Assembly (NCBI RefSeq): GCF_004126535.1
Contig: NZ_PPCV01000001.1
Coordinates: 186,001 to 250,000 of the forward strand
From: Propioniciclava flava
GTDB taxonomy: Bacteria > Actinomycetota > Actinomycetes > Propionibacteriales > Propionibacteriaceae
Direction of reading: 5' to 3'
Length of the DNA stretch: 64,000 nucleotides
Below, piece by piece: positions 1-64,000 of this stretch. The translations under genes were made by a program, and so were the position numbers. The notes beneath the pieces were generated by a model. That model made no database searches, had not been told where the DNA came from, and saw only the letters and a list, made by a program, of their open reading frames with translations. Positions within the stretch are counted from its first letter, which is position 1. Each line of letters opens with the position of its first letter.

Positions 1-260
1 TCTATGCGGCCTCGAAGTTCGCGCTGCGTGCCTGGGCGGACGCGCTGCGGGCTGAGGAGGCCGGGACGCTGCGCGTCACATCGGTGCATCCGGGGCGCGT
101 GGACACCGACATGCAGCGAACCCTCCAGGCTGCCGAAGGCAAAGAGTACGACACCACGGGAGTCATGGACGTCGCCGCGGTTGCCCAGGCCGTGGCCTTC
201 GCGCTGGAAGCGCCAGCGGACGCCTGCGTGGAGATGATCTCGGTGCGTCCTGCCAGCTGA
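1..260 (+). CDS. SDR-family oxidoreductase, C-terminal part (gene enters from left edge)
   Basis: The last 85 or so residues of a short-chain dehydrogenase/reductase are read in the frame beginning at base 3. The fragment opens with YAASKFALR, which supplies the Tyr and Lys of the SDR YxxxK active site. It continues with a VHPGRVDTDM segment typical of the region after the catalytic helix in classical SDRs. The N-terminal Rossmann fold with the NAD(P) glycine motif lies outside the window, so cofactor and substrate cannot be judged. The gene ends 21 bp before the convergent MFS gene, so nothing ties it to the biosynthetic operon beyond proximity. Confidence 0.85.
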   Translation, partial: YAASKFALRAWADALRAEEAGTLRVTSVHPGRVDTDMQRTLQAAEGKEYDTTGVMDVAAVAQAVAFALEAPADACVEMISVRPAS

Positions 261-281
261 ACAGTCAGCCAACCCCTTCTG

Positions 282-1817
282 CTAGCGCGCGCCCTGTCGG
301 GCAAACGTGAAGGTGATGAGGAAGGACGCCAGCAGCGTCAGACCCGTCAACACGAGGCAGTTGAGGTGGAGCGCCGAGAGGAAGGCATCGGAGGAGGCCA
401 TCCGCAGCGCCTGCGCGGCCGGTTCGGGCAGCCCCGCAGCTACTTGCTGAGCCGCCATGATCGACTCCCCGGCTTCCTGCCCATAGCTCGCCCCCGCGGG
501 GAGGGCTGCCCTCAGTTGTTCGCGGTACACATGGGTCAAGATGGAGCCAAGCACGGCGACACCGATCGTGCCGCCGACTTCCCGGATGGAGTCATTGACG
601 CCGGAGGCGACGCCGATCTCGTCGCTGGGGGAGGCCGACAAGATGATGTCGGTGGCGGGTCCCTGTGCCAGGGCCAACCCCATCGCCATGAAAATCATGG
701 CTGGCACCATGACGGCCCAATAGGGATTGGTGGCATCGGCGAAGGATACGATCAAGAACCCGATGCTCATCAACGCCATGCCCGCTGGGATGCAGCGGCC
801 GGGACCAATCTTGCGTGCCAGCACCGGGGCGAGGGGAGAGCAGGCGGCCATCACCACAGCGAAAGGCAAGATGGCCAGCCCTGCCTGGAGCGCGCTATAG
901 CCACGGACTGCCTGGAAGTAGATGGTGATGGCAAAGGTGAACCCGAACAGGGAAAAGAACGCCACACCGATAGCGGAACTGCACGCCGCGACACCTCGAG
1001 CCCGAAACAGGCTCAAGTCCAGTAGAGGGGAAGCTACTCGTCGTTCCCATGCGAGGAAGAGCGTTGCCAACGCGATGGAGGCGGCGAGGGCACCGAGGAT
1101 CGGCCAGGAGGTCCATCCCCATTGCGGGCCCTCGATAATCGCACCGACGAACAGGCCGAGGGCGGCGACCGCAAGGAACACCCCCCAGCCATCGAACTTT
1201 CCCCGGCGCTCCCCACGGGATTCGGGGACCAGCCAAGGAGTCACCGCAGCGACGGGCAGCACGATCGCGATGTTGATCGCGAACAGGGACGGCCAGGCAA
1301 AACTTTGGAGCAGCAAGCCTCCGAGAACCGGGCCCAGTGCGATCCCCAACCCGGCGGTCGCAGCCCAGAGGCCCACCGCGAGCGCATGATGCTTGGTGCC
1401 GTGGAAAATGGTCGAGATCAGCGACAGCGTCGCGGGGAAGACCAGCGCGGCACAGATCCCTAGGAGGGCGCGCAGAGCGATCAGCACCCCGAGGTGGGTG
1501 GTGAGAGCGGAGGCGAGCGAGACAGCGGCAAAGCCGAGGAGGCCGGCGATCAGCACGCGGCGTCTGCCCCAGCGATCGCCAAGGTAGCCCCCCGGCAGCA
1601 TCAAGACCGCAAACACGAGGGTGTAGGCGTCCACGATCCACTGCAACTGGGTGGTCGACGCGTCGAAGGCCCGACCCAGGGTAGGAATGCCGACGTTGAT
1701 GATCGTGTTGTCCATGACTCCGACCAACTCGGCCAAGCACAGGATCGCCAAAGCGACGAACGGGCGCTTGGCGGCGGGCCGCGCGGGGTGAGACCGGGGG
1801 GCATCGGTGGAGGTCAT
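282..1817 (-). CDS. DHA2-family MFS drug/metabolite exporter, 14 TM segments
   Basis: A 511-residue major facilitator protein of the EmrB/QacA (DHA2, proton-drug antiporter) type. It has an early membrane-embedded Asp in ELVGVMDNTIINVGIPTL, the antiporter motif GYLGDRWGRRR after TM2, and enough hydrophobic segments for 14 TM helices. I chose the ATG at 1817 because GAGGAAGG lies just upstream of it; an ATG 27 nt earlier would put this ribosome site inside the coding region. It is the last gene of the minus-strand operon, 41 bp after the KS-CLF stop. Position and family suggest export of, or self-protection from, the product made by the upstream PKS/AONS genes. The substrate is inferred from context only. 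Confidence 0.9.
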   Translation of the reverse strand: MTSTDAPRSHPARPAAKRPFVALAILCLAELVGVMDNTIINVGIPTLGRAFDASTTQLQWIVDAYTLVFAVLMLPGGYLGDRWGRRRVLIAGLLGFAAVSLASALTTHLGVLIALRALLGICAALVFPATLSLISTIFHGTKHHALAVGLWAATAGLGIALGPVLGGLLLQSFAWPSLFAINIAIVLPVAAVTPWLVPESRGERRGKFDGWGVFLAVAALGLFVGAIIEGPQWGWTSWPILGALAASIALATLFLAWERRVASPLLDLSLFRARGVAACSSAIGVAFFSLFGFTFAITIYFQAVRGYSALQAGLAILPFAVVMAACSPLAPVLARKIGPGRCIPAGMALMSIGFLIVSFADATNPYWAVMVPAMIFMAMGLALAQGPATDIILSASPSDEIGVASGVNDSIREVGGTIGVAVLGSILTHVYREQLRAALPAGASYGQEAGESIMAAQQVAAGLPEPAAQALRMASSDAFLSALHLNCLVLTGLTLLASFLITFTFARQGAR

Positions 1818-1858
1818 GATGATTCCTTCCTCGTGAGGGGACACAGGTGGGTGCTGGC

Positions 1859-4558
1859 CTACTGGGCGGATGGGGCCGACGCGACCACGAGAGCTGCAAT
1901 GACCTGCTGCAGGCGCGTCGTGGGATCGCCGTCAAGGTCGAAGACCAGCCGCAGGGCACCTTCGGAGGCCGAGGTGGTGGTCGTGGCAGGGGTAGCGGCG
2001 CGCAGGTGGGCCAGGAGATCGTTGAGATCCGCACCCTCGAGGGTCACGGGGTGACCCAGGTCTGGGGCCGCTACCTCAGGGGGGGCCGCGTTGGGGTGTC
2101 GTGCCACCGTGACGGTGTAGCCCGCGCCGTGGAACACCGAAGGCAGGGCGGCGGTGAGCTCTGTGGCTGCTGGATCGCTGGCCAGAGCCAGCAAGCGCGT
2201 CAGCGCCCAGAACGCGCCGTCTGCCCCCAGCGTGGTCACCTCACCGGCCGCAAGCCCCGTGCCTGTGCCCGTGGCATCAGGAGCAGCCCGAACATAGCCC
2301 AGCACGTGATCGTGCGGTGAGAGGTCTTCAGCACGGCGGACGACAAAGGACACCGAACCCTCCACCGGACGCAGCGGCGCGCCCACCTGCCTGGACCACA
2401 GGTCAGCCATCTCCGGGGCGACGAGTGCGTTCACGCCACCGATCACGACCGCATCCGCCTGCGCCTCGTCCAGGATCCCTGTCGCGGCCCAGACCGCAGC
2501 ACCCCAAGACGACAGGTCGGCATCCACGATGTAGTTGGTGCCGCGCAGGTCAAGGCTGTTCCCCACCCGTCCGGCGACAATGTTGTCCATATAGCCCGGC
2601 AACGCGGCCTCCGTCGTGGTGTCGGGGCCTACAGGGAAGGCGTCCTGGAGGCCCGCGCGCCACCCGGTGATGGCTTCGGTAGAAACGCTGCAGAGCCGGG
2701 CAGCAGACTCCAAGACGTCCACGAACTCGTCAGCGCGGATGCGTTCATTGCGATCGAGCGAGGCTTGCGAACCCGACGCCGTCGCTACCACTGTCGCGAC
2801 TCGTTCGGGGATGGACACGGTGCGACCCGTCAACAAGCCTGCGTGCTGCAGCGCATGCAGGCTCGTGCTGAGGAACAGTTGCTGGGCACGGTCGGTCTGT
2901 CGCAACGTGCTGGGCGGGATCTTGACCTCCCGAAACGGGAACCGGAAGTCGTCGGCGAGCCCGGTGGGGTGCGCGGCGAGGCCGTCCCAGGCCTGTTGGA
3001 AAGCGACCGCGTCGGGAAGCCCCGAGGCGGCGGGGAGGCCGGGCAGCAAGGCAGAGGCGCCCACGACAGCCAGCCACGAAGTGACCTGCTGGGTCTTCGG
3101 GGTGGCCGGGGCACTGCCGAGGAGCGCTCGATGATAGGCCGGGTCGAACTCCTCCACCAGAACCGAGGAGTCCACACCGCCAAAGCCGAAGGCGTTGGCA
3201 AGCGCCCGTCGCGGATGATCGGGGTGGCGGGGCCACGGGCCGCCCTCAGGCAGCAACCGCAGGCTCTCGGCGCGCTCGGCGAGGGCTGAGGTGGGCTGAT
3301 CGACCCCGAATGTGGGGAAGAACCGTTGCCCCTGGAAGCTCAACAAGACCTTGACCAAGTTCGCGATGCCAGCCGACGGGAAGCCGTGGCCCACCAGAGC
3401 CTTACCCGAACCGATGGTCACAGGATCGGTGCGGCGAGCGTGGGACACCAGGAGCGCCACGGATTCGAGTTCGGTGGTGTCGCCGGTGGGCGTCCCCGTG
3501 GCATGAACCTCCACGTAATCCAGATCGCGGGCGCTCAGCCCTGCCTGATCGAGCGCCGCCTGCATGGCCGCAACCTGTCCGCGCGAGGAGGGGGCATAGA
3601 TCGCCTTTCCGGCCCCATCCGAGCGCGTCGCAGCTCCGCGGATCACACCGATGATGGGGTCCCCTTCGGCAAGGGCCCGGTCCAACCGCTTCAACACGAC
3701 CGCACCGGAACCCTCCCCGGGGATGAGCCCGTTCGCCGAGGCCGAGAGGGGACGGCTTCCGTCGGGGGAGAGGCCGCCGATCTTGGCAAACGAGACGTTG
3801 CCGGCGACGCCCATGTTCGCCATGGTGCCGATGGCGACCACCAGGTCGCGATCGCCCCTCACCAGAGCGGCAATTGCCGCGTCCACCACAAGCAACCCCG
3901 AAGCGCAGGCACCGTCGACGAGGGTGGCTTCCCCCGACAATCCCAGTGCTGCGGCCACCACGGGAGCTAGTGCGCTGGCGAGCACGTGCTGCGGGGCGGG
4001 CTGGGATGAGCCGAACTGACGGTCAGACGCCTGAGCCCAGGCGTCTCGCCACGCAGCAGCGGTGGTGCCCTGGGGCGTGTCGAGGCATGCCGCGAGGCGT
4101 TCATGATGGTCCTCTGCGCGGCGCCGCATCGAATAGTTGGCCAGGGTCTCATCGCCCAGCATGTTGCCCAGATAGATCGCCCCGCGGATCGTGCTGCGCC
4201 GTGCCGTGTCGTACCCGGCGGCCTGGAGAGCTTGCAGGGCGGCGTCGATCGCGAACAGTTGCGTCCGGTTCGCCTCCGCAACAACGCGCGCCTGCGCGGC
4301 AGTCAAGCCGTAGGGGGTGAAGTCACCGTGATAGTCGTCGACGAACCCGCCCAGGGTGCAGTACGTGCGCTCGGGAGCGTGACGGTCCTTGCTGAAGTAG
4401 CGATCGCGATCCCACCGCTTCGCGGGGATCGGGGAGATGCCCGGCGTGCCCGCGAGCAAGTTGCGCCGATACTCCACCAGCGAGGTCGAGGTGGGAGGGA
4501 GGACGCACCCAGCACCGAGGATGGCGATGGGCGTCTCAGGAGCGGCAAGGGGGGACAT
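1859..4558 (-). CDS. Ketosynthase-chain length factor (KS-CLF) didomain protein of PUFA-synthase-like PKS
   Basis: An 899-residue protein with two thiolase-fold halves. The N-terminal KS (about 5-470) carries Cys218 in VDGACASGL, His352 in HATGTPTGD and His391 in KALVGHGF, so the Cys-His-His condensing site is intact. The C-terminal half (about 494-800) starts with the KS-like WLAVVGASALLPG but reads DADLSSWG where an active KS has DxACSS. The nucleophile Cys is thus Leu, as expected for a chain length factor. KS-CLF fusions of this size are known from PfaC-type secondary lipid (PUFA) synthases. The ATG at 4558 has GGAG upstream and overlaps the end of the PPTase gene by 23 bp, indicating translational coupling. 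It would condense malonyl units on the ACP of the upstream gene. Confidence is high for the fold and moderate for the PUFA-like classification. Confidence 0.88.
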   Translation of the reverse strand: MSPLAAPETPIAILGAGCVLPPTSTSLVEYRRNLLAGTPGISPIPAKRWDRDRYFSKDRHAPERTYCTLGGFVDDYHGDFTPYGLTAAQARVVAEANRTQLFAIDAALQALQAAGYDTARRSTIRGAIYLGNMLGDETLANYSMRRRAEDHHERLAACLDTPQGTTAAAWRDAWAQASDRQFGSSQPAPQHVLASALAPVVAAALGLSGEATLVDGACASGLLVVDAAIAALVRGDRDLVVAIGTMANMGVAGNVSFAKIGGLSPDGSRPLSASANGLIPGEGSGAVVLKRLDRALAEGDPIIGVIRGAATRSDGAGKAIYAPSSRGQVAAMQAALDQAGLSARDLDYVEVHATGTPTGDTTELESVALLVSHARRTDPVTIGSGKALVGHGFPSAGIANLVKVLLSFQGQRFFPTFGVDQPTSALAERAESLRLLPEGGPWPRHPDHPRRALANAFGFGGVDSSVLVEEFDPAYHRALLGSAPATPKTQQVTSWLAVVGASALLPGLPAASGLPDAVAFQQAWDGLAAHPTGLADDFRFPFREVKIPPSTLRQTDRAQQLFLSTSLHALQHAGLLTGRTVSIPERVATVVATASGSQASLDRNERIRADEFVDVLESAARLCSVSTEAITGWRAGLQDAFPVGPDTTTEAALPGYMDNIVAGRVGNSLDLRGTNYIVDADLSSWGAAVWAATGILDEAQADAVVIGGVNALVAPEMADLWSRQVGAPLRPVEGSVSFVVRRAEDLSPHDHVLGYVRAAPDATGTGTGLAAGEVTTLGADGAFWALTRLLALASDPAATELTAALPSVFHGAGYTVTVARHPNAAPPEVAAPDLGHPVTLEGADLNDLLAHLRAATPATTTTSASEGALRLVFDLDGDPTTRLQQVIAALVVASAPSAQ

Positions 4559-5384
4559 GAGGACTCCGTTCAGGTGTCTGGGGGGTGGGGGATGTCGCCC
4601 ACAAGTCCGGGTCGACGAGCGGGTCCGTTGTGGCAACGGACAAAATGTGATCGGGGAAGAGGGTGACGCTGATCCGTGCCTGCACGTGCGGGGATCCGGT
4701 CGCCTTCGCGGACGCGAACCGAACCGTGTCGGGCGGATCGCCTGGTGACCGGGGGAGAATCCGGAAGCGGCCGTACCCGAAGCTGGGCCGCCCGCAGAGT
4801 TTGGCGAGACACTCGATCACGGTCCAATAGACGCTGGCTTGGTCCTCGCTCGAGAGGGACGCGAACGTGTGAGCCGCGACACGGGCCTCCTCGTCGCTGA
4901 AGACCGAAGCGACGCTGTCTTGAGCCACGGCGTGGCGGGGCTCGAGGTCGACCGCACAGGGCGATCGCGACAACACGGCAACCGAACAGTCTGCGCAATG
5001 CGACACCGAGGCTTGCGCCACGGCGTCCCCGCGGTCGTTCACGATGAGGGGGCGGCCCTGTTCGTCGGGGTCTCCCGATTCCATCCGGGTCACCGTGGGG
5101 CGGATCGCAGCGAGATGGTCATCGGCGAGGACAAGGTCTTGGAGACACAGGCGCCCTGTTACCCATTGAGCTCGCCGGTGCGGGTGCCTCAGTCGGGTTA
5201 GACCGGCCGCGTCGCACGGTACGGGCCAGTCGTGGGTGGGGTCGGCGTCCACGTCCGTCAGGGCGCGTCCATGCCAGACGGGGCGAACCCGTCCTGCGAT
5301 ACCGACACCCACCTTGACGCCGGGCATCGTGGCGAGTCGGATCTCGCTACGCCGTAGCGTGAGCGAGGCGTGAACGTGCAGCAT
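4536..5384 (-). CDS. Sfp/AcpT-type 4'-phosphopantetheinyl transferase dedicated to the PKS
   Basis: A protein of up to 282 residues. VSHCADCSVAVLSRSPCAVDLE corresponds to the SHS...A...GIDIE region of Sfp-type transferases, with the Mg-binding Asp/Glu as VDLE. WTVIECLAKLCG corresponds to WxxKEAxxK; it keeps the Glu and the second Lys but replaces the first Lys by Ile. The enzyme would load phosphopantetheine onto the ACP serine of the PKS subunit encoded directly upstream. The start is uncertain: ATG 5384 has AGG 10 nt before it and overlaps the PKS gene, ATG 5420 is further upstream without a ribosome site, and ATG 5327 lies just after the PKS stop. It overlaps the KS-CLF gene downstream by 23 bp. 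Its placement after the DH domain mimics the C-terminal PPTase of enediyne PKSs. Confidence 0.85.
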   Translation of the reverse strand: MLHVHASLTLRRSEIRLATMPGVKVGVGIAGRVRPVWHGRALTDVDADPTHDWPVPCDAAGLTRLRHPHRRAQWVTGRLCLQDLVLADDHLAAIRPTVTRMESGDPDEQGRPLIVNDRGDAVAQASVSHCADCSVAVLSRSPCAVDLEPRHAVAQDSVASVFSDEEARVAAHTFASLSSEDQASVYWTVIECLAKLCGRPSFGYGRFRILPRSPGDPPDTVRFASAKATGSPHVQARISVTLFPDHILSVATTDPLVDPDLWATSPTPQTPERSPHVPPCRS

Positions 5385-8300
5385 CGTGGTTGAGCCTGTG
5401 CAGGAGGATCCGGTCAACATGGATCAGCGGTCGGCCGTGCAGGTCGGCGACATCAACCCGCATCGCGTACTGCCCGGTGCCGTCGGGGTGGACCTCCACG
5501 CATCCGAGGACGTCAGTGCCGTCGTCGGGAAGGTCATCGATCACCGCCTGGTGGACGCTCACCGGGACGATGTGATCACCGAACCGGTGGAAGACGTCGA
5601 TCAGTGCCAGGCGCCCCACGTTGTCCAGCAGCAACGGCGCCGTCACGAAACGCGCGTTCCCCTCGGGAACAAGCCCCCGCGTGTCAGGCGACGTGGAGAA
5701 GCGTCCCGCCAGCAGGCCCCGGCTGGTGCGCCAGGCGTCCTTCATGGTTCGGAAACTGGGGCCAAACGTGATGGTGGCACTGGCCGCGGCGTAATACTCC
5801 TCCAGATCGAAGGTGAGGGCACGATCGGCCAGCACCTCCTCCCAGTTCTCTGAGAAGGCGGGCATAGGGTGCCGCGGGACGAACACGGCGCGCGAGCGCT
5901 GGCGTCCCGGAACCAGGACCACGCCGCCAGGACTGACGACGTCCGCGGTGATGGCGGTTTCGATCCGATCCGACTGCTCTCCCGAGACGGTGATCGTGAG
6001 ATCGCTCACGCGCCCGCTGGGGCACTTCAAGAAGTTCTCGAACTGGGCGGAATCGATCATGAGATCGCGACCGTGAGCGGCCAGCGAAGCGGCCTCCGCC
6101 ATGGCCTCCAGATGGAAGACCCCCGGAAGGGTCGGTGCCCCCTGCACGAGGTGATCGACCAGCATGGTGTCGAGTCGGGGATCGAGCCGACGGCTGAATA
6201 CGGTGCTGCTGGCGTTGGCCGTTTCCACCAGGGGGAAGGTGCCCGGGTCGACGATGCTGCCATGGTCAATGGGGTGACTGATCGCCTCCCGGTCGGGGGT
6301 CAAACAGTCCAGTGCCGAACGTGGCTCATTGGTGCCCAGTGGGCCAAAGATCATGACTTGTGGGTCGTAGCCGCCCCCCGCTAACTCCGCGACGAAATGT
6401 CGGCACCCCTCGCTGGGGGAGAGATAGCGAAGGCCTCTTTGGTGTTCCTGCACCTCTTGGACGCTGTGATGGGTGGCCATGCCGACTTCCGCCCAGGCTG
6501 TCCAATCGAGGGCCACGATCTGGGTGGAGAGATGCCGTCGGCCGAGATCACTGCACAACGCCGACACGGCGGCCGCGCCTGCGGTGTACTCGGTCTGCCC
6601 GTCCATGCCGAAGCGCCCAGAAATGGAGGTGAACGCGACCAGGAAGTCCAGTTCGGCGGGATCAATCGTTCGCAGGAGGTTGTAGAACCCCCCGAGCTTG
6701 GTGTCGACCACCTGCTCGGCCAGGGCATAGTTCTTCTTCGGCAAGAGCCCCAAGGACTCCAACCCGGCGGCGTGAACCACTCCACGAATGCCGCCGTGAC
6801 GAGCGCGGATCCCCGCCATGACCCGCGCCACCTCTGCGGTATCGCTCACATCGCAGGTGACGTACTCCAGGGGGGCCGATTCCGCTGACAGGCGGGTGAG
6901 GGTTTGGTGCAGGTGGCGATTGTTCGCGATCCGGCGCAACCGCTGTTGGAGATCCATGGGGCGGCTCTCAGGGTGGTCACGGTGGAGGCTCGCCATGATC
7001 TCGGGTTGGGCGGCGGCGAACTCGTCGTCGTTGGCGTTGAGATACGGCTGCGACTCGGGATCGTCGAGGCGCGAGCGCCCCAAGATCACCACTGGGCTTC
7101 GACCGGATCGCGTGAGGTTGACCTCGCTGCTCGCGAGAGCGAGCGCACATTCCAACGCGATGCCGCGCGACCCGCCGGAGAACACGATCGCCCCGGACGT
7201 GGGTTCGCGGTCGGCCAAGGCTGCGGGAACAGCGACGGGGACGACCTTGATCACGTGGCGTTGATCGCCGAGGTAGCTGACCTCGTCATCGTGGGATCCA
7301 GCGGCGAGTTCCCTCACGAGGGCCTGGGCGGCCGCAGCCGCCTCATCGCCATCGACATCGACCAGGCACAGGTGCAACGCGGGGATCTCCTTGGCCACGC
7401 TCTTCACGAAGCCGACGCTGAGGCATCCCAGTGCGTCGCCGCCGCCGGTGGCCTTGAGTCCAAACGCACCGCCGCACCGGGTCAGTACGGCGAACACCGC
7501 CTGCGAACCCGCATCGCTGAGATCTGCGAAGTACTCCTGACTCACGGCGAACACGAGTGCGTAGTGGGCCCGCCAGGCCTGCGCAAAAGCGGCAGGCTCC
7601 AAGCCCAGCACGTCGCGGGCCGCACCGTAGCTGGCGAGGTAGATGATGCCGTCGCGTGGCCCGTGGTGGTGATGCTCGTCGGCGAGGCGCGCAGCGAGGC
7701 TGCCGTGATCGACCTCCCCGCTGGGGAGGGTAACCGTGCTGATGAGGACGTCGGCGCCCGCATTCTCCAACAGCGCTCGCGTCTGGTTGGTGAGGTCCTC
7801 GTCGTCTGCGGCAACGACGAGCAGACGGCGTCCTCGCAGGTCACGGGGGGTGCGCGGGGACTGCGCGAGATCGCGCACGAGAGCGCGCGGCACGTAGCGG
7901 TGCGCACTGTCCTTGACGCTCACCGTGTGCATCTCGCCGTCGTCGGGCACGGGCGCCTGAGGGGTCGCGGTGGTGGTGAGTTGGTGGGCGAGGTCGTTGA
8001 TGGTGGCGGCGCCGGTGAGGTCGAGGGTGTCTTCGGCGATGGTGTGGCGTGTGGCGATGGTGCCGATGACTTGGGCGCGTTTGACGGAGTCGACTCCGAG
8101 GTCGGCTTCGAGGTCGAGGTGGGGTTCGATGATGTCTGCGGGGTATCCGGTGGCGTGGGCGAACTCGGTGATGAACTCGGTGACCAGGTCGGTGGTGGTG
8201 AGTGTGGCTTCGTGTGGGGTGGCGTCGGTGGGCGTGCCTGGTTCGGTGGGCGCAACCGACCGGGCCACCGGCTCTGCGGGCCGCTGCGCGGTTCCTCCCC

Positions 8301-9678
8301 GAGGCACTTGGCCTCGGAGCCTGCGGGGCATCGCCTCCCCGCCGAGATCCGGGTCAGGCTGGCCAAAGCTGAGGCCCGAGGCGAGTTCCTCAATGCTGTG
8401 ACGAAGATCGCCATAACGAGGGCCAAAGGTCTCTTCCAGGCGGGTACTCACGTCGTGTCGCATGGTCGCGACCAATCCGATGCGCTCCAGCGGTGTGTCC
8501 TGCGGAACCGCGAACCTCGGATAAGCAGTCACGGCGCTCACCACGGCCGTGATGTCCGCCGCCGTGACCGGGGAGGCCGATTCCGAAGCGTCGGTGGGGA
8601 GAAGGGGAACGCCCACGCTGGTCAGGTAGAGCTCGACGCGGCGCCGATCCGCATCTGCGGGGCGTTGGCGTGAGTCGAGCGGGACGCAGGCCACCTCTCC
8701 GGCGTCGGACTCGATCAGCCCAGAGAGGATGCTGCTGGGGCCAGCCTCAACGAAGTCGCTGATCCCCGAAGCCGCTGCCTGAGCCAGGAGAGCGCCAAAA
8801 TCGAATGGTTGCACCAACTGTGCCGCCAGGAGGCCCGGCAGGTCACGAAGATCCGACTCCTCAAGGTAGGTGCCGGTGATGCTGGACAAGACGGCGCGCG
8901 TTGGCGGGCGGAACGTGAGTCGCTCCAAGCGAGTACGAAGCGGAGCGACGCACGAGCGCAGCACGGGCGAGTGGTAGGCGTGAGTCACACGGAGACGGGT
9001 CACGGGCAGGCGCGCGTCGGTCGCTGCCTGAAGGAAGGAGGCGATCGCTTCCTCCGAGCCCGAGACGACCCGCTGGCTGCTGGAGTTGGCGATGGCCTCA
9101 CACAGATCACCCGCGTTGGCGGCCAGGACGAGGAGCCGTTGATAGATATGCCGTTCTGCGTCACCGCGAAGGCGCACGGCGACCATGGTTCCCCGGGCTT
9201 GGATGGGTAGCTCTGACACGGTCTCTGCGCGGGCCAGCACCCCGTCGAGGGCATCGGGGAAGCTGAGGATCCCTCCGGCCACATAGGCGGCGTACTCCCC
9301 GAGGCTGTGCCCGATCAGGAGATCCGGCGGCGTGAAGAGGCTCGTCAAACGCCGATACTGGGCCAGACTCGCGGTGAAGATTGCGCCCTGCATCGCGGTG
9401 GGTTCGGCCAGCGTGGCGGGAGTCGCCCCGCGTTCGGTGTAGACGCAGGAGGACAACGAGTGGCCATAGCGGGACTCGAAGATGTCGTCGGCCTGGTCGA
9501 ATACGGACGCGACCAGGGGGTCGCTCCAGCGTAGGCCGGCAAGGAGGTCGAGGTACTGGCTGCCATGGCCGGGGAAGACGACGCCATAGGCGGGGGATGC
9601 CTGGACTGCGGAGAGGAAGACGCCCTCACGCCGCAGCATGCGGCGCGAGGCGGACAAGGCGGACAGGTCGGTGGTCAT
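5347..9678 (-). CDS. Iterative type I PKS subunit: AT - pseudo-ACP - ACP - KR - DH
   Basis: A 1443-residue multidomain synthase subunit. Domains in order: acyltransferase about 30-345 (Ser125 in GHSLGEYA, His236 in YHSP); an ACP-like stretch about 370-440 without a phosphopantetheine Ser; an ACP about 495-570 with Ser531 in DLGVDSVKRAQ, the D-S-I/V-K signature of PUFA and enediyne synthase ACPs; a split ketoreductase about 615-1115 (NADPH motif FSGGSRGIA, SxSGRFGMDGQTEY with Tyr1032); and a hot-dog dehydratase about 1160-1430 (His1177 in DHLVQGAPTLPGV, likely Asp1353 in LLLDNVGRL). There is no KS, ER or thioesterase; the KS is supplied by the KS-CLF gene. A reducing, unsaturated acyl chain on ACP is the expected intermediate. 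Start ATG 9678 follows the AONS stop by one base. Region 7965-8260, encoding the ACP, has unusual base composition. Confidence 0.92.
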   Translation of the reverse strand: MTTDLSALSASRRMLRREGVFLSAVQASPAYGVVFPGHGSQYLDLLAGLRWSDPLVASVFDQADDIFESRYGHSLSSCVYTERGATPATLAEPTAMQGAIFTASLAQYRRLTSLFTPPDLLIGHSLGEYAAYVAGGILSFPDALDGVLARAETVSELPIQARGTMVAVRLRGDAERHIYQRLLVLAANAGDLCEAIANSSSQRVVSGSEEAIASFLQAATDARLPVTRLRVTHAYHSPVLRSCVAPLRTRLERLTFRPPTRAVLSSITGTYLEESDLRDLPGLLAAQLVQPFDFGALLAQAAASGISDFVEAGPSSILSGLIESDAGEVACVPLDSRQRPADADRRRVELYLTSVGVPLLPTDASESASPVTAADITAVVSAVTAYPRFAVPQDTPLERIGLVATMRHDVSTRLEETFGPRYGDLRHSIEELASGLSFGQPDPDLGGEAMPRRLRGQVPRGGTAQRPAEPVARSVAPTEPGTPTDATPHEATLTTTDLVTEFITEFAHATGYPADIIEPHLDLEADLGVDSVKRAQVIGTIATRHTIAEDTLDLTGAATINDLAHQLTTTATPQAPVPDDGEMHTVSVKDSAHRYVPRALVRDLAQSPRTPRDLRGRRLLVVAADDEDLTNQTRALLENAGADVLISTVTLPSGEVDHGSLAARLADEHHHHGPRDGIIYLASYGAARDVLGLEPAAFAQAWRAHYALVFAVSQEYFADLSDAGSQAVFAVLTRCGGAFGLKATGGGDALGCLSVGFVKSVAKEIPALHLCLVDVDGDEAAAAAQALVRELAAGSHDDEVSYLGDQRHVIKVVPVAVPAALADREPTSGAIVFSGGSRGIALECALALASSEVNLTRSGRSPVVILGRSRLDDPESQPYLNANDDEFAAAQPEIMASLHRDHPESRPMDLQQRLRRIANNRHLHQTLTRLSAESAPLEYVTCDVSDTAEVARVMAGIRARHGGIRGVVHAAGLESLGLLPKKNYALAEQVVDTKLGGFYNLLRTIDPAELDFLVAFTSISGRFGMDGQTEYTAGAAAVSALCSDLGRRHLSTQIVALDWTAWAEVGMATHHSVQEVQEHQRGLRYLSPSEGCRHFVAELAGGGYDPQVMIFGPLGTNEPRSALDCLTPDREAISHPIDHGSIVDPGTFPLVETANASSTVFSRRLDPRLDTMLVDHLVQGAPTLPGVFHLEAMAEAASLAAHGRDLMIDSAQFENFLKCPSGRVSDLTITVSGEQSDRIETAITADVVSPGGVVLVPGRQRSRAVFVPRHPMPAFSENWEEVLADRALTFDLEEYYAAASATITFGPSFRTMKDAWRTSRGLLAGRFSTSPDTRGLVPEGNARFVTAPLLLDNVGRLALIDVFHRFGDHIVPVSVHQAVIDDLPDDGTDVLGCVEVHPDGTGQYAMRVDVADLHGRPLIHVDRILLHRLNHDAARSRLAHATA

Positions 9679-9679
9679 G

Positions 9680-10870
9680 TCAGAGGATCCCCTTCTCGCG
9701 GGCGGTGGCGCTGATGACGGTGATTGCACGTTCGATGTCGGACTCTTCGAGCAGTGCGGTCACGGTGGCGCGGAAGCGGCTGGCTCCCTGAGGAACGGCC
9801 GGGAAGGCGGCCACGGAGAGGAAGACGCCGCGGGCGCGTAGGTCGTGGGTCATCTGCATGGCCAGGGCGTCGTCGCCGACGGGGATCGGGACGATCGGGG
9901 AACTGCCCGATTCGATAGCAAATCTCTCATCCAGCAGTCCCTGGCGGAAGGCGATCGTGTTGGCCCACAGACGCCGGCGCAACTCTGGCCGTGTACGGAT
10001 AGCGTCGAGCGCGGCGAGCGCGCCCCCGATGAGCACGGGAGGTGGGCTGGCGTTGAAGATGTAGCCGTGGGCCGCATGGCGGATGTAGTCGCAGACCTCT
10101 TGGCTGGCGGTGATGAACCCCCCGGAGGACCCGAAGGACTTACTGAGTGTGCCCATGAGAATGTCGGGCTGAATGCCGAAGTGCTCGCAACTGCCGCGCC
10201 CGGTGTCGCCGAAGACGCCGATGCCGTGCGCGTCGTCGACCATGAGGAGGGCGTCGTAGCGTCGGCACAGTTCGTCGATCTCATGGAGCGGGGCGAGGTC
10301 GCCATCCATGGAGTAGACCCCGTCGACGACGATCAGTCGGCAGGCGTGATCTTGGGTACGGCGAAGGATGTACTCAAGCTTCAACATGTCGTTGTGGGGG
10401 AAGATCCTCAGATCGGCCCCCGACTGCTGACAGCCATCGGTGATGCTTTGGTGATCGAGTTGGTCGGTGATGAAGACGACGCCGGGACCGCCGAGCGCCG
10501 ACAGCGGGGCAACATTGGCCAGGAATCCGGAACTGAACAAGACGCAATCTTCAAAGCCAAGCCACTGTGCCAGTTGCTGCTCGAACTCGCGATGGAGGAC
10601 GGTCGTGCCGTTGTGCAGGCGGGCTCCGCAGGTGGACAAGCCGTAATCCTGCACCGTGCGTTGTGCCGCAGCCACGACGTCCGCGTCAACGCTGAGCCCC
10701 AGGTAGTTGTTGGAGGTGAGCATGATGACGGGTTCTCCGCCAGGGAGCAGCGCCGTGTTGCGTTGTGCGCTGGCAAGCGGTTGGCCGTAGGGGTACTCGC
10801 CGTTGCTCATGCCGGTGCGGACGGCATGGGAGACGTCACGGAATCGAGTTGCGTAGCTGGCGTTTATCAC
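9680..10870 (-). CDS. Alpha-oxoamine synthase (BioF/KBL/SPT family), PLP-dependent
   Basis: A 396-residue fold-type I PLP enzyme of the family that condenses an acyl thioester with an amino acid and releases CO2 (8-amino-7-oxononanoate synthase, serine palmitoyltransferase, KBL). Visible family marks are SNNYLGL near residue 53, His140 stacking over PLP, VDDAHGIG (Asp212, His215) and the Schiff-base Lys244 in GTLSKSFGSSGG. Length is normal for a stand-alone enzyme without a fused ACP. It is the first gene of the PKS operon, one base from the AT-ACP-KR-DH gene. No biotin genes (bioA, bioB, bioD) are nearby, so a role in biotin synthesis is unlikely. The inferred role is chain release: acyl-ACP plus an amino acid gives an alpha-aminoketone. 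The amino acid cannot be read from the sequence. Confidence 0.9.
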   Translation of the reverse strand: MINASYATRFRDVSHAVRTGMSNGEYPYGQPLASAQRNTALLPGGEPVIMLTSNNYLGLSVDADVVAAAQRTVQDYGLSTCGARLHNGTTVLHREFEQQLAQWLGFEDCVLFSSGFLANVAPLSALGGPGVVFITDQLDHQSITDGCQQSGADLRIFPHNDMLKLEYILRRTQDHACRLIVVDGVYSMDGDLAPLHEIDELCRRYDALLMVDDAHGIGVFGDTGRGSCEHFGIQPDILMGTLSKSFGSSGGFITASQEVCDYIRHAAHGYIFNASPPPVLIGGALAALDAIRTRPELRRRLWANTIAFRQGLLDERFAIESGSSPIVPIPVGDDALAMQMTHDLRARGVFLSVAAFPAVPQGASRFRATVTALLEESDIERAITVISATAREKGIL

Positions 10871-10908
10871 GGGGGGCTCCAGACAGGTGCGGACGATGAA
10901 TCCTCGGC

Positions 10909-10923
10909 GATAGTAGCACTATC
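10909..10923. promoter_or_regulatory. Dyad operator 1 overlapping the predicted -10 of the AONS-PKS operon
   Basis: GATAGTAGCACTATC is a perfect inverted repeat (GATAGT/ACTATC, 3-nt centre). On the minus strand it contains TACTAT, a plausible -10 hexamer, about 40 nt before the AONS start. Occupancy would block that promoter. The likely ligand is the divergent MerR-type regulator, because the same dyad recurs at its own promoter. Confidence 0.7.
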
Positions 10924-10964
10924 CGTCGGGTCGGATTTCCTCGAATGTGGCCTGCGGGATTGTG

Positions 10965-10979
10965 GAGAGTGCTACTATC
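10965..10979. promoter_or_regulatory. Dyad operator 2 overlapping the predicted -10 of the MerR-type gene
   Basis: GAGAGTGCTACTATC matches the reverse complement of operator 1 at 14 of 15 positions. Its TACTAT (10973-10978) sits 6 nt before the ATG at 10985, so the regulator mRNA is probably leaderless and autoregulated. The two dyads face opposite ways, 56 bp centre to centre. Confidence 0.7.
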
Positions 10980-10984
10980 CGCTT

Positions 10985-11641
10985 ATGTCAGTGAAGGTGA
11001 CGCAAGGCCCAGAGGCTGTACCCATTTCGGTGCTCTCCCAACGATCTGGCGTCTCGATTGCGACGATCAAGTACTACATCCGCGAGGGTCTCATTCGTTC
11101 CAATCAAGACCCCCGAGCCGACGACGCGGAAACCGTCGAACAACTGCGCTTGATCCGGGGGCTCGTCCACGTCGTCGGCCTGTCGATCCTCCAAGTGCGC
11201 CAGATTCTCGCGCTCGTGCAGGATCCCGCTGCCAACCCCGCAACTTCGATGACCGATGTCACCGTTGTGCTGCCGTTGGCGGGGGCGCGCCCGACGGAGC
11301 GCTCGGCCAAGGACGCCGATCTCGCCTCAGCGCGCGCCGCCCTCGCATCGGCGGGTTTCGACGACCTGCCGGATGTCCCTTACGTGACGCAACTGCTCGC
11401 CGCCATCTCCCTTGCAGAGGATTGCGGAGTGGGGATGGACGCCGACCACCTCGCGACCTACGCCGCGGCAGCGCGAGCATGCGCCGCGGCCGACTTCGAC
11501 AACCTGCCGCTGGACTCCCCGGGCAAGGCTGCTCAGGCAGCCGTCCTCGGCACGGCGATTTACGACCCCATCTTGGTGGGATTGCGGCGCTTGGCACACC
11601 GGGAGCGAGCGGCGCATCTCTCTTCCACTCAACCCCAGTGA
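10985..11641 (+). CDS. MerR-family transcriptional regulator
   Basis: A 218-residue protein with an N-terminal winged helix of MerR type (about 12-80: PISVLSQRSGVSIATIKYYI, then a REGLI wing and a predicted dimerisation helix). The C-terminal half is Ala-rich and alpha-helical and has no recognisable effector motif, such as metal-binding cysteines. The reading frame stays open far upstream, but the ATG at 10985 starts the HTH domain and lies 6 nt after a TACTAT -10 box, so a leaderless start is favoured. It is divergent from the AONS-PKS operon with shared dyad operators and is the probable cluster regulator. The MDR reductase begins 16 bp downstream and is likely co-transcribed. Confidence 0.88.
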   Translation: MSVKVTQGPEAVPISVLSQRSGVSIATIKYYIREGLIRSNQDPRADDAETVEQLRLIRGLVHVVGLSILQVRQILALVQDPAANPATSMTDVTVVLPLAGARPTERSAKDADLASARAALASAGFDDLPDVPYVTQLLAAISLAEDCGVGMDADHLATYAAAARACAAADFDNLPLDSPGKAAQAAVLGTAIYDPILVGLRRLAHRERAAHLSSTQPQ

Positions 11642-11657
11642 CAAGGACGAATCGGTC

Positions 11658-12626
11658 ATGCAGGAGCCATCGCGCCGTCGTGAAGAGGTCCCTACGGTGG
11701 AGTACCAGGCCTTCGGCCCTCCGGCAGTGCTGCAGGTCATCCCCGTTGCGGTCCCGACGCCGGGACCGCACGACGTGGTCGTGACGGTGGCTGCTTGCAG
11801 CGTCAATCGCCTCGACACCGCCGCGCGGGCCGGGCGTCAGAAGTTCCTCACCGGACGCCGCATGCCGCAGCGCACAGGTCTGGATTTCAGCGGAACCATC
11901 GTTGAGGTGGGCTCACACGTGGAGGGCCTTCGCGAAGGCCAGCGCGTCTGGGGATTCCTCGGAACGCAGCATCTCGGCGCTCATGGTGCCGCCGCCGTGC
12001 AAATCACGGTCGATGCAGGGCTGGTGGCGCCCGCCCCCTCGGGAAACCTGACGGACTTGGCCGCCCTTCCGCTGGCAGGCCTCACGGCAGGCCAGGCGTT
12101 CGACCGCCTCGGCGTCGGGTCGGGCTCTCGCATTCTGATCACCGGCGCCGCCGGCGGGGTGGGTAGCGTCGCGGTCCAGATGGCGAGGGCTCGTGGGGCG
12201 GTCGTCGACACGATCGCCGCCCCCCGCTATGCCGATCTCCTGCAGCGTCAGGGGGTGGCATCGCGTTGTGACCCGCACGCGATTCCGTGGACGCGGATGA
12301 CCGGGCAGTACCAGGCCGTCTTGGACACGACGGGAGCCCACCTGTGGAAGTTGCGCCGCTGCGTCGCCCGCACGGGTGCGATGGTGACGATCTCTCCTGC
12401 CGGATTGCCGATGAGCTTCCTCAGCAGCATCATGCCTGGTCCGAGCGTGTCCTTCGTCTCCGTCAGGCCTAGCCGCGACGGCCTGTCGGCCCTCGCCGAC
12501 CTGGTCGAGACCGGCCGCCTCACCCCGATCATTCGCGCCAGGTTCCCTTTGGCGGACATCGCCTCGGCTCACGCCATGGTGGAGGGCGGGCATGGCGAAG
12601 GGAAGGTCATCGTCGACGTCAGCTGA
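11658..12626 (+). CDS. Zinc-independent MDR-family NADPH:quinone reductase-like oxidoreductase
   Basis: A 322-residue medium-chain dehydrogenase/reductase. The GroES-like N-terminal part (CSVNRLDTAARAG, RTGLDFSGTI) is followed by a Rossmann domain with the nucleotide motif GAAGGVGSVAVQMA. Catalytic and structural zinc cysteines are absent, which places it with the quinone oxidoreductase/zeta-crystallin branch rather than alcohol dehydrogenases. AAGGA precedes the ATG at 11658. It follows the MerR-type gene by 16 bp. A tailoring reductase for the PKS product is possible, but an unrelated redox role fits the sequence equally well. Confidence 0.85.
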   Translation: MQEPSRRREEVPTVEYQAFGPPAVLQVIPVAVPTPGPHDVVVTVAACSVNRLDTAARAGRQKFLTGRRMPQRTGLDFSGTIVEVGSHVEGLREGQRVWGFLGTQHLGAHGAAAVQITVDAGLVAPAPSGNLTDLAALPLAGLTAGQAFDRLGVGSGSRILITGAAGGVGSVAVQMARARGAVVDTIAAPRYADLLQRQGVASRCDPHAIPWTRMTGQYQAVLDTTGAHLWKLRRCVARTGAMVTISPAGLPMSFLSSIMPGPSVSFVSVRPSRDGLSALADLVETGRLTPIIRARFPLADIASAHAMVEGGHGEGKVIVDVS

Positions 12627-12639
12627 TTAGGCTGGGGGT

Positions 12640-13539
12640 ATGACCGTGCTACCGCAGCGCAGAATCGGACGTTTTTCCGTCTCCTCCATCGGATTGGGTG
12701 CGATGCCCTTCTCGATGGGTGGCAACGTCAAACCCAGTCGGGATCAGGCGATCGCGACCGTCCATGCGGCCCTCGATGCGGGTGTCACGCTGGTGGATAC
12801 CGCTGACATCTATGCGCCCCGTTGGGATGAGATGGGTCACAACGAGCGCATCGTTGCCGAAGCCCTCTCCACATGGGAGGGGGATCGATCCTCTGTCGTC
12901 GTGGCGACCAAGGGCGGCATCACGCGTCGCTCCGCCGAGGCCGACTTTGGCCGTGACGGTTCGCTTTCCTACCTGCGGGAGGCCGCCCTGGCGTCGCGGG
13001 AACGCCTCGGAGTGGACGCCATCGACCTGTACTACTGGCATCGTCCCGATCGACATCGCCTCTACGCCGAATCGATCGAAGCCCTGGCGCAATTGCAGCG
13101 CGAGGGCATCATCGTGGAGATCGGGATATCCAACGCCAATGTCGAGGAACTGGAGGTGGCGCTGGAGGTTGTGGGAGCTGGCGGCCTAGCCGCCGTCCAA
13201 AACGAGTTCTCGCCGCGCTTCAATCACACGTCCTATGCGGAATTGCAGTGGTGCACAGACCACGATGTGGCGTTCCTTCCCTGGTCTCCTTTGGGTGGCA
13301 CGGGCGGCGGCGCCGTCGCGGTGGGGGAGCGATTCCCGGTGATCGCTGAGGTGGCCGAAGCCCACGGGGTCTCCCCGCAGCGCGTCACGCTGGCCTGGGA
13401 GTTGGGGCTGAGTGAGAGTGTGATCCCCATTCCGGGCGCGTCCCGTCCTGCCTCGATCCGAGATTCGGCGGCCGCGTCTAGCCTGACGCTGCTCGACGCG
13501 GAACGCGAGCGCATCAGCGCTGCTGTCCTGAGTCGCTGA
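12640..13539 (+). CDS. Aldo/keto reductase
   Basis: A 299-residue TIM-barrel NADPH-dependent aldo-keto reductase. The catalytic tetrad can be traced as Asp in DTADIY, the Tyr of the same motif, Lys in VATKGG and His in YYWHRPDRH. The C-terminal IPIPGASRPASI motif binds the cofactor phosphate. It starts 13 bp after the MDR gene, yet TAGGCT (12628-12633) lies 6 nt before its ATG. A separate leaderless promoter is therefore plausible in addition to read-through. Reduction of a keto group on the product is conceivable; the substrate is unknown. Confidence 0.88.
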   Translation: MTVLPQRRIGRFSVSSIGLGAMPFSMGGNVKPSRDQAIATVHAALDAGVTLVDTADIYAPRWDEMGHNERIVAEALSTWEGDRSSVVVATKGGITRRSAEADFGRDGSLSYLREAALASRERLGVDAIDLYYWHRPDRHRLYAESIEALAQLQREGIIVEIGISNANVEELEVALEVVGAGGLAAVQNEFSPRFNHTSYAELQWCTDHDVAFLPWSPLGGTGGGAVAVGERFPVIAEVAEAHGVSPQRVTLAWELGLSESVIPIPGASRPASIRDSAAASSLTLLDAERERISAAVLSR

Positions 13540-13588
13540 GGGCTGGCGTCACGCCTAGGGTCAGAGCAACGAGACAAGGGGTTCCCGC

Positions 13589-13909
13589 ATGATCTTCATT
13601 TGCGTCAGGTGGCCGGTCAAGCCCGAGTACGCCGACCGTTGGCCCGAACTGACCGCCGATTTCACGGCGGCGACACGAGCGGAGCCAGGCAACCTGTTCT
13701 TCTCATGGTCGCGCGATCTGGAGGATCCGCACACGTACGTGCTCATCGAAGCGTTCGCGGAGGACGCAGCCGAGGCGCACGTCAACAGCGACCACTTCCG
13801 ACGTGCCCAAGCCGAGCTTCCGCGCTATCTGCAACGGACCCCGCAAGTGCGCAACACGGTATTGCCGGGGGATCAGTGGGACGACCTGACGGAGTTCCGC
13901 GTCCGCTGA
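13589..13909 (+). CDS. Antibiotic biosynthesis monooxygenase (ABM) fold protein, YgiN-like
   Basis: A 106-residue single-domain protein of the dimeric alpha/beta ferredoxin-like ABM family (PF03992). The pattern VKPEYADRWPELTADFTAATRAEPGNLFFSW followed by an EAF strand and HVNSDHFRRA is characteristic. Members are cofactor-free quinol or anthrone oxidases or simple dimeric chaperone-like proteins. ACAAGGGG provides a ribosome site, and TAGGGT at 13556-13561 could be a -10. It is the last plus-strand gene before rimO. A link to the PKS cluster is only suggested by neighbourhood. Confidence 0.8.
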   Translation: MIFICVRWPVKPEYADRWPELTADFTAATRAEPGNLFFSWSRDLEDPHTYVLIEAFAEDAAEAHVNSDHFRRAQAELPRYLQRTPQVRNTVLPGDQWDDLTEFRVR

Positions 13910-13961
13910 GGGGCCCCGCCTGCCGCCGCTGTCACGGGTAGCTCTGGGCTAGCCTGGAGGA

Positions 13962-15407
13962 ATGACCTCCCAGACGCGCGTCCATATCGTTTCCCTTGGT
14001 TGTGCCCGCAACGACGTCGACTCGGAGGAACTCGCCGGACGCCTCGAAGCGGGGGGCTTCGTCCTGGTGGACGAACCCACCGAGGCCGAAGCCGTCGTCG
14101 TCAATACCTGCGGATTTATCGAGTCGGCGAAGAAGGATTCGATCGACACCCTGCTGGCCGCCTCAGACCTGAAGGGGACCGGGGTGACGCAACGCGTCGT
14201 CGCGGTGGGCTGCATGGCGGAGCGGTACGGCACGGAACTGGCGGATGTGCTCCCGGAAGCTGACGCCGTCTTGGGGTTTGACGACTATGCCGACATCGAC
14301 GCCAAGCTGCGCCTGATCATGTCCGGCGCACATCTCGAAGCGCACACGCCCACCGACCGTCGCCGCCTGCTGCCACTAGCTCCCGCCGATCGGCAAGAGG
14401 CCAGTCGCATGGTTTCCATCCCCGGGCTGGGAGGCCCCGATGACCTTCCTGCGGGGCTCGCCCCGGCATCAGGTCCCCGCGCGCCGCGCCGACGCATCGG
14501 GGGAGGGCCCAGCGCACCAGTCAAGATCGCGTCGGGGTGTGACCGGCGGTGCGCGTTCTGCGCCATCCCGAGCTTTCGTGGGTCGTTCGTGTCGCGACCT
14601 GCGTCCGAGATCGTTTCTGAGGTGGCCTGGCTGGCCGATCACGGCGTCCGCGAGGCGTTCCTGGTCAGCGAGAACACGTCCTCCTACGGCAAGGATTTGG
14701 GGGAGATCGCGGCGCTGGAGGGGTTGCTGACGGATTTGTCTCGCGTCGAGGGGGTCGACTGGATCCGCGTGTCCTATCTGCAGCCCGCCGAAACCCGGCC
14801 CGGTCTTATCGAAGCCATGTGCTCGGTGGACAAGGTCGTCCCGTACTTCGACCTGAGCTTCCAGCACGCCGCACCCGGTGTGTTGCGCCGCATGCGCCGT
14901 TTCGGCGACCCCGAGAGCTTCCTTGGACTCCTGGAGCGCATCCGGGCGCTGCGTCCCCGCGCGGGAGTGCGCAGCAATGTGATCGTGGGCTTCCCAGGGG
15001 AGACCGAGGAAGACATCGAGACGCTCATCGACTTCCTGGGGCGGGCGCGATTGGACGCCCTGGGAGTGTTCGCCTATTCCGACGAGGAAGGCACCGAGGG
15101 GCTCCGCCTCGCCGATCACGTTCCCGAGGAGGTCATCGCGGAGCGGTTCGAACGGGTGAGCGATCTGGCCGCATTGCTGGTCGAGGAGCGGGCCCAGGAA
15201 CGTGTGGGGGAACACGTACGCGTCCTAGTCGAGTCGATCGAGGATGGGGTAGCGACGGGACGTGCCGAGCACCAGGGCCCCGAGGTGGACGGCACCTGCA
15301 CGGTGACGCAGGCCACGTCGAGTCTCGCGGTCGGCGACCTGGTCTGGGGTAGGGTCGTAGCAGCCGAGGGAGTCGATCTGATCGTGCGCGAGGAGCAGCC
15401 GCAATGA
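13962..15407 (+). CDS. rimO: Ribosomal protein S12 methylthiotransferase RimO
   Basis: A 481-residue radical-SAM methylthiotransferase. The N-terminal UPF0004 domain has three Fe-S cysteines (LGCARND, NTCGFIES, VGCMAERY). The radical-SAM core carries CDRRCAFC in ASGCDRRCAFCAIPSFRG, and a TRAM domain closes the protein. It methylthiolates an Asp of ribosomal protein S12. RimO is distinguished from MiaB by LGCARND and the SGCDRRCAFC context; the second methylthiotransferase in the window (18933) is MiaB. A roughly 60-residue linker between the first two domains resembles actinobacterial RimO. TAGCCT lies 6 nt before the ATG, and a GGAGG is too close to act well, so a leaderless transcript is likely. 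It overlaps pgsA by 4 bp (ATGA). Confidence 0.95.
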   Translation: MTSQTRVHIVSLGCARNDVDSEELAGRLEAGGFVLVDEPTEAEAVVVNTCGFIESAKKDSIDTLLAASDLKGTGVTQRVVAVGCMAERYGTELADVLPEADAVLGFDDYADIDAKLRLIMSGAHLEAHTPTDRRRLLPLAPADRQEASRMVSIPGLGGPDDLPAGLAPASGPRAPRRRIGGGPSAPVKIASGCDRRCAFCAIPSFRGSFVSRPASEIVSEVAWLADHGVREAFLVSENTSSYGKDLGEIAALEGLLTDLSRVEGVDWIRVSYLQPAETRPGLIEAMCSVDKVVPYFDLSFQHAAPGVLRRMRRFGDPESFLGLLERIRALRPRAGVRSNVIVGFPGETEEDIETLIDFLGRARLDALGVFAYSDEEGTEGLRLADHVPEEVIAERFERVSDLAALLVEERAQERVGEHVRVLVESIEDGVATGRAEHQGPEVDGTCTVTQATSSLAVGDLVWGRVVAAEGVDLIVREEQPQ

Positions 15408-16009
15408 GCGAGCAAGCAAAGGTCAGCAACTGGAACGTTCCCAACATCTTGACGGCCCTGCGCATCGTGCTGGTGCCTGTCTTCGCCTGGGTGTTGTTGG
15501 CCTATGCCCAGGATCCAGTCCTGCGCTGGGTCGCGACCGCCATCTTCCTCGTGGCGATTGCCACCGATGCCCTCGATGGCCGGATCGCCCGCAAATACAA
15601 CCTCATCACAGATTTCGGCAAACTGTGGGATCCGATCGCCGATAAGGCGCTCACCGGGATGGCGTTCGTGGGACTGTCGATCCTTCAGGAACTGCCGTGG
15701 TGGATCACGATCATCGTCTTGTTACGCGAGTGGGGCATTACCGTCTTGCGGTGGGCCATCATCAAGTACGGCGTCATGGCCGCTAACCGCGGGGGCAAGC
15801 TGAAGACTGTCATGCAGTCGGTCGCCTTGGCGCTGTTCCTGCCGGGGCTGCAGTTCCTTCCGATGGCTTGGGGTGTGGTTGCGTGGGTCGCTATGGGGCT
15901 TGCCTTCCTCCTCACCGTCGTGACCGGCTTGGACTACCTGCGCGAGGCGAACAAGCTGCGCCGGACCTACCTCGCGCAACACCCCGAAGAAGGAGCCGGC
16001 CATGAGTGA
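15404..16009 (+). CDS. pgsA: CDP-diacylglycerol-glycerol-3-phosphate 3-phosphatidyltransferase
   Basis: A 201-residue integral membrane CDP-alcohol phosphatidyltransferase. The hallmark D-x2-DG-x2-AR-x8-G-x3-D-x3-D is complete, from DALDGRIAR through ITDFGKLWDPIAD. Several hydrophobic helices follow. It makes phosphatidylglycerol phosphate, the committed step to phosphatidylglycerol and cardiolipin. The NVPNILTALRIVLVP start is typical of PgsA. It overlaps rimO (ATGA) and cinA (8 bp), forming a rimO-pgsA-cinA unit. The location upstream of recA is standard for PgsA in actinobacteria; other CDP-alcohol transferases of the family use the same motif, so the assignment rests on context too. Confidence 0.93.
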   Translation: MSEQAKVSNWNVPNILTALRIVLVPVFAWVLLAYAQDPVLRWVATAIFLVAIATDALDGRIARKYNLITDFGKLWDPIADKALTGMAFVGLSILQELPWWITIIVLLREWGITVLRWAIIKYGVMAANRGGKLKTVMQSVALALFLPGLQFLPMAWGVVAWVAMGLAFLLTVVTGLDYLREANKLRRTYLAQHPEEGAGHE

Positions 16010-16493
16010 TCTCGCCGCACGCGTCATTGCCACCTTGGCCGAGCGATCTGTCTCCCTGGCCTCGGCGGAGTCGCTGACTGGTGGACTGATCGGGGCGACC
16101 CTCACGGCGGTCCCCGGTGCCTCGCGGGTCTACATCGGGGGCATGATCGCCTACGCCACGCAGATGAAGTCGGTGCTGCTCGGCGTCGACCCTGACCTCA
16201 TCAGGCGCCACACGGTCATCAGTGCCGAGGTAGCCCTCGACATGGCAGTCGGGCTGCAGGAGCGTACTGACGCCGACTGGGTCATCGCCGTCACTGGTGT
16301 GGCTGGCCCCGATGGGCAAGACGGTCACGCCCCCGGCGAGGTCTGGATCTGCGTCCTGGGTCCACGCGTTCCCAGTACGCCGCAGGTGCAGCAGGTGCAG
16401 CGCTTCGATTTTGCGGGTGATCGTGAGGAGATCCGCCGTCAAACCGTGGATGCCGCCTTGGGAATCGTCTTGCGGGCTGCCTCGCCCGTGTAG
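16002..16493 (+). CDS. cinA: Nicotinamide-nucleotide amidase, CinA C-terminal domain protein
   Basis: A 163-residue protein consisting only of the CinA C-terminal (PncC) amidase domain. Typical segments are SLASAESLTGGLIGATLT, GGMIAYATQMKSVLLGV and VIAVTGVAGPDGQDG. It deamidates NMN to NaMN in the pyridine nucleotide cycle. The N-terminal molybdopterin-binding (COG1058) domain of full-length CinA is absent, which is common in this actinobacterial locus. It overlaps pgsA by 8 bp and is followed by 120 bp before clgR. The pgsA-cinA-clgR-recA order supports the name. Confidence 0.93.
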   Translation: MSDLAARVIATLAERSVSLASAESLTGGLIGATLTAVPGASRVYIGGMIAYATQMKSVLLGVDPDLIRRHTVISAEVALDMAVGLQERTDADWVIAVTGVAGPDGQDGHAPGEVWICVLGPRVPSTPQVQQVQRFDFAGDREEIRRQTVDAALGIVLRAASPV

Positions 16494-16613
16494 GTTGGGC
16501 CTCGCCTCACGTCGGAACAACGGGAGGCCATGAGACGTTAGAGAGTCAGCCGAGGGGAGTAGCGCTCGGCCGGGGCGATCACCGGAGAGTTCACTGAGGG
16601 AGGGGGTCTGGGC

Positions 16614-16907
16614 ATGGCCGAGGTCTTGATGCGCGACATGGTGGGGCAGACCCTGCGCGAGTTGCGTCTCGAATCGGGTAAGACGCTGCGCGAAGTGTCT
16701 GGCGCTGCGCGGGTGAGCCTTGGTTACCTTTCCGAAGTAGAGCGCGGCCAGAAGGAGGCGTCCAGCGAGTTGCTGAACGCAATCTGCGGAGCTCTCGATG
16801 TCGATTTGTCCCACATGCTCCTCCTCACGAGCGAGCGGGTCGCTGCCCACGAGTCGGTTACCACGCTGCCGGTGCGCGCACTGACGCCCCAGCGGGCGGT
16901 TGCCTGA
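16614..16907 (+). CDS. clgR: XRE-type transcriptional activator ClgR
   Basis: A 97-residue protein with a lambda-Cro type helix-turn-helix at about 10-67 ([20 protein letters not shown], then [13 protein letters not shown]) and a short tail. In actinobacteria ClgR activates clp protease and other proteostasis genes and sits between cinA and recA, as here. The tail ends in Ala-Val-Ala; a hydrophobic/Ala C-terminus is compatible with the conditional Clp degradation described for ClgR, which is an inference for this protein. The ATG has a strong GAGGGAGGGGG upstream. No ClgR operator was identified in its own 120-bp upstream region. Confidence 0.88.
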
Positions 16908-16909
16908 CC

Positions 16910-17104
16910 TTGCGCGAGCAGGAGTTGCTCCGTCGGATTGCTGCCCACGTCGGCGCGGAGTATGCCGGGGTGTGGCGTCGGGATGTGGCGCTCCCGGATC
17001 TCGATCACCGCACCGTCGATGAGGCGCTCGCCTCGGGTGTTCCGGCACAGCAGGTCTGGCGCGCCGTATGGTCCTTCTTGGAACTGCCCGATCGCGAGCG
17101 GTAA
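16910..17104 (+). CDS. DUF3046 small protein
   Basis: A 64-residue protein of the actinobacterial DUF3046 family, with the family pattern LLRRIAAHVG...VWRRDVALPDL, RTVDEALASG and VWRAVWSFLELP. Function is unknown; the family is nearly always found next to recA. It starts with TTG two bases after the clgR stop, so it is co-transcribed with clgR and probably translationally coupled. No later ATG or GTG would preserve the conserved N-terminus. Confidence 0.85.
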   Translation: MREQELLRRIAAHVGAEYAGVWRRDVALPDLDHRTVDEALASGVPAQQVWRAVWSFLELPDRER

Positions 17105-17151
17105 GGCGTACCCCCGCCGGTTTGGCCGACACGCGAACCCGAACTACCCGT

Positions 17152-17167
17152 TCGAACGTATGTTCGG
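17152..17167. promoter_or_regulatory. LexA (SOS) box of recA
   Basis: TCGAACGTATGTTCGG matches the actinobacterial LexA consensus TCGAACNNNNGTTCGA at all but the last base. It lies 145 bp before recA, and TATTCT (17168-17173), immediately next to it, could be the -10 box that LexA covers. Confidence 0.88.
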
Positions 17168-17311
17168 TATTCTAGTTCTCGCCGTGAAGGTTACGGGTCG
17201 AACCGCATCGCTATGACGCATTGTCGGACCGGCTGCCTAACGTGAACGGTGTCGGGAGGGAGGTTTCTCCCCAGCACAGGTCCACGCCGGTACACACGAG
17301 AGGAACACGTC

Positions 17312-18367
17312 ATGGCCGTTGCAGATCGCGAGAAGGCGCTGGAGGCAGCGCTTGCGCAAATTGAGAAGGCTCACGGCAAGGGGTCGGTCATGCGGCTCGG
17401 TGAGGAGACTCGCCAGCCCGTCGAGGTCATTCCGACCGGTTCCATCGCGCTCGACGTCGCGCTCGGTATCGGCGGCCTTCCGCGCGGCCGCGTCGTCGAG
17501 ATCTACGGCCCAGAATCCTCGGGCAAGACGACGGTGGCGTTGCACGCGATCGCCAATGCGCAAGCGGCGGGCGGCATCTGCGCGTTCATCGACGCTGAGC
17601 ATGCGTTGGATCCTGATTACGCGTCCAAGTTGGGCGTCGACACCGATGCGCTTCTGGTTAGCCAGCCCGATAACGGCGAACAGGCGCTGGAGATTGCCGA
17701 CATGCTGGTGCGCTCGGGGGCGTTGGCGTTGATCGTGATCGACTCGGTCGCCGCTTTGACGCCCCGTGCGGAGATCGAAGGCGAGATGGGCGATAGCCAC
17801 GTCGGTCTGCAGGCCCGGTTGATGAGCCAGGCTCTGCGCAAGATGACGGGGGCGCTGTCGGGCGCAGGCACCACCGCGATCTTCATCAACCAGCTGCGGG
17901 AGAAGATCGGGGTCATGTTTGGTTCCCCCGAGACGACCACGGGTGGCCGTGCGCTGAAGTTCTACTCCTCGGTCCGCTTGGACGTGCGACGCATCGAGAC
18001 GCTCAAGGATGGTTCGGAGGCCGTTGGCAACCGCACGCGAGTCAAGGTCGTCAAGAACAAGGTCGCGCCGCCGTTCAAGCAGGCCGAGTTCGACATCGTC
18101 TATGGAGCTGGCATCAGCCGAGAAGGCAGCCTGATCGATCTGGGCGTGGAGCATGGCCTCATCCGCAAGGCGGGTGCCTGGTTCACCTACGAGGGCGATC
18201 AACTGGGGCAGGGCAAGGAGAACGCCCGCAACTACCTGCGGAACAACCCCGAGGTGGCTAACGAGATCGAGCAGCGCATCAAGACGAAGTTGGGCATCGG
18301 CGTCCAGCCTGAGGGTGAGGGTGTCCCTGAGGGCATCGATCCGGTGACCGGCGAGGTGGTGTTCTGA
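17312..18367 (+). CDS. recA: Recombinase RecA
   Basis: A 351-residue recombinase with Walker [10 protein letters not shown], the catalytic Glu in the [10 protein letters not shown] segment, Walker [11 protein letters not shown], and loop L2 followed by [14 protein letters not shown]. It forms ATP-dependent filaments on single-stranded DNA for homologous recombination and stimulates LexA self-cleavage. The ATG at 17312 is preceded by GAGAGGAA and gives the usual start [14 protein letters not shown]. It is SOS-regulated through the LexA box at 17152. recX follows with overlapping or adjacent reading, so the two form a transcription unit. Confidence 0.98.
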
Positions 18368-18918
18368 GCGGGCACCGCAGGCGCCCCTCTCGTGAGGAGC
18401 CGGACGACCTCACAGAGGGGCAGCCCCTCGCCGACCCGTACGGCGTCGCCCGTGAGATCGGGTTACGCCTGTTGGATTCGCGTGCCCGCTCGCGTGCGGA
18501 ACTGGTCGAGGCGATGGCAAAGAAGGCCGTACCCGAGGCCGTCATCGCTGAGGTGTTGGACCGGTTCGAGGACGTCGGCTTGGTAGATGACGCGCAATTC
18601 GCCGCCCTGTGGGTGGAAGGGCAGCAACGCCGGATGAAGTCCGGGCGGGTCCTACGCCAAGAACTGCGCCGCAAGGGCGTGTCGGATGACGTCATCACCG
18701 AAGCGCTTGACGAGACCGCCGACGATGCCGACTACACCGCCGCGCTCGCCTTCGCCCAGAAGCGGGCACGGAGCATGACGGGGTTGACGCCAGAGGTGCG
18801 TTATCGGCGTCTGGCGGGGGCATTGGCGCGGCGCGGGTTTGCGCCGGGCTTGTGTCACAGGGTGGTGCATGAGGTGACCGCCGAGGGCGAAGAGTTCTAC
18901 GACCCCGACCGCGGGTAG
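18364..18918 (+). CDS. recX: Regulatory protein RecX (start codon uncertain, possibly CTG)
   Basis: RecX inhibits RecA filament extension and activity. The family helical repeats are visible: [17 protein letters not shown], then [37 protein letters not shown] and [19 protein letters not shown]. Conserved RecX sequence extends upstream of the first conventional start in this frame (TTG 18472), back to about 18430. No ATG, GTG or TTG exists between 18472 and the in-frame stop at 18328. A CTG at 18364 overlaps the recA stop (CTGA) and has GAGGTGG 4-5 nt before it, so I place the start there. If TTG 18472 is used, the protein is 148 residues and lacks part of the first helix. It is probably translationally coupled to recA. 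Confidence 0.82.
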
Positions 18919-18932
18919 AGTCTCTCCTCGTT

Positions 18933-20426
18933 ATGACGACGCAGGCACAGGTTCGCACGTACGAAGTCATCACCTACGGGTGCCAGATGAACGTGCATGA
19001 TTCAGAACGCATTTCCGGGCTCCTGGACGAGGCGGGTTATCAACCTGCCCCGGAGGGGGATCAGGCCGACATCGTGGTGTTTAACACGTGCGCTGTTCGG
19101 GAGAACGCCGACAACCGGTTGTACGGAAATCTCGGTCACCTGGCGCCGGTGAAGGCGGGGCGCCCGGGGATGCAGATCGCCGTCGGCGGGTGCATGGCTC
19201 AAAAGGACCGCGACACCGTCGTGCGGAAGGCTCCGTGGGTGGATGTCGTGTTCGGCACCCACAACATCGGCTCGTTGCCCGCCTTGCTGGAACGTGCCCG
19301 CGTCGAGCAGGCATCCCAGGTCGAGATCGAGGAAGCGCTCGTGCGGTTCCCCTCGACGTTGCCGACCCGACGGGAGTCCCCGTACTCGGCGTGGGTGTCG
19401 ATCTCGGTGGGATGCAACAACACCTGCACGTTCTGCATCGTTCCCCAGTTGCGCGGCAAGGAAACGGACCGGCGTCCCGGTGACATCCTCGCGGAGATCC
19501 GCGCGTTGGTGTCCGAGGGTGTCCAAGAGGTCACGCTGCTGGGCCAAAACGTCAACACCTACGGTGTTGAGTTTGGGGATCGCCAGGCGTTCAGCAAGCT
19601 GTTGCGGGCCTGTGGCGACATTGAGGGTCTTCAGCGGGTGCGCTTCACGTCGCCGCACCCCTCCTCGTTCACCGATGACGTGATCGCTGCCATGGCCGAG
19701 ACTCCCAACGTCATGCCGAGTTTGCACATGCCGCTGCAATCCGGGTCGGACACGGTCCTGAGGGCGATGCGGCGGTCCTACCGCAGCACGAAGTTCTTGG
19801 GGATCTTGGACCGAGTGCGGGCCGCGATGCCGCACGCAGCCATCACGACCGACATCATCGTGGGGTTCCCGGGAGAGACCGAAGAGGACTTCCAAGCCAC
19901 CCTCGACGTGGTGCGTGAAAGCCGGTTCGCGGCCGCCTTCACCTTCCAGTACTCGATCCGTCCCGGTACGCCCGCGGGAGAGATGACCAACCAGGTGCCG
20001 AAGGCCGTGGTCCAGGAGCGCTACGAGCGGCTCATCGAGCTGGTAGGCGAGTTGGCATGGGAGGAAAACAAGGCGCTGGTGGGCAGCACGGTCGAGGTCA
20101 TGTTCGCCGACGGTGAGGGCCGCAAGGATGGTGCGACGCACCGAGTCTCGGGCCGTGCGCGCGACAACCGCCTCGTGCACGTGACCATTCCCGAAGGTAT
20201 GGAGACGCCCCGGCCAGGGGATCTGGCTGACGTGGAGATCACCTACGCCGCACCGCACTACCTCAACGCGGACGGGGCCGTGACGAACGTGCGGCGTACC
20301 GCGGGCGGGGATGCCTGGGAGCGGTGGCACGAGCCGGACGCTTCCCCGGCGTCGGTCGGGCTTGGCATGCCGTTGCGGCGGCCCGAGCCGATGCCCCCCT
20401 CGACGTCAGGGTGCGCCACCCGCTGA
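18933..20426 (+). CDS. miaB: tRNA-2-methylthio-N6-dimethylallyladenosine synthase MiaB
   Basis: A 497-residue radical-SAM methylthiotransferase. It has [23 protein letters not shown] and VGGCMAQKD cysteines in the N-terminal domain, [17 protein letters not shown] in the SAM core, and a C-terminal TRAM domain followed by an extension of about 50 residues. It adds the methylthio group to i6A37 of tRNAs, acting after MiaA (20848), whose gene lies just downstream. The start is 14 bp after recX. There is no obvious ribosome site. The [11 protein letters not shown] signature separates it from RimO. Confidence 0.96.
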
Positions 20427-20472
20427 CGCCGGCTCAGGCAACCCAGTTTGGCGAAACGCGGACGCGACGCAA

Positions 20473-20505
20473 CGCGGGCCGACCCCCAGTGGGGATCGGC
20501 CCGCG
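20473..20505. terminator. Hairpin terminator between miaB and the convergent MT0933-like gene
   Basis: CGCGGGCCGA pairs with TCGGCCCGCG, extended by a run of C paired to GGGG with one bulge. It lies between the convergent stops at 20426 and 20555 and could serve both directions. Confidence 0.75.
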
Positions 20506-20554
20506 CCGAGATAGATCGCGTCTTGACGATCAAACGCCGTCGTGACGCCGAGAA

Positions 20555-20743
20555 TCAGGCTGGCTGGCCCTCGTCGTGGGGCTTACCCACCTGGCTCTTG
20601 AGGAAGTCCTGGGCCTGATCGACCTGGGCTGCGTACTGGCCGCCCGTCTTCTCGTCGACGACGTCGCCGATCTGGTCGATCGCGGTCTCCACCTTGTCCT
20701 CATTGGCGTCGGCGGCGTTCTTGATGTCGTCAAAGATGCCCAT
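20555..20743 (-). CDS. MT0933-like (Rv0909-type) antitoxin-family protein
   Basis: A 62-residue hydrophilic protein matching the pattern of PF14013: MGIFDDIKNAADANEDKVE, then IDQIGDVVDEKTGGQYAAQVDQAQDFL. Rv0909 was named an antitoxin, with Rv0910 as the START-domain toxin. No partner toxin gene is adjacent here, so a toxin-antitoxin role is doubtful. The KTGGQYA...VDQAQ motif also recalls small CsbD-like stress proteins. AAAGGAGG lies directly upstream of the ATG at 20743. It stands alone between miaB and miaA on the opposite strand. Confidence 0.8.
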   Translation of the reverse strand: MGIFDDIKNAADANEDKVETAIDQIGDVVDEKTGGQYAAQVDQAQDFLKSQVGKPHDEGQPA

Positions 20744-20847
20744 GTGGCCTCCTTTCGCTCGTCTAGCCCGCGCCATACGGCGCGGCACGGCACCAGGGTA
20801 GTGGGGTGTGGTCGCGCGGCGATACGGCTAGCGGGGAGAATGGACCG

Positions 20848-21786
20848 GTGATTCCCCTGTTGGCATTGAATGGCCCCACCGCGAGCGGCAAGTCCTCCCT
20901 CTCGGTCGAGGTTGCCGTGCTCCTGCGGTCCCACGGCATCCCCGCCGAGGTGGTCAACGCGGATTCGATGCTGGTCTATGAAGGAATGGATATTGGGACG
21001 GCCAAGCCCACGCCCCGTGAGCGGCAGGGCGTCCCGCACCATCTGATCGACATTTGGCCAGTGACCAGGAGCGCCACTGTCGCCGACTTTCAAGGGTTGG
21101 CGCGGGACGTGATCGCTGAGGTGCGTGACCGGGGTGTGGTCCCCATTCTCGTCGGGGGTTCAGCGCTCTATATGCGCGCCATCGTGGACCAGTTCGACTT
21201 CCCCGGGACCGACCCAGCCGTGCGGGCCCGTTGGGAGGCGGAACTGGACCAGATCGGGGCCCCCGCGTTGCATCGGCTCCTCGCCGCGCGAAGCCCTGAG
21301 GCGGCCGCCGAGCTCAATCCCGGCAACGGGCGCAGGATTGTGCGGGCCTTGGAGGTGCTCGACCTGACAGGTGACCACCGTCCCACCTTGCCGGAGTGGA
21401 CTTTCGCACTTGAGGGGGTCCTGACTCACGGGTTGTCAGTGGAACGAGCCGAGATGGACGCCAGGATCGACGCTCGGGTCGCTGCCATGTGGGAGCAGGG
21501 TCTGGTCGATGAGGTGCGGCGCCTGGAAGGGGTCGGGCTGCGCTCGGGCCGCACCGCGAGCAAAGCGCTGGGATACCGCCAAGTGCTGGACTACCTGGCC
21601 GGCAACCTCACCGAGGAACAGGCCCGTCTCGCGACAGCCGCCGGGACGCGACGGTTCGCCCGCAAGCAGTTGGGGTGGTTCCGCCGCGACCATCGCATCA
21701 CCTGGCATGAAGCTGGTGACCCCGGTGCCGCCCACAGGGTGGCCGACGACGTGATCGCCGCGTGGCGAGCGAACGTGGGAGAATAG
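20848..21786 (+). CDS. miaA: tRNA dimethylallyltransferase MiaA
   Basis: A 312-residue P-loop enzyme with NGPTASGKSSLSVEVA near the N-terminus, VVNADSMLVYEGMDIGTAKP (the tRNA i6A synthase signature), HHLIDIW and VGGSALYMRAIVD. It transfers dimethylallyl to A37 of tRNAs reading UNN codons; MiaB then methylthiolates. I chose GTG 20848 because it starts right at the conserved VIPLLALNGPTASG and has GGGGAGAA upstream; GTG 20806 would add 14 residues of no family resemblance. dapF begins 4 bp after its stop. Confidence 0.95.
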   Translation: MIPLLALNGPTASGKSSLSVEVAVLLRSHGIPAEVVNADSMLVYEGMDIGTAKPTPRERQGVPHHLIDIWPVTRSATVADFQGLARDVIAEVRDRGVVPILVGGSALYMRAIVDQFDFPGTDPAVRARWEAELDQIGAPALHRLLAARSPEAAAELNPGNGRRIVRALEVLDLTGDHRPTLPEWTFALEGVLTHGLSVERAEMDARIDARVAAMWEQGLVDEVRRLEGVGLRSGRTASKALGYRQVLDYLAGNLTEEQARLATAAGTRRFARKQLGWFRRDHRITWHEAGDPGAAHRVADDVIAAWRANVGE

Positions 21787-21790
21787 TCCA

Positions 21791-22651
21791 ATGGTGAGGT
21801 TCGCGAAGGGGCATGGGACGCGCAACGATTTCGTCCTGCTCACCGATGAGCACGATCAGCAGCCACTCAGTGCCGCTGACGTGCGCCACCTGGCCGATCG
21901 GCGTGGGGGCATCGGGGGCGACGGTGTGCTACGAGCCGTTCGGGGGCGTCACATCGAGGGCTGGTCCGGCGATCCGGACCTGTGGTTCATGGACTACCGC
22001 AACGCGGACGGGTCCGTGGCCGAGATGTGCGGCAACGGCGTGCGCGTGTTCGCCCACTATCTTCGCGAGCAGGGCCTAGTCCCTGAGGATGCCGACCACA
22101 TCGATATCGGCACTCGCGCTGGCCTGCGCACGGCCTGGATCGTGGGTGACGGCCGGGTGAGGGTCGCCATGGGACGCGTCCAAGCCCCCCACGAGACGGT
22201 GTGCGTCAGCCTGGAGGACCAGTCGTGGGACGCCGCGCCGGTGGACGTCGGGAACCCACACGCGGTCGTTCTGCTTCCCACGACCGACAGTGTGGCGGCG
22301 CTTGATCTGAGCGTTTCGCCCCGCTGGGAACCGGCGGATGCGTTTCCCTACGGCGTCAACGTCGAGTTTGTGGCACCGCACGGCGACCATCGCATCCGGA
22401 TGCGTGTCTACGAGCGTGGTGTGGGGGAAACCGAAAGCTGCGGCACCGGAACGGTCGCGGCCGCGCGGGCGACGGCGAATGCGGCTGGTGAACGCGACGG
22501 CGTGTGGACGGTCGAGGTTCCCGGCGGCGAAGTCGAGGTGGCATTCGTCGGCGATGAGGCGTGGTTGACAGGGCCAGCGGTAATCGTGGCCCACGGAGAC
22601 ATGGAGTGGCCCGTCGCGAGTGAGCGTCGGGAAGAGGAGGGCAATGACTGA
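21791..22651 (+). CDS. dapF: Diaminopimelate epimerase DapF
   Basis: A 286-residue pyridoxal-independent racemase. It interconverts LL- and meso-diaminopimelate for lysine and peptidoglycan synthesis using two cysteines, seen in MCGNGVR and ETESCGTGTVA. Other marks are KGHGTRNDFVLL at the start, GGIGGDGVL, and FMDYRNADGSVAEMCGN. It is 4 bp after miaA and overlaps hflX by 8 bp, giving the actinobacterial miaA-dapF-hflX unit. Presence suggests a DAP-containing peptidoglycan (LL or meso cannot be decided). Confidence 0.96.
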   Translation: MVRFAKGHGTRNDFVLLTDEHDQQPLSAADVRHLADRRGGIGGDGVLRAVRGRHIEGWSGDPDLWFMDYRNADGSVAEMCGNGVRVFAHYLREQGLVPEDADHIDIGTRAGLRTAWIVGDGRVRVAMGRVQAPHETVCVSLEDQSWDAAPVDVGNPHAVVLLPTTDSVAALDLSVSPRWEPADAFPYGVNVEFVAPHGDHRIRMRVYERGVGETESCGTGTVAAARATANAAGERDGVWTVEVPGGEVEVAFVGDEAWLTGPAVIVAHGDMEWPVASERREEEGND

Positions 22652-24077
22652 CCATCACGGTGAAGACGACATCCTCGAGGCGGACGGGGAACAACTCGAC
22701 CTGGCGGAACGGATCTCCTTGCGGCGCGTGCCCGGGATGTCGACCCAGCTGGCGGACATTTCTGAGGTCGAGTACCGCGAACTGCAACTTGAACGCGTGG
22801 TCCTGGTGGGGGTGTGGACGCACGGCTCAGAAGCCGACAGCGACAACGCGATGGCGGAACTGAAGCTGCTCGCCGAAACGGCAGGCTCGGAGGTGTTGGA
22901 CGGCCTGGTTCAGCGGCGTTCCTCCCCTGATCCGGCTACCTACATCGGGCGTGGCAAGGTCGACGAGGTGCGTGAGGTCGTGATCGCCACCGGAGCCGAC
23001 ACCGTCATCATGGACGGCGAACTGGAGCCCGCTCAGTTGCGCAACCTCGAGGATCGGATCGGGGTCAAGGTCATTGACCGCACCGCGTTGATCCTGGACA
23101 TCTTCGCTCAGCACGCAAAGTCGAACGAAGGCAAGGCCCAGGTGGAGTTGGCGCAACTGCAATACCTGCGTCAGCGTTTGCGGGGCTGGGGCGGGAACCT
23201 GTCTCGTCAGGCCGGTGGCCGTGCTGCTGGCGGTGCCGGGATCGGTGGCCGCGGCCCTGGCGAGACGAAGATCGAAACGGATCGCCGACGGATCCGTACC
23301 CGTATCGCGCAGTTGCGCAAGCGTTTGCGCGATCTCGACGGGGTGCGGGAAACCAAACGCGCAGAGCGGCGCCGCAACCAGGTGCCGTCCGTCGCGATCG
23401 TCGGATACACCAACGCGGGCAAGAGTTCGCTGCTCAACCGGCTCACCGGCGCGGGCGTTCTGGTCGAGGACGCGCTGTTCGCGACGCTGGATCCGACCAC
23501 TCGTCGGGCGGAGGCGTCCGATGGGCGCGTCTTTACGCTGACCGACACCGTGGGGTTCGTCCGGCACCTCCCGCACGATCTTGTGGAGGCCTTCCGCTCG
23601 ACGCTGGAAGAGTCGGCGCAGGCCGACCTTCTCCTGCACGTGGTGGACGCCAGTGATCCCGACCCCGCAGGGCAGATCGCCGCCGTCCGGACCGTGCTCA
23701 ACGAGATTGGCGCTGGTTCCCTGCCCGAGATGATCGCCTTCAACAAGATCGATCTGGTCACCGAAGCGGCCTTGGTGCCGTTGCGGACGCTCGCCCCGGA
23801 CGCGGTCTTCGTGTCCGCCCGCACCGGGGACGGGGTCGCGGAGCTTCGGGCCCGGGTCGAGGCCAGATTGCCGCGGCCGGCGTCCGAGGTGAACGTCCTG
23901 ATCCCGTACGCCCGTCACGATCTCGTTGACTGCATTCACAAGGCGGGGGAGTTGCTCGCTACCGAGCACACCCCTGAGGGAACGCTCGTCCACGCCCGCG
24001 TGAACGAGGATCTCGCTGGGGAACTCGAGCAGTATCGGCACGTGCCTGCGGACAGCACGGACGGTAGCGATGGCTGA
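22644..24077 (+). CDS. hflX: GTPase HflX
   Basis: A 477-residue TRAFAC-class GTPase. The N-terminal HflX domain has YIGRGKVDEV and RTALILDIFAQHAKSNEGK, followed by the glycine-rich linker GRGPGETKIETDRRRIRTRI. The G domain carries VGYTNAGKSSLLNRLTG, TDTVGFVRHLPHDLVEAFRS and NKID. HflX binds 50S subunits and rescues or splits stalled ribosomes under stress. The start ATG at 22644 has GAAGAGGAGG upstream and overlaps the dapF stop by 8 bp. It overlaps the DUF952 gene by 8 bp downstream. Confidence 0.96.
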   Translation: MTDHHGEDDILEADGEQLDLAERISLRRVPGMSTQLADISEVEYRELQLERVVLVGVWTHGSEADSDNAMAELKLLAETAGSEVLDGLVQRRSSPDPATYIGRGKVDEVREVVIATGADTVIMDGELEPAQLRNLEDRIGVKVIDRTALILDIFAQHAKSNEGKAQVELAQLQYLRQRLRGWGGNLSRQAGGRAAGGAGIGGRGPGETKIETDRRRIRTRIAQLRKRLRDLDGVRETKRAERRRNQVPSVAIVGYTNAGKSSLLNRLTGAGVLVEDALFATLDPTTRRAEASDGRVFTLTDTVGFVRHLPHDLVEAFRSTLEESAQADLLLHVVDASDPDPAGQIAAVRTVLNEIGAGSLPEMIAFNKIDLVTEAALVPLRTLAPDAVFVSARTGDGVAELRARVEARLPRPASEVNVLIPYARHDLVDCIHKAGELLATEHTPEGTLVHARVNEDLAGELEQYRHVPADSTDGSDG

Positions 24078-24453
24078 GGCGTCCCCGTTGTGGCACATCA
24101 CCGGTCGGCTGGCCTGGGACGAGGCGAGGCGCCAAGGGGTCTACCCGTGGTCGACGCGTGGGGTGACCTTTGCTGAGGAGGGGTTCGTGCACTGCTGCGC
24201 TCCGGAGCAGGCCCCCACGGTGGCGCGCGCCTTCTACGCCGACGTGACAGAGGACCTGATCGTCGTGGAGATCGACCGTCAAGCCCTGGGTGGGGTTGTG
24301 GTCCGCGTGGAGGAAGCCCCGGGTACCGGGGAGCGGTTCCCGCACCTGTATGACCCTCTGCCTCTGGATGCGGTCGTGGCGGTGCGTTCACTGCAGGTGC
24401 TGCCCGACGGAGCGGTGCGCATCGGAGAGCCTGAGCAGTTGTCCCGTGGCTGA
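24070..24453 (+). CDS. DUF952 family protein
   Basis: A 127-residue protein of DUF952: LWHITGRLAWDEARRQGVY, EEGFVHCC at about 38, a FYADVTEDLIVVEID strand and FPHLYDPLPLDAVV near the C-terminus. Biochemical function is unestablished; the fold has been compared with ADP-ribosyltransferase-like or ATP-grasp-associated modules without consensus. It overlaps hflX by 8 bp and dinG by 8 bp, so the three genes are transcribed and translated together. Confidence 0.85.
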   Translation: MAEASPLWHITGRLAWDEARRQGVYPWSTRGVTFAEEGFVHCCAPEQAPTVARAFYADVTEDLIVVEIDRQALGGVVVRVEEAPGTGERFPHLYDPLPLDAVVAVRSLQVLPDGAVRIGEPEQLSRG

Positions 24454-26452
24454 GCACACCCTCAGCCAGCAGATCCTCAACGCCGCCGTCGCCGGGATCG
24501 CTGGGAGCGAACGTCCTGGGCAAGACGCGATGGCTGCGGCGATCGACCATGCCTTCGCCACCGGCGAGCATCTGTTGGTGCAGGCGGGTACGGGCACGGG
24601 GAAGTCGTTGGGCTATCTTGCTCCCTCGTTGTCCTATGTGGCCAGCAATCCTCGCCAGCGTGTGGTGATCGCGACGGCGACGCTCGCCTTGCAGGCGCAA
24701 CTGGCGCACACCGATATTCCTGCCGCGGTCACCGCTGCGGAAAAGGTGACGGGGCGCCGCGTCACGCATGCGATCCTCAAGGGACGCACCAACTACGCCT
24801 GCCTTCATCGCGTCATCGAGGGGGCAGGTAGCGAACAAGACTCCTTGCTCGGCGGGGCCGAGATGGTCACCGAGTTGCGTCGTTCCCGCGCCGATGCCAC
24901 CTCCGTGCTGGGCGCAGAAGTCTTGGCTTTGCGCGAATGGGCTCGCGAAGAGCTGGACGCCGAAGGCGAGGGCGACCGTGACGACGCCCCGACCCACACC
25001 GCGGCCGCGTGGGCGCAGGTATCGGTCCCGGTGCGGGAGTGCCTGGGTGCCCAGCAATGCCCGTTCGGGGAGGTGTGCTTCGTGGAACGCTCACGTGCCC
25101 GTGCGCGCGAAGCGGATGTCGTCGTCACCAACCATGCGCTGCTGGCCATCGACGCGATGCACGGCAACACCGTCTTGCCGGAGCACGACCGCTTGGTCAT
25201 CGATGAAGCCCACGAGCTGACCGCGCGTGTCACCGGTGCCGCATCGCACGAGTTGAGCGCGCAGCAAGTGGAGCGGGTGGCGAGACGGTGCCTGCCCTAC
25301 ATTGACGACGACCTCGGGATCGAGTTCTTGGATCTGGGCGAGGCGCTGACCGAGGCGCTGGATCGAGCCGCCCTGGAACGCATCACCGACCCCGAGGCCG
25401 AGGTGATCGCCGTGGTGGCCCGCATCCGCGATGCAGCCCGTCGAGTGGTGAGCCAGGCCAAGGGGGACGATCCCGACGCCAAGCAGGCATCCGCCGCGGC
25501 CAAGGAGATCTTCGACGTGGCCGAGGCCATGGCCGCGATGAAGGACAGCGACGTGGTCTGGGTGTCGGAGCGGGAGCGGTTCGGGCGCTGGCTGGTGTGC
25601 GCACCGCTGGATGTCGCGTTCCTGCTGCGCGATCGCGTGCTGGCGCAGACTCCCACCGTGTTGACCTCGGCCACGTTGACGTTGGGCGGACAGTTCGAGG
25701 CGGCGGCGAACGCCGTCGGCCTGCGTCGCGGCGAGAGGCTCGACGGTGAGGCGGAGAAGCCTGCCGAGGGCGAGGCGTGGCGCGGGCTCGATGTGGGTTC
25801 CCCGTTTGACTACGCGCGTCAAGGGATCTTGTATGTCGCCGACCGGCTTCCCGCGCCCTCGCGGGAGGGCATCTCCGCGGCGGCTTTGGGAGAACTCGCC
25901 GAACTCATCTGGGCTGCGGGCGGCAGGACGCTGGGCTTGTTTGCGTCGCAGCGCAATGCGGAAGCTGCGGCCCGCCACTGCCGTGCAGAGCTTCCCCACC
26001 ACACCATCTTGTGTCAGGGCGAGGCGCAACTCAGTGAGCTGACCAAGCGCTTCATCGCCGAACCGGAGACGAGCCTGTTTGGCACGTTGTCGTTGTGGCA
26101 GGGCGTCGATGTGCCCGGCGAAACGTGTCGGCTGGTGGTCATCGACAAGATCCCGTTCCCGCGCCCCGACGACCCGCTGATGCAGGCACGTCAGGCGTCG
26201 GTCAACCAGGCAGGCGGAAACGGGTTCATGTCGGTGGCCGCCACGCATGCGGCCTTGCTCTTGGCCCAGGGCAGTGGCCGCTTGATCCGACGAGTGACTG
26301 ATCGAGGCGTCGTCGCTGTGCTGGATCCGCGGCTGACGACGGCCCGCTATGGCAGCTTCCTGCGAGCTTCGCTACCGCCGTTTTGGTCGACGACAGACCG
26401 TGAGGTAGCGATCGGCGCCCTGCGTCGACTCAACCCCGACGCGGACGCGTAA
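24446..26452 (+). CDS. dinG: DinG-type ATP-dependent DNA helicase (XPD-like superfamily 2)
   Basis: A 668-residue helicase. Walker A is QAGTGTGKSLGYLAPS; the cysteines of the XPD-type Fe-S cluster region are CLHR, CLGAQQCPFGEVC; the DEAH box is VIDEAHEL; motif V/VI is LSLWQGVDVPGE...GSGRLIRR. It unwinds DNA 5'-3' and acts on D-loops, R-loops and G-quadruplex-like structures. The GTG start at 24446 overlaps the DUF952 stop by 8 bp. No LexA box precedes the operon here, so damage induction, if any, is not through a visible local site. lexA lies convergent 40 bp downstream. Confidence 0.9.
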   Translation: MAEHTLSQQILNAAVAGIAGSERPGQDAMAAAIDHAFATGEHLLVQAGTGTGKSLGYLAPSLSYVASNPRQRVVIATATLALQAQLAHTDIPAAVTAAEKVTGRRVTHAILKGRTNYACLHRVIEGAGSEQDSLLGGAEMVTELRRSRADATSVLGAEVLALREWAREELDAEGEGDRDDAPTHTAAAWAQVSVPVRECLGAQQCPFGEVCFVERSRARAREADVVVTNHALLAIDAMHGNTVLPEHDRLVIDEAHELTARVTGAASHELSAQQVERVARRCLPYIDDDLGIEFLDLGEALTEALDRAALERITDPEAEVIAVVARIRDAARRVVSQAKGDDPDAKQASAAAKEIFDVAEAMAAMKDSDVVWVSERERFGRWLVCAPLDVAFLLRDRVLAQTPTVLTSATLTLGGQFEAAANAVGLRRGERLDGEAEKPAEGEAWRGLDVGSPFDYARQGILYVADRLPAPSREGISAAALGELAELIWAAGGRTLGLFASQRNAEAAARHCRAELPHHTILCQGEAQLSELTKRFIAEPETSLFGTLSLWQGVDVPGETCRLVVIDKIPFPRPDDPLMQARQASVNQAGGNGFMSVAATHAALLLAQGSGRLIRRVTDRGVVAVLDPRLTTARYGSFLRASLPPFWSTTDREVAIGALRRLNPDADA

Positions 26453-26465
26453 GCGTCGGCTCCCC

Positions 26466-26491
26466 CCGGACGCGGGGGCGCGGGCGTCCGG
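26466..26491. terminator. Possible bidirectional terminator between dinG and lexA
   Basis: CCGGACGC pairs with GCGTCCGG around a 10-nt G-rich loop in the 40-bp gap between the convergent dinG and lexA stops. There is no U tract, so the strength is uncertain. Confidence 0.5.
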
Positions 26492-26492
26492 T

Positions 26493-27275
26493 TCAGACGC
26501 GCCGCAGGACGGCGGTTACCTTGCCCAGGATGGTGGCCTCATTTCCGTCGATCGGCGCGTAGGCCTCGTTGTGAGGCAGGAGCCACACCTGATCGGAGGT
26601 CCGCTTGAAGGTCTTCACGGTCGCTTCGCCGTCGATCATCGCCGCGACAATGTCGCCGTTGTTCGCGTCGGGCTGTTGGCGCACCACGACGTAGTCGCCG
26701 TCGCAGATCGCGGCGTCGATCATCGAGTCGCCCCGCACCTCGAGCAAGAAGAGGGTGCCTTCGCCGACGAGGTCGCGGGGGAGGGGGAAGACGTCTTCCA
26801 CGTGTTGCTCGGCCAAGATGGGACCACCGGCGGCGATACGGCCCACGACGGGGACGTCGACCGAGCGGGAGACATGGACGTCGCCCTCGAAGGGATCGCT
26901 GGCGGACGCCACCTCGGCGGCGGCGTGCTCGCTGCGAGGCAGGTGAACCACCAGCGCACGCGGACGCTTGGGGTCGCGCGACAAGAATCCCTTGGCCTCA
27001 AGAGCCTTCAACTGGTGCGTGACGCTGGACGGTGAGGCCAGGCCGACCGCCTCGCCCATCTCCCGGATGGTCGGAGGGTAGCCCCGCTCCGCGATGGCGG
27101 CCTGGATCGTCTCCAGGATGAGGCGTTGCCGCAACGTCAGCCCGTGCGCGTCGGCAGGGCCATCCGGCAGGGAGTGCACCACGCCGAGTTGGGCGAGATC
27201 GTCCTCGCTGGGTCGACCGCGCCGGTTCCGTCGCGGGGTCGTCGCGTCGCCTTCGCCACCGTCCTTCTTCGCCAT
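26493..27275 (-). CDS. lexA: SOS response repressor LexA
   Basis: A 260-residue repressor-protease. The winged-helix DNA-binding domain is at about 45-110 ([20 protein letters not shown]). A self-cleavage site Ala149-Gly150 in [12 protein letters not shown] is followed by the catalytic dyad Ser184 ([11 protein letters not shown]) and Lys221 (ATVKTFKR), 37 residues apart as in the family. A charged N-terminal extension of about 40 residues is usual in actinobacteria. The promoter reads TTGATT-17 bp-TAGGTT on the minus strand, with the -10 ending 6 nt before the ATG. This implies a leaderless transcript and autoregulation by the LexA box at 27307 that overlaps the -35. Confidence 0.97.
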
Positions 27276-27281
27276 ACCAGC

Positions 27282-27310
27282 AACCTAGGGCACCTCGGCG
27301 GATCAATCAA
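27282..27310 (-). promoter_or_regulatory. Leaderless lexA promoter (TTGATT-17-TAGGTT)
   Basis: On the minus strand the -35 TTGATT (27310-27305) and the -10 TAGGTT (27287-27282) are separated by exactly 17 bp. The -10 ends 6 nt before the lexA ATG, so transcription should begin at or within a base or two of the start codon. Confidence 0.8.
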
Positions 27311-27322
27311 ACACCTGTTCGA
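27307..27322. promoter_or_regulatory. LexA box at the lexA promoter
   Basis: On the minus strand TCGAACAGGTGTTTGA matches TCGAACNNNNGTTCGA except for one arm base. It overlaps the lexA -35 hexamer, positioned for autorepression. Confidence 0.8.
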
Positions 27323-27411
27323 CCGTGTCGGAGCGTCGTGAACCAAAGTGTCAGAGGGGGCGGTCAGGCTGTGAGTCGAGGAAACGAGGGGCGGCACGCA
27401 CGCCGAAACCG

Positions 27412-27439
27412 TTGCAATCGTAAGAGTGTTCGATAATAC
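27412..27439 (+). promoter_or_regulatory. Promoter of the LexA-divergent membrane protein gene (TTGCAA-16-TAATAC)
   Basis: TTGCAA (27412-27417), a 16-bp spacer and TAATAC (27434-27439) predict a start near 27446. That point is inside the LexA box that follows, so LexA would block initiation. Confidence 0.7.
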
Positions 27440-27442
27440 TGT

Positions 27443-27458
27443 TCGAACAGACGTTCGA
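27443..27458. promoter_or_regulatory. Perfect LexA box before the small membrane protein gene
   Basis: TCGAACAGACGTTCGA is a full match to the TCGAACNNNNGTTCGA consensus, with complete dyad arms. It lies 26 bp before the ATG at 27485. Confidence 0.9.
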
Positions 27459-27484
27459 TGGGCGTCGCCGAAGAAGGAGTGACC

Positions 27485-27856
27485 ATGACCGCACAGCTGC
27501 TCGATTACCCCACTGCTTCGCGGGTCCGGATCGCACCTGCGCGCAAGCCAGGCGTGACGGTGGCCCCGCATCGCGACGCCGCGAGGCGCCCGCTGGGTCC
27601 CGCGCGCCACTCATGGGTGAGGGGCGCCGCAACACCCACCGGCGGCGGCCAAGGTGGCGCAGGCACGCCCGTCGTCAGCGTCGACTTGGACAACCTCCAC
27701 TGGACGCCGAGGGCCTTGCTCCTTATGGTCTGCGCTGTCATGGGGCTGGGCGTCGCGATGGTGATCACGTTGGTGTCCGCGTTCTTCGCTGTCAGTGACG
27801 CCCCATTGCAACCGGCCCCGGCCGTTGCCGTGCTGGTGCAGGGGGCAGCCAGGTGA
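27485..27856 (+). CDS. LexA-regulated single-pass membrane protein, probable SOS cell-division suppressor (ChiZ/DivS-like position)
   Basis: A 123-residue protein with a basic, Pro/Gly-rich cytoplasmic stretch (1-75), one strong hydrophobic segment (about 76-102) and a short Ala/Pro-rich tail. Its place divergent from lexA under a perfect LexA box is that of mycobacterial chiZ (Rv2719c) and corynebacterial divS, whose products halt division during SOS. Unlike ChiZ, no C-terminal LysM peptidoglycan-binding domain follows the membrane segment. Sequence similarity to either is not evident to me, so the role is inferred from context and topology. The ATG at 27485 has AAGAAGGAG upstream. A U-tailed terminator follows at 27939. 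Confidence 0.75.
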   Translation: MTAQLLDYPTASRVRIAPARKPGVTVAPHRDAARRPLGPARHSWVRGAATPTGGGQGGAGTPVVSVDLDNLHWTPRALLLMVCAVMGLGVAMVITLVSAFFAVSDAPLQPAPAVAVLVQGAAR

Positions 27857-27938
27857 AGCCTGGCACGCTTCCCGTCTATCGCGGCGGCGTCGCGCCTACG
27901 CCGCCGTTGTGAGGTGGTAGCCACGCCACGTTCTGACG

Positions 27939-27975
27939 CCCCATCCCGCAGCCATACTCGGGGTGGGGTGTTTTT
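27939..27975 (+). terminator. Rho-independent terminator after the SOS membrane protein gene
   Basis: CCCCATCCCG (27939-27948) pairs with CGGGGTGGGG (27959-27968), including one G-U pair, around a 10-nt loop. It is followed by TGTTTTT, the only terminator in the window with a clear U tract. Confidence 0.85.
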
Positions 27976-28004
27976 CGTGGCAGCGACACGGCGGCGCGCC
28001 GAGG

Positions 28005-28033
28005 TTGATTGTGTCTCGCGATCGGCCTAACCT
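28005..28033 (+). promoter_or_regulatory. nrdR-nrdJ promoter (TTGATT-17-TAACCT)
   Basis: TTGATT (28005-28010) and TAACCT (28028-28033) are spaced by 17 bp and predict a start near 28040, leaving a leader of about 124 nt before nrdR. With the terminator at 27939 and the boxes at 28031, this accounts for most of the 307-bp gap 27857-28163; nothing else was recognised there. Confidence 0.78.
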
Positions 28034-28078
28034 CTACATGTAGTGGCGATGAGCGGCCGCCTAACCCACAGGTAGTGG
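28031..28078. promoter_or_regulatory. Tandem NrdR boxes
   Basis: Box 1, CCTCTACATGTAGTGG (28031-28046), fits the NrdR consensus core (acaCwAtATaTwGtgt). Box 2 (28063-28078) ends in the same CAGGTAGTGG-type half and is offset by 32 bp, three helical turns, as expected for cooperative NrdR binding. They cover the predicted start site, so NrdR would repress its own operon. Confidence 0.75.
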
Positions 28079-28163
28079 TTAAGGGCCCTTTGAGTTCCCT
28101 ACATCAACGATCACCATCACTCATGGTGAGGCGCACGCGAGAAAAGCTGGGAGGAGGGGAGTC

Positions 28164-28664
28164 ATGCACTGTCCAGCATGCCGCTATAAGGACTCCCGGG
28201 TCCTGGATTCGCGAGTCGCGGAGGACGGCAGCTCCATTCGACGGCGCCGTGAATGTCGTTCCTGCGGGAAGCGATTCACGACGCTGGAGCAGATGCAGTT
28301 GGTCGTGGTGAAGCGATCCGGCGTCATGGAGCCCTTCTCCCGCGAGAAGGTCATTACCGGGGTCCGGAAGGCGTGCAAGGGGCGTCCTGTGTCCGAGACG
28401 GATCTCGCGAAGCTGGGGCAGCAGGTCGAGGAGTCCTTGCGGGCCGCAGGCCAAGGGGAGGTCGAGGCCGACGAGGTGGGCCTCGCGATTCTGCGTCCCC
28501 TTCGCGCCCTCGACGCCATCGCCTATCTCCGGTTCGCCAGCGTCTACCACCATTACGAATCGGTGGAGGATTTTGAGGCGGCCATCGAGCAACTCAAGGC
28601 CAGCGGAGCAGCGTCCCCGGCCCTCACCCCGCAACCGCAGCCCCTGGTCGACCAACTCTTCTGA
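28164..28664 (+). CDS. nrdR: Transcriptional repressor NrdR
   Basis: A 166-residue regulator. The N-terminal zinc ribbon has Cys3, Cys6, Cys31 and Cys34 ([27 protein letters not shown]), followed by an ATP-cone (about 47-137: [20 protein letters not shown]). It senses ATP/dATP and represses ribonucleotide reductase genes through paired NrdR boxes, which are visible in its own upstream region. GGGAGGAGGGGA precedes the ATG. nrdJ follows 84 bp downstream with no terminator between, so autorepression would also control nrdJ. Confidence 0.96.
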
Positions 28665-28748
28665 GTCGCATCGACCACCCCACATCGTTTGTTCTTTCCA
28701 TCGGCATCACCACACAGACACGCACGCGCGTCAAACACAGGAGGAAGA

Positions 28749-31607
28749 GTGACCGCAACCAAGCAGGCGCCCCGCAAGGCAGCCGCGAAGGGCAAGGGTC
28801 TCACCATCGAGCGAGTCTTCACGACCGCCGGGGTGCACCCCTACGACGAGGTGACGTGGGAACGACGCGACGTCGTCCAGACCAACTGGAAGACCGGCGC
28901 CACCGTGTTCGAGCAAAAGGGGGTGGAGTTCCCGGACTTTTGGAGCGTCAACGCCTCCACGATCGTCACGACGAAGTACTTCCGGGGCGCCGTCGGTACC
29001 CCCGCACGTGAGGACAGCCTCAAGACGCTGATCGATCGCGTCGTGGGCAAGTACCAGTCGGCAGGCGAGGAGAACGGCTACTTCGCTACGCCCGCAGATG
29101 CGGACGTGTTCGGGGAAGAGCTGACGTGGATGCTGCTGCATCAGGTGTTCAGCTTCAACTCGCCGGTGTGGTTCAACGTTGGGACGCTGAGCCCTCAGCA
29201 GGTGAGCGCCTGCTTCATCTTGTCGGTGGATGATTCCATGGACTCCATCCTCAACTGGTACAAGGAAGAGGGCTTCATCTTCAAGGGTGGCTCGGGCGCC
29301 GGCTTGAACCTGAGCCGCATCCGTTCCAGCAAGGAACTCCTCTCCTCGGGCGGGACCGCCTCAGGGCCGGTGTCGTTCATGCGCGGCGCCGACGCGTCCG
29401 CAGGAACGATCAAGTCCGGGGGCGCGACGCGGCGCGCGGCAAAGATGGTCGTCTTGGACGTGGATCACCCCGACATCGAGGAGTTCGTCGAGACCAAGGC
29501 GCGCGAGGAAGACAAGATCCGCGCCCTGCGTGACGCCGGGTTCGACATGGACCTGGGCGGCAAGGACATCGTCTCGGTCCAGTACCAGAACGCGAACAAC
29601 TCTGTGCGCGTCAACGACACCTTCATGGAGGCCGTCGAGGCAGGCAAGCCGTTCGGGTTGCGGGCGCGGATGACCGGGGAGGTCATCGAGACCGTCGATG
29701 CTCGCGAACTGTTCACCAAGATCGCCAAGGCGGCCTGGGAGTGCGCCGATCCGGGCATCCAGTACGACGGGATGATCAACGCCTGGCACACCAACCCGGT
29801 CACGGGGCCGATTACCGCCTCAAACCCGTGCTCGGAGTACATGAGCCTGGACAACAGCTCCTGCAACCTGGCCAGCCTGAACCTGCTGAAGTTCCTGCGC
29901 GAGGATGACACCTTCGACACCGAGACGTTCGTCAAGGCCGTTGAGCTGATCATCACCGCCATGGACATTTCCATCACGTTCGCCGACTTCCCGACTGAGG
30001 CGATCACGAAGACGACGCGGGACTACCGCCAACTCGGGATCGGGTATGCCAACCTGGGCGCGCTGCTGATGGCCATGGGCCGCGGATACGACTCCGAAGG
30101 GGGCCGTGGCTTGGCGGCCGCGATCACCTCGCTGATGACGGGTGCCGCGTACCGCCGCTCGGCCGAACTCGCCGCCGTCGTGGGCCCCTATGCGGGCTAC
30201 GCGCCGAACGCCTCCGCCCACCAGAAGGTGATGCGCAAGCACCAGGTCGCCAACGACGAACTGACGCTGACCGAGGCGGCCGACCTTCCGGTGCAGGCCG
30301 CGGCGACCGCCGAATGGGCCCAGGTCGTCGATCTGGGTGCCAAGAACGGCTTCCGCAACGCGCAGGCGTCACTGCTCGCCCCGACCGGGACGATCGGTTT
30401 CATGATGGACTGCGACACCACCGGCATCGAGCCCGACTTCTCGTTGGTGAAGTTCAAGAAGCTGGTCGGCGGTGGGTCGATGCAGATCGTCAACCAGACG
30501 ATCCCGCGTGCTTTGGACAAGCTGGGCTATTCCGCCGAGGTGGCGGAGGCGATCGTTGCCTACATTGCCGACAACGGCCACGTCGTGGGTGCTCCCGGGC
30601 TCAAGACCGAGCACTACGAGGTCTTCGACACCGCGATGGGGGAACGTGCCATCAAGCCGATGGGACACGTGCGGATGATGGCGGCCGTGCAGCCCTTCTT
30701 GTCCGGGGCGATCTCCAAGACGGTCAATCTGCCGAAGACGGCAACCGTGGAGGACATTGCCGATGTGTACCTGCAGGGCTGGAAGCTGGGCCTGAAGGCA
30801 CTGGCGGTCTACCGGGACAACTGCAAGGTCGGCCAGCCCCTCAGTGACGGCAAGAAGAAGGAAGAGAGCAAGGCTGACAAGGCCGAGCCCGCAGCTGAGG
30901 TCCGGGTCGAGTACCGGCCACGTCGCCAGCGGCTGCCCAAGACGCGTCTCTCGCGCACCACGTCCTTCAGCGTCGGTGGGGCCGAGGGCTACATGACCAG
31001 TTCGGAGTACGAAGACGGTCGCTTGGGCGAACTGTTCCTCAAGCTCGGCAAGCAGGGCTCGACCCTGGCCGGGGTGATGGACGCCTTCTCGATCGCCATC
31101 TCGATCGCCGTGCAGTACGGCGTCCCGCTGGAGACCTACGTCCAGAAGTTCACCAACCTGAAGTTCGAGCCGGCGGGCATGACCGACGACCCGGATCTGC
31201 GGATGGCTCAGTCGATCATCGACTACGTCTTCAAGCGGCTCGCGCTGGATTACCTGTCTTTCGATGAGCGGTCTGAGTTGGGCATCTACACCGCCAAGGA
31301 GCGGGCCCGCTATGTCGAGACGGGTTCCTACCTGTCCGAGGAGGACGAGGCGGAACTGATCGAGTCGGAGTCGCTGAAGAACGACGCCGTGGACGACATG
31401 CGGTTCGATGAGTCGGGCCCCAACCAGCCCACGCTGCTGGCGGTGGCACCTGACCTGAGTGGTGCGCACACGACGGCCGAGTTGATGGAGCGGGTCACCG
31501 GGCACGCCGTGGATGCACCGCTGTGCCTCACCTGCGGCACGAAGATGCGCCCCTCCGGTAGCTGCTACGTCTGCGAGGGCTGCGGCTCCACGAGCGGCTG
31601 CAGCTAG
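28749..31607 (+). CDS. nrdJ: Vitamin B12-dependent (class II) ribonucleotide reductase
   Basis: A 952-residue adenosylcobalamin-dependent reductase that makes deoxynucleotides without oxygen. Recognisable parts are SFNSPVWFNVG, GGSGAGLNLSRIRSS, the active-site region NPCSEYMSLDNSSCNLASLNL, LAPTGTIGFMMDCDTTGIEP, and a Cys-rich C-terminus (CLTCGTKMRPSGSCYVCEGC) that resembles the zinc finger of class II enzymes. The GTG at 28749 has AGGAGGAAGA directly before it; an upstream ATG at 28689 would read through this site. It is controlled with nrdR. A cobalamin riboswitch was not found in the 84-bp gap. The strong hairpin at 31618 ends the unit. Confidence 0.96.
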   Translation: MTATKQAPRKAAAKGKGLTIERVFTTAGVHPYDEVTWERRDVVQTNWKTGATVFEQKGVEFPDFWSVNASTIVTTKYFRGAVGTPAREDSLKTLIDRVVGKYQSAGEENGYFATPADADVFGEELTWMLLHQVFSFNSPVWFNVGTLSPQQVSACFILSVDDSMDSILNWYKEEGFIFKGGSGAGLNLSRIRSSKELLSSGGTASGPVSFMRGADASAGTIKSGGATRRAAKMVVLDVDHPDIEEFVETKAREEDKIRALRDAGFDMDLGGKDIVSVQYQNANNSVRVNDTFMEAVEAGKPFGLRARMTGEVIETVDARELFTKIAKAAWECADPGIQYDGMINAWHTNPVTGPITASNPCSEYMSLDNSSCNLASLNLLKFLREDDTFDTETFVKAVELIITAMDISITFADFPTEAITKTTRDYRQLGIGYANLGALLMAMGRGYDSEGGRGLAAAITSLMTGAAYRRSAELAAVVGPYAGYAPNASAHQKVMRKHQVANDELTLTEAADLPVQAAATAEWAQVVDLGAKNGFRNAQASLLAPTGTIGFMMDCDTTGIEPDFSLVKFKKLVGGGSMQIVNQTIPRALDKLGYSAEVAEAIVAYIADNGHVVGAPGLKTEHYEVFDTAMGERAIKPMGHVRMMAAVQPFLSGAISKTVNLPKTATVEDIADVYLQGWKLGLKALAVYRDNCKVGQPLSDGKKKEESKADKAEPAAEVRVEYRPRRQRLPKTRLSRTTSFSVGGAEGYMTSSEYEDGRLGELFLKLGKQGSTLAGVMDAFSIAISIAVQYGVPLETYVQKFTNLKFEPAGMTDDPDLRMAQSIIDYVFKRLALDYLSFDERSELGIYTAKERARYVETGSYLSEEDEAELIESESLKNDAVDDMRFDESGPNQPTLLAVAPDLSGAHTTAELMERVTGHAVDAPLCLTCGTKMRPSGSCYVCEGCGSTSGCS

Positions 31608-31617
31608 TCAGTCAACG

Positions 31618-31654
31618 CAGTGGCCCCCGAACCGATGAGGTTCGGGGGCCACTG
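31618..31654. terminator. Strong hairpin terminator after nrdJ
   Basis: A perfect 16-bp stem (CAGTGGCCCCCGAACC with GGTTCGGGGGCCACTG) and a 5-nt loop begin 11 bp after the nrdJ stop. There is no long U tract, as is common in high-GC actinobacteria. It also faces the convergent acetyltransferase gene ending at 31744. Confidence 0.85.
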
Positions 31655-31743
31655 TCATGCCGGGGCGTGGGCCCGACGCGGGTTCACGATCTCAGGGCCA
31701 CGGGCGCGGGCCGGGGCCTACGCGCGGGGATGGCGTCCCGGGT

Positions 31744-32040
31744 TTAGGACTGTTGCCCGTACAGGAGGTCCATGTAGTCGGGGTGACGTTGGATCCACGC
31801 CTTGACGAACGGGCACAGCGGCAAAACGGTCCGTTCTCCGGTGGCGCGCACGTCGTCCAGTGCCGCGCGCACCAACTGTGAGCCCAGCCCTTGTCCTTCG
31901 TAGGCCGGGTCGATTTCGGTGTGGGTGAAGGTGATGAGCCCGTCGGTGAGCATGTAGTCGGCGAACCCGGCCAGGTGGCCGTCGAGGGTGATCTCGTAGC
32001 GTTGCGCTTCGGGATGGTTACGGATCGCGATGTCGGCCAT
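31744..32040 (-). CDS. Small GNAT-type N-acetyltransferase (YjdJ/GCN5-related)
   Basis: A 98-residue protein of the short GNAT family PF14542. It has a RYEITLDGHLAGFADYML beta-hairpin start, ITFTHTEIDPAYEGQGLGSQLV with the acetyl-CoA-binding Q/R-x-x-G-x-G/A type loop, and LPLCPFVKAWIQRHPDY near the end. It is half the size of ordinary GNAT enzymes, as usual for this group. The substrate is unknown. AGGAG precedes the ATG. It is separated from the mupG gene upstream by 107 bp, so it may be transcribed with that operon. Confidence 0.9.
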   Translation of the reverse strand: MADIAIRNHPEAQRYEITLDGHLAGFADYMLTDGLITFTHTEIDPAYEGQGLGSQLVRAALDDVRATGERTVLPLCPFVKAWIQRHPDYMDLLYGQQS

Positions 32041-32147
32041 GTCACTCCTGGGCGTGGTGGTGCCGCCGGCCGGGACGGTCGGGGTGGGTCGAGTCTAGGC
32101 CTGGCCCTGCGCAAGCCAAAGGACCTCGCGGACGACCTGTGGGCAGC

Positions 32148-33185
32148 TCATGGGGCTGTCACGAAGCGGACGGTCCGCGTCAGGCGAAGGCGATCGACGA
32201 CACCGCGGTAGGGGGCGGCAATGTCGGCGATTCGTGCCTGGCGTGGGTCGAGGGGTGCGTCCCGCAGCATGAGGTGCACCTCGCCCGCGTAGCGCCCGTA
32301 GGAATCCAGGTCCATCTGGAGGCTGCCGCGTTCGCGATAGTCGGCGTTGATCCATTCTGTGGGGGGCGTGAGCCCACGGGTGCCTTCGAGCCTCTCGGAG
32401 ACGCCAGTTTGCTCGATGCGAACGCGCCAGGTTCCTTCCAGGAGCGTCGACGCGGCCGGGGTGATCCCGGTGAGGGGCACAGTGACCTCCCCGGTCGCCT
32501 CGAAGTGCTCGATCCACGCCAGGTGCTGAGGGTGGGGCACGCCTTCTGCGAAGACGCGGTGGGCCGTCGGGAAGGCGTCGGCGAGGTGCAGGTAGGTGAC
32601 GTAGGCGTTGCGGTGCCGGTGTTCTTCCAACATGGGCAATCCCAGATGCAAGGGGGCGCGGAACGTTCGCTCCCCGGGCAGGAACACGAACACGTCTCGT
32701 CCGCGCTGGGCAAACAGTGCATTCTGCGCCGCAACGAACTCGGTGGTCAGGCCTGTCTCTGGGCGGGGGTAGAAGTTGTGCCATCCGACGAGATCGACAC
32801 CACTGAGCGCGTCTAGTTCGGCGTCGGTCACGGTCGAGGCATTCACGGCGACGCGGAATCCACCGGTGAGCGCGATGCGGGCGATCTCGTCGGGGGCGAA
32901 ACCGAAATCGATGCGAACCCAGCGGACCCCGGCGTCGCGCAGTTGACCCAGATCCTCTAGCCCCAGACCCAGTCGCTGCAACGTGACGGGGGAGATGTCT
33001 GCACAGAAGGTGAGGCCTTCGCGCTTGTGCAGGTCGCGCAGATCGTCCACGAAGGCCGTGAGGCGCTGCGCCTCGGGGATGTGCAGCGAGGTGAATACCG
33101 CATGCTCCTGCGAGTGATCGCGGGCTGCGGCGACGACCGCATCGCGAACGTCGGGCGGGTCGGTGGGGTAGAGGGAGAAGAACAC
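32148..33185 (-). CDS. mupG: MupG-family (DUF871) 6-phospho-N-acetylmuramidase
   Basis: A 345-residue protein with a TIM-barrel start (FFSLYPTDPPDVRDAVVAAA, ADISPVTLQRLG, VRIDFGF, LVGWHNFYPRPETGL) and a C-terminal cyclophilin-like domain. In Staphylococcus aureus MupG cleaves the MurNAc-6-phosphate-GlcNAc disaccharide delivered by the MurNAc PTS; MurQ then removes the lactyl group. Here the gene follows the PTS EIIBC and murQ genes, matching that pathway. The GTG at 33185 is chosen because AGGAGGT lies 5 nt upstream. The enzyme is cytoplasmic. Assignment relies on family resemblance plus operon content. Confidence 0.88.
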   Translation of the reverse strand: MFFSLYPTDPPDVRDAVVAAARDHSQEHAVFTSLHIPEAQRLTAFVDDLRDLHKREGLTFCADISPVTLQRLGLGLEDLGQLRDAGVRWVRIDFGFAPDEIARIALTGGFRVAVNASTVTDAELDALSGVDLVGWHNFYPRPETGLTTEFVAAQNALFAQRGRDVFVFLPGERTFRAPLHLGLPMLEEHRHRNAYVTYLHLADAFPTAHRVFAEGVPHPQHLAWIEHFEATGEVTVPLTGITPAASTLLEGTWRVRIEQTGVSERLEGTRGLTPPTEWINADYRERGSLQMDLDSYGRYAGEVHLMLRDAPLDPRQARIADIAAPYRGVVDRLRLTRTVRFVTAP

Positions 33186-33256
33186 GGGACCTCCTGGCAC
33201 AGGGAGAGATGCGGAGGGGGTGGGCCGCTTTTGCGACCCACCCCCGAGGATGGAAC

Positions 33257-34744
33257 TCAGCCGAGCCGCTCGACCATCTTCTCCTTGAATCCGAAGAAGT
33301 AGGTCAACACGAAGCCCATGAGGATGGCGATCCCCAGACCGCCCAGGTACCAGAACCAGTGCCCGGGGGTGATGACGCCGGTCATGAACAGCCCGGACAG
33401 GCCCAGGGTTTGGGCGCCGAAGCTGCCGCCCTGCTGCATGCCCCAGGCGATGAAAGCCCCGCCGAAGCCTGCCCCGAGGCAGGCGGTGATGAACGGGTAG
33501 ATCAAGGGCAGGGAGACGCCGTAGATCAGCGGTTCGCCGATGCCGAGCAACCCCAACGGGAGGGCGCTCTTGATGATGGTGCGCAGCTTCTTGCTCTTGG
33601 TCTTCAGCCACACGGCGATCGCCATGCCGTCTTGACCGCCACCGGCCATCGCCAAGATCGGCAAAAGCTCGGTGAACCCGTGATCGGCGATGAGTTGAGC
33701 GTGCAGGGGCGTCAGGCCCTGGTGGACGCCCAGCATGACCATCGGGAGGAACAGGCTCGACATGAGGAAGCCACCGATGACGCCGCCTTGCTTGAGACCG
33801 AAGTCCACCAGCAGCCACGTGAGGCCCTGCATGAGCAGCGCCGACAGCGGCATGATGATGATGACGGCCGCGACGGCGCCGAGCATCACGGTGAGCGCCG
33901 GGATGATGAACAGTTCGAGCGACGCGGGGATCACCTTGCGTAGCTGCTTCTCGATCAGGGTGAACACCCAGGCCGTCACCATGACGCCGATGACACCACC
34001 CAACCCGGGGCTGAGTTGCCCGAACAGGGGCAGGACCAGCGGCTGCGCGGGGGTGGTGATCGATCCGTCGGCACCCTTGACGGCTGCGATACCGGCCAGG
34101 GCAGTCATGTAGGGAACGCCGCCGGCGATGAAGCCCAGGACGGGCGTCCCGCCGAACTCCTTGGCCGTGTTGTGGCCGACGATGAAGTTCAGCGCCCCGG
34201 TCACGATGGCACCCAGGGCGGCGAAGGCCAGGAACCACGGGTTCTTGACGATGGTCGGATCGGCCAGTTTCCAGAAGTTCGCGATGGACGCGATGATGCC
34301 GCCCGCCACGAAGCCGGGGATGACCGGGATGAAGATGTTGCCGATGTGCCTAAACACCGCGTGGACGCCGGTGTTTTGGCGGGCCTTCACTTTGGCGCGG
34401 GTTTCGGAGGCCACGTCACGGACGCGATCACCGCCCCCGAGCAGGGATGCGACGGCGTCCTCTTCGTCCTCGTCCTCGTCATCGAAGCTGACGTGGGAGG
34501 CGCTGCTCACCGCAGCGAAGGCCTGATCGAGGCGGTCAGCGTGGCCCGGCCCGACCACGATCTGGACCTGTTGGCCGGGGACGACCCCCAAGACCCCGTC
34601 GAGTTGCTTGATGCGGTCGACGTCGACGGCATCGGGGTCGGCGACGTTGAGCCGTAGCCGGGTCATGCAGTGGGTGAACGACGCGATGTTGTCGTTCCCC
34701 CCGGCCGCGGACAAAATGTCGCGGCTGAGGGCGTTGTAGTCCAT
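33257..34744 (-). CDS. murP: PTS EIIBC component, N-acetylmuramic acid-type
   Basis: A 495-residue membrane transporter. The N-terminal EIIB domain has the phosphorylated Cys in ASFTHCMTRLRLNV. A highly acidic linker (DDEDEDEEDAV) leads to a glucose/sucrose-superfamily EIIC domain with about 10 TM helices and the GEPLIYGVSLPLIYPF motif. It imports and phosphorylates its sugar. No EIIA domain is fused, so phosphate must come from a separate EIIA-Glc-like protein, as for E. coli MurP. Sugar specificity is inferred from murQ and mupG on either side. The ATG at 34744 has AAGGAGAT upstream. Confidence 0.88.
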   Translation of the reverse strand: MDYNALSRDILSAAGGNDNIASFTHCMTRLRLNVADPDAVDVDRIKQLDGVLGVVPGQQVQIVVGPGHADRLDQAFAAVSSASHVSFDDEDEDEEDAVASLLGGGDRVRDVASETRAKVKARQNTGVHAVFRHIGNIFIPVIPGFVAGGIIASIANFWKLADPTIVKNPWFLAFAALGAIVTGALNFIVGHNTAKEFGGTPVLGFIAGGVPYMTALAGIAAVKGADGSITTPAQPLVLPLFGQLSPGLGGVIGVMVTAWVFTLIEKQLRKVIPASLELFIIPALTVMLGAVAAVIIIMPLSALLMQGLTWLLVDFGLKQGGVIGGFLMSSLFLPMVMLGVHQGLTPLHAQLIADHGFTELLPILAMAGGGQDGMAIAVWLKTKSKKLRTIIKSALPLGLLGIGEPLIYGVSLPLIYPFITACLGAGFGGAFIAWGMQQGGSFGAQTLGLSGLFMTGVITPGHWFWYLGGLGIAILMGFVLTYFFGFKEKMVERLG

Positions 34745-34788
34745 GGCGATCTCCTTCAGGTTCTTCTCTCGGTGGACGGTGAGGTGTT

Positions 34789-35694
34789 TCAGGGGCGGCC
34801 GACGGCCCCGCGGACGAATCCACGATGGTCGGTGAGGCGCTGGGTGGCCTGCGCGGCGTCGATTCCGCACAAGATCATGACGATGGCTGTTTTGGCGTGG
34901 TTGTCGGCGGCGGCTAGGGCGTCGCGAGCGGTCTCGCGGGTGCAGTCCGTGGCAGCCATGACGATCCGCTGCGCGCGGTCGCGCAGTTTCTCATTGGTGG
35001 GGGCAACGTCGACCATGAGGTTCCCAAACACCTTCCCCAACCCGACCATCGTGGCGGTGGAGATCATGTTGAGCACCATTTTTTGGCTGGTTCCTGCCTT
35101 GAGGCGGGTCGATCCGGTCAAGACCTCGGGCCCGTTGTCGACCTCGATCGCGACCTGGGCGTGCTTGCTGATGACAGCGTTGGCGTTGCAGGACAGTGCC
35201 GCCGTGGCCGCGCCCACGCTACGAGCGTGGTCGAGCGCGCCGATGACGTAGGGGGTGCGACCGGACGCGGCGATGCCGACGACCACGTCGTGGGGCCCCA
35301 CGGCAAGGGCCCTCATGTCGCTGGCACCCAGTTCTGCGGAGTCCTCGGCGCCTTCGACGGCCTCGAACATGGCTTGGTGACCGCCCGCGAGGACGCCGAC
35401 GACCTGACCGGGTGGGGTGCCGAAGGTGGGCGGGCATTCGGCCGCATCCAGGACGCCGAGGCGTCCGCTGGTGCCTGCTCCGGCGTAGATCAGCCGTCCG
35501 CCTTGGCTGAGCCGTTCGGTGGCCAGCGTGACCACCTCGGCAATGGCGGGCAGCGCGTCGGCGACGGCGTCGGCCACGCCACGATCCTCGTTGTTCATGA
35601 GCGTGAGCAGTGCGAGCGGAGACAGTTCGTCGAGATGGGCGGAGCCGGGATTGCGCGCCTCCGTCGTGGGGGAGGTGATGCCTGCATCGATCAT
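34789..35694 (-). CDS. murQ: N-acetylmuramic acid 6-phosphate etherase MurQ
   Basis: A 301-residue SIS-domain enzyme. It cleaves the lactyl ether of MurNAc-6P to give GlcNAc-6P and D-lactate. Conserved parts are TTEARNPGSAHLDEL, AGAGTSGRLGVLDAAECPPTF, GIAASGRTPYVIGAL and LKAGTSQKMVLNMIST, where GTSGR and AECPPTF line the sugar-phosphate site. I chose the ATG at 35694 (MIDAG) because AAGGAT lies 7 nt before it; the ATG 9 nt upstream is part of that sequence. It is first in the murQ-murP-mupG operon, divergent from the MurR-type regulator. Confidence 0.95.
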   Translation of the reverse strand: MIDAGITSPTTEARNPGSAHLDELSPLALLTLMNNEDRGVADAVADALPAIAEVVTLATERLSQGGRLIYAGAGTSGRLGVLDAAECPPTFGTPPGQVVGVLAGGHQAMFEAVEGAEDSAELGASDMRALAVGPHDVVVGIAASGRTPYVIGALDHARSVGAATAALSCNANAVISKHAQVAIEVDNGPEVLTGSTRLKAGTSQKMVLNMISTATMVGLGKVFGNLMVDVAPTNEKLRDRAQRIVMAATDCTRETARDALAAADNHAKTAIVMILCGIDAAQATQRLTDHRGFVRGAVGRP

Positions 35695-35707
35695 GCGACG
35701 CATCCTT

Positions 35708-35744
35708 ACACAGTTGCACGCCTGTGTGAAGCGTTGTAACACAA
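35708..35744. promoter_or_regulatory. Dyad sites in the murQ/murR divergent promoter
   Basis: Two inverted repeats lie side by side: ACACAG-8 nt-CTGTGT (35708-35727) and TTGTAACACAA (35734-35744). They sit in the 95-bp gap between murQ and the RpiR-type gene and are the likely operators of that regulator. Confidence 0.55.
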
Positions 35745-35789
35745 TCGACTTCGGGACACACTGGAGTTCCCCCGAGGAAGGAGACGGCC

Positions 35790-36647
35790 ATGGACATCCT
35801 GGGCCGCATCAGCACCACAAAGGAGCACCTGCGCCCGGCCGAGCAGGCCGTGGCTACGGCGATCCTCGCGGACCCGGACGCGGCGAGCGCCGCCACGGTC
35901 GCCTCCCTGGCTCGTGAGGCCAAGGTGAGCCAGGCCAGTGTCGTCCGCCTGGCCCATTCGCTGGGGTTTTCCGGATTCCCCGACCTTCGGGTCTCCTTGA
36001 CCCAGGAACTCACACGGCGCACGCTCGAGCGTGAACAGTCAGGGCTCTCCCACGGTCGCCTCGACGGAGACGATTCGCCAGGCGACCTGATCGGCAAGTT
36101 GGCCTTCCATGAGGCCCGCACGATCGAGCAGACCGGACGCCTCATCGACGAAGAGGGTCTCGTGCGCGTCGCCGACGCCATCGCCGAAGGGCGACCCACC
36201 TTGCTGTTGGGCGTCGGGGCCAGCGCCCTGGCCGCCAGCGATCTAAATCAAAAACTCCAGCGCATCGGGCTGGTCAGCGTCTTTTCCACTGACACGCACA
36301 TGCAGCTTTCCCTCGCTGCGCTAGCGGCTCCCGCATCCGTGGTGATCGCGTTCTCCTTCTCCGGGCGGACCGCTGAGGTCCATCGGGGCATGGAACTGGC
36401 CCGGCAGCAAGGGTCGCTGCTGGTTGCGGTCACGGGGGATCCTGAATCGCCCATCGGCCGTGCAGCCGACCTGGTGCTCGCCATCAGTGCCCGCGAAGAT
36501 GAACTCCGCGTCGGGGCACTGGCCAGCCGGATGGCGCAACTCGCGGTGGTCGATTTCCTGTTCGTCCTCACCGCGCAGCGCCGAGGGCGTGACCTGGATG
36601 CGTTGCTCACCCAGACCCGCGACGCCGTCCGCGGTCAGCGCCTGTAA
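35790..36647 (+). CDS. murR: MurR/RpiR-family transcriptional regulator
   Basis: A 285-residue regulator with an N-terminal RpiR-type helix-turn-helix (about 8-75; ATVASLAREAKVSQASVVRL) and a C-terminal SIS sugar-phosphate-binding domain (about 120-260; LLLGVGASALAASDLNQKL, IAFSFSGRTAEVHRGMELA). It is divergent from murQ-murP-mupG with palindromic sites between, so it probably senses MurNAc-6P and represses that operon. GAGGAAGGAGA precedes the ATG. Its stop is 5 bp from the convergent inositol-phosphatase gene. The effector is inferred from context. Confidence 0.9.
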   Translation: MDILGRISTTKEHLRPAEQAVATAILADPDAASAATVASLAREAKVSQASVVRLAHSLGFSGFPDLRVSLTQELTRRTLEREQSGLSHGRLDGDDSPGDLIGKLAFHEARTIEQTGRLIDEEGLVRVADAIAEGRPTLLLGVGASALAASDLNQKLQRIGLVSVFSTDTHMQLSLAALAAPASVVIAFSFSGRTAEVHRGMELARQQGSLLVAVTGDPESPIGRAADLVLAISAREDELRVGALASRMAQLAVVDFLFVLTAQRRGRDLDALLTQTRDAVRGQRL

Positions 36648-36652
36648 GAGCC

Positions 36653-37474
36653 TCAGCCCAGGAGTGATTCCAGACTGTCGAGGGTGGAGTCTCGTCCTGC
36701 CAGGAGCAGATCCGCGTTCGGGACACCGCCCGCACGCCCACGCACGGTGACTCCCGCGCGCTCGGCAATCAACCAGCCGGCAGCAAGGTCCCACGCGTTG
36801 AGCCCCCGCTCGAAGTACGCGTCCTGCCTGCCCGCGGCCACCGAACACAACTCCAGCGCCGCCGAGCCGTGCCTGCGGATGTCGCGCACGGCAGGGAGAA
36901 TGCGCGTCAGGATCTGCGCCTGCTCCGCGCGCACCTCGGCGCGGTAGCTGAACCCTGTGGCGACGAGGCTCAGGCTCAGGTCAGTCGCCGGGTTCGCGTG
37001 CAAGATCCGTTCTCGTCCGCCGATCACCGCGACGGCCGGACCGTCGGCGGTAGCCCAGAACAGTTCCTCGTGGTCGGGCTGGTACACGCACCCGGCGACG
37101 GGCCGAAACTCGCCACGAGGGTCGCCGATGACGGCCGCGACACTCACGCTGTACTCGGGGATCCCATAGAGATAGTTCACCGTCCCGTCGATCGGGTCGA
37201 TGAGCCACGACACGCCGCTGTCGCCCTCCTCGAACGTGCCCTCCTCGCCCAACAGCCCATCATGAGGGCGTGCGGCGCGCAGCAAGGACGTGGCCAATTC
37301 CTCTGAGCGGCGATCCATGATCGTGACGACATCGACCGGCGAGCTCTTGGTCGCGGCAACGTCGACATGAGCGGGGCGTTCCTGAGTGATCAGCCGTCCG
37401 CATGCCACGGCAATCTCGCGGGCAAGGTCGAGCAACGGCGTGGTGGCGGGCAGTGGGAGCCGAGACACATCCAT
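36653..37474 (-). CDS. Inositol monophosphatase-family phosphatase
   Basis: A 273-residue Mg2+-dependent, Li+-sensitive-type phosphatase. Metal-binding motifs are seen in order: GEEG at about 96, WLIDPIDGTVNYLYGIP, and AWDLAAGWLIAERAG near the C-terminus. Family members hydrolyse inositol-1-phosphate, histidinol-phosphate, fructose-1,6-bisphosphate or PAP; the motifs do not decide among them. The ATG at 37474 has AGGGTGG upstream. It is convergent with the murR-type gene and divergent from the amino-acid ABC operon, so no operon partner informs on substrate. Confidence 0.9.
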   Translation of the reverse strand: MDVSRLPLPATTPLLDLAREIAVACGRLITQERPAHVDVAATKSSPVDVVTIMDRRSEELATSLLRAARPHDGLLGEEGTFEEGDSGVSWLIDPIDGTVNYLYGIPEYSVSVAAVIGDPRGEFRPVAGCVYQPDHEELFWATADGPAVAVIGGRERILHANPATDLSLSLVATGFSYRAEVRAEQAQILTRILPAVRDIRRHGSAALELCSVAAGRQDAYFERGLNAWDLAAGWLIAERAGVTVRGRAGGVPNADLLLAGRDSTLDSLESLLG

Positions 37475-37665
37475 GCCACCACCCTGGCACAGCACACCCT
37501 GCTGGACGGGCGCCTGTTCGGATCCCGTACGGCTCGACGCGACACGACGGCCGGTGTGCTGGTGCGGGACACGATGTAACACGTTGGTGACGCCACGGCG
37601 CTAGCGTTGGGCACCGAACCTGGGGAGATGAGAAGATTCCCCATCGTCATCCCTGGGAGGAATTC

Positions 37666-38469
37666 ATGAAGAAGCCCTACGTCGTCGCCGCGCTCGCTGC
37701 CGCAGCAGCGCTCACCATGAGCGCTTGCGCCAACAATTCAGGCGCGGCCGCCACGACCCCGGGCGGCGTCTCCTTGGTGACCCCGGGCGTGTTGACCGTG
37801 TGCACGCATCTGGCCTACAAGCCGTTCCAGTTCACCGAAGGCGGCAAGATCGTCGGCTTTGACGTTGACCTGATGGATCTCGTGGCGAAGAAGCTGGGCG
37901 TCCGCCAAGAGGTCATCGACATTGAGTTTGGTCAGATCACCTCTGGCGCAGCGTTTACCGCCAAGAAGTGTGACGCGGGCGCCGCAGCGATCACGATCAC
38001 CCCCGAGCGGGACAAGGCTGCTCCGTTCTCCACGCCCTACTTCGCGTCGAAGCAGGCCCTTCTGGTCAAGACTGACTCCCCGGTGACGAGCCTGTCGGAC
38101 ATGAAGGGCAAGGTGTTGAGCGTGCAGACCGACACCTCCGGCAAGGTGTACGCCGAAGGGCACGAAGGCGAGTTCGGCTACAGCACCAAGGTGTTCGACG
38201 ACATGCCGACCGCCTCCAATGCGGTCCTCGCCGGGACGGTCGACGGGACGTTGAACGACAACGGCGTCCTGCTCGATTTTGCTCGCGAGAACACCTCGAC
38301 CAAGGTCGTCCAGGAGATCGACACCAACGAGCACTACGGTTTCAATGTCTCCAAGGACAACCCCGCGCTGCTGTCCACGATCAATGACGTGCTGAAGACG
38401 GCGAAGTCCGATGGCACCTTCAACACCATCTACAAGAAGTGGTTCGGGGTGGACGCACCCGCCGAGTGA
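37666..38469 (+). CDS. Polar amino acid ABC transporter, substrate-binding lipoprotein
   Basis: A 267-residue solute-binding protein of the GlnH/HisJ class (SBP family 3). The signal peptide MKKPYVVAALAAAAAL ends in a lipobox TMSAC with lipidated Cys21, anchoring it outside the membrane. The mature part begins VLTVCTHLAYKPFQFTEGGKIVGFDVDLMDLVAKKLG, the signature of amino-acid binders, with a conserved Arg/Asp site in AAAITITPERDKAAPFSTPYF. GGGAGG precedes the ATG. The permease and ATPase follow. A hairpin at 38479 separates it from the permease and may raise its relative expression. Confidence 0.93.
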   Translation: MKKPYVVAALAAAAALTMSACANNSGAAATTPGGVSLVTPGVLTVCTHLAYKPFQFTEGGKIVGFDVDLMDLVAKKLGVRQEVIDIEFGQITSGAAFTAKKCDAGAAAITITPERDKAAPFSTPYFASKQALLVKTDSPVTSLSDMKGKVLSVQTDTSGKVYAEGHEGEFGYSTKVFDDMPTASNAVLAGTVDGTLNDNGVLLDFARENTSTKVVQEIDTNEHYGFNVSKDNPALLSTINDVLKTAKSDGTFNTIYKKWFGVDAPAE

Positions 38470-38478
38470 CATCCCCTG

Positions 38479-38503
38479 GGTGCCGGGGCGTTGCCCCGGC
38501 ACC
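38479..38503 (+). terminator. Intercistronic hairpin between binding protein and permease
   Basis: GGTGCCGGGGC pairs perfectly with GCCCCGGCACC around a GTT loop, followed by TTTCC. Within the ABC operon it probably acts as a partial terminator or 3'-stabilising stem, favouring excess binding protein. Confidence 0.7.
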
Positions 38504-38531
38504 TTTCCGTTTCCAGCCAGTGAGGTAGTCG

Positions 38532-39350
38532 ATGAGCACGCCAACCGCAGCCCCCACGCGTCGTCGTATGTCGCCGCGCAGACGGGCCCGCACGGTCCGC
38601 CTGGTTCAATACGCCGTCCTCCTCGCGGTGATCGTGTGGCTCATCGTCACGATGGACGCCCGACAAGTCCAGTCCGTGTTCCTGCGCCCCGATCTGGTGG
38701 GGGAGACGCTGCTGGGGATTCCGCAGCATCTGCTGAACACGCTGATCTACACCGCGGGCGCCTTTGTCGTCGGCTTGGTGCTGGGGACCGTGCTAGCGCT
38801 CATGCGGCTGTCCCAGGTGGCGCCCTACCGGTGGCTCGCGGGCATCTACATCGAGTTCTTCCGCGGCGTCCCCGCGATCATCGTCCTACTGGCCTTTGGG
38901 CTGCTCCCCGTGGCCTTCCCCGGGCTGCGCTTCCCCCTGGATCCCTACGGCACGGTGTGGGCGGCGTTGGGCATGGTCTCGGGGGCCTACATGGCCGAGA
39001 CCATCCGTGCTGGCATCCAGGCGGTTCCCAAGGGGCAGGTCGAGGCGGCCCGGAGCCTGGGCATGCCGGTGAGCACCTCCATGCGGCGCATCGTTTTGCC
39101 GCAGGCGTTCCGGATCATCACCCCGCCGCTGACCAATGAGTTGATCCTGCTGACCAAGGATTCCTCGCTGGTCTACGTGCTCGGGTTGACGACGGCGGCC
39201 TTCGAACTCACCAAGTTCGGCCGCGACCTGTCCAATAGCAACGGCAACCTGACTCCGCTGGTCGTGGCCGGGTTCTGCTACCTCTTGATCACCCTGCCGC
39301 TGACGTTCCTCGTCCGGTGGATGGAATCCAAGCAGAAGAAGGCGCGCTGA
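38532..39350 (+). CDS. Polar amino acid ABC transporter permease
   Basis: A 272-residue inner-membrane protein of the HisMQ/GlnP family. The five-helix core carries the EAA loop [21 protein letters not shown] and [23 protein letters not shown], which contacts the ATPase. A basic N-terminus of about 25 residues precedes TM1. One permease gene suggests a homodimer. It is between the binding protein and the ATPase; the ATPase ATG begins 1 bp after its stop. Confidence 0.93.
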
Positions 39351-39351
39351 C

Positions 39352-40212
39352 ATGAGCCAGACCCCCACCACGGACGCGATCCCCACCGGCCGCCGCGAGG
39401 ATGAGATCCAGGTCTACGACCTGCACAAGAGCTTCGGGGAACGCGAAGTCCTCAAGGGCATCAGCCTGACCGTCCATCAAGGCGAGGTTGTTTGCGTCAT
39501 CGGGCCCTCGGGTTCGGGGAAATCGACCCTGTTGCGCTGCGTCAACCTGCTCGAAGTCCCAACTTCGGGGCGAGTCTTCATCATGAACGAGGAGATCACC
39601 GATCTTGACGCCGACGTGGACGCGATCCGCAGTCAGATGGGCATGGTGTTCCAGCAGTTCAACCTCTTCCCCCACCTGACCGTGCTCGAGAACTGCACGA
39701 TCGGTCAGACGGTGGTGAAGAAGATCGACAAGGCCCAGGCGGAAAACATCGCCCAGGGCTACCTCGAGCAGGTCGGTCTGGGCGATCGGGGCTCGGCGTA
39801 TCCCGCCCAGTTGTCGGGCGGGCAGCAGCAGCGCGTCGCGATCGCGCGCGCCTTGTCCATGGATGTCGAGATGGTGCTGTTCGACGAGCCCACCTCGGCG
39901 CTGGATCCCGAACTGGTAGGGGACGTGCTGGGCGTCATGCGGGCCTTGGCGCAAGAAGGCATGACGATGATGGTCGTGACGCACGAGATGGCCTTCGCCC
40001 GCGAGGTGGCCGACCGGGTGATCTTCATGGATGACGGGGTGATCGTGGAGGAGGGGCACCCCGATCTCGTGATCGGCAATCCGCAGCATGAACGGACCCG
40101 CGCCTTCCTGCAGCGCGTTCTCGATCCGACTCACGTGCCCGCAGAGCCCGAGGCCGACGATGAACCGGCCGAGCACGAGGCTGAGCCTCGTCGGCGTTCA
40201 CGGTTGTTTTGA
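39352..40212 (+). CDS. Polar amino acid ABC transporter ATP-binding protein
   Basis: A 286-residue GlnQ-type ATPase with Walker [19 protein letters not shown], the Q loop in [16 protein letters not shown], the ABC signature [15 protein letters not shown], Walker [15 protein letters not shown] and the switch His in VVTHEMAFA. The last 35 residues after the ATPase core are Glu/Pro-rich and end in RRRSRLF, an extension not typical of GlnQ. It completes the transporter operon. A hairpin follows at 40216. Confidence 0.95.
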
Positions 40213-40215
40213 GTT

Positions 40216-40243
40216 CTCGGCGCCTGGTGTACGGGGCGCCGAG
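40216..40243. terminator. Hairpin between ABC ATPase and convergent DedA-like gene
   Basis: CTCGGCGCC pairs with GGCGCCGAG around a 10-nt loop, starting 3 bp after the ATPase stop. It lies between convergent genes and probably terminates the ABC operon. Confidence 0.7.
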
Positions 40244-40269
40244 GCCACCCCGATCATCCGGGAGCGGGG

Positions 40270-40776
40270 CTACTTCGCGACGGCCGAGGGTGGCTCGTGG
40301 GGCGGCGTCCGTCGCGCGACGCGGACCCGCCAGCCCAGGAAGCCGGCTAGGGCGAGCACGCTCACGACGCCCAGCGTGACGGCTGCGGCGGGGCTGCGTT
40401 CCCACAGCAAGGCGAGGGCTTCGAAGCCAGCAAATCCGACCGTCCCGTAGATGAACGCCCACAACAGGCTCCCCAACGATACCGCAGGCAGGTAGCGGCG
40501 CAGCGGCATGGCTGTCGCCCCAGAGGCGAGGTTGACCAGGGTCTGGAATCCGATGGTGAGGAAGGACACGGTCACCAGCGGTGGCCCCCAGGACGTCACC
40601 TTGTCGACGGCGCGCGCGTAGCCAGGGGTGGACATGATGCGCGCGAGCCTGGTGTGCAGGGCGCCGCGTTGCAGGAGTCTGCCTACCCAGTAGGTGCCGT
40701 TGGCACGCAGCATGACGATGACGAAGAGCGCAGCGATGACGACGAGATAGGGAGCATCCCAGGTCATCGGGTTCAT
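40270..40776 (-). CDS. DedA/VTT-domain-like membrane protein
   Basis: A 168-residue protein with about four hydrophobic segments. The family-like stretch ANGTYWVGRLLQ...GPPLVTVSFLTIGFQTLVNLASG and AVSLGSLLWAFIYGTVGF resembles the DedA (SNARE-associated, VTT) proteins linked to lipid scrambling and membrane homeostasis. It is shorter than typical DedA proteins (about 200). The start ATG at 40776 overlaps the stop of the acyltransferase gene (ATGA), so the pair is translationally coupled. Confidence 0.8.
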   Translation of the reverse strand: MNPMTWDAPYLVVIAALFVIVMLRANGTYWVGRLLQRGALHTRLARIMSTPGYARAVDKVTSWGPPLVTVSFLTIGFQTLVNLASGATAMPLRRYLPAVSLGSLLWAFIYGTVGFAGFEALALLWERSPAAAVTLGVVSVLALAGFLGWRVRVARRTPPHEPPSAVAK

Positions 40777-42092
40777 GTGCGGCCGTTTCTGTCGTCGCGG
40801 GCCCGGAGGAAGGCCCGGCCCGTGCGGTGCGCCGCTTGGGTGCGATCGGCGGCGTGTCCCATCAGCCAGGACCCCACCCAGATGAGGACCACCCCAAGCG
40901 ATGACCCCACCCTGGTCGGATGGAGCACGGTGCCATACTGCCAGACGAGCAAAGTACCCAAGACGAGCGTGCCGTAGGCCATGATCGCCCCGGCCGTATC
41001 TTGTGTGGGCCCCAAGGGCGGGATCATTCGTAGCTCGAGCTGACCGAGAAGGGGAACCACGGCAGCCACCACCGCCAGCGCAGCGAGCGCCAGCACCGGC
41101 GGAGACAGCATGATGCCCGCCAAGGAGGGCAGGAGCGCCGTGAGGAGCAGAAGCCCTGCCCCGGCGACCGCGATGCAGGGAATGTGCCACAGGTACACGC
41201 TCATCATGACCGCATTGAGGACCCCGATGAGCCGTTCGGTGCGCCCCGAGAGATGGGCCAGCCAGCCCGCTCGCTCGATCAGGGCCAAAACACCGCATTG
41301 GGCGAGCGCGAGTGACGCCATGGCCACGGTGGGGGGTTGCAGGTTCGCAAAGGGGATGTCCGCAAAGCCGACCGAGGTGGGCGGATAACCGGCGACGAAG
41401 ACCAGGAACACGACGCCCGTCACGCCGAGCAGGATCGCGGTGGGTGCCGCCCACCGGGAACCGGAGCGCCACCATCCGCGCTGATAGGCGATGCCGAACT
41501 GGTGGACCAGCGGCCACACCACGATCATGTTGAGATTGCGGATCTCTGGACGCCCCACGTGGAAGGACCAGGCGTCCACGGCTGCGGCCACGACCGCCAT
41601 GGCGATCATGGGCCACACTCCGTAGGCGTCGTGCAGCCGAACCAGCCAGGGCGCCAGGGCAACGATCACCAGGTAGACGGTGATGAACCACAGCAGTTGC
41701 ATGAGTTGTCGGCTCAACTCGACGGCCGCACCCAACCAGCCGAGCCAGGCTGCCGCGGTGAAGATGACCGCGCAGAAGGTCACGAAAACCGAGAGCGGCC
41801 CCACGAGTCGATGTCCGCGGCCTGCGAGGTAGTGACCAAGGCCGGTGCCTTCGCGTCGCATCCGGTCCACCGTCAGTGCGTTGGCGAAGCCCCCCGCCAC
41901 GAAGAACAGCGGCATGATCATCAAGACCCACGTCAGCGGATACAACCACGACGGCGCGGCCCAGGGGATGAGGGTGACCGCACCGTCGACGATGCTGATG
42001 CGGTAGAGGAGGGTGTGGAAGACCACGACCACGATGACGGACAGGGCGCGCGCCACGTCGATGACATGGTTGCGTGGTGTGCCCGTACTCAC
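40773..42092 (-). CDS. Acyltransferase-3 family integral membrane protein
   Basis: A 439-residue polytopic protein of the acyltransferase-3/OafA-like class. It opens with RNHVIDVARALSVIVVVVFHT, where the His near the first helix is the conserved family His. About 10-11 TM helices follow, and YLWHIPCIAVAGAG lies near the end. Such proteins O-acylate extracellular polysaccharides, lipids or peptidoglycan. The start GTG at 42092 has TAGGAT 6 nt upstream on the minus strand and no Shine-Dalgarno, so a leaderless mRNA is likely. The downstream DedA-like gene overlaps by 4 bp. The acceptor molecule is unknown. Confidence 0.87.
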   Translation of the reverse strand: MSTGTPRNHVIDVARALSVIVVVVFHTLLYRISIVDGAVTLIPWAAPSWLYPLTWVLMIMPLFFVAGGFANALTVDRMRREGTGLGHYLAGRGHRLVGPLSVFVTFCAVIFTAAAWLGWLGAAVELSRQLMQLLWFITVYLVIVALAPWLVRLHDAYGVWPMIAMAVVAAAVDAWSFHVGRPEIRNLNMIVVWPLVHQFGIAYQRGWWRSGSRWAAPTAILLGVTGVVFLVFVAGYPPTSVGFADIPFANLQPPTVAMASLALAQCGVLALIERAGWLAHLSGRTERLIGVLNAVMMSVYLWHIPCIAVAGAGLLLLTALLPSLAGIMLSPPVLALAALAVVAAVVPLLGQLELRMIPPLGPTQDTAGAIMAYGTLVLGTLLVWQYGTVLHPTRVGSSLGVVLIWVGSWLMGHAADRTQAAHRTGRAFLRARDDRNGRT

Positions 42093-42244
42093 CGCGTCAT
42101 CCTAAGGCAGTACGCGCCACGCGAAAGACACGTCTGCGGGCCGATGCCCTAGCGAGGCCGACCCCAACTTCCTCCGGACAGCCAACCTGCGCCTGGGCTG
42201 GCAACCAGGGAACTGGGCGGGGTCTCGCGGGTTAGGCTCACGGC

Positions 42245-43180
42245 GTGGCAGGCGCACTGGGTGGCATCTCGACGATCTGGATCGTCATCGGTGTCGGCTG
42301 GCTGATCGCTCATCGCGGGCTGGTCGACACCCGGGGTCGGCGTTTGATGTCCATGCTCGCCTTCTCGGTCGGCTCACCAGCCCTGTTGTTTGCGATGGTG
42401 TCGCGGGCGTCCTTGGACCATCTGTTCTCCGGGACGGTCATCGTGAGCGCCCTCGCGATCCTCGTGACCGGTGGGGTGGCACTGGTGCTGGCACGTTTCG
42501 TGTTTCGTGGCGGGGTCGGCGACAACGTGGTCACATTCATGGCGTCGGCCTACACCAATGCGGCCAACTTCGGATTGCCGGTCGCCCTTGCTCTCCTTGG
42601 CGATGCCACATGGATGGCCCCGATCCTGCTGATGCAGGTCGCCGTGCTCATGCCGGTGTGCCTGGCGGTGCTGGACGCGCAGGCTGCCCGCGCGACGGGG
42701 ACGGCCCTGGCTCCTGCCCGGTACCTCATCTTGCCGTTTCGTAACCCGATCACCCTCGGCATCCTGGCGGGTCTCGTCTGCAACCTGACCGGGCTGGCCT
42801 TGCCCGAGTGGGTCATGCGCCCGGTGAGCATGATCGGCGATATTTCCGTCCCCTTGATGCTGCTCGCCTTCGGTGTCTCACTGCGCCTCGACCCGCTCCC
42901 CGGCAAGGGCGAGCACCAAGGGCAGACGTGGACGGTGGTGGCGTTGAAGACGGTGGGGCACCCCCTGGCTGCGTGGCTCATCGGTGTGGCGTGTGGGCTG
43001 ACCGGCCAGGACTTGTACGCCGTCGTCGTGCTCGGTGCTCTGCCGGCGGCCCAGAACGTCCATGTCATCGCGACGCGCTATCACCAAAGCGAACTGATGG
43101 CCCGCGACGTGGTGTTCTGGTCGACCATCGCGTCGGTGGGCACCTTGCTGGTGATCGCGGCCCTGCTCGGCGGCTCGTAG
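42245..43180 (+). CDS. AEC-family (auxin efflux carrier-like) transporter
   Basis: A 311-residue membrane protein with about 10 TM helices in two five-helix halves, PF03547-like: GGISTIWIVIGVGWLIAHRG at the start, ASAYTNAANFGLPVALALLGD in the first half and VVLGALPAAQNVHVIATRY in the second. Bacterial members export dicarboxylates or act as malate/other organic acid carriers; the substrate is not predictable. The GTG start at 42245 lies 6 nt after TAGGCT without a ribosome site, so a leaderless transcript is likely. Phosphoketolase follows 89 bp downstream. Confidence 0.88.
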   Translation: MAGALGGISTIWIVIGVGWLIAHRGLVDTRGRRLMSMLAFSVGSPALLFAMVSRASLDHLFSGTVIVSALAILVTGGVALVLARFVFRGGVGDNVVTFMASAYTNAANFGLPVALALLGDATWMAPILLMQVAVLMPVCLAVLDAQAARATGTALAPARYLILPFRNPITLGILAGLVCNLTGLALPEWVMRPVSMIGDISVPLMLLAFGVSLRLDPLPGKGEHQGQTWTVVALKTVGHPLAAWLIGVACGLTGQDLYAVVVLGALPAAQNVHVIATRYHQSELMARDVVFWSTIASVGTLLVIAALLGGS

Positions 43181-43269
43181 CCGGCGAGCGCTTTCCCCTT
43201 GGCGGCAACCCCTACAAACCCGGGGCTCGAACCTGCCCTGCAAGGCGGCGTCCCAGTATCGTTTGCGGC

Positions 43270-45651
43270 ATGGCAGTCCAGCTACCCAGCCTTGACGAAT
43301 CAGAACTCGCCGCGATCGACGCGTGGTGGCGGGCCAACAACTACCTGACGGTCGGCCAGATCTACCTCATGGCCAACCCCCTGTTGCAGGAGCCGCTCAA
43401 GGCCGAGCACATCAAGCCGCGCTTGCTGGGCCACTGGGGGACCAGCCCGGGCCTGGCGTTCGTCTGGGCGCACCTGTCGCGCCTCATCAAGCGCACCGGT
43501 CAAAAGACGCTCTACATCACCGGCCCCGGGCACGGTGGCCCCGCGATCGTCGGGGCGTCCTACCTGGAGGGCACCTACACTGAAGCCTTCCCGAAGGTCA
43601 CCCAGGATGAGCCGGGCATGCTGCGCCTGTTCCGTCAGTTCTCGGCCCCGGGCGGGATCCCTTCCCACGCGTCCGTGACGACCCCCGGGTCCATCCACGA
43701 GGGTGGGGAACTGGGCTACGCGCTGATTCACGCCTTCGGTTCGGTCTTCGATAACCCCGACCTGCTGACGGTTGCCGTGGTGGGCGACGGCGAGGCGGAG
43801 ACCGGCCCGCTGGAGGGGTCCTGGAAGGGCATTTCCTTCCTCAACCCGGAGCGCGACGGCGCGGTCTTGCCGGTCCTGCATCTCAACGGCGGGAAGATTG
43901 CGGCCCCCACGGTCCTGTCCCGCAAGCCGCGCGAGGAAGTCCGCGAACTTTTCGAGGGTCACGGCTACGACGTGATCGAGGTAGACGGGCACGACACCCC
44001 GGGTATGCACTACCGCTTCGCGGACGCGCTCGCCCAGGCTTACGCCAAGATCACCGCGATTCAGGAATCCGCTCGCGTCGGCGAATGGGACGGCACCCGT
44101 CCGCGCTGGCCCATGATCATCCTGCGCTCTCCCAAGGGCTGGACCGGCCCTCACGAGGTGGACGGCACGCTCATCGAGGGAACGTGGCGGGCGCACCAGG
44201 TGCCGCTGTCGGGGATCAAATCCAACCCTGAACACTTGGTGATGCTCGAACAGTGGATGCGCTCCTACCGCCCCGAAGAACTCTTCGATGCGTCCGGTGC
44301 ACCCACGGAACTGGTCCGCTCGGCGAACCCCGTGGAGACGGACCTGACCATGTCGGGGACGCCGTATGCCAACGGTGGACGCCTCATGACGCCGCTGGAC
44401 CTGCCGGACTTCCGCGACCTGGCGGTTCCGGTCGAGCACCGCGCGGCCGACCGACTGGAGTCCACCCGCAAGCTGGGTGAGCTGATGGAGGAGATCTACC
44501 GGCGTAATCCTGAGTCGTTCCGGCTGTACTGCCCAGATGAGACCAACTCCAATCGTCTGGGGGCGGTTTTCGGGGCGTCGGATCGCGCGTGGATGGAAGC
44601 TGTCACCCCCAACGACGAGAAGCTGAGCCGTTCGGGTCGCGTCATGGAGGTGCTGAGCGAGCACAACTGTCACGGGTGGCTGGAGGCCTACAACCTGACC
44701 GGCCGTCACGGGCTGTTCGCCACATATGAGGCCTTCGCGATGGTGTCGGCCTCCCAGACGATCCAGCATGGAAAGTGGTTGCAGGAAGCGGACGAGCTTT
44801 CCTGGCGTGCGTCCATTCCGAGCCTGAACATCCTGCTCAGCTCGACGGCGTGGCGTAACGACCACAACGGTTTCAGCCACCAAGGCCCCGGCATGCTGCA
44901 ACTGCTGCTGAACATGGGATCGAAGGTGGCACGCGTCTACCTTCCGCCGGACGCGAACACGCTGCTGTCGGTGGCGGATCACTGCTTCCGCTCCACCGAT
45001 TACGTGAACCTCATCGTGCAGGACAAGCAACCGCAGCCCCAGTGGCTCACGATGGAGGAGGCCATCGAGCACTGCACGCGCGGTGCCTCGATCTGGGAGT
45101 GGGCGGGCAACGAGGAAGGCTTCGGCCCCGGCGACCCCGACATCGTGCTGGCCTGCGCGGGCGACGTCATGACCATGGAGACGGTGGCCGCCGCGGAGAT
45201 TCTCAAGGCGAAGCTCCCGGCGATGCGCACCCGTGTCGTGAACGTGGTCGACTTGATGACGCTGCGTCGTCCCAAGGACCATCCGCACGGCATGAGCGAG
45301 ACCTACTTCCGCGAGTTGTTCACCGACACCAAGGATGTCGTGTTTGCCTTCCACGGCTACCCCGGCGGCATCCACCAGCTCATGCATGGGCGTCCCGATG
45401 CTGATCGGTTCCGCGTCCGCGGGTTCATCGAGCAGGGGACGACCACGACGCCGTTCGACATGGTGGTGCGCAACCGTGCGTCGCGCTATCACCTCGTCAT
45501 GGATGCGATCAACAACGCCAAGTCCCTGCCCAAGGGGGCCGAGGACCTCAAGCTGTGGTGTGAAGCTCAGCTTTTGCGTCACCACGACTACATCCGCGAG
45601 CACCTGGAGGACATGCCGGAGGTGCGCGACTGGCGGCTGGGGGAACTGTAA
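43270..45651 (+). CDS. xfp: Phosphoketolase (xylulose-5-phosphate/fructose-6-phosphate)
   Basis: A 793-residue thiamine-diphosphate enzyme. It splits xylulose-5-P or fructose-6-P with phosphate to give acetyl-phosphate plus a sugar phosphate. Signatures are RLLGHWGTSPGLAFVWAHL, YITGPGHGGPAIVG, the ThDP motif GDGEAETGPLEGSW, and DETNSNRLGAVF. Length is normal. It implies a phosphoketolase shunt beside glycolysis. TATCGT (43257-43262) lies 7 nt before the ATG and no Shine-Dalgarno is seen, so the transcript may be leaderless. Dual specificity cannot be judged from sequence. Confidence 0.95.
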   Translation: MAVQLPSLDESELAAIDAWWRANNYLTVGQIYLMANPLLQEPLKAEHIKPRLLGHWGTSPGLAFVWAHLSRLIKRTGQKTLYITGPGHGGPAIVGASYLEGTYTEAFPKVTQDEPGMLRLFRQFSAPGGIPSHASVTTPGSIHEGGELGYALIHAFGSVFDNPDLLTVAVVGDGEAETGPLEGSWKGISFLNPERDGAVLPVLHLNGGKIAAPTVLSRKPREEVRELFEGHGYDVIEVDGHDTPGMHYRFADALAQAYAKITAIQESARVGEWDGTRPRWPMIILRSPKGWTGPHEVDGTLIEGTWRAHQVPLSGIKSNPEHLVMLEQWMRSYRPEELFDASGAPTELVRSANPVETDLTMSGTPYANGGRLMTPLDLPDFRDLAVPVEHRAADRLESTRKLGELMEEIYRRNPESFRLYCPDETNSNRLGAVFGASDRAWMEAVTPNDEKLSRSGRVMEVLSEHNCHGWLEAYNLTGRHGLFATYEAFAMVSASQTIQHGKWLQEADELSWRASIPSLNILLSSTAWRNDHNGFSHQGPGMLQLLLNMGSKVARVYLPPDANTLLSVADHCFRSTDYVNLIVQDKQPQPQWLTMEEAIEHCTRGASIWEWAGNEEGFGPGDPDIVLACAGDVMTMETVAAAEILKAKLPAMRTRVVNVVDLMTLRRPKDHPHGMSETYFRELFTDTKDVVFAFHGYPGGIHQLMHGRPDADRFRVRGFIEQGTTTTPFDMVVRNRASRYHLVMDAINNAKSLPKGAEDLKLWCEAQLLRHHDYIREHLEDMPEVRDWRLGEL

Positions 45652-45661
45652 GCTTCCCCAC

Positions 45662-46057
45662 GTGATTCCTGGCTACTTCGTGACGATCGAGGCCGACGAG
45701 TGTCTTCGCCTGCTGGGCGAGGGCAGCATCGGCCGCGTGGCCTGGGCGTCCTCGCGGGGGCTGCAGGTCCTTCCGGTCAGCTACACCCTGGTCGGAAACG
45801 CTGTCGTCTTCACCATCGCCGAGGGAACGGTCCTGGACGAACTGACCCAGCCGGTCGACGTGGCATTCGAGGTCGACGATCTCGACGTGTCCACGTCGAC
45901 CGGCTGGTCGGTCATGGCTCAGGGACGGACCGCCCCCTTCGCCGGTGACCCCGACGCTTTGCGCAGCCTTCCTTGGGTACCGGGGCACAACGATGTCCCG
46001 GTCGCCGTCGAGCTTGGCTTCCTCGCCGGGCGGTCGGTCTCTGCCGAGACGCACTGA
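45662..46057 (+). CDS. Pyridoxamine 5'-phosphate oxidase-like FMN-binding protein
   Basis: A 131-residue split-barrel protein of the PNPOx-like/nitroimidazole-resistance class (PF12900). It contains CLRLLGEGSIGRVAWASSRGLQVLPVSYTLVGNAVVFTIAEGT, where GRVAW and PVSY are common in the family, and a WSVMAQGRT strand. It probably binds FMN or F420; the reaction is unknown. It begins with GTG 10 bp after the phosphoketolase stop and is likely co-transcribed with it. Confidence 0.82.
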   Translation: MIPGYFVTIEADECLRLLGEGSIGRVAWASSRGLQVLPVSYTLVGNAVVFTIAEGTVLDELTQPVDVAFEVDDLDVSTSTGWSVMAQGRTAPFAGDPDALRSLPWVPGHNDVPVAVELGFLAGRSVSAETH

Positions 46058-46163
46058 TCGTTTCCGGCGTGCCTGTGAGGTCACGCGGGCACGGATTCCG
46101 ACCCACAGTGCTTCCTGGGCGTGCGTGTGAGCCGCAGTCGGGGAGCAAGGAAGGCGACCTTCG

Positions 46164-48281
46164 ATGACGTCCGCGCCCGATTCGCGCCCCCTCACCTGCC
46201 CCTCAACGCGTCGCGTCCCGGTGGTGGAGACGCTCCACGGCGTTGAGGTTGCCGACCCCTATCGCTGGCTGGAGGATGCCGATGACCCTGAGGTCGTGGC
46301 ATGGGCGAGTCGTCAGCAACAGTTCACCGAGGCGACGTTGGAGACCCTGCCGGATCGCGCATGGTTTGCTGCGGCGCTGATGGCCCAGATCTCCCGCCCG
46401 CGTGCGGGAGTGCCCGTGTGGCGGGCGGGGCACTACCTCCTGTCGCGCCACGATGGCGTCCAGGCCCAGCCGGTCTGGTTCTACTCCGACACGCTGGAGG
46501 GCCTGCTCACCGGTGGGGATGTCCTTCTCGATCCGAACACGTGGGATCGGGCGGGCAGCAGTTCAGTATCGGGCCTCGCCGTCTCCCCGGACGGCCGCCG
46601 CCTGGCCTATGCGCGCAACGATGCCGGTTCGGACTGGCAGCACATCGCCATCCGGGAGATTGGCGGCGCCGAGGATCGTGGTGAACCGATCACGGCGAAG
46701 TTCACCGTGCCGACCTGGCTCCCCGACAGCCGTTCGCTGCTCTACACGACCTTCGATCAGGCCAGTGACCCCCGAGGAACCTCCACCACCGGCCTGGGAA
46801 CGGCGCGCCTGATGGTGCGTCGCGAGGACGGAACCGACGAGGAGTTCCTCAGCTTCCCCCACGAGCCTCAGACCATGGCTCACGGCTGGGTCTCGGCAGC
46901 CGGGACATACCTGATCGTGATCATCTCCACGGGAACCGCGCGGGCGAACCGTCTGTCTGTCTACCCGCTGACCACCGTCGAGGATCGCACCACCTGGGGC
47001 AAGCCGATCAAGGTCGTCGACGTGGCGCAGGCCTCCTACGAGCCACTTCGCCTGGATGGGGAGCGTCTTGTGCTCCGCACCGATGCTGAAGCTCCGCTGG
47101 GGCGCGTGGTCGCCGTCGATCTGGGCTGGGCGGCCCGCGGGGACATCGAGTTCGCCGAAGTGGTCCCGGAGACCCGAGCGACGCTCACGGGGGCCGTCGC
47201 GGCGGGGGACGGTCTTCTGCTCGAATATCTCGACGATGCCAGTTCGGCAGTGGTGTACGTCGGACGCGAGGGCGAGGGCGGCGTCGATGTGGAACTGCCG
47301 GCCGGTGCCCTCGTCGGGTTGGAGGGGCGTCCAGGCCGCGACGAGGCATTCGTGGCGCTGAGTACCCTCACCACGCCATCCACCTCCTATCGCTTGCTCC
47401 TGCCCACCGTGGCTGACGACCCGGTCGTGGTCGAGCGCTTGGCGTTAGTCCCGGAGAATCGGGAGCCACCCGAACCGGCCTTCACGCTGCAGCGACACCG
47501 TGCCCGTAGCGCCGATGGGACGGCGGTTCCCTACTTCTTGGCGGTGCCCCTTGACGATCACGTGGGCCCACGTCCGACGCTCCTGTACGGCTATGGGGGA
47601 TTCATGATCCCGGTCCTGGCCGATTACCGTCCCGGCTGGGCTGCCTGGCTCGAGGCCGGGGGAGCGCTCGCGGTGGCGAATCTCCGCGGCGGCGGCGAGT
47701 TCGGCACCTCCTGGTACGAGCAGGGACGGTTGGCAGCCAAGCAGAACGTCTTCGATGACGCGATCGCGGTGGCGGAGGATCTCATCGCTCAGGGAGTGAC
47801 CACGCCCGACCACCTGGCGGTGCACGGGCGCTCCAATGGGGGTCTGCTGGCCGGTGCTGTCCTGACGCAGCGGCCGGACTTGTTCGCCGCCGTGCTGCCG
47901 AGCGTGGGCGTCCTCGACCTGCTGCGGTTTCACCTGTTCACGATCGGGGCCGCCTGGATGAGCGACTATGGCGACCCGGATACCGCGGAAGGGTTCACGT
48001 CCGCTTATGCCTACTCGCCGCTGCATCGCATCACGCCGGGGGAGCACTACCCGGCGACCCTGATCTCCACAGCCGACCACGACGACCGCGTCGTCCCGCT
48101 CCACAGTTACAAATTCGCCGCGGCGCTGCAGGCAGCCCAAGGCGGTGAGGCGCCGGTCCTGCTGCGGGTCGATCAGGCGGCCGGGCACGGGGCGGGCAAG
48201 CCGTCCGCCCAGGTCGCTGCGGAGTGGACCGATCTTCTGGCCTTTGCCGCAGCGCACACAGGCCTGCACCCCCACGGGTGA
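46164..48281 (+). CDS. Prolyl oligopeptidase family serine peptidase (S9A)
   Basis: A 705-residue cytosolic peptidase with an N-terminal beta-propeller (VADPYRWLEDADDPEVVAWA start) and a C-terminal alpha/beta-hydrolase domain. The nucleophile Ser lies in VHGRSNGGLLAG, with ANLRGGGEFGTSWY upstream, Asp in TADHDDRVVPLHSYKF and His in AAGHGAGKP. It cleaves short peptides after Pro or related residues. There is no signal peptide. A second S9A enzyme, oligopeptidase-B-like, is encoded at 55191. It is a single gene 106 bp after the FMN-binding protein gene. Confidence 0.92.
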   Translation: MTSAPDSRPLTCPSTRRVPVVETLHGVEVADPYRWLEDADDPEVVAWASRQQQFTEATLETLPDRAWFAAALMAQISRPRAGVPVWRAGHYLLSRHDGVQAQPVWFYSDTLEGLLTGGDVLLDPNTWDRAGSSSVSGLAVSPDGRRLAYARNDAGSDWQHIAIREIGGAEDRGEPITAKFTVPTWLPDSRSLLYTTFDQASDPRGTSTTGLGTARLMVRREDGTDEEFLSFPHEPQTMAHGWVSAAGTYLIVIISTGTARANRLSVYPLTTVEDRTTWGKPIKVVDVAQASYEPLRLDGERLVLRTDAEAPLGRVVAVDLGWAARGDIEFAEVVPETRATLTGAVAAGDGLLLEYLDDASSAVVYVGREGEGGVDVELPAGALVGLEGRPGRDEAFVALSTLTTPSTSYRLLLPTVADDPVVVERLALVPENREPPEPAFTLQRHRARSADGTAVPYFLAVPLDDHVGPRPTLLYGYGGFMIPVLADYRPGWAAWLEAGGALAVANLRGGGEFGTSWYEQGRLAAKQNVFDDAIAVAEDLIAQGVTTPDHLAVHGRSNGGLLAGAVLTQRPDLFAAVLPSVGVLDLLRFHLFTIGAAWMSDYGDPDTAEGFTSAYAYSPLHRITPGEHYPATLISTADHDDRVVPLHSYKFAAALQAAQGGEAPVLLRVDQAAGHGAGKPSAQVAAEWTDLLAFAAAHTGLHPHG

Positions 48282-48327
48282 GGCGGCGGGCGGACCCGGT
48301 GACGTGATCCCATAGAATGGGACGCCG

Positions 48328-51300
48328 ATGTCTGCCACTACACCCACGCTCACCTTCGATCCCGCCCTGCCTATCAGCGGTGCGGTCGAGGAGATTTCGC
48401 ACGCCCTGGCCACGCACCAGGTGATCGTCGTGGCGGGGGAGACGGGCTCAGGCAAGACGACGCAACTGCCCAAGATCGCGCTGGCAGCGGGCCGGAGCCG
48501 GATCGCGCATACGCAGCCGCGACGCATCGCCGCCCGGTCGGTGGCCACGCGCATCGCCGCCGAGATGGGCGTCGAGTTGGGTGGCGTCGTCGGCTATCAG
48601 GTCCGGTTCACCCGGCAGGTAGGCAAGCAGACGGCACTCACGTTGATGACTGACGGGATCCTGCTCGCGCAGATCGCCCACGATCGCGACCTGCGCGCCT
48701 ACGACACGATCATCATCGACGAGGCCCACGAGCGTTCCCTCAACATCGACTTCCTGCTGGGATACCTCAAGCAACTGCTGCCGCGGCGTCCAGACCTGAA
48801 AGTCATCATCACCTCGGCCACCATCGACACGGCACGCTTCAGCGCCCACTTCGATGACGCGCCGATCATCGAAGTCTCCGGGCGAACCTTCCCGGTCGAG
48901 ATCGTGTATGACCCCTTGGACAACCCAGACGATTTGGCCGAGGGCATTGCCCACGCGGTGAGCCAACTCCATGCCCTGGGAGATGGCGACGTCTTGGTGT
49001 TCTGTTCCGGGGAGCGTGACATCCGCGACGCCGCGGACGCCATCACCGCGCTGAAACTGCCGCACACGGAGGTGCTTCCGCTGTATGCCCGGCTGTCGGC
49101 GGCGGAGCAGGACCGCGTCTTCCGACCGCACGAGGGCATGCGCGTCGTGTTGGCGACCAACGTGGCCGAAACGTCGCTGACGGTTCCGGGTATCCGCTCG
49201 GTCGTGGATCCTGGGCTCGCGCGCATCAGCCGTTATTCCGCACGAACCAAGGTACAACGCCTTCCTATCGAAGAGATCTCCCAAGCTTCGGCAAACCAGC
49301 GTTCGGGGCGGTGTGGCCGCGTCGGGCCCGGTATCGCGATCCGGCTCTACAGCGAGGAAGACTTCGCCGCTCGTCCGGAGTTCACTGAGCCGGAGATTCT
49401 GCGCACGAATCTGGCCAGCGTCATCTTGCAGATGGCCGACGCGCGTCTGGGTCCGATTGAGGACTTCCCGTTCGTGGAGCCGCCGGACCGTAGCCAGGTG
49501 CGCGACGGCCTTCGGCTGCTGCGTGAACTGGGGGCGCTGAAAGACCCCGACGCCCACGGCGCCCAGGCGCAACGCCTGACCCCGGTGGGTCGGCTGCTGG
49601 CACGTCTACCGGTCGATCCGCGCATGGGCCGCATGCTGGTGGAGGCCTCCCGGCGTGGCGTCCTGGACGCCATGGTGCCCATCGTGGCGGGGCTGGCCAT
49701 CCCCGATGTGCGGGAGCGGCCCAGCGACCACCAGGCCGAGGCCGATACGGCCCATCGCCGGTTCTGGCTCCCCGCCGATGCCGACGGTCGTGAACGTGAC
49801 GCGTCCGACCTGGCTGCGCTGTGGCGGTTATGGAGTTACCTGCGCCGGCAACGCAAGGAACTGTCCGGCAACGCGTTTCGGCGCCTGTGCCGGGACGAGT
49901 ACCTCCATTTCCTTCGCTTCCGGGAGTGGCAAGACCTCACCACCCAACTGCGCGAGATCATCAAGGAACTCGATCTGGGTGGAGAAAGCGGAGCAGGGCG
50001 TCGCGGACGCGGACGAGGGCGCTCGCCCGAGCCGACGACGAGCACCGAGCCGGACTGGGACGCGGTCCACACCGCGGCGCTGGCGGGCCTGCTGTCGCAC
50101 GTTGGGCTGAAAGAGACGGCCCGCGAGCCCGCGACCCCCGGGCGTCGTGGGCGTCGTCCGTTGGCCGAGTATCGCGCCGCCCGCGGGGCGCGCTATGCGA
50201 TTCAACCGGGCTCGGCAGCCGCCAAGGCTGAACCGCCGCTGGTCACTGCCGTCGAACTCGTCGAGACGAGCCGGTTGTGGGCGCGGACGGTCGTCCCGAT
50301 CACCGCCGACATGGTGGAGACGGTGGGTGCTCACCTGGTGGTCCGCCAGTACGGGGAGCCCCATTGGTCCGCGTCGAGGGGCCAGGCCGTCGCCGAAGAA
50401 CGCGTCTTGCTCCTCGGCGTTCCGATCATCGCGGGGCGCAGCGTCAGCTTTGCCCGCGTCGACCCGGTGGTGGCGCGTGAGATCTTGATCCGCTCGGCAT
50501 TGGTCGAGGGAGATTGGCGCACCCGGCATCACTTCTTTGCCCGCAATCAGCGCGCTCGCGCCGAAGCTGAAGAACTGGAGGAGCGCACCCGACGACGTGA
50601 CATCGCCGCCGACGACGATGCGATCTACGCCTTCTACGACCGGCGCATCCCCCACGACATCACCTCGGTCGCCGACTTCGATCGTTGGTGGCGGGACAAG
50701 CGTCGCGAGGAGGATCGTTTTCTCGATTTCGGCGTGGACGACCTGATCGAAGACCTGTCCTCCCTCGACGTCAGCGAATTTCCTGACACGTGGACGGTTG
50801 GCCCGACCGAGTTGCCCGTTTCGTACGCCTTCGACCCGGGGGCTGGCCGCGACGGCGTCAGCGTCGAGGTGGACGTCAGTGTCCTCAACCAAGTTGAGGA
50901 CGCCCCCTTCACCTGGCAGGTTCCGGGGTTGCGGGCCGAGTTGGCTACTGAACTCATCCGCGCCCTCCCCAAGAGCATCCGGACGCGGTTCGTTCCGGCG
51001 CCCGACTGGGCGCGTCGTGCCGTGGCCTGGCTGGAGGAGCGAAGCGACGTCTGGGAAAATCACCCCTTCCCGGACGCGTTCGCCGCGGCGCTGAGTGCCC
51101 TGTCGGGGGAGCCCGTGGCGGCCTCCCTGTTCTCGATGGACGCCCTCCCGGAGCACTTGCGCGTTCGCTATGTGATCACCGATGGCACCCGCAGGCTCGC
51201 CGAAGGCAAGGACTACGACGCGCTGCGCCGGGCCCACGCCCCGGCCCTGAGCCGTCACCTCAACGCCGACACCGCCGGGCTCTCCCACGCGGGTGCGACC

Positions 51301-52173
51301 ACCTGGGTGTTTGGTGCCCTTCCCGTCACCGCTGAGGTGGCCCGCCGTGGAACGCCGCTGGTCGGGTATCCCGCCCTCGTGGATGAAGGCGACGAGGTGG
51401 GGGTGAAGGTCGCCAACACCCCAGAACAGGGCACTCGCTGGCAGGCATGGGGCCTTCGACGCTTGATCGCCCTGGATAGCCCCGATCCGACCCGGTCGGT
51501 CTTCTCACGGCTGTCCAATGCCGACAAGATCGCCCTCGCCTCCGGGCCGTACGCCTCGCTCCAGGCCCTCCTGGCCGATGCGCGCCTCCGCGCCATCGCG
51601 GATCGGCTGGCGAGTCTCGGCATCGCCCCCGACAGCGTCCGCGACGCCGCGGCTTTCACCGCAGCGAAGGATGCCGTGCGGCCTGACGTCGCCGAACGGA
51701 TGCAAGCCGTGACCAAGCTGGCCGCATCTATCCTGGCGCGCGCTGCCCAGATTCAGGCCGAGATCGACCGCCAGCCAGGGCCCAGCGCTGCCGACGTGCG
51801 CTCTCAACTCGACAACCTCGTGTTTCCGGGCTTCATCGCTGCGACGCCGGAGCCCCACTTCACGCGGATGGATCGCTACCTGCACGCCATCCAGATCCGT
51901 GTACGGGGGTGGAGCGCCAATCCTGCCCGAGAACGCGAACACCTCGAGACGATCTCCGCGTTGGAGGAGTCCTATGACGCCGCCATCGCCGGGTTCGCGG
52001 TCGGGGAGCTTCCCGATACTGCCGTCGAGGTGGGGTGGCTCCTGGAAGAGTTGCGGGTCAGCTTGTTTGCGCAGTCCCTGGGTACGGCTCAAAGTGTGTC
52101 CGCCAAGCGCGTCCGGGCCGCCATCGCGGCGGTGCGCCCGTCGGGCTTTGGCTACAGTGGCGGGCATGGCTGA
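48328..52173 (+). CDS. hrpA: ATP-dependent RNA helicase HrpA
   Basis: A 1281-residue DEAH-box helicase. Motif I is GETGSGKTTQLPKIAL, Ia TQPRRIAARS, II DEAHERSLN, III SATIDTARF, and VI is seen in QRSGRCGR. The HA2 and OB-fold regions and the long C-terminal DUF3418 domain of HrpA follow. It acts on structured mRNA and stalled or collided ribosomes. Size is that of full HrpA (about 1300), not the shorter HrpB. TAGAAT lies 9 nt before the ATG. The PAC2 gene overlaps its end by 8 bp, and tesB follows. Confidence 0.95.
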   Translation: MSATTPTLTFDPALPISGAVEEISHALATHQVIVVAGETGSGKTTQLPKIALAAGRSRIAHTQPRRIAARSVATRIAAEMGVELGGVVGYQVRFTRQVGKQTALTLMTDGILLAQIAHDRDLRAYDTIIIDEAHERSLNIDFLLGYLKQLLPRRPDLKVIITSATIDTARFSAHFDDAPIIEVSGRTFPVEIVYDPLDNPDDLAEGIAHAVSQLHALGDGDVLVFCSGERDIRDAADAITALKLPHTEVLPLYARLSAAEQDRVFRPHEGMRVVLATNVAETSLTVPGIRSVVDPGLARISRYSARTKVQRLPIEEISQASANQRSGRCGRVGPGIAIRLYSEEDFAARPEFTEPEILRTNLASVILQMADARLGPIEDFPFVEPPDRSQVRDGLRLLRELGALKDPDAHGAQAQRLTPVGRLLARLPVDPRMGRMLVEASRRGVLDAMVPIVAGLAIPDVRERPSDHQAEADTAHRRFWLPADADGRERDASDLAALWRLWSYLRRQRKELSGNAFRRLCRDEYLHFLRFREWQDLTTQLREIIKELDLGGESGAGRRGRGRGRSPEPTTSTEPDWDAVHTAALAGLLSHVGLKETAREPATPGRRGRRPLAEYRAARGARYAIQPGSAAAKAEPPLVTAVELVETSRLWARTVVPITADMVETVGAHLVVRQYGEPHWSASRGQAVAEERVLLLGVPIIAGRSVSFARVDPVVAREILIRSALVEGDWRTRHHFFARNQRARAEAEELEERTRRRDIAADDDAIYAFYDRRIPHDITSVADFDRWWRDKRREEDRFLDFGVDDLIEDLSSLDVSEFPDTWTVGPTELPVSYAFDPGAGRDGVSVEVDVSVLNQVEDAPFTWQVPGLRAELATELIRALPKSIRTRFVPAPDWARRAVAWLEERSDVWENHPFPDAFAAALSALSGEPVAASLFSMDALPEHLRVRYVITDGTRRLAEGKDYDALRRAHAPALSRHLNADTAGLSHAGATTWVFGALPVTAEVARRGTPLVGYPALVDEGDEVGVKVANTPEQGTRWQAWGLRRLIALDSPDPTRSVFSRLSNADKIALASGPYASLQALLADARLRAIADRLASLGIAPDSVRDAAAFTAAKDAVRPDVAERMQAVTKLAASILARAAQIQAEIDRQPGPSAADVRSQLDNLVFPGFIAATPEPHFTRMDRYLHAIQIRVRGWSANPAREREHLETISALEESYDAAIAGFAVGELPDTAVEVGWLLEELRVSLFAQSLGTAQSVSAKRVRAAIAAVRPSGFGYSGGHG

Positions 52174-53071
52174 ACGGGGGGACCTCTACACGGTAGATCC
52201 AGCGGTGCGCGAGAGCCTACGGGGAACCAGCCCGGTCCTGGTGCATCTGCTGGAGGGATTCATCGATGCCGGCCAGGTGGGGCGCCAAGTCAAGGAGCAC
52301 CTCCTCGAGGTGGGGCACGTGGAGACGCTGGCGCTGTTTGATCACGATGCGCTGCACGACTATCGCTCCCGCCGCCCGCAGATGGTGTTCGACCAGAACA
52401 CCTGGCTGGAGATGGACGATCCCGACCTTGTGCTGGCCAAGGCCACCGACGCGGAGGGTCGCGTCTACCTCCTCCTGACGGGGCCGGAGCCTGACATGCG
52501 TTGGCGGGGCACCCTGGCCGCGATCCTCGACCTCGCACACGATCTTGATGTGTCGGAGTTGGTGACGGTGCATGGCATCCCCATGGCCGTCCCGCACACG
52601 CGGCCCACGTTGATCACCGCGCACGCCACCGACACCGAGCGGGCCCCGGGCAATCCCGTGTGGATCGACAGGGTGACGGTGCCGGGCAGTTTCTCGGCCG
52701 CCTTGGAGTTTCAGGCCGGGCAGCGTGGCATGTTCGCGCGCGGGTTCGTCGCCCACGTTCCGCACTACTTGGCTGCAGGGACGTACGCGCCCGCCGCGCT
52801 GGTGGCGCTTGAACGCCTCCGGGAGGCGACCGGGCTGGCTTTGCCCCCACGGGAGTTGGCGACGCGTTCCCTGGCGACCCTGGCCCAGTTGGAGGGCGAG
52901 ATGTCCAGCGACAGCGAGTTGGCTCCGCTGGTCGCGACGTTGGAAGAGCAGTACGACGACGTGGTTGCGGGTGGGGGACGCTCCGTCCCGACGGCCGATG
53001 AGATCGGTGCGGCACTCGAGCGGTTCTTGGCTGAACGAGACGACGAAGGGGATGCGGGTGGATCACATTGA
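52166..53071 (+). CDS. PAC2-family protein
   Basis: A 301-residue protein of the PAC2 (proteasome assembly chaperone 2-like) superfamily: PVLVHLLEGFIDAGQVGRQV at the start, DHDALHDYRSRRPQMVFDQ, and VHGIPMAVPHTRP followed by VPGSFSAALEF. Actinobacterial members are common, and some act near proteasome-associated functions, but the biochemical role here is unknown. It overlaps hrpA by 8 bp and the thioesterase gene by 14 bp, forming a tightly coupled operon. Confidence 0.88.
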   Translation: MAERGDLYTVDPAVRESLRGTSPVLVHLLEGFIDAGQVGRQVKEHLLEVGHVETLALFDHDALHDYRSRRPQMVFDQNTWLEMDDPDLVLAKATDAEGRVYLLLTGPEPDMRWRGTLAAILDLAHDLDVSELVTVHGIPMAVPHTRPTLITAHATDTERAPGNPVWIDRVTVPGSFSAALEFQAGQRGMFARGFVAHVPHYLAAGTYAPAALVALERLREATGLALPPRELATRSLATLAQLEGEMSSDSELAPLVATLEEQYDDVVAGGGRSVPTADEIGAALERFLAERDDEGDAGGSH

Positions 53072-53927
53072 CCAGGTGCTCGACCTGCTGAACGTCACAC
53101 GGGTCGGTCCTGATGTCTTCGTGGGCGAGAACCCGGACACGGATCTCCAACGGGTTTTCGGCGGGCAGGTGATGGGGCAGGCGCTCAACGCCATGTATTC
53201 GACGCTGCCGCAGGATCGACTCGCCCACTCGATGAAGAGCTACTTCGTGCGGCCCGGGTCGACAGCGGCACCGATCCACTACGCCGTGTCGCGGACGCGC
53301 GACGGGGGCTCATTCTCCTCGCGTCACGTCGTCGCGTCGCAGGGCGGCCAGGACATCTTTGTCATGACGGCGTCGTTCAAGGTGGCCGAGGACGGCTTTG
53401 AACACTCCACGCCCGCCCCGGCTGACGTTCCCGACCCCGAGACGTGTACCCCGCTGTCGCGTGTCCTGGGGGCCTTGTCCCCGCGTACGGCAGAGGTGTG
53501 GGAGCGGGAGTGGGCCTCCCTCGACACCCGCTACATTCGCGGCGTGGAGGGCACCGACGCGGGCGATCCTCGGCTGCAGATCTGGTTCCGGGCCGTGGGG
53601 CAGATGCCGGACGATCCGCGCCTCCATCAGATGGTGCTGGCCTACGCGTCTGACTTGACCTTGCTGGCCGTGAGCACACTGGCGCACCCGGAAGCGTTCG
53701 GGTCGCCGCGACTACAGATGGCCACCATCGACCATTCGATGTGGTTCCACCGTCCCATCCGCGCTGACCGCTGGGTGCTGTACGACCAAGTGTCACCCGA
53801 CGCGAACAACGCTCTCGGGTTCTCCATGGGCAAGCTGTTCAGTGAGGACGGGACGCTGGGCGCGCACGCCGTCCAAGAGGGGCTGATCCGCATGGCGGAC
53901 GCCCGACCACGCAACGGCCTCGTGTAA
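53058..53927 (+). CDS. tesB: Acyl-CoA thioesterase II (TesB-type)
   Basis: A 289-residue double hot-dog thioesterase. It has VFVGENPDTDLQRVFGGQVMGQAL at the start, SMKSYFVRPGS, and the second hot-dog LQMATIDHSMWFHRPIRADRWVLYDQ, which carries the catalytic Asp region. It hydrolyses medium- to long-chain acyl-CoAs. GTG 53058 has AAGGGG 6 nt upstream; ATG 53052 lies within that spacing and would add two residues. It overlaps the PAC2 gene and is last in the hrpA-PAC2-tesB operon, before the terminator at 53971. Confidence 0.92.
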   Translation: MDHIDQVLDLLNVTRVGPDVFVGENPDTDLQRVFGGQVMGQALNAMYSTLPQDRLAHSMKSYFVRPGSTAAPIHYAVSRTRDGGSFSSRHVVASQGGQDIFVMTASFKVAEDGFEHSTPAPADVPDPETCTPLSRVLGALSPRTAEVWEREWASLDTRYIRGVEGTDAGDPRLQIWFRAVGQMPDDPRLHQMVLAYASDLTLLAVSTLAHPEAFGSPRLQMATIDHSMWFHRPIRADRWVLYDQVSPDANNALGFSMGKLFSEDGTLGAHAVQEGLIRMADARPRNGLV

Positions 53928-53970
53928 ACAAGGCCATGGCCTGGGCTGCACGCTGAGGCCACGGGATGCC

Positions 53971-54004
53971 GAAAGGGGCCGGATCAATCGATCCGGCCCC
54001 TTTC
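53971..54004. terminator. Bidirectional hairpin terminator between tesB and sigB
   Basis: A perfect 15-bp stem (GAAAGGGGCCGGATC with GATCCGGCCCCTTTC) and a 4-nt loop. The A and T runs at the stem ends can give a short U tail in both directions, fitting the convergent genes. Confidence 0.9.
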
Positions 54005-54045
54005 AGCGTGTCCCTGCAGAGGTGAGGAAACTCGTCTACCGCAGC

Positions 54046-54999
54046 TCAGGCGGCGATCTGGGTGGTGCGCAGCTTGGCGATGGCTTGCCGCTCGATCTGG
54101 CGGACGCGCTCGGCCGTGATGCCCCACACGCTGGCGATGTCGGCGAGCTTGGCCTGTCGACCGTCCATCAGCCCATAGCGGCGCCGCACCACGTCGGCCG
54201 AACGCGGGTCGAGGTTGCCCAGCATGTCGTCGAGTCGAGCGCGATCCTCGGCGTCCAAGACGACCTCGTCGGGGCCAGGCGTCGTGTCGCGGGCCAGCAA
54301 GTCACCCAGGGCAGTGTCGCCGTCTTCCTCCACCGGCGCGTCCAGCGAGACGTGGTCACGGGCGAGACGGAGCAGTTCGACGACGCGCTCTTCCTCCAGG
54401 TCGAGTTCGTCGGCAATCTCGATGATCTCGGGTTCGCGCCCCAGCTTGCGCTCGAGGTTGCGGCGGGCGGCGGAGACCTGATTGATCTGCTCGGCAACGT
54501 GCACCGGAAGCCGGACGATCCTGCTCTGCTGGGCAATGCCCCGGCTGATCGACTGGCGGACCCACCAGGTGGCGTAGGTGGAGAACTTGAAGCCCTTGGT
54601 GTAGTCGAACTTCTCCACGGCCCGGATGAGGCCCGTGTTGCCCTCTTGCACCAGATCCAGCAGCGGCATTTGGGAACGCCCGTACTTGCGGGCGACGGAC
54701 ACGACGAGGCGCAGGTTCGCGGAGATGAATTGCTTCATTGCGCGGCGGCCCTCCTCGGCGATCGTCTCGAGTTCCTCCTCGGTGGCCTTGACGGCCTTGC
54801 GCCCGCCTCGCTCCTTGAGCGTCAGTTGCCCGGCGAGGATACCCTCGGCGTACAGACCGGCCTCGATACGGCGGGCGAGCATCACTTCCTCTTCCGCACT
54901 CAACAAGGGCGTCTTGGCGATGCCGTCGAGGTACAGGCCGACGGAGTCTTTACCGTCGATGCCTTCGGAAGAGCGAATGCGGTGTGCGCTGGAGATCAT
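54046..54999 (-). CDS. sigB: Group 2 RNA polymerase sigma factor (SigB-like)
   Basis: A 317-residue primary-like sigma factor with region 1.2 (DSVGLYLDGIAKTPLLSAEEE), region 2 ([57 protein letters not shown]), region 3 and region 4 (DIASVWGITAERVRQIERQA). It lacks the long region 1.1 extension of SigA (57481). In mycobacteria and corynebacteria the non-essential SigB is encoded near sigA, as here. It likely recognises SigA-like promoters in stationary phase or stress. GAAAGGA precedes the ATG. The 191 bp upstream (55000-55190) must hold its promoter; I could not define it. Confidence 0.92.
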   Translation of the reverse strand: MISSAHRIRSSEGIDGKDSVGLYLDGIAKTPLLSAEEEVMLARRIEAGLYAEGILAGQLTLKERGGRKAVKATEEELETIAEEGRRAMKQFISANLRLVVSVARKYGRSQMPLLDLVQEGNTGLIRAVEKFDYTKGFKFSTYATWWVRQSISRGIAQQSRIVRLPVHVAEQINQVSAARRNLERKLGREPEIIEIADELDLEEERVVELLRLARDHVSLDAPVEEDGDTALGDLLARDTTPGPDEVVLDAEDRARLDDMLGNLDPRSADVVRRRYGLMDGRQAKLADIASVWGITAERVRQIERQAIAKLRTTQIAA

Positions 55000-55190
55000 G
55001 CGTCGTCCTTTCGTTCGTCATCCAGTACAACGCGAAAGAACGCGGATTTGTTCGCTCGACCTCCTCAACGGGCCCTCAGCACCCCCCGAGCATGCCGAAT
55101 CGAGACCACGGTCGTACCGCCATATCCGCCTGTGTCGGGATGCCCGCTGGCCTGGTTCGATGCAGACCCGCCCCCGGCAGCGTCCCCGCC

Positions 55191-57320
55191 TCAGGCGGTG
55201 ATGCCGACCTGGTGAAGAAGCCAGGCCAACTGGAAGGCCCGCTCACGCCAGGCCTTGTAGCGCCCTGACACCCCTCCGTGCCCAGCAACCATCTCCGTCT
55301 TGAGCAAGATGGGGTGGTCGTCGGGGTTCGTGGTGAGATCCCGCAACCGAGCGGTCCATTTGGCGGGCTCGGTGACCTCGACCCGTGTGTCGTTCAGGCT
55401 CGTCGTGATCAGGATGGCCGGATACGCGACGGGGCGGACATTCTCATAAGGCGAGTAGGCCTTCATCGTCTCGTACACCGCCTGGTCCGTGATCGGATTA
55501 CCCCATTCCTCCCACTCCATGACGGTCAAGGGCAGGTCGGGATTCAAGATGGTGGTGAGAGGGTCGACGAAGGGGACCGCGGCGTGGACCGCACGGAAAA
55601 GGTCGGGGGCAAGGTTCACCGCCGCACCGATCAACAGCCCGCCCGCAGAGCCCCCTTCGGCCAGGAGTTTGCCGGGGGCCACATGACCGTCCGAGGTCAA
55701 CAGCCTCCCCGCTTGGACGAAATCGCTGAACGTGTTGGGCTTGCTCAGTTCCTTGCCGCCCTCATACCAGGGCCGGCCCAGTTCGCCACCGCCGCGCACA
55801 TGGGCGATGGCAAACACCATGCCTCGATCCAGCAGACTGAGGCGGCTCATTGCGAAGTAGGGCATGGTTGCCGACTCGTAGGCCCCGTAGCCGTACAGCA
55901 GGCCGGGGGCGGTCCCGTCGACAGGTGTGTCGCGTCGACGGACCAAGGAGAGGGGGATGCGCGTCCCGTCCAGCCCGGTGGCCCACAAACGTTCACTCAC
56001 GTAGGCGGCGGGGTCATAGGGGCCGAAATGGGGGTCGTCCAGGACAGGGGTTTGCTTCAACAGCCTGCGCTGCCCAGTGTCGAAGCGGTACTCCCACACT
56101 GACGGCGGGGTGACCAAGGACTCATAGCTGAAGCGGAAGCGATCGGTGTTGAAGTCGGGTGACTCGTCGGCGTTCACGTCGTAGAGCACCTCGTCGAAGG
56201 TGAGTTCCTGAGGCTCGCCGACGTTGCCCTGGCCATCGCGAGGCAGGATCAGCACGCCGGGGAGCCCGTCGGTGCGGTGTTCGACGACGATCGCGCGGTC
56301 ATACACACTGACACCCATGAGGCGTCGCCGCGGATCTTCGGGCAGGACCAGTTCCCATTCCCGGCGCGACGACGAGGACAAAGGGGCACGGCTCAACGCG
56401 AACTGCGGGGCGTCGGCGTTGTGCAGGATCCACAAGCCGTCTCGCGCAACCTCGACGGAGTAGTCGATGCCCTGTTCGCGGGGGGACACGACCCGGGGCG
56501 CGGCCCAGGGTTCGTCCGCGGGCACAAGCGAAACCTCGCTGGTCAGCTTCGAGGAGGACTCGATGAGAACCCACCGGTGGTCTCGGGAGTCGTCGACGCC
56601 AATCCAGAAGCGCTCGTCCGACTCCTGCGCCACAAGGGCGTCCGGCTCGCTGCCACCGATGTGGTGGCGCCACACCTGGAAGGGACGCCACGCCTCGTCC
56701 ACGCGCGTGTAGAAGAACCAGTCCGCACCGGCCCAGGCGCCGCCGCCACCGATGCGGGGGAGCGGACCGTCCACGATCGCCCCGGTGGCAAGGTCGGTGA
56801 TCCACAGGTCGTAGCGTTCATCACCGGTGGTGTCGAGCGAGTAGGCCAACCGTCGGCCATCGGGGGAGACCTGTGCCGCGCCGAGGGAGAAGAAGTCGTG
56901 CCCCTGCGCGAGCGCTTGGGCATCCAGGACCAACTGCTCGCCAGCGGGGGGCACCGTGACGTCGGGGATCTCATCGCGCGAGGTGGCGGGCACCCGGTAG
57001 CTGCTGGGGTAATCCAGGCCTTCGGTCGTCCGGGAGTAATACCAATAGCTGCTGCCGTCGGTGTGCGTGACGTGACTCGGCACCGAGAGGTCCGTCTGTT
57101 GCGTGCGCGCCTTGAGTTCGCCATAGATGGCCTGAGTGAGGCCCCCAAGATCCGCAGTCTCCTGGTCGGTGTAGGCGTTCTCCGCCTCCAGGTAGGCGAT
57201 CAACTCGGGATCGGCCTTGTCGGCCATCCAGTGGTAAGGGTCGGCGACGGCATCGCCGTGGACGGTCCGCGTGAAGGGGCGCTGAGGCGCATCGGGAGCG
57301 GTGAGCGTGGTGTCAGGCAC
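55191..57320 (-). CDS. ptrB: Oligopeptidase B-like S9A peptidase
   Basis: A 709-residue serine peptidase of the S9A family, oligopeptidase B branch, preferring basic residues. Marks are [22 protein letters not shown] at the start, [30 protein letters not shown], the nucleophile in [13 protein letters not shown], and His in [14 protein letters not shown] 57320 is chosen: TACTCT lies 7 nt upstream on the minus strand, fitting a leaderless transcript, and upstream in-frame residues lack family resemblance. It is divergent from sigA. Confidence 0.9.
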
Positions 57321-57480
57321 GCCTGCCAGAGTAGCCGCGGTCTCATCCCGGGGGCTCGCAGCGGGTGTGACAAAGGTCGTGCGTTGTCGCCATTTGGGTA
57401 CGACCACGGGCCGTGGAACAATGGCTGTGCGCCGACCATTGACAAGTCCCGGGTCGGTCATGCCCAGGAGAGGTCCTCAC

Positions 57481-58782
57481 GTGACTCCACGAAGCAGCGC
57501 CAGTGGCGCGTCCACCACCGCCAAGGCCCCCGCGCGCTCCCGCGCGAAGGCCGCCGAGTCTGAGGCCACCGAGGGAGCACAGCCCCGCACCCGCAAGGCA
57601 GCGGCCCCGCGTGGTCGCGCCAAGGCTAAGACGCCCGAGCCCACGGTGGCCGAGGTTCTGCAGTCGGGTGTGACGGACGTTTCTTTCAAGCGGGAGGGCA
57701 ACGACGTCGTCTTGACCGTGGGGGGCAAGAAGCGGTCCCTCGACGAGGTCGATGAGAACGCGTTCGATCACAAGGAAGCGTCCAAGGACGAGAAGAAGAT
57801 CAACGAGGACGAGGGTTTCTCGCTGTCTGACGCCGACGATGCCGACGAACCCGAACAGCAGGTCATGGCGGCCGGCGCCACGGCCGACCCCGTCAAGGAC
57901 TACCTCAAGCAGATCGGCAAGGTCGCCTTGCTGAACGCCGAGCAGGAGGTCACCCTCGCCAAGCGCATCGAAGCGGGGCTGTTCGCCGACGAATCGCTCA
58001 CCGAAGAGAAGGTCAAGCCTGCGGACCTGGAGGATTTCCAGTGGATCGCCGATGACGGGCGCCAAGCCAAGAACCACCTCCTTGAGGCGAACCTGCGCCT
58101 CGTGGTCAGCCTCGCCAAGCGTTACACGGGTCGCGGCATGCTGTTCTTGGACCTGATCCAGGAGGGCAACCTCGGTCTGATCCGCGCAGTGGAGAAGTTC
58201 GATTACACCAAGGGCTACAAGTTCTCCACCTATGCCACCTGGTGGATCAAGCAGGCCATCACCCGTGCCATGGCCGATCAGGCTCGCACGATCCGCATCC
58301 CGGTGCACATGGTCGAGGTCATCAACAAGCTCGCCCGGGTGCAGCGCCAGATGCTGCAGGATCTGGGCCGCGAACCCACTCCCGAAGAACTCGCCAAGGA
58401 ACTCGACATGACCGCCGAGAAGGTCGTCGAGGTACAGAAGTACGGCCGCGAGCCGATCTCGTTGCACACCCCGCTGGGTGAGGACGGCGACTCCGAGTTC
58501 GGTGACCTGATCGAGGACTCCGAGGCGGTCGTCCCCGCCGAAGCTGTGAACTTCACGTTGTTGCAAGAGCAACTGCACGACGTCTTGGATACGTTGTCCG
58601 AGCGTGAGGCGGGCGTCGTGTCCATGCGATTCGGGCTGACGGACGGTCAGCCCAAGACGCTCGACGAGATCGGCAAGGTCTACGGCGTGACGCGCGAGCG
58701 GATCCGCCAGATCGAGTCGAAGACGATGAGCAAGCTGCGTCACCCGTCACGCTCGCAGGTGTTGCGCGACTACCTCGATTGA
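57481..58782 (+). CDS. sigA: Primary RNA polymerase sigma factor SigA (RpoD/HrdB)
   Basis: A 433-residue housekeeping sigma factor. A Lys/Ala-rich low-complexity N-terminus (1-60) and an acidic region 1.1 precede the conserved part: [21 protein letters not shown] (1.2), [57 protein letters not shown] (2), and [24 protein letters not shown] (4). GTG 57481 is preceded by AGGAGAGG at the right distance; an in-frame ATG at 57460 has no such site. It is divergent from ptrB and ends at a strong bidirectional hairpin. Confidence 0.95.
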
Positions 58783-58790
58783 GAGTCCTG

Positions 58791-58835
58791 CAGGCGTGAG
58801 CCCCCGGAGCCATCGGTTCCGGGGGCTCACGCCTG
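58791..58835. terminator. Long perfect hairpin terminator after sigA
   Basis: An 18-bp perfect stem (58791-58808 with 58818-58835), extendable inward, starts 9 bp after the sigA stop. The stop codon of the convergent macrodomain gene (58827-58829) lies inside the right arm, so the stem serves sigA but overlaps the other gene. Confidence 0.85.
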
Positions 58836-59351
58836 TTCTGGCTGCGCGCCGGCCGCAACGAACGCCTCATACATGCGCGTATGGAACAGCACGAACCTCA
58901 CCGCCTCCACGCCCGGGGTGGGGTGCCCGGCTACGGCCGCGACAGCGATCCTGGCGGCTTCGGACGCCTCCCAGCCATAGACGCCTGCCCCAATCGCCGG
59001 GAAGGCCACCGTGCGGGCGCCAAGGCCTGCCGCGACATCCAAGCTGGCGGTGTAGCAGGAGGCCAACGCCTCGGGGTTGGTCTGGCCCACGTGACGGTTC
59101 GGTCCCACCGTGTGGATCACCCACCGTGCAGGCAGGTCGAACCCGGGGGTCGCGACTGCGGCACCGACCGGGAGCCCGCCGGGCAACTCGCTGCGGCGCA
59201 GTGCCCGGCAGGCTTCCAAGAGCCGCGGGCCCGCCGCGGCATGGATCGCGCCATCGACACCGCCGCCGCCGAGCAGGCTGGAGTTGGCGGCATTCACGAT
59301 GGCATCGACCTTTTGAACGGTGAGGTCTCCTGGGACGCAAGTGAGGCGCAT
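58827..59351 (-). CDS. Macrodomain ADP-ribose-binding protein / O-acetyl-ADP-ribose deacetylase-like
   Basis: A 174-residue single macrodomain of the YmdB/MacroD type. It shows [23 protein letters not shown] with the ADP-ribose-contacting NAAN and [10 protein letters not shown] loop, WVIHTVGPN, and [15 protein letters not shown], the second phosphate-binding loop. Such enzymes hydrolyse O-acetyl-ADP-ribose or ADP-ribosyl groups on proteins or nucleic acids. The ATG at 59351 gives the family-length protein; no ribosome site is visible. It is divergent from the LLM oxidoreductase with 46 bp between starts. No ADP-ribosyltransferase was recognised nearby. Confidence 0.9.
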
Positions 59352-59397
59352 GGGGTCATTGTCTCTCGCCCCTGTGACGGCGCGTAGGGTCGAGTGC

Positions 59398-60381
59398 ATG
59401 AGCAGCGTTCCCGTTTCCGTCCTCGACTTGGCGACCGTTTCCCAAGGGGCCACCACGGCCGATGCGTTGGGCGCCACCATCGATCTGGCACGTGCCGCCG
59501 ACCGTCTCGGCGCGCGTCGGTTCTGGGTGGCCGAGCATCACAACATGGCGTCCGTGGCGGCCACCAATCCGCCGGTGCTGGTAGGCGCCATCGCGGCGCG
59601 CACCGAGCGGATCCGTGTCGGTTCGGGCGGGGTCATGCTCCCGAATCACTCGCCATACGTCATCGCGGAGCAGTTTGCGATGCTGGAGGCGCTGCATCCT
59701 GGGCGGATCGATCTGGGCCTGGGGCGGGCACCCGGCGCGGACCCCATCACCTCCTGGGCCTTGCGCCGCACTCAGGAAGGACTGGGCCACGAGGAGTTCA
59801 CCGAACACGTTCGGCTCCTGGATGCCTGGCTGAGCCCTCACGGAGTGCGTGCCGGGATGGGGCACACCTTGAAGGCCACCCCTGCGGCGACGAGTTTCCC
59901 CGAGATCTGGCTGCTCGGGTCTTCGGACTACTCGGCACGCCTGGCTGCACAACTCGGGTTGAGCTTCGCCTACGCAGGGCACTTCGGTCAGATCGATCCC
60001 ACCGAGGTGATCGCGCTCTACACACAAGGTTTCCGGCCCGGACCGCGTCTAGGAGCCCCGCACAGCATGCTTTGCACCTCGGTCATCGTGGGGGAGACCG
60101 ACGAGGAGGCGCAGCGTTTGGCCGCACCCTCGGCACTCCAATGGCTGAATCTGCGCCGTGACGTGCGCGAGCCCATCCAGACCCCTGACGTGGCCCGGGA
60201 GCGGCTGGAACACCTCGACGGCGGAGCCATCCACGGCACCAAGATCATCGGCACTCCGGACGCGGTGCGCGCGGAGTTGGACGGCCTGGCGCGACGGACC
60301 GGGGTGGACGAGTTGATGATCGTGACGACGGCACACGACGTCTCGACCAAGATCGCGACGTTGGAAGCCGTGCTGAACTAG
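59398..60381 (+). CDS. LLM-class flavin-dependent oxidoreductase
   Basis: A 327-residue luciferase-like monooxygenase-fold protein. It has [38 protein letters not shown] (the common bacterial LLM motif), [22 protein letters not shown] and [11 protein letters not shown]. It uses FMN or F420; the substrate is unknown, and related proteins are often annotated alkanal monooxygenase-like. TAGGGT (59385-59390) lies 7 nt before the ATG with no ribosome site, suggesting a leaderless transcript. The gene ends at the terminator at 60400. Confidence 0.92.
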
Positions 60382-60399
60382 ATACCACCCGATACACGC

Positions 60400-60431
60400 A
60401 CGAGGGCCCCGGCAGATGCCGGGGCCCTCGT
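60400..60431. terminator. Bidirectional hairpin between LLM gene and zinc-ribbon gene
   Basis: ACGAGGGCCCCGGCA pairs with TGCCGGGGCCCTCGT (15 bp) around a very tight loop, 18 bp after the LLM stop and 24 bp before the convergent stop at 60456. Confidence 0.85.
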
Positions 60432-60455
60432 CGCGGTGGAAAGAGGTGTCGGGAT

Positions 60456-60647
60456 TCAGCTCACGCGATTGGTTTCGTCCTGAATCTTCAAAGCCACCTG
60501 CTGAAGCTTGTCTTGGTGGGCGCGGGCATGGTGAGCGCAGAACAGAAGCTCGCCGCCCGAGGGCATCGTGACCCGCAGGTACGCCTGCGCGCCGCAGCGG
60601 TCACAACGATCCGCGGCGGTCAGTGCGTCCATCACCGAAGTGCTCAT
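60456..60647 (-). CDS. DUF7455 small zinc-ribbon protein
   Basis: A 63-residue protein with CDRC and, 18 residues later, CAHH (RCDRCGAQAYLRVTM, LLFCAHHARAH), forming a plausible zinc site of two Cys plus Cys/His. This pattern and the sigA/parE neighbourhood match the actinobacterial DUF7455 family, of unknown function. The ATG at 60647 has AAAGGAA upstream. It is divergent from parE with 189 bp between starts, within which I see the parE -10 but no other element. Confidence 0.85.
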   Translation of the reverse strand: MSTSVMDALTAADRCDRCGAQAYLRVTMPSGGELLFCAHHARAHQDKLQQVALKIQDETNRVS

Positions 60648-60836
60648 GGGCCGTTCCTTTCTCGGTTGGGGCCAGGTCACCCACTACAACAGGGATGCCC
60701 CCGCCTTTGTTCCCTTGCAGGCAAGGTACCTCAGCCGATCAAGCGATGGGGCCAGTGGCGGTCGGTGTCATCGGATCGTCACCTGGGCGCGGAGCGGTGC
60801 CACCGCCTTGTCGGCGCGGGACAGTAGGGTGCTGGA

Positions 60837-62927
60837 GTGACTTCGACCGCCGCCGCCAAGCCCGAGAACCGCGAGTATGAGGCTCGTCATCTCCTCGTCC
60901 TCGAAGGCCTCGAGGCCGTTCGTAAGCGTCCCGCCATGTACATCGGTTCGACCGATACGCGCGGCCTCATGCACTGCATGTGGGAGATCATCGACAACGC
61001 CGTTGACGAGGCTTTGGCAGGCTACGGCAAGGCGATCAGCGTCGTCCTGCACCCCGACGGGTCGGTCCAGGTCGATGATGTGGCCCGGGGCATGCCGGTC
61101 GATATCGAGCCGCGCACGGGTCTGTCGGGCGTGGAGGTCATCTTCACGAAGCTGCATGCGGGGGGCAAGTTCGGGGGCGGCTCGTACAACGCGACTGGCG
61201 GCCTCCACGGTGTGGGGGCGTCGGTCGTGAACGCCCTGAGCTCACGCCTCGACGTCGAGGTGGATCGGAATCAGGCAACGTGGGCGATGTCCTTTCGCCG
61301 AGGCGTTCCTGGGGTGTTCGACGGCCCTGGCCCGGACGCGGGCTTTACCCCCGACAACACGCTGCGTCAGGTAGAGAAGGTCCGCAAGGGCGTCACCGGG
61401 ACCAGGATCCGCTACTGGCCCGATCGACAGATCTTCCTCAAAGACGCAAAGCTCTCCGGCACGCAGTTGGCGGCCCGCGCTCGCCAGACCTCCTTCCTGG
61501 TCCCTGGCCTGGCCATCACCGTCGACGATCGTCGCATCGCGGGGGAGGAACACGTCGAGACCCACGTCCATGAGGGGGGCATCTCCGAGTTTGCGGACTA
61601 TCTGAGCGAGGGCAGTCCCGTCACCGACGTCTTGCGCCTGCAAGGCAGCGATCGCTTCACCGAAACGGTCCCGATGCTGGACGCGGCGGGAGCCATGACA
61701 CCCACCGACGTGGAGCGCGAGCTTGATGTGGACATCGCGCTGCGCTGGTCGAACGGCTATGACGCCAAAGTGGTCTCGTTCGTCAACATCATTGCCACCC
61801 CCAAGGGCGGCACGCACGTCCAGGGGTTCGAGCGTGGGCTCGTGCGCGCGTTTGCCAAGGCGCTGGAGGGCAGTCGACTCCTGAAGTCGGGCGAGGAAGT
61901 CCTCAAAGACGACATCCTCGAAGGTCTCACCGCGGTGGTCACCGTGCGCTTGGCCGAGCCTCAGTTCGAAGGGCAGACCAAGGAGGTCTTGGGCACCCCG
62001 CCGGTGGCGCGTCTGGTGATGCGCATTGTCGAGTCGGAGCTGACCGAGTTCCTCACGAGCCAGAAGGCCACCCAACGCCCTCAGGCGCGTGCGGTGCTGG
62101 AGAAGGCCGTCGCCGCGTCCCGCACGCGGGTGGCGGCCCGCACCCACAAGGAGAATCAGCGCCGCAAGACGGCTTTGGAGTCCAGCACGCTGCCCGCCAA
62201 GCTGGCCGACTGTCGCAGTTCAGATCAAAGCCGCAGTGAGTTGTTCATCGTTGAGGGCGACTCGGCGATGGGCACCGCGAAGCTGGCGCGCAACTCTGAG
62301 TTCCAAGCCTTGCTGCCGATCCGCGGCAAGATCTTGAACGTGCAGAAGGCCTCGGTCGCCGACATGCTGAAGAACGCCGAGTGTGCCTCGATCATTCAGG
62401 TTGTTGGTGCCGGGTCGGGCAAAACCTGCGACCCGGATCAAAGCCGCTACGGCAAGATCATCTTCATGGCGGATGCCGACTCCGACGGCGCGCACATCCG
62501 TACGCTTCTGGCGACGCTGTTCTTCACGTACATGCGACCGATGATCGAGGCGGGCCGGGTATACACCGCCGTGCCGCCGCTGCATCGCTTCGAACTGACC
62601 AAGCCCCGCAAGGGTCAAGAGCGCTACATCTACACCTACAGCGAGAGCGAGTATCACCGAAAGCTGGCTGAGCTGACGAAGAAGGGCGTCGGGTTCAAGG
62701 AACCACAACGCTACAAGGGCCTGGGTGAGATGGATGCTGACCAGCTCAAGGAGACCACGATGGATCCGCGCCACCGCCAGTTGCGCCGGATCACCGTGGA
62801 GCAAGGGGAATCACTCGAACAGGCCCAGGCCACGTTTGAGAAGCTGATGGGCAACGACGTCGCTCCGCGCAAGGAGTTCATCATCGAGGGAGCTTTCGCC
62901 CTGGATGCGGAGCGCATCGACGCCTAG
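60837..62927 (+). CDS. parE: DNA topoisomerase IV subunit B (ParE / type IIA topoisomerase ATPase subunit)
   Basis: A 696-residue GHKL-TOPRIM protein. The N-terminal ATPase has LEAVRKRPAMYIGS, the Mg-binding Asn in IIDNAVDEALAG and the GGLHGVGASVVNALS lid. The TOPRIM domain has LFIVEGDSAMGTAK and the acidic MADADSDGAHI motif. A GyrB tail follows (QRYKGLGEMDADQLKETTMDP). The location near sigA together with a ParC-like gene at 63498 favours ParE over GyrB, whose gene is usually next to dnaA. The GTG at 60837 lies 6 nt after TAGGGT without a ribosome site, so a leaderless mRNA is likely. Confidence 0.92.
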   Translation: MTSTAAAKPENREYEARHLLVLEGLEAVRKRPAMYIGSTDTRGLMHCMWEIIDNAVDEALAGYGKAISVVLHPDGSVQVDDVARGMPVDIEPRTGLSGVEVIFTKLHAGGKFGGGSYNATGGLHGVGASVVNALSSRLDVEVDRNQATWAMSFRRGVPGVFDGPGPDAGFTPDNTLRQVEKVRKGVTGTRIRYWPDRQIFLKDAKLSGTQLAARARQTSFLVPGLAITVDDRRIAGEEHVETHVHEGGISEFADYLSEGSPVTDVLRLQGSDRFTETVPMLDAAGAMTPTDVERELDVDIALRWSNGYDAKVVSFVNIIATPKGGTHVQGFERGLVRAFAKALEGSRLLKSGEEVLKDDILEGLTAVVTVRLAEPQFEGQTKEVLGTPPVARLVMRIVESELTEFLTSQKATQRPQARAVLEKAVAASRTRVAARTHKENQRRKTALESSTLPAKLADCRSSDQSRSELFIVEGDSAMGTAKLARNSEFQALLPIRGKILNVQKASVADMLKNAECASIIQVVGAGSGKTCDPDQSRYGKIIFMADADSDGAHIRTLLATLFFTYMRPMIEAGRVYTAVPPLHRFELTKPRKGQERYIYTYSESEYHRKLAELTKKGVGFKEPQRYKGLGEMDADQLKETTMDPRHRQLRRITVEQGESLEQAQATFEKLMGNDVAPRKEFIIEGAFALDAERIDA

Positions 62928-62956
62928 GCCTGCATCGCGACAAGGAAGGAACCGAC

Positions 62957-63475
62957 ATGACAACGCCGACGGTGGGGGAGCACCCCCACGGCTTTGACGA
63001 CCTGGTAGCGGCCAACAAGCGCTACGCGATCTCGTTCCCGCACGGCTTTGACGGCATCGCCCACCAAGGCGTCTTGATCCTCACATGCATGGATTCACGA
63101 CTCGAGCCCTTGGAGATGTTCGGCCTGCGGGTTGGGGAGGCCAAGATCCTCCGGACGGCGGGCGGTCGCCTCACCCAACCGGCTTTGGCGGCCATGGTGA
63201 TGGGCGTCCACAAGCTCAAAGTGAACCGGATTCTCATCGTGCCGCACACCTTGTGCGCTGCCGCCTCCTCAACGGAAGCACAGTTGCGTGACTCGATCTC
63301 CGAACTCTCCGGCGTTGACGCGCACGGCTTCACTTTCGGAGTGGACCCCGATCAGATGGGGCGGCTTCGCGAGGACGTCGAGACGGTGCGCACCCAGCCC
63401 CTCATCGGTCCGTTCGCCGAGGTGGGCGGCTTCCTCTACAACGTCGAGACGGGTCTCGTCGACCGCATCTGCTGA
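62957..63475 (+). CDS. Beta-class carbonic anhydrase
   Basis: A 172-residue enzyme interconverting CO2 and bicarbonate. Zinc ligands Cys44 (TCMDSRLEP, with the Asp46-Arg48 dyad), His97 and Cys100 (VPHTLCAA) are all present. Length and the missing C-terminal extension fit the short Rv1284-like beta class. AAGGAAGG precedes the ATG. It lies 29 bp after parE and may be co-transcribed with it. Confidence 0.93.
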   Translation: MTTPTVGEHPHGFDDLVAANKRYAISFPHGFDGIAHQGVLILTCMDSRLEPLEMFGLRVGEAKILRTAGGRLTQPALAAMVMGVHKLKVNRILIVPHTLCAAASSTEAQLRDSISELSGVDAHGFTFGVDPDQMGRLREDVETVRTQPLIGPFAEVGGFLYNVETGLVDRIC

Positions 63476-63497
63476 GAGCCGCCTTCCCAGGGGGGAC

Positions 63498-64000
63498 TCA
63501 GTGCTGACGCGTCCCGACCGCAACGATGGGCTGCGGGAGAGGATCGCCCGATCCGTCGCGTCGCCCCGTCGCGGGCGGCAGGTCCACGGGGCTGCCTGAC
63601 GCCGCCGCCGCGATCGCCGGGGAGGGGCCTACCCACGCGAGGGTGAGGGTGTCTTCACCCTTGAGGAAGCGGTGGCAGCGCACTCCGCCGGTGGCGCGTC
63701 CCTTGCCTGGGTACTCGGCGAACTCGGTGACTTTCACCAGACCGGCTTCGGTTCCTGGGAGCGCGTCAGAGGAGCCCGAGACGGTGGCGACCACGGCGTC
63801 CTGCCCCGGAGAGGCGCCAAAGAACACGACCTTTGCGCCGTCGGCGAGCTTGATACCTGCCACGCCGCCCCCGGCTCGACCCTGCGGCCGAACGGCTGAG
63901 GCGGGGAAGTGCAGCAACTGCGCATCGGAGGTGACGAAGACCAACTCTTGCGTTTCGTCACCCAGTTCCACGGCGCCGACGACGTGGTCGCCAGGCTCCA
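63498..64000 (-). CDS. parC: DNA topoisomerase IV subunit A (ParC), C-terminal part (gene continues beyond right edge)
   Basis: The last 167 or so residues of a GyrA/ParC-type subunit: blades of the C-terminal DNA-wrapping beta-pinwheel, with VFVTSDAQLLHFPASAVRPQGRAGGGVAGI and LVKVTEFAEYPGKGRATGGV. The GyrA-box proper (QRRGGKG) is not visible in this part; RPQGRAGGGVAG occupies a blade-repeat equivalent. The neighbouring parE supports ParC. The catalytic Tyr and winged helix lie outside the window. It is convergent with the carbonic anhydrase gene, 22 bp apart. Confidence 0.9.
   Translation of the reverse strand, partial: EPGDHVVGAVELGDETQELVFVTSDAQLLHFPASAVRPQGRAGGGVAGIKLADGAKVVFFGASPGQDAVVATVSGSSDALPGTEAGLVKVTEFAEYPGKGRATGGVRCHRFLKGEDTLTLAWVGPSPAIAAAASGSPVDLPPATGRRDGSGDPLPQPIVAVGTRQH

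Follow-up and report, generated by a model that had tools for sequence, protein, structure and literature searches.

Alpha-oxoamine synthases (AONS) of the prodiginine PigH/RedN type join a chain carried on an ACP to an amino acid, and the enediyne synthase PKSE unites KS, AT, ACP, KR, DH and PPTase in one protein. In Pseudomonas fluorescens MYb115, the PfSgaAB system consists of a type I PKS that works iteratively and a neighbouring AONS that uses serine in a decarboxylative condensation leading to sphingolipids (PMC12134224). Pfa/secondary lipid synthases are known as Types A-T, and the motifs x(G/D)xP and hShxH have been described for their PPTases (PMC3098273). PUFA-synthase hybrids additionally make zeamine/fabclavine and chitinimine, whose nitrogen is supplied by aminotransferase domains and NRPS modules and whose release relies on a thioester reductase domain (zeamine) or on KS transfer and a TE (chitinimine) (PMC13291983); the main text of that paper does not contain the strings 'oxononanoate', 'actinom' or 'propioni'. 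Finally, hglE-KS clusters occur in Bifidobacterium longum, and the excerpted account reports no AONS there (PMC11218132).

The DNA analysed here, referred to as the window, is a stretch of 64,000 nucleotides from Propioniciclava flava. It contains an insert of 12.4 kb that separates an SDR gene from an AKR gene; in the same-genus genome G518, with the backbone order FtsK-SDR-AKR-ABM-RimO-pgsA, only about 120 bp separate these two genes. A first-pass annotation had described five minus-strand genes (MFS, KS-CLF, PPTase, AT-ACP-KR-DH PKS and AONS) facing a dedicated regulator, and all of these open reading frames are present, including a divergent MerR with a Pfam MerR_1 domain; the gene unit extends past MerR through QOR, to 12626 (Table 1). 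The cluster was apparently acquired horizontally. A search for direct or inverted insert-end repeats found no common 8-12 base word between 201-330 and 12581-12720. The SDR gene next to the insert belongs to the backbone, being present also in G518 and G524. Two further neighbours were rejected as cluster members: AKR (12640-13539) sits between SDR and RimO in G518, G524 and G523 without the cluster, and ABM adjoins RimO in G518, again without it.

Table 1. Features of the insert, in window positions. Likely start codons are at 1817 (MFS), 4558 (KS-CLF), 9678 (PKS), 10870 (AONS, GTG) and 10985 (MerR).
Feature	Position	Strand	Basis
Whole insert: MFS, KS-CLF, PPTase, PKS, AONS / MerR, QOR	261..12639	.	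Comparison with G518
DHA2-type MFS exporter (predicted)	282..1817 (ORF open to 1844)	-	Pfam MFS_1, NCBIfam efflux_EmrB; open in L027 and G418
KS-CLF didomain (ketosynthase-chain length factor)	1859..4558	-	Pfam, PDB 6riw match, motifs, tree
Probable Sfp-type phosphopantetheinyl transferase (PPTase)	4536..5384 (start 5384 or 5327)	-	L028 homologue, hhalign
AT - degenerate ACP-like stretch - ACP - KR - DH synthase (PKS)	5347..9678	-	Pfam, motifs
PLP-dependent AONS, proposed off-loader	9680..10870	-	Pfam, PDB matches, alignment, tree
Dyad GATAGT-N3-ACTATC, likely MerR operator	10909..10923	.	Kept in 3/3 aligned intergenic regions
Second, less perfect dyad GAGAGT-N3-ACTATC	10965..10979	.	Kept in 3/3 aligned intergenic regions, small changes
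MerR-family regulator	10985..11641	+	Pfam MerR_1 4.2e-9
QOR, MDR-family quinone/enone-type oxidoreductase, 322 aa	11658..12626	+	Pfam ADH_N + ADH_zinc_N_2; PDB neighbours

Three loci, one per genome, were grouped as type A: the window, L027 and G418 (L008, L027, G435 and G593 are one contig/genome and were counted once). L027, a Propionibacteriaceae MAG with the same gene order less the PPTase, is the only other intact cluster that was found, so that the gene set recurs once more; the recurrence and the discrete insert rule out chance neighbours. Amino-acid identity to L027 is 57-77% (AONS 77%, MFS 74%, MerR 65%, KS-CLF 63%, QOR 60%, PKS 57%), and pN/pS for six genes is 0.20-0.42, with synonymous sites largely saturated. 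In G418, MFS, MerR and QOR are open, and AONS, PKS and KS-CLF are remnants. This pattern, together with the single active ACP beside a degenerate one in the window PKS, could be taken to mean that the locus is decaying and silent and that only MerR, QOR and MFS matter, as a stress/efflux switch. We regard such decay as very improbable, as all window ORFs are open, the motifs are present and pN/pS relative to L027 is 0.20 for AONS, 0.39 for PKS and 0.34 for KS-CLF.

The PUFA-like core proposed in the first-pass annotation, KS-CLF plus AT-ACP-KR-DH, is borne out by domains and motifs, and the catalytic motifs of KS, AT, ACP, KR, DH and AONS are all in place. The KS-CLF protein has the Pfam ketoacyl-synt N and C domains, and its residues 57-711 match PDB 6riw (chain named 'ORF10'), which we take to be the PfaC KS-CLF structure. 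KS Cys218, HATGT and GHGFP are invariant in 6/6 aligned sequences, and the CLF half, judged by eye, has no Cys at the position matching the KS Cys. In the tree, two further KS-CLF rows cluster with the KS (96/93, 87/86), both of which are long, unsure branches. The PKS protein contains Pfam Acyl_transf_1, PP-binding, KR and PKS dehydratase domains, with the motifs GHSLG (AT), LGVDSVKR (one ACP), SGRFG/YTAG (KR) and HxxxGxxxxP plus LLDNVGR (DH). Active ACP motifs number two in L027, three in A. oris (L030) and two in B. moukalabense (L031), as against one in the window; the L028 locus is cut, ending before AT. No enoylreductase domain was found in the synthase, and no thioesterase or other off-loader was seen within the insert in the ORF list and Pfam matches. 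The earlier statement that the cluster has neither thioesterase nor reductase thus holds for the former but needs qualifying for the latter, because the overlooked QOR follows MerR in all three type-A loci and lies inside the insert.

The available descriptions of Pfa/secondary lipid synthases match the window in KS-CLF, AT, PUFA-like ACP, KR, DH and PPTase, with KS-CLF as a didomain in both. The window differs from Pfa in that no separate PfaA with its own KS-AT is present (the insert has a single KS, plus CLF), and the PfaA model TIGR02813 gives 214.7 and 227.2 bits, far under its cut-off of 1010.1. It also has one active ACP motif rather than tandem ACPs, no PfaD enoylreductase in the insert, where QOR is an MDR protein, DH placed behind KR, and AONS added. 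Unlike in enediyne PKSE, KS-CLF and AT-ACP-KR-DH are two proteins here. With zeamine/fabclavine and chitinimine, as portrayed in the source excerpts, the window would share the recruitment of PUFA-synthase-like enzymes for secreted, nitrogen-bearing specialised lipids.

The PPTase protein gave no Pfam or NCBIfam match (Pfam ACPS none at E up to 1), and a PDB search returned a single irrelevant match (E 0.77). Its AF2 model is poor (pLDDT 39.8), and its third PPTase motif reads WTVIE where K is usual. Its QGRP and SVSH stretches fit the published x(G/D)xP and hShxH motifs (PMC3098273). We consider it a probable Sfp-type PPTase. The cluster's 'own PPTase' of the first-pass annotation gains support from a homologue in L028 (36% identical, with a sub-threshold ACPS match) and from hhalign against two clear PPTases, L078/L079 (93%, 3.2e-7), but it is not a constant part of the cluster, since in L027 the space between PKS and KS-CLF lacks a PPTase gene.

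AONS has a PLP aminotransferase-fold domain (Pfam Aminotran_1_2, 1.5e-51) with a conserved lysine and His/Asp/His/Arg positions that align with SPT and Kbl chains and to which we presumptively assign the catalytic roles. NCBIfam models gave BioF 361, Kbl 341 and SPT 337 bits, all under their cut-offs and without singling out SPT; the SPT models scored 336.7/640, 321.3/500 and 258/670 (bits/cut-off). BioF (TIGR00858, cut-off 426.45) being the top NCBIfam model, AONS might be a housekeeping BioF (biotin) or Kbl (threonine breakdown) that lies beside the PKS by accident. That reading is hardly credible. A separate Kbl is encoded in the window genome, BioA exceeded its cut-off in 0/3 type-A genomes (6/14 in the control), AONS travels with the cluster, and in a tree of 29 rows it forms a long branch by itself, distinct from the Kbl, BioF, SPT-like and PigH-like rows, with its attachment point unsettled. 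On these sequence grounds AONS is neither BioF nor Kbl, and the biotin role that the first-pass annotation had considered is set aside.

Among the nearest other AONS, the matches listed outside the window genome have at most 47% identity, and none of their 29 loci had a KS/PKS match in the flanking DNA, which spanned up to 1.5 kb and was in some cases cut by a contig end. Prodiginine-type AONS fall on another tree branch and lie among dissociated enzymes with their own ACP genes (L132 and L135, which we read as prodiginine-like clusters with an AONS gene; genes of L135 are named PigD and RedY). The best PDB matches of AONS are serine palmitoyltransferases, and AONS has an NGT stretch (R-x-x-N-G-T) and a DGCQQ stretch in common with SPT chains. 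NGT stands at its site in 12 of the 29 tree rows (window, L027, the SPT-like row from Parabacteroides and nine rows from actinobacteria), where Kbl rows have CGT, two BioF rows TGN and TGT, and three rows no match. As a PKS with an AONS of SPT activity has been described (PMC12134224), AONS could be an SPT-like sphingoid-base enzyme and the cluster the actinobacterial counterpart of PfSgaAB, with sphingolipid-like lipids for the membrane or for signalling as its products. Like PfSgaAB as excerpted, the window has AONS adjoining a PKS, which would also act iteratively. We nevertheless consider a sphingoid product quite unlikely: AONS falls outside the SPT-like tree rows (PfSgaB itself is absent from the tree), and the PKS of PfSgaAB is a single monomodular protein rather than KS-CLF plus AT-ACP-KR-DH. 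PfSgaAB also has an SDR ketosphinganine reductase, whereas the insert holds no SDR or 3-ketosphinganine reductase, and a drug-type exporter suggests secretion. PPTase, MerR, QOR and MFS further set the window apart from PfSgaAB as presented in those excerpts.

More distant KS-CLF/AT-ACP-KR-DH systems were found in two Actinomyces and one Bifidobacterium (L029-L031); three weak loci, L032-L034, with 27-34% identity over parts of KS, were set aside. The genomes of L029, L030 and L031 gave no AONS match at 1e-20, and AONS therefore looks, by this comparison, to have been recruited. The hglE-KS clusters of Bifidobacterium longum are possibly AONS-free sister synthases as well, a likeness drawn from the excerpted description and not from sequence. 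Beside the L029-L031 synthases no other off-loader was noticed (ORFs viewed by eye, mostly without domain scan), which implies that another release route exists for the same core. The core can evidently function without AONS, and AONS might instead act early or as a side activity, an aminoketone formed from an ordinary acyl-CoA/ACP priming or decorating a PKS chain that exits otherwise (hydrolysis, lactonisation or a host enzyme). We think this unlikely, although it deserves some weight. AONS is the first gene, a single base separates its stop from the PKS start, and no other protein of the cluster is as well conserved; moreover, the PKS-linked AONS PfSgaB forms its C-C bond at the acyl carboxyl end, according to the excerpts consulted (PMC12134224).

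We favour a PUFA-synthase-like specialised-lipid cluster, in which AONS probably releases the chain as an alpha-aminoketone. KS-CLF would carry out condensation and AT-ACP-KR-DH extender loading, ketoreduction and dehydration, iteratively on an ACP armed by the PPTase. The chain would be rich in double bonds or hydroxyls, because the synthase has no enoylreductase domain. AONS would then join the finished acyl-ACP to an amino acid, most likely serine or alanine, with loss of CO2. Were the double bond of the last unit kept, the result would be an amino enone, the substrate type expected of a QOR/enone-reductase-type MDR; the nearest PDB chains of QOR are quinone oxidoreductases, and 4ida and a 2-haloacrylate reductase are also among its matches. 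QOR would either complete the product or shield the producer from it. It may also be unrelated to the chemistry, as it persists in G418 alongside mere remnants of AONS and PKS. The MFS protein (Pfam MFS_1 5.5e-54; NCBIfam efflux_EmrB 228.3 bits, slightly below the cut-off of 230.2) would export the product, and the G418 pattern is as expected of an export/protection module. The fuller idea that a stand-alone PUFA-type (KS-CLF) synthase captured AONS as a dedicated off-loader, giving secreted lipids of a new class, the unsaturated alpha-aminoketones, and that a relative which has lost the synthesis retains the pump, the regulator and the enone reductase for protection against the product, is tentative, and we give it somewhat less than an even chance.

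The literature searched held no description of this gene set, nor a characterised cluster with identical gene content. The earlier designation as a new system was nonetheless too strong, because PfSgaAB, an experimentally described PKS with AONS by the excerpted account (PMC12134224), and the prodiginine-like clusters with AONS genes already pair such parts. What looks new is the combination of AONS with a KS-CLF, PUFA-like core, each step being known elsewhere. If the proposal is true, it widens the release chemistry of PUFA-synthase-like machines by the formation of a C-C bond with an amino acid, which yields an aminoketone. The seven-gene unit is small enough for transfer to a laboratory host, the AONS-free relatives provide a natural before/after comparison for recruitment of the off-loader, and the genome with only pump, regulator and reductase allows a test of self-protection.

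MerR (71% identical to that of G418) may govern both divergent transcripts through the two GATAGT-N3-ACTATC-like dyads. The first contains a -10-like TACTAT toward AONS and differs by one base in L027; the second has TACTAT toward MerR and lies 5 bp upstream of the MerR ATG. QOR starts 16 bp after MerR. A survey of 197 genomes for MerR gave 30 matches, spread over 28 of the genomes, and 25 of the MerR loci were examined. MerR-QOR was rejected as a common pair, being confined to the three type-A loci, with 0/22 other MerR loci having it within about 1.5 kb. The region of the MerR relative in G530 held nothing tied to the cluster (ORFs by eye). In 2/22 other MerR loci, an MFS match of 31% lies beside MerR.

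The first-pass annotation described a minus-strand polyketide synthase (PKS) operon facing a MerR regulator in the 3.0-Mb genome of Propioniciclava flava (G000; contig 11, 186001-250000), and this holds, with the unit slightly larger than stated because a quinone/enone-type MDR oxidoreductase (QOR) extends it to 12626. A single base separates the alpha-oxoamine synthase (AONS) and PKS genes, and the KS-CLF gene starts within the PPTase-like gene.

Cluster genes and intergenic dyads (window positions)
Feature	Position	Strand	Remark
MFS exporter	282-1817	minus	
KS-CLF	1859-4558	minus	
PPTase-like protein	4536-5384	minus	
AT-ACP-KR-DH PKS	5347-9678	minus	
AONS	9680-10870	minus	
Dyad GATAGT-N3-ACTATC	10909-10923		AONS-MerR gap; by eye
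Dyad GAGAGT-N3-ACTATC	10965-10979		AONS-MerR gap; by eye
MerR	10985-11641	plus	
QOR (MDR oxidoreductase)	11658-12626	plus	16 bases downstream of MerR

The boundaries of the cluster were placed by comparison with other genomes. G518, of the same genus, has the row FtsK, SDR, AKR, ABM, RimO, pgsA with an SDR-AKR gap of about 120 bp, and G524 has the order FtsK-SDR-AKR-RimO with about 400 bp separating SDR and AKR. In the window SDR ends at 260 and AKR starts at 12640, so the seven genes between them make up an insert of 12.4 kb, while AKR and ABM belong to the backbone and lie outside the cluster. The same gap in a third genome, G523, holds about 3.5 kb of other sequence without a match to the cluster genes. 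The surroundings of the related loci in a Propionibacteriaceae MAG (L027, genome G435) and in genome G418 differ from those in the window, judging by the appearance of the ORFs, which is consistent with horizontal transfer of the cluster.

The AONS lines up with serine palmitoyltransferases (SPT), Kbl and related enzymes at the PLP lysine and at other catalytic positions, and by sequence the protein is a full AONS. Its NCBIfam scores are all below cut-off (given in parentheses), at 361 bits for BioF (426), 341 for Kbl (460) and 337 for SPT (640). A separate Kbl encoded elsewhere in the genome groups with one annotated Kbl that adjoins tdh, and BioA scored above cut-off in none of the three genomes with AONS-bearing loci, all of which have weaker aminotransferase matches, and in 6 of 14 controls. 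In a tree of 29 rows that included Kbl, BioF, SPT-like, PigH-like and PKS-linked AONS, the window and L027 proteins form their own long-stemmed branch, whose attachment point lacks resolution. Two stretches of the protein, R-x-x-N-G-T and DGCQQ, look like SPT chains when aligned, a likeness that hints weakly at serine as co-substrate; NGT occurs in 12 of the 29 rows, including an SPT-like Parabacteroides row. Across the phylum, an AONS was found at 1e-72 in 64 of 392 genomes, with identities beyond the window genome of at most 47% among the matches listed, and none of the 29 loci fetched had a KS or PKS near the AONS.

As to whether the gene set recurs, a second intact AONS-bearing cluster is present in L027, minus the PPTase. 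At 1e-40 the KS-CLF query matched 23 of 198 family genomes. Only the window genome, G435 (63%) and G418, with a fragment (51%), have matches that look like orthologues (50% or more); the remaining 20 have KS at 29-38% among the matches listed. In an even sample of 396 phylum genomes there were three matches at 1e-60, namely the window genome and two at 31% and 36%. A contig scan gave eight loci. Five are L027 (61%), L028 (a Bifidobacteriaceae MAG; 50%), L029 (Actinomyces massiliensis), L030 (A. oris) and L031 (Bifidobacterium moukalabense), the last three at 40%; the others matched weakly (27-34%) and were left out of further comparison. A six-sequence profile at 1e-120 matched 2 of 213 genomes in the A. 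oris family, both known before, and 3 of 189 in that of B. moukalabense, two of them new (L078, L079). Fourteen listed genomes of two genera of the window's family (g264 and g265; L010-L020, L026) carry large PKS ORFs, several with two on a single contig, with KS about 30% identical to that of the window; this is a different PKS, commoner in the family.

The loci fall into two types. In type A, which carries AONS, the cluster is intact in the window and L027 and present as remnants in G418; L027 encodes QOR, MerR, AONS, a PKS with two active ACPs, KS-CLF and MFS, and the PPTase position holds only a short ORF without a family match. Type B (L029-L031, L078, L079) has the PKS and KS-CLF, and its loci gave no AONS match. 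In L029-L031, which are flanked by TetR-like ORFs (by eye), the PKS has an MFS gene as neighbour, and an Sfp-type PPTase adjoins the clusters of L078, which has no MFS match at the locus, and L079, where a weak MFS match (26%, 3.8e-10) lies past the PPTase. Whole-genome searches at 1e-20 found AONS in all three type-A genomes and in none of the four genomes of L028-L031. L028, a MAG contig ending inside the PKS, may belong to either type. In a KS tree (18 domains from 21 sources) the window and L027 pair (100/99), L028 is next (94/90) and the five type-B rows are the sister group (100/99). All eight together (100/99) lie nearest two other KS-CLF proteins, a placement made unsure by long branches. 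The most economical explanation is that an already existing KS-CLF/AT-ACP-KR-DH system gained the AONS. The KS of L029 and L030 are nearly identical (end branches 0.0024 and 0.033), and this AONS-free cluster, found in only 2 of 213 family genomes, may reflect recent transfer. Residues about 385-450 of the window PKS align with the first ACP of L030 and L031; the DS motif is absent in the window and L027, and the stretch is evidently a degenerate ACP.

The AONS-MerR gap is 114 bp. Both dyads are recognisable in all three type-A loci with small changes, the intervening sequence varying in length and letters, and each contains TACTAT in the -10 position toward its gene. The PPTase was assigned indirectly. 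In the window the protein itself matches nothing in Pfam at E up to 1 and AF2 gave no usable model; an L028 homologue (36%) has an ACPS match at 3.4e-4, under the Pfam cut-off. Profile comparison with the L078 and L079 PPTases gave 93% (3.2e-7, 87 columns), and QGRP and SVSH fit the PPTase motifs x(G/D)xP and hShxH as presented in the available text of PMC3098273.

The chemistry, the role of QOR and self-protection are what we infer. With KR and DH but no enoylreductase domain, the synthase would make a chain that retains double bonds or hydroxyls, and release by AONS, the plausible and proposed final step, would give an alpha-aminoketone, also an enone if dehydration came last. Among solved structures QOR comes closest to quinone oxidoreductases, to a 2-haloacrylate reductase and to 4ida (which we take to be an enone reductase from a plant), so a natural guess is that it reduces an activated double bond in a biosynthetic or protective role. 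In G418 (L037, 8428-13418) MFS, MerR and QOR are open (78%, 71% and 63% identity to those of the window), AONS breaks off after residue 194, and beyond it just fragments of the DH and CLF regions remain. This pattern fits self-protection retained once synthesis was lost, or may simply be a recent deletion.

The AONS-released aminoketone proposed in the first-pass annotation stays plausible and is better bounded, but a PKS combined with an AONS is in principle already known: PMC12134224, in the text available, describes an iterative type I PKS and an AONS with SPT activity producing sphingolipids, and 6,101 homologous clusters with Burkholderia dominant. Pfa-like clusters have been classed into 20 types, and none of those described in the accessible text includes an AONS (PMC3098273). 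The main text of a survey of PUFA-synthase hybrids does not contain 'oxononanoate', 'actinom' or 'propioni' (PMC13291983), and hglE-KS clusters are reported in B. longum in the available part of PMC11218132. Among open-licence PMC papers on AONS combined with PUFA or polyketide, nothing on this gene set was found. Plasmid p3 of Planktothrix agardhii (L130, 563-8161) encodes a type I PKS of about 2530 aa with a C-terminal AONS domain adjoining glycosyltransferase genes, possibly for a glycosylated sphingoid-like lipid. Another PKS-linked AONS is on a Streptomyces sp. NBC_00158 plasmid (L129, 4136-8173), where an AONS-like protein annotated as SDR and PLP-dependent aminotransferase family is clustered with ketosynthase, thioesterase-domain and MFS genes.
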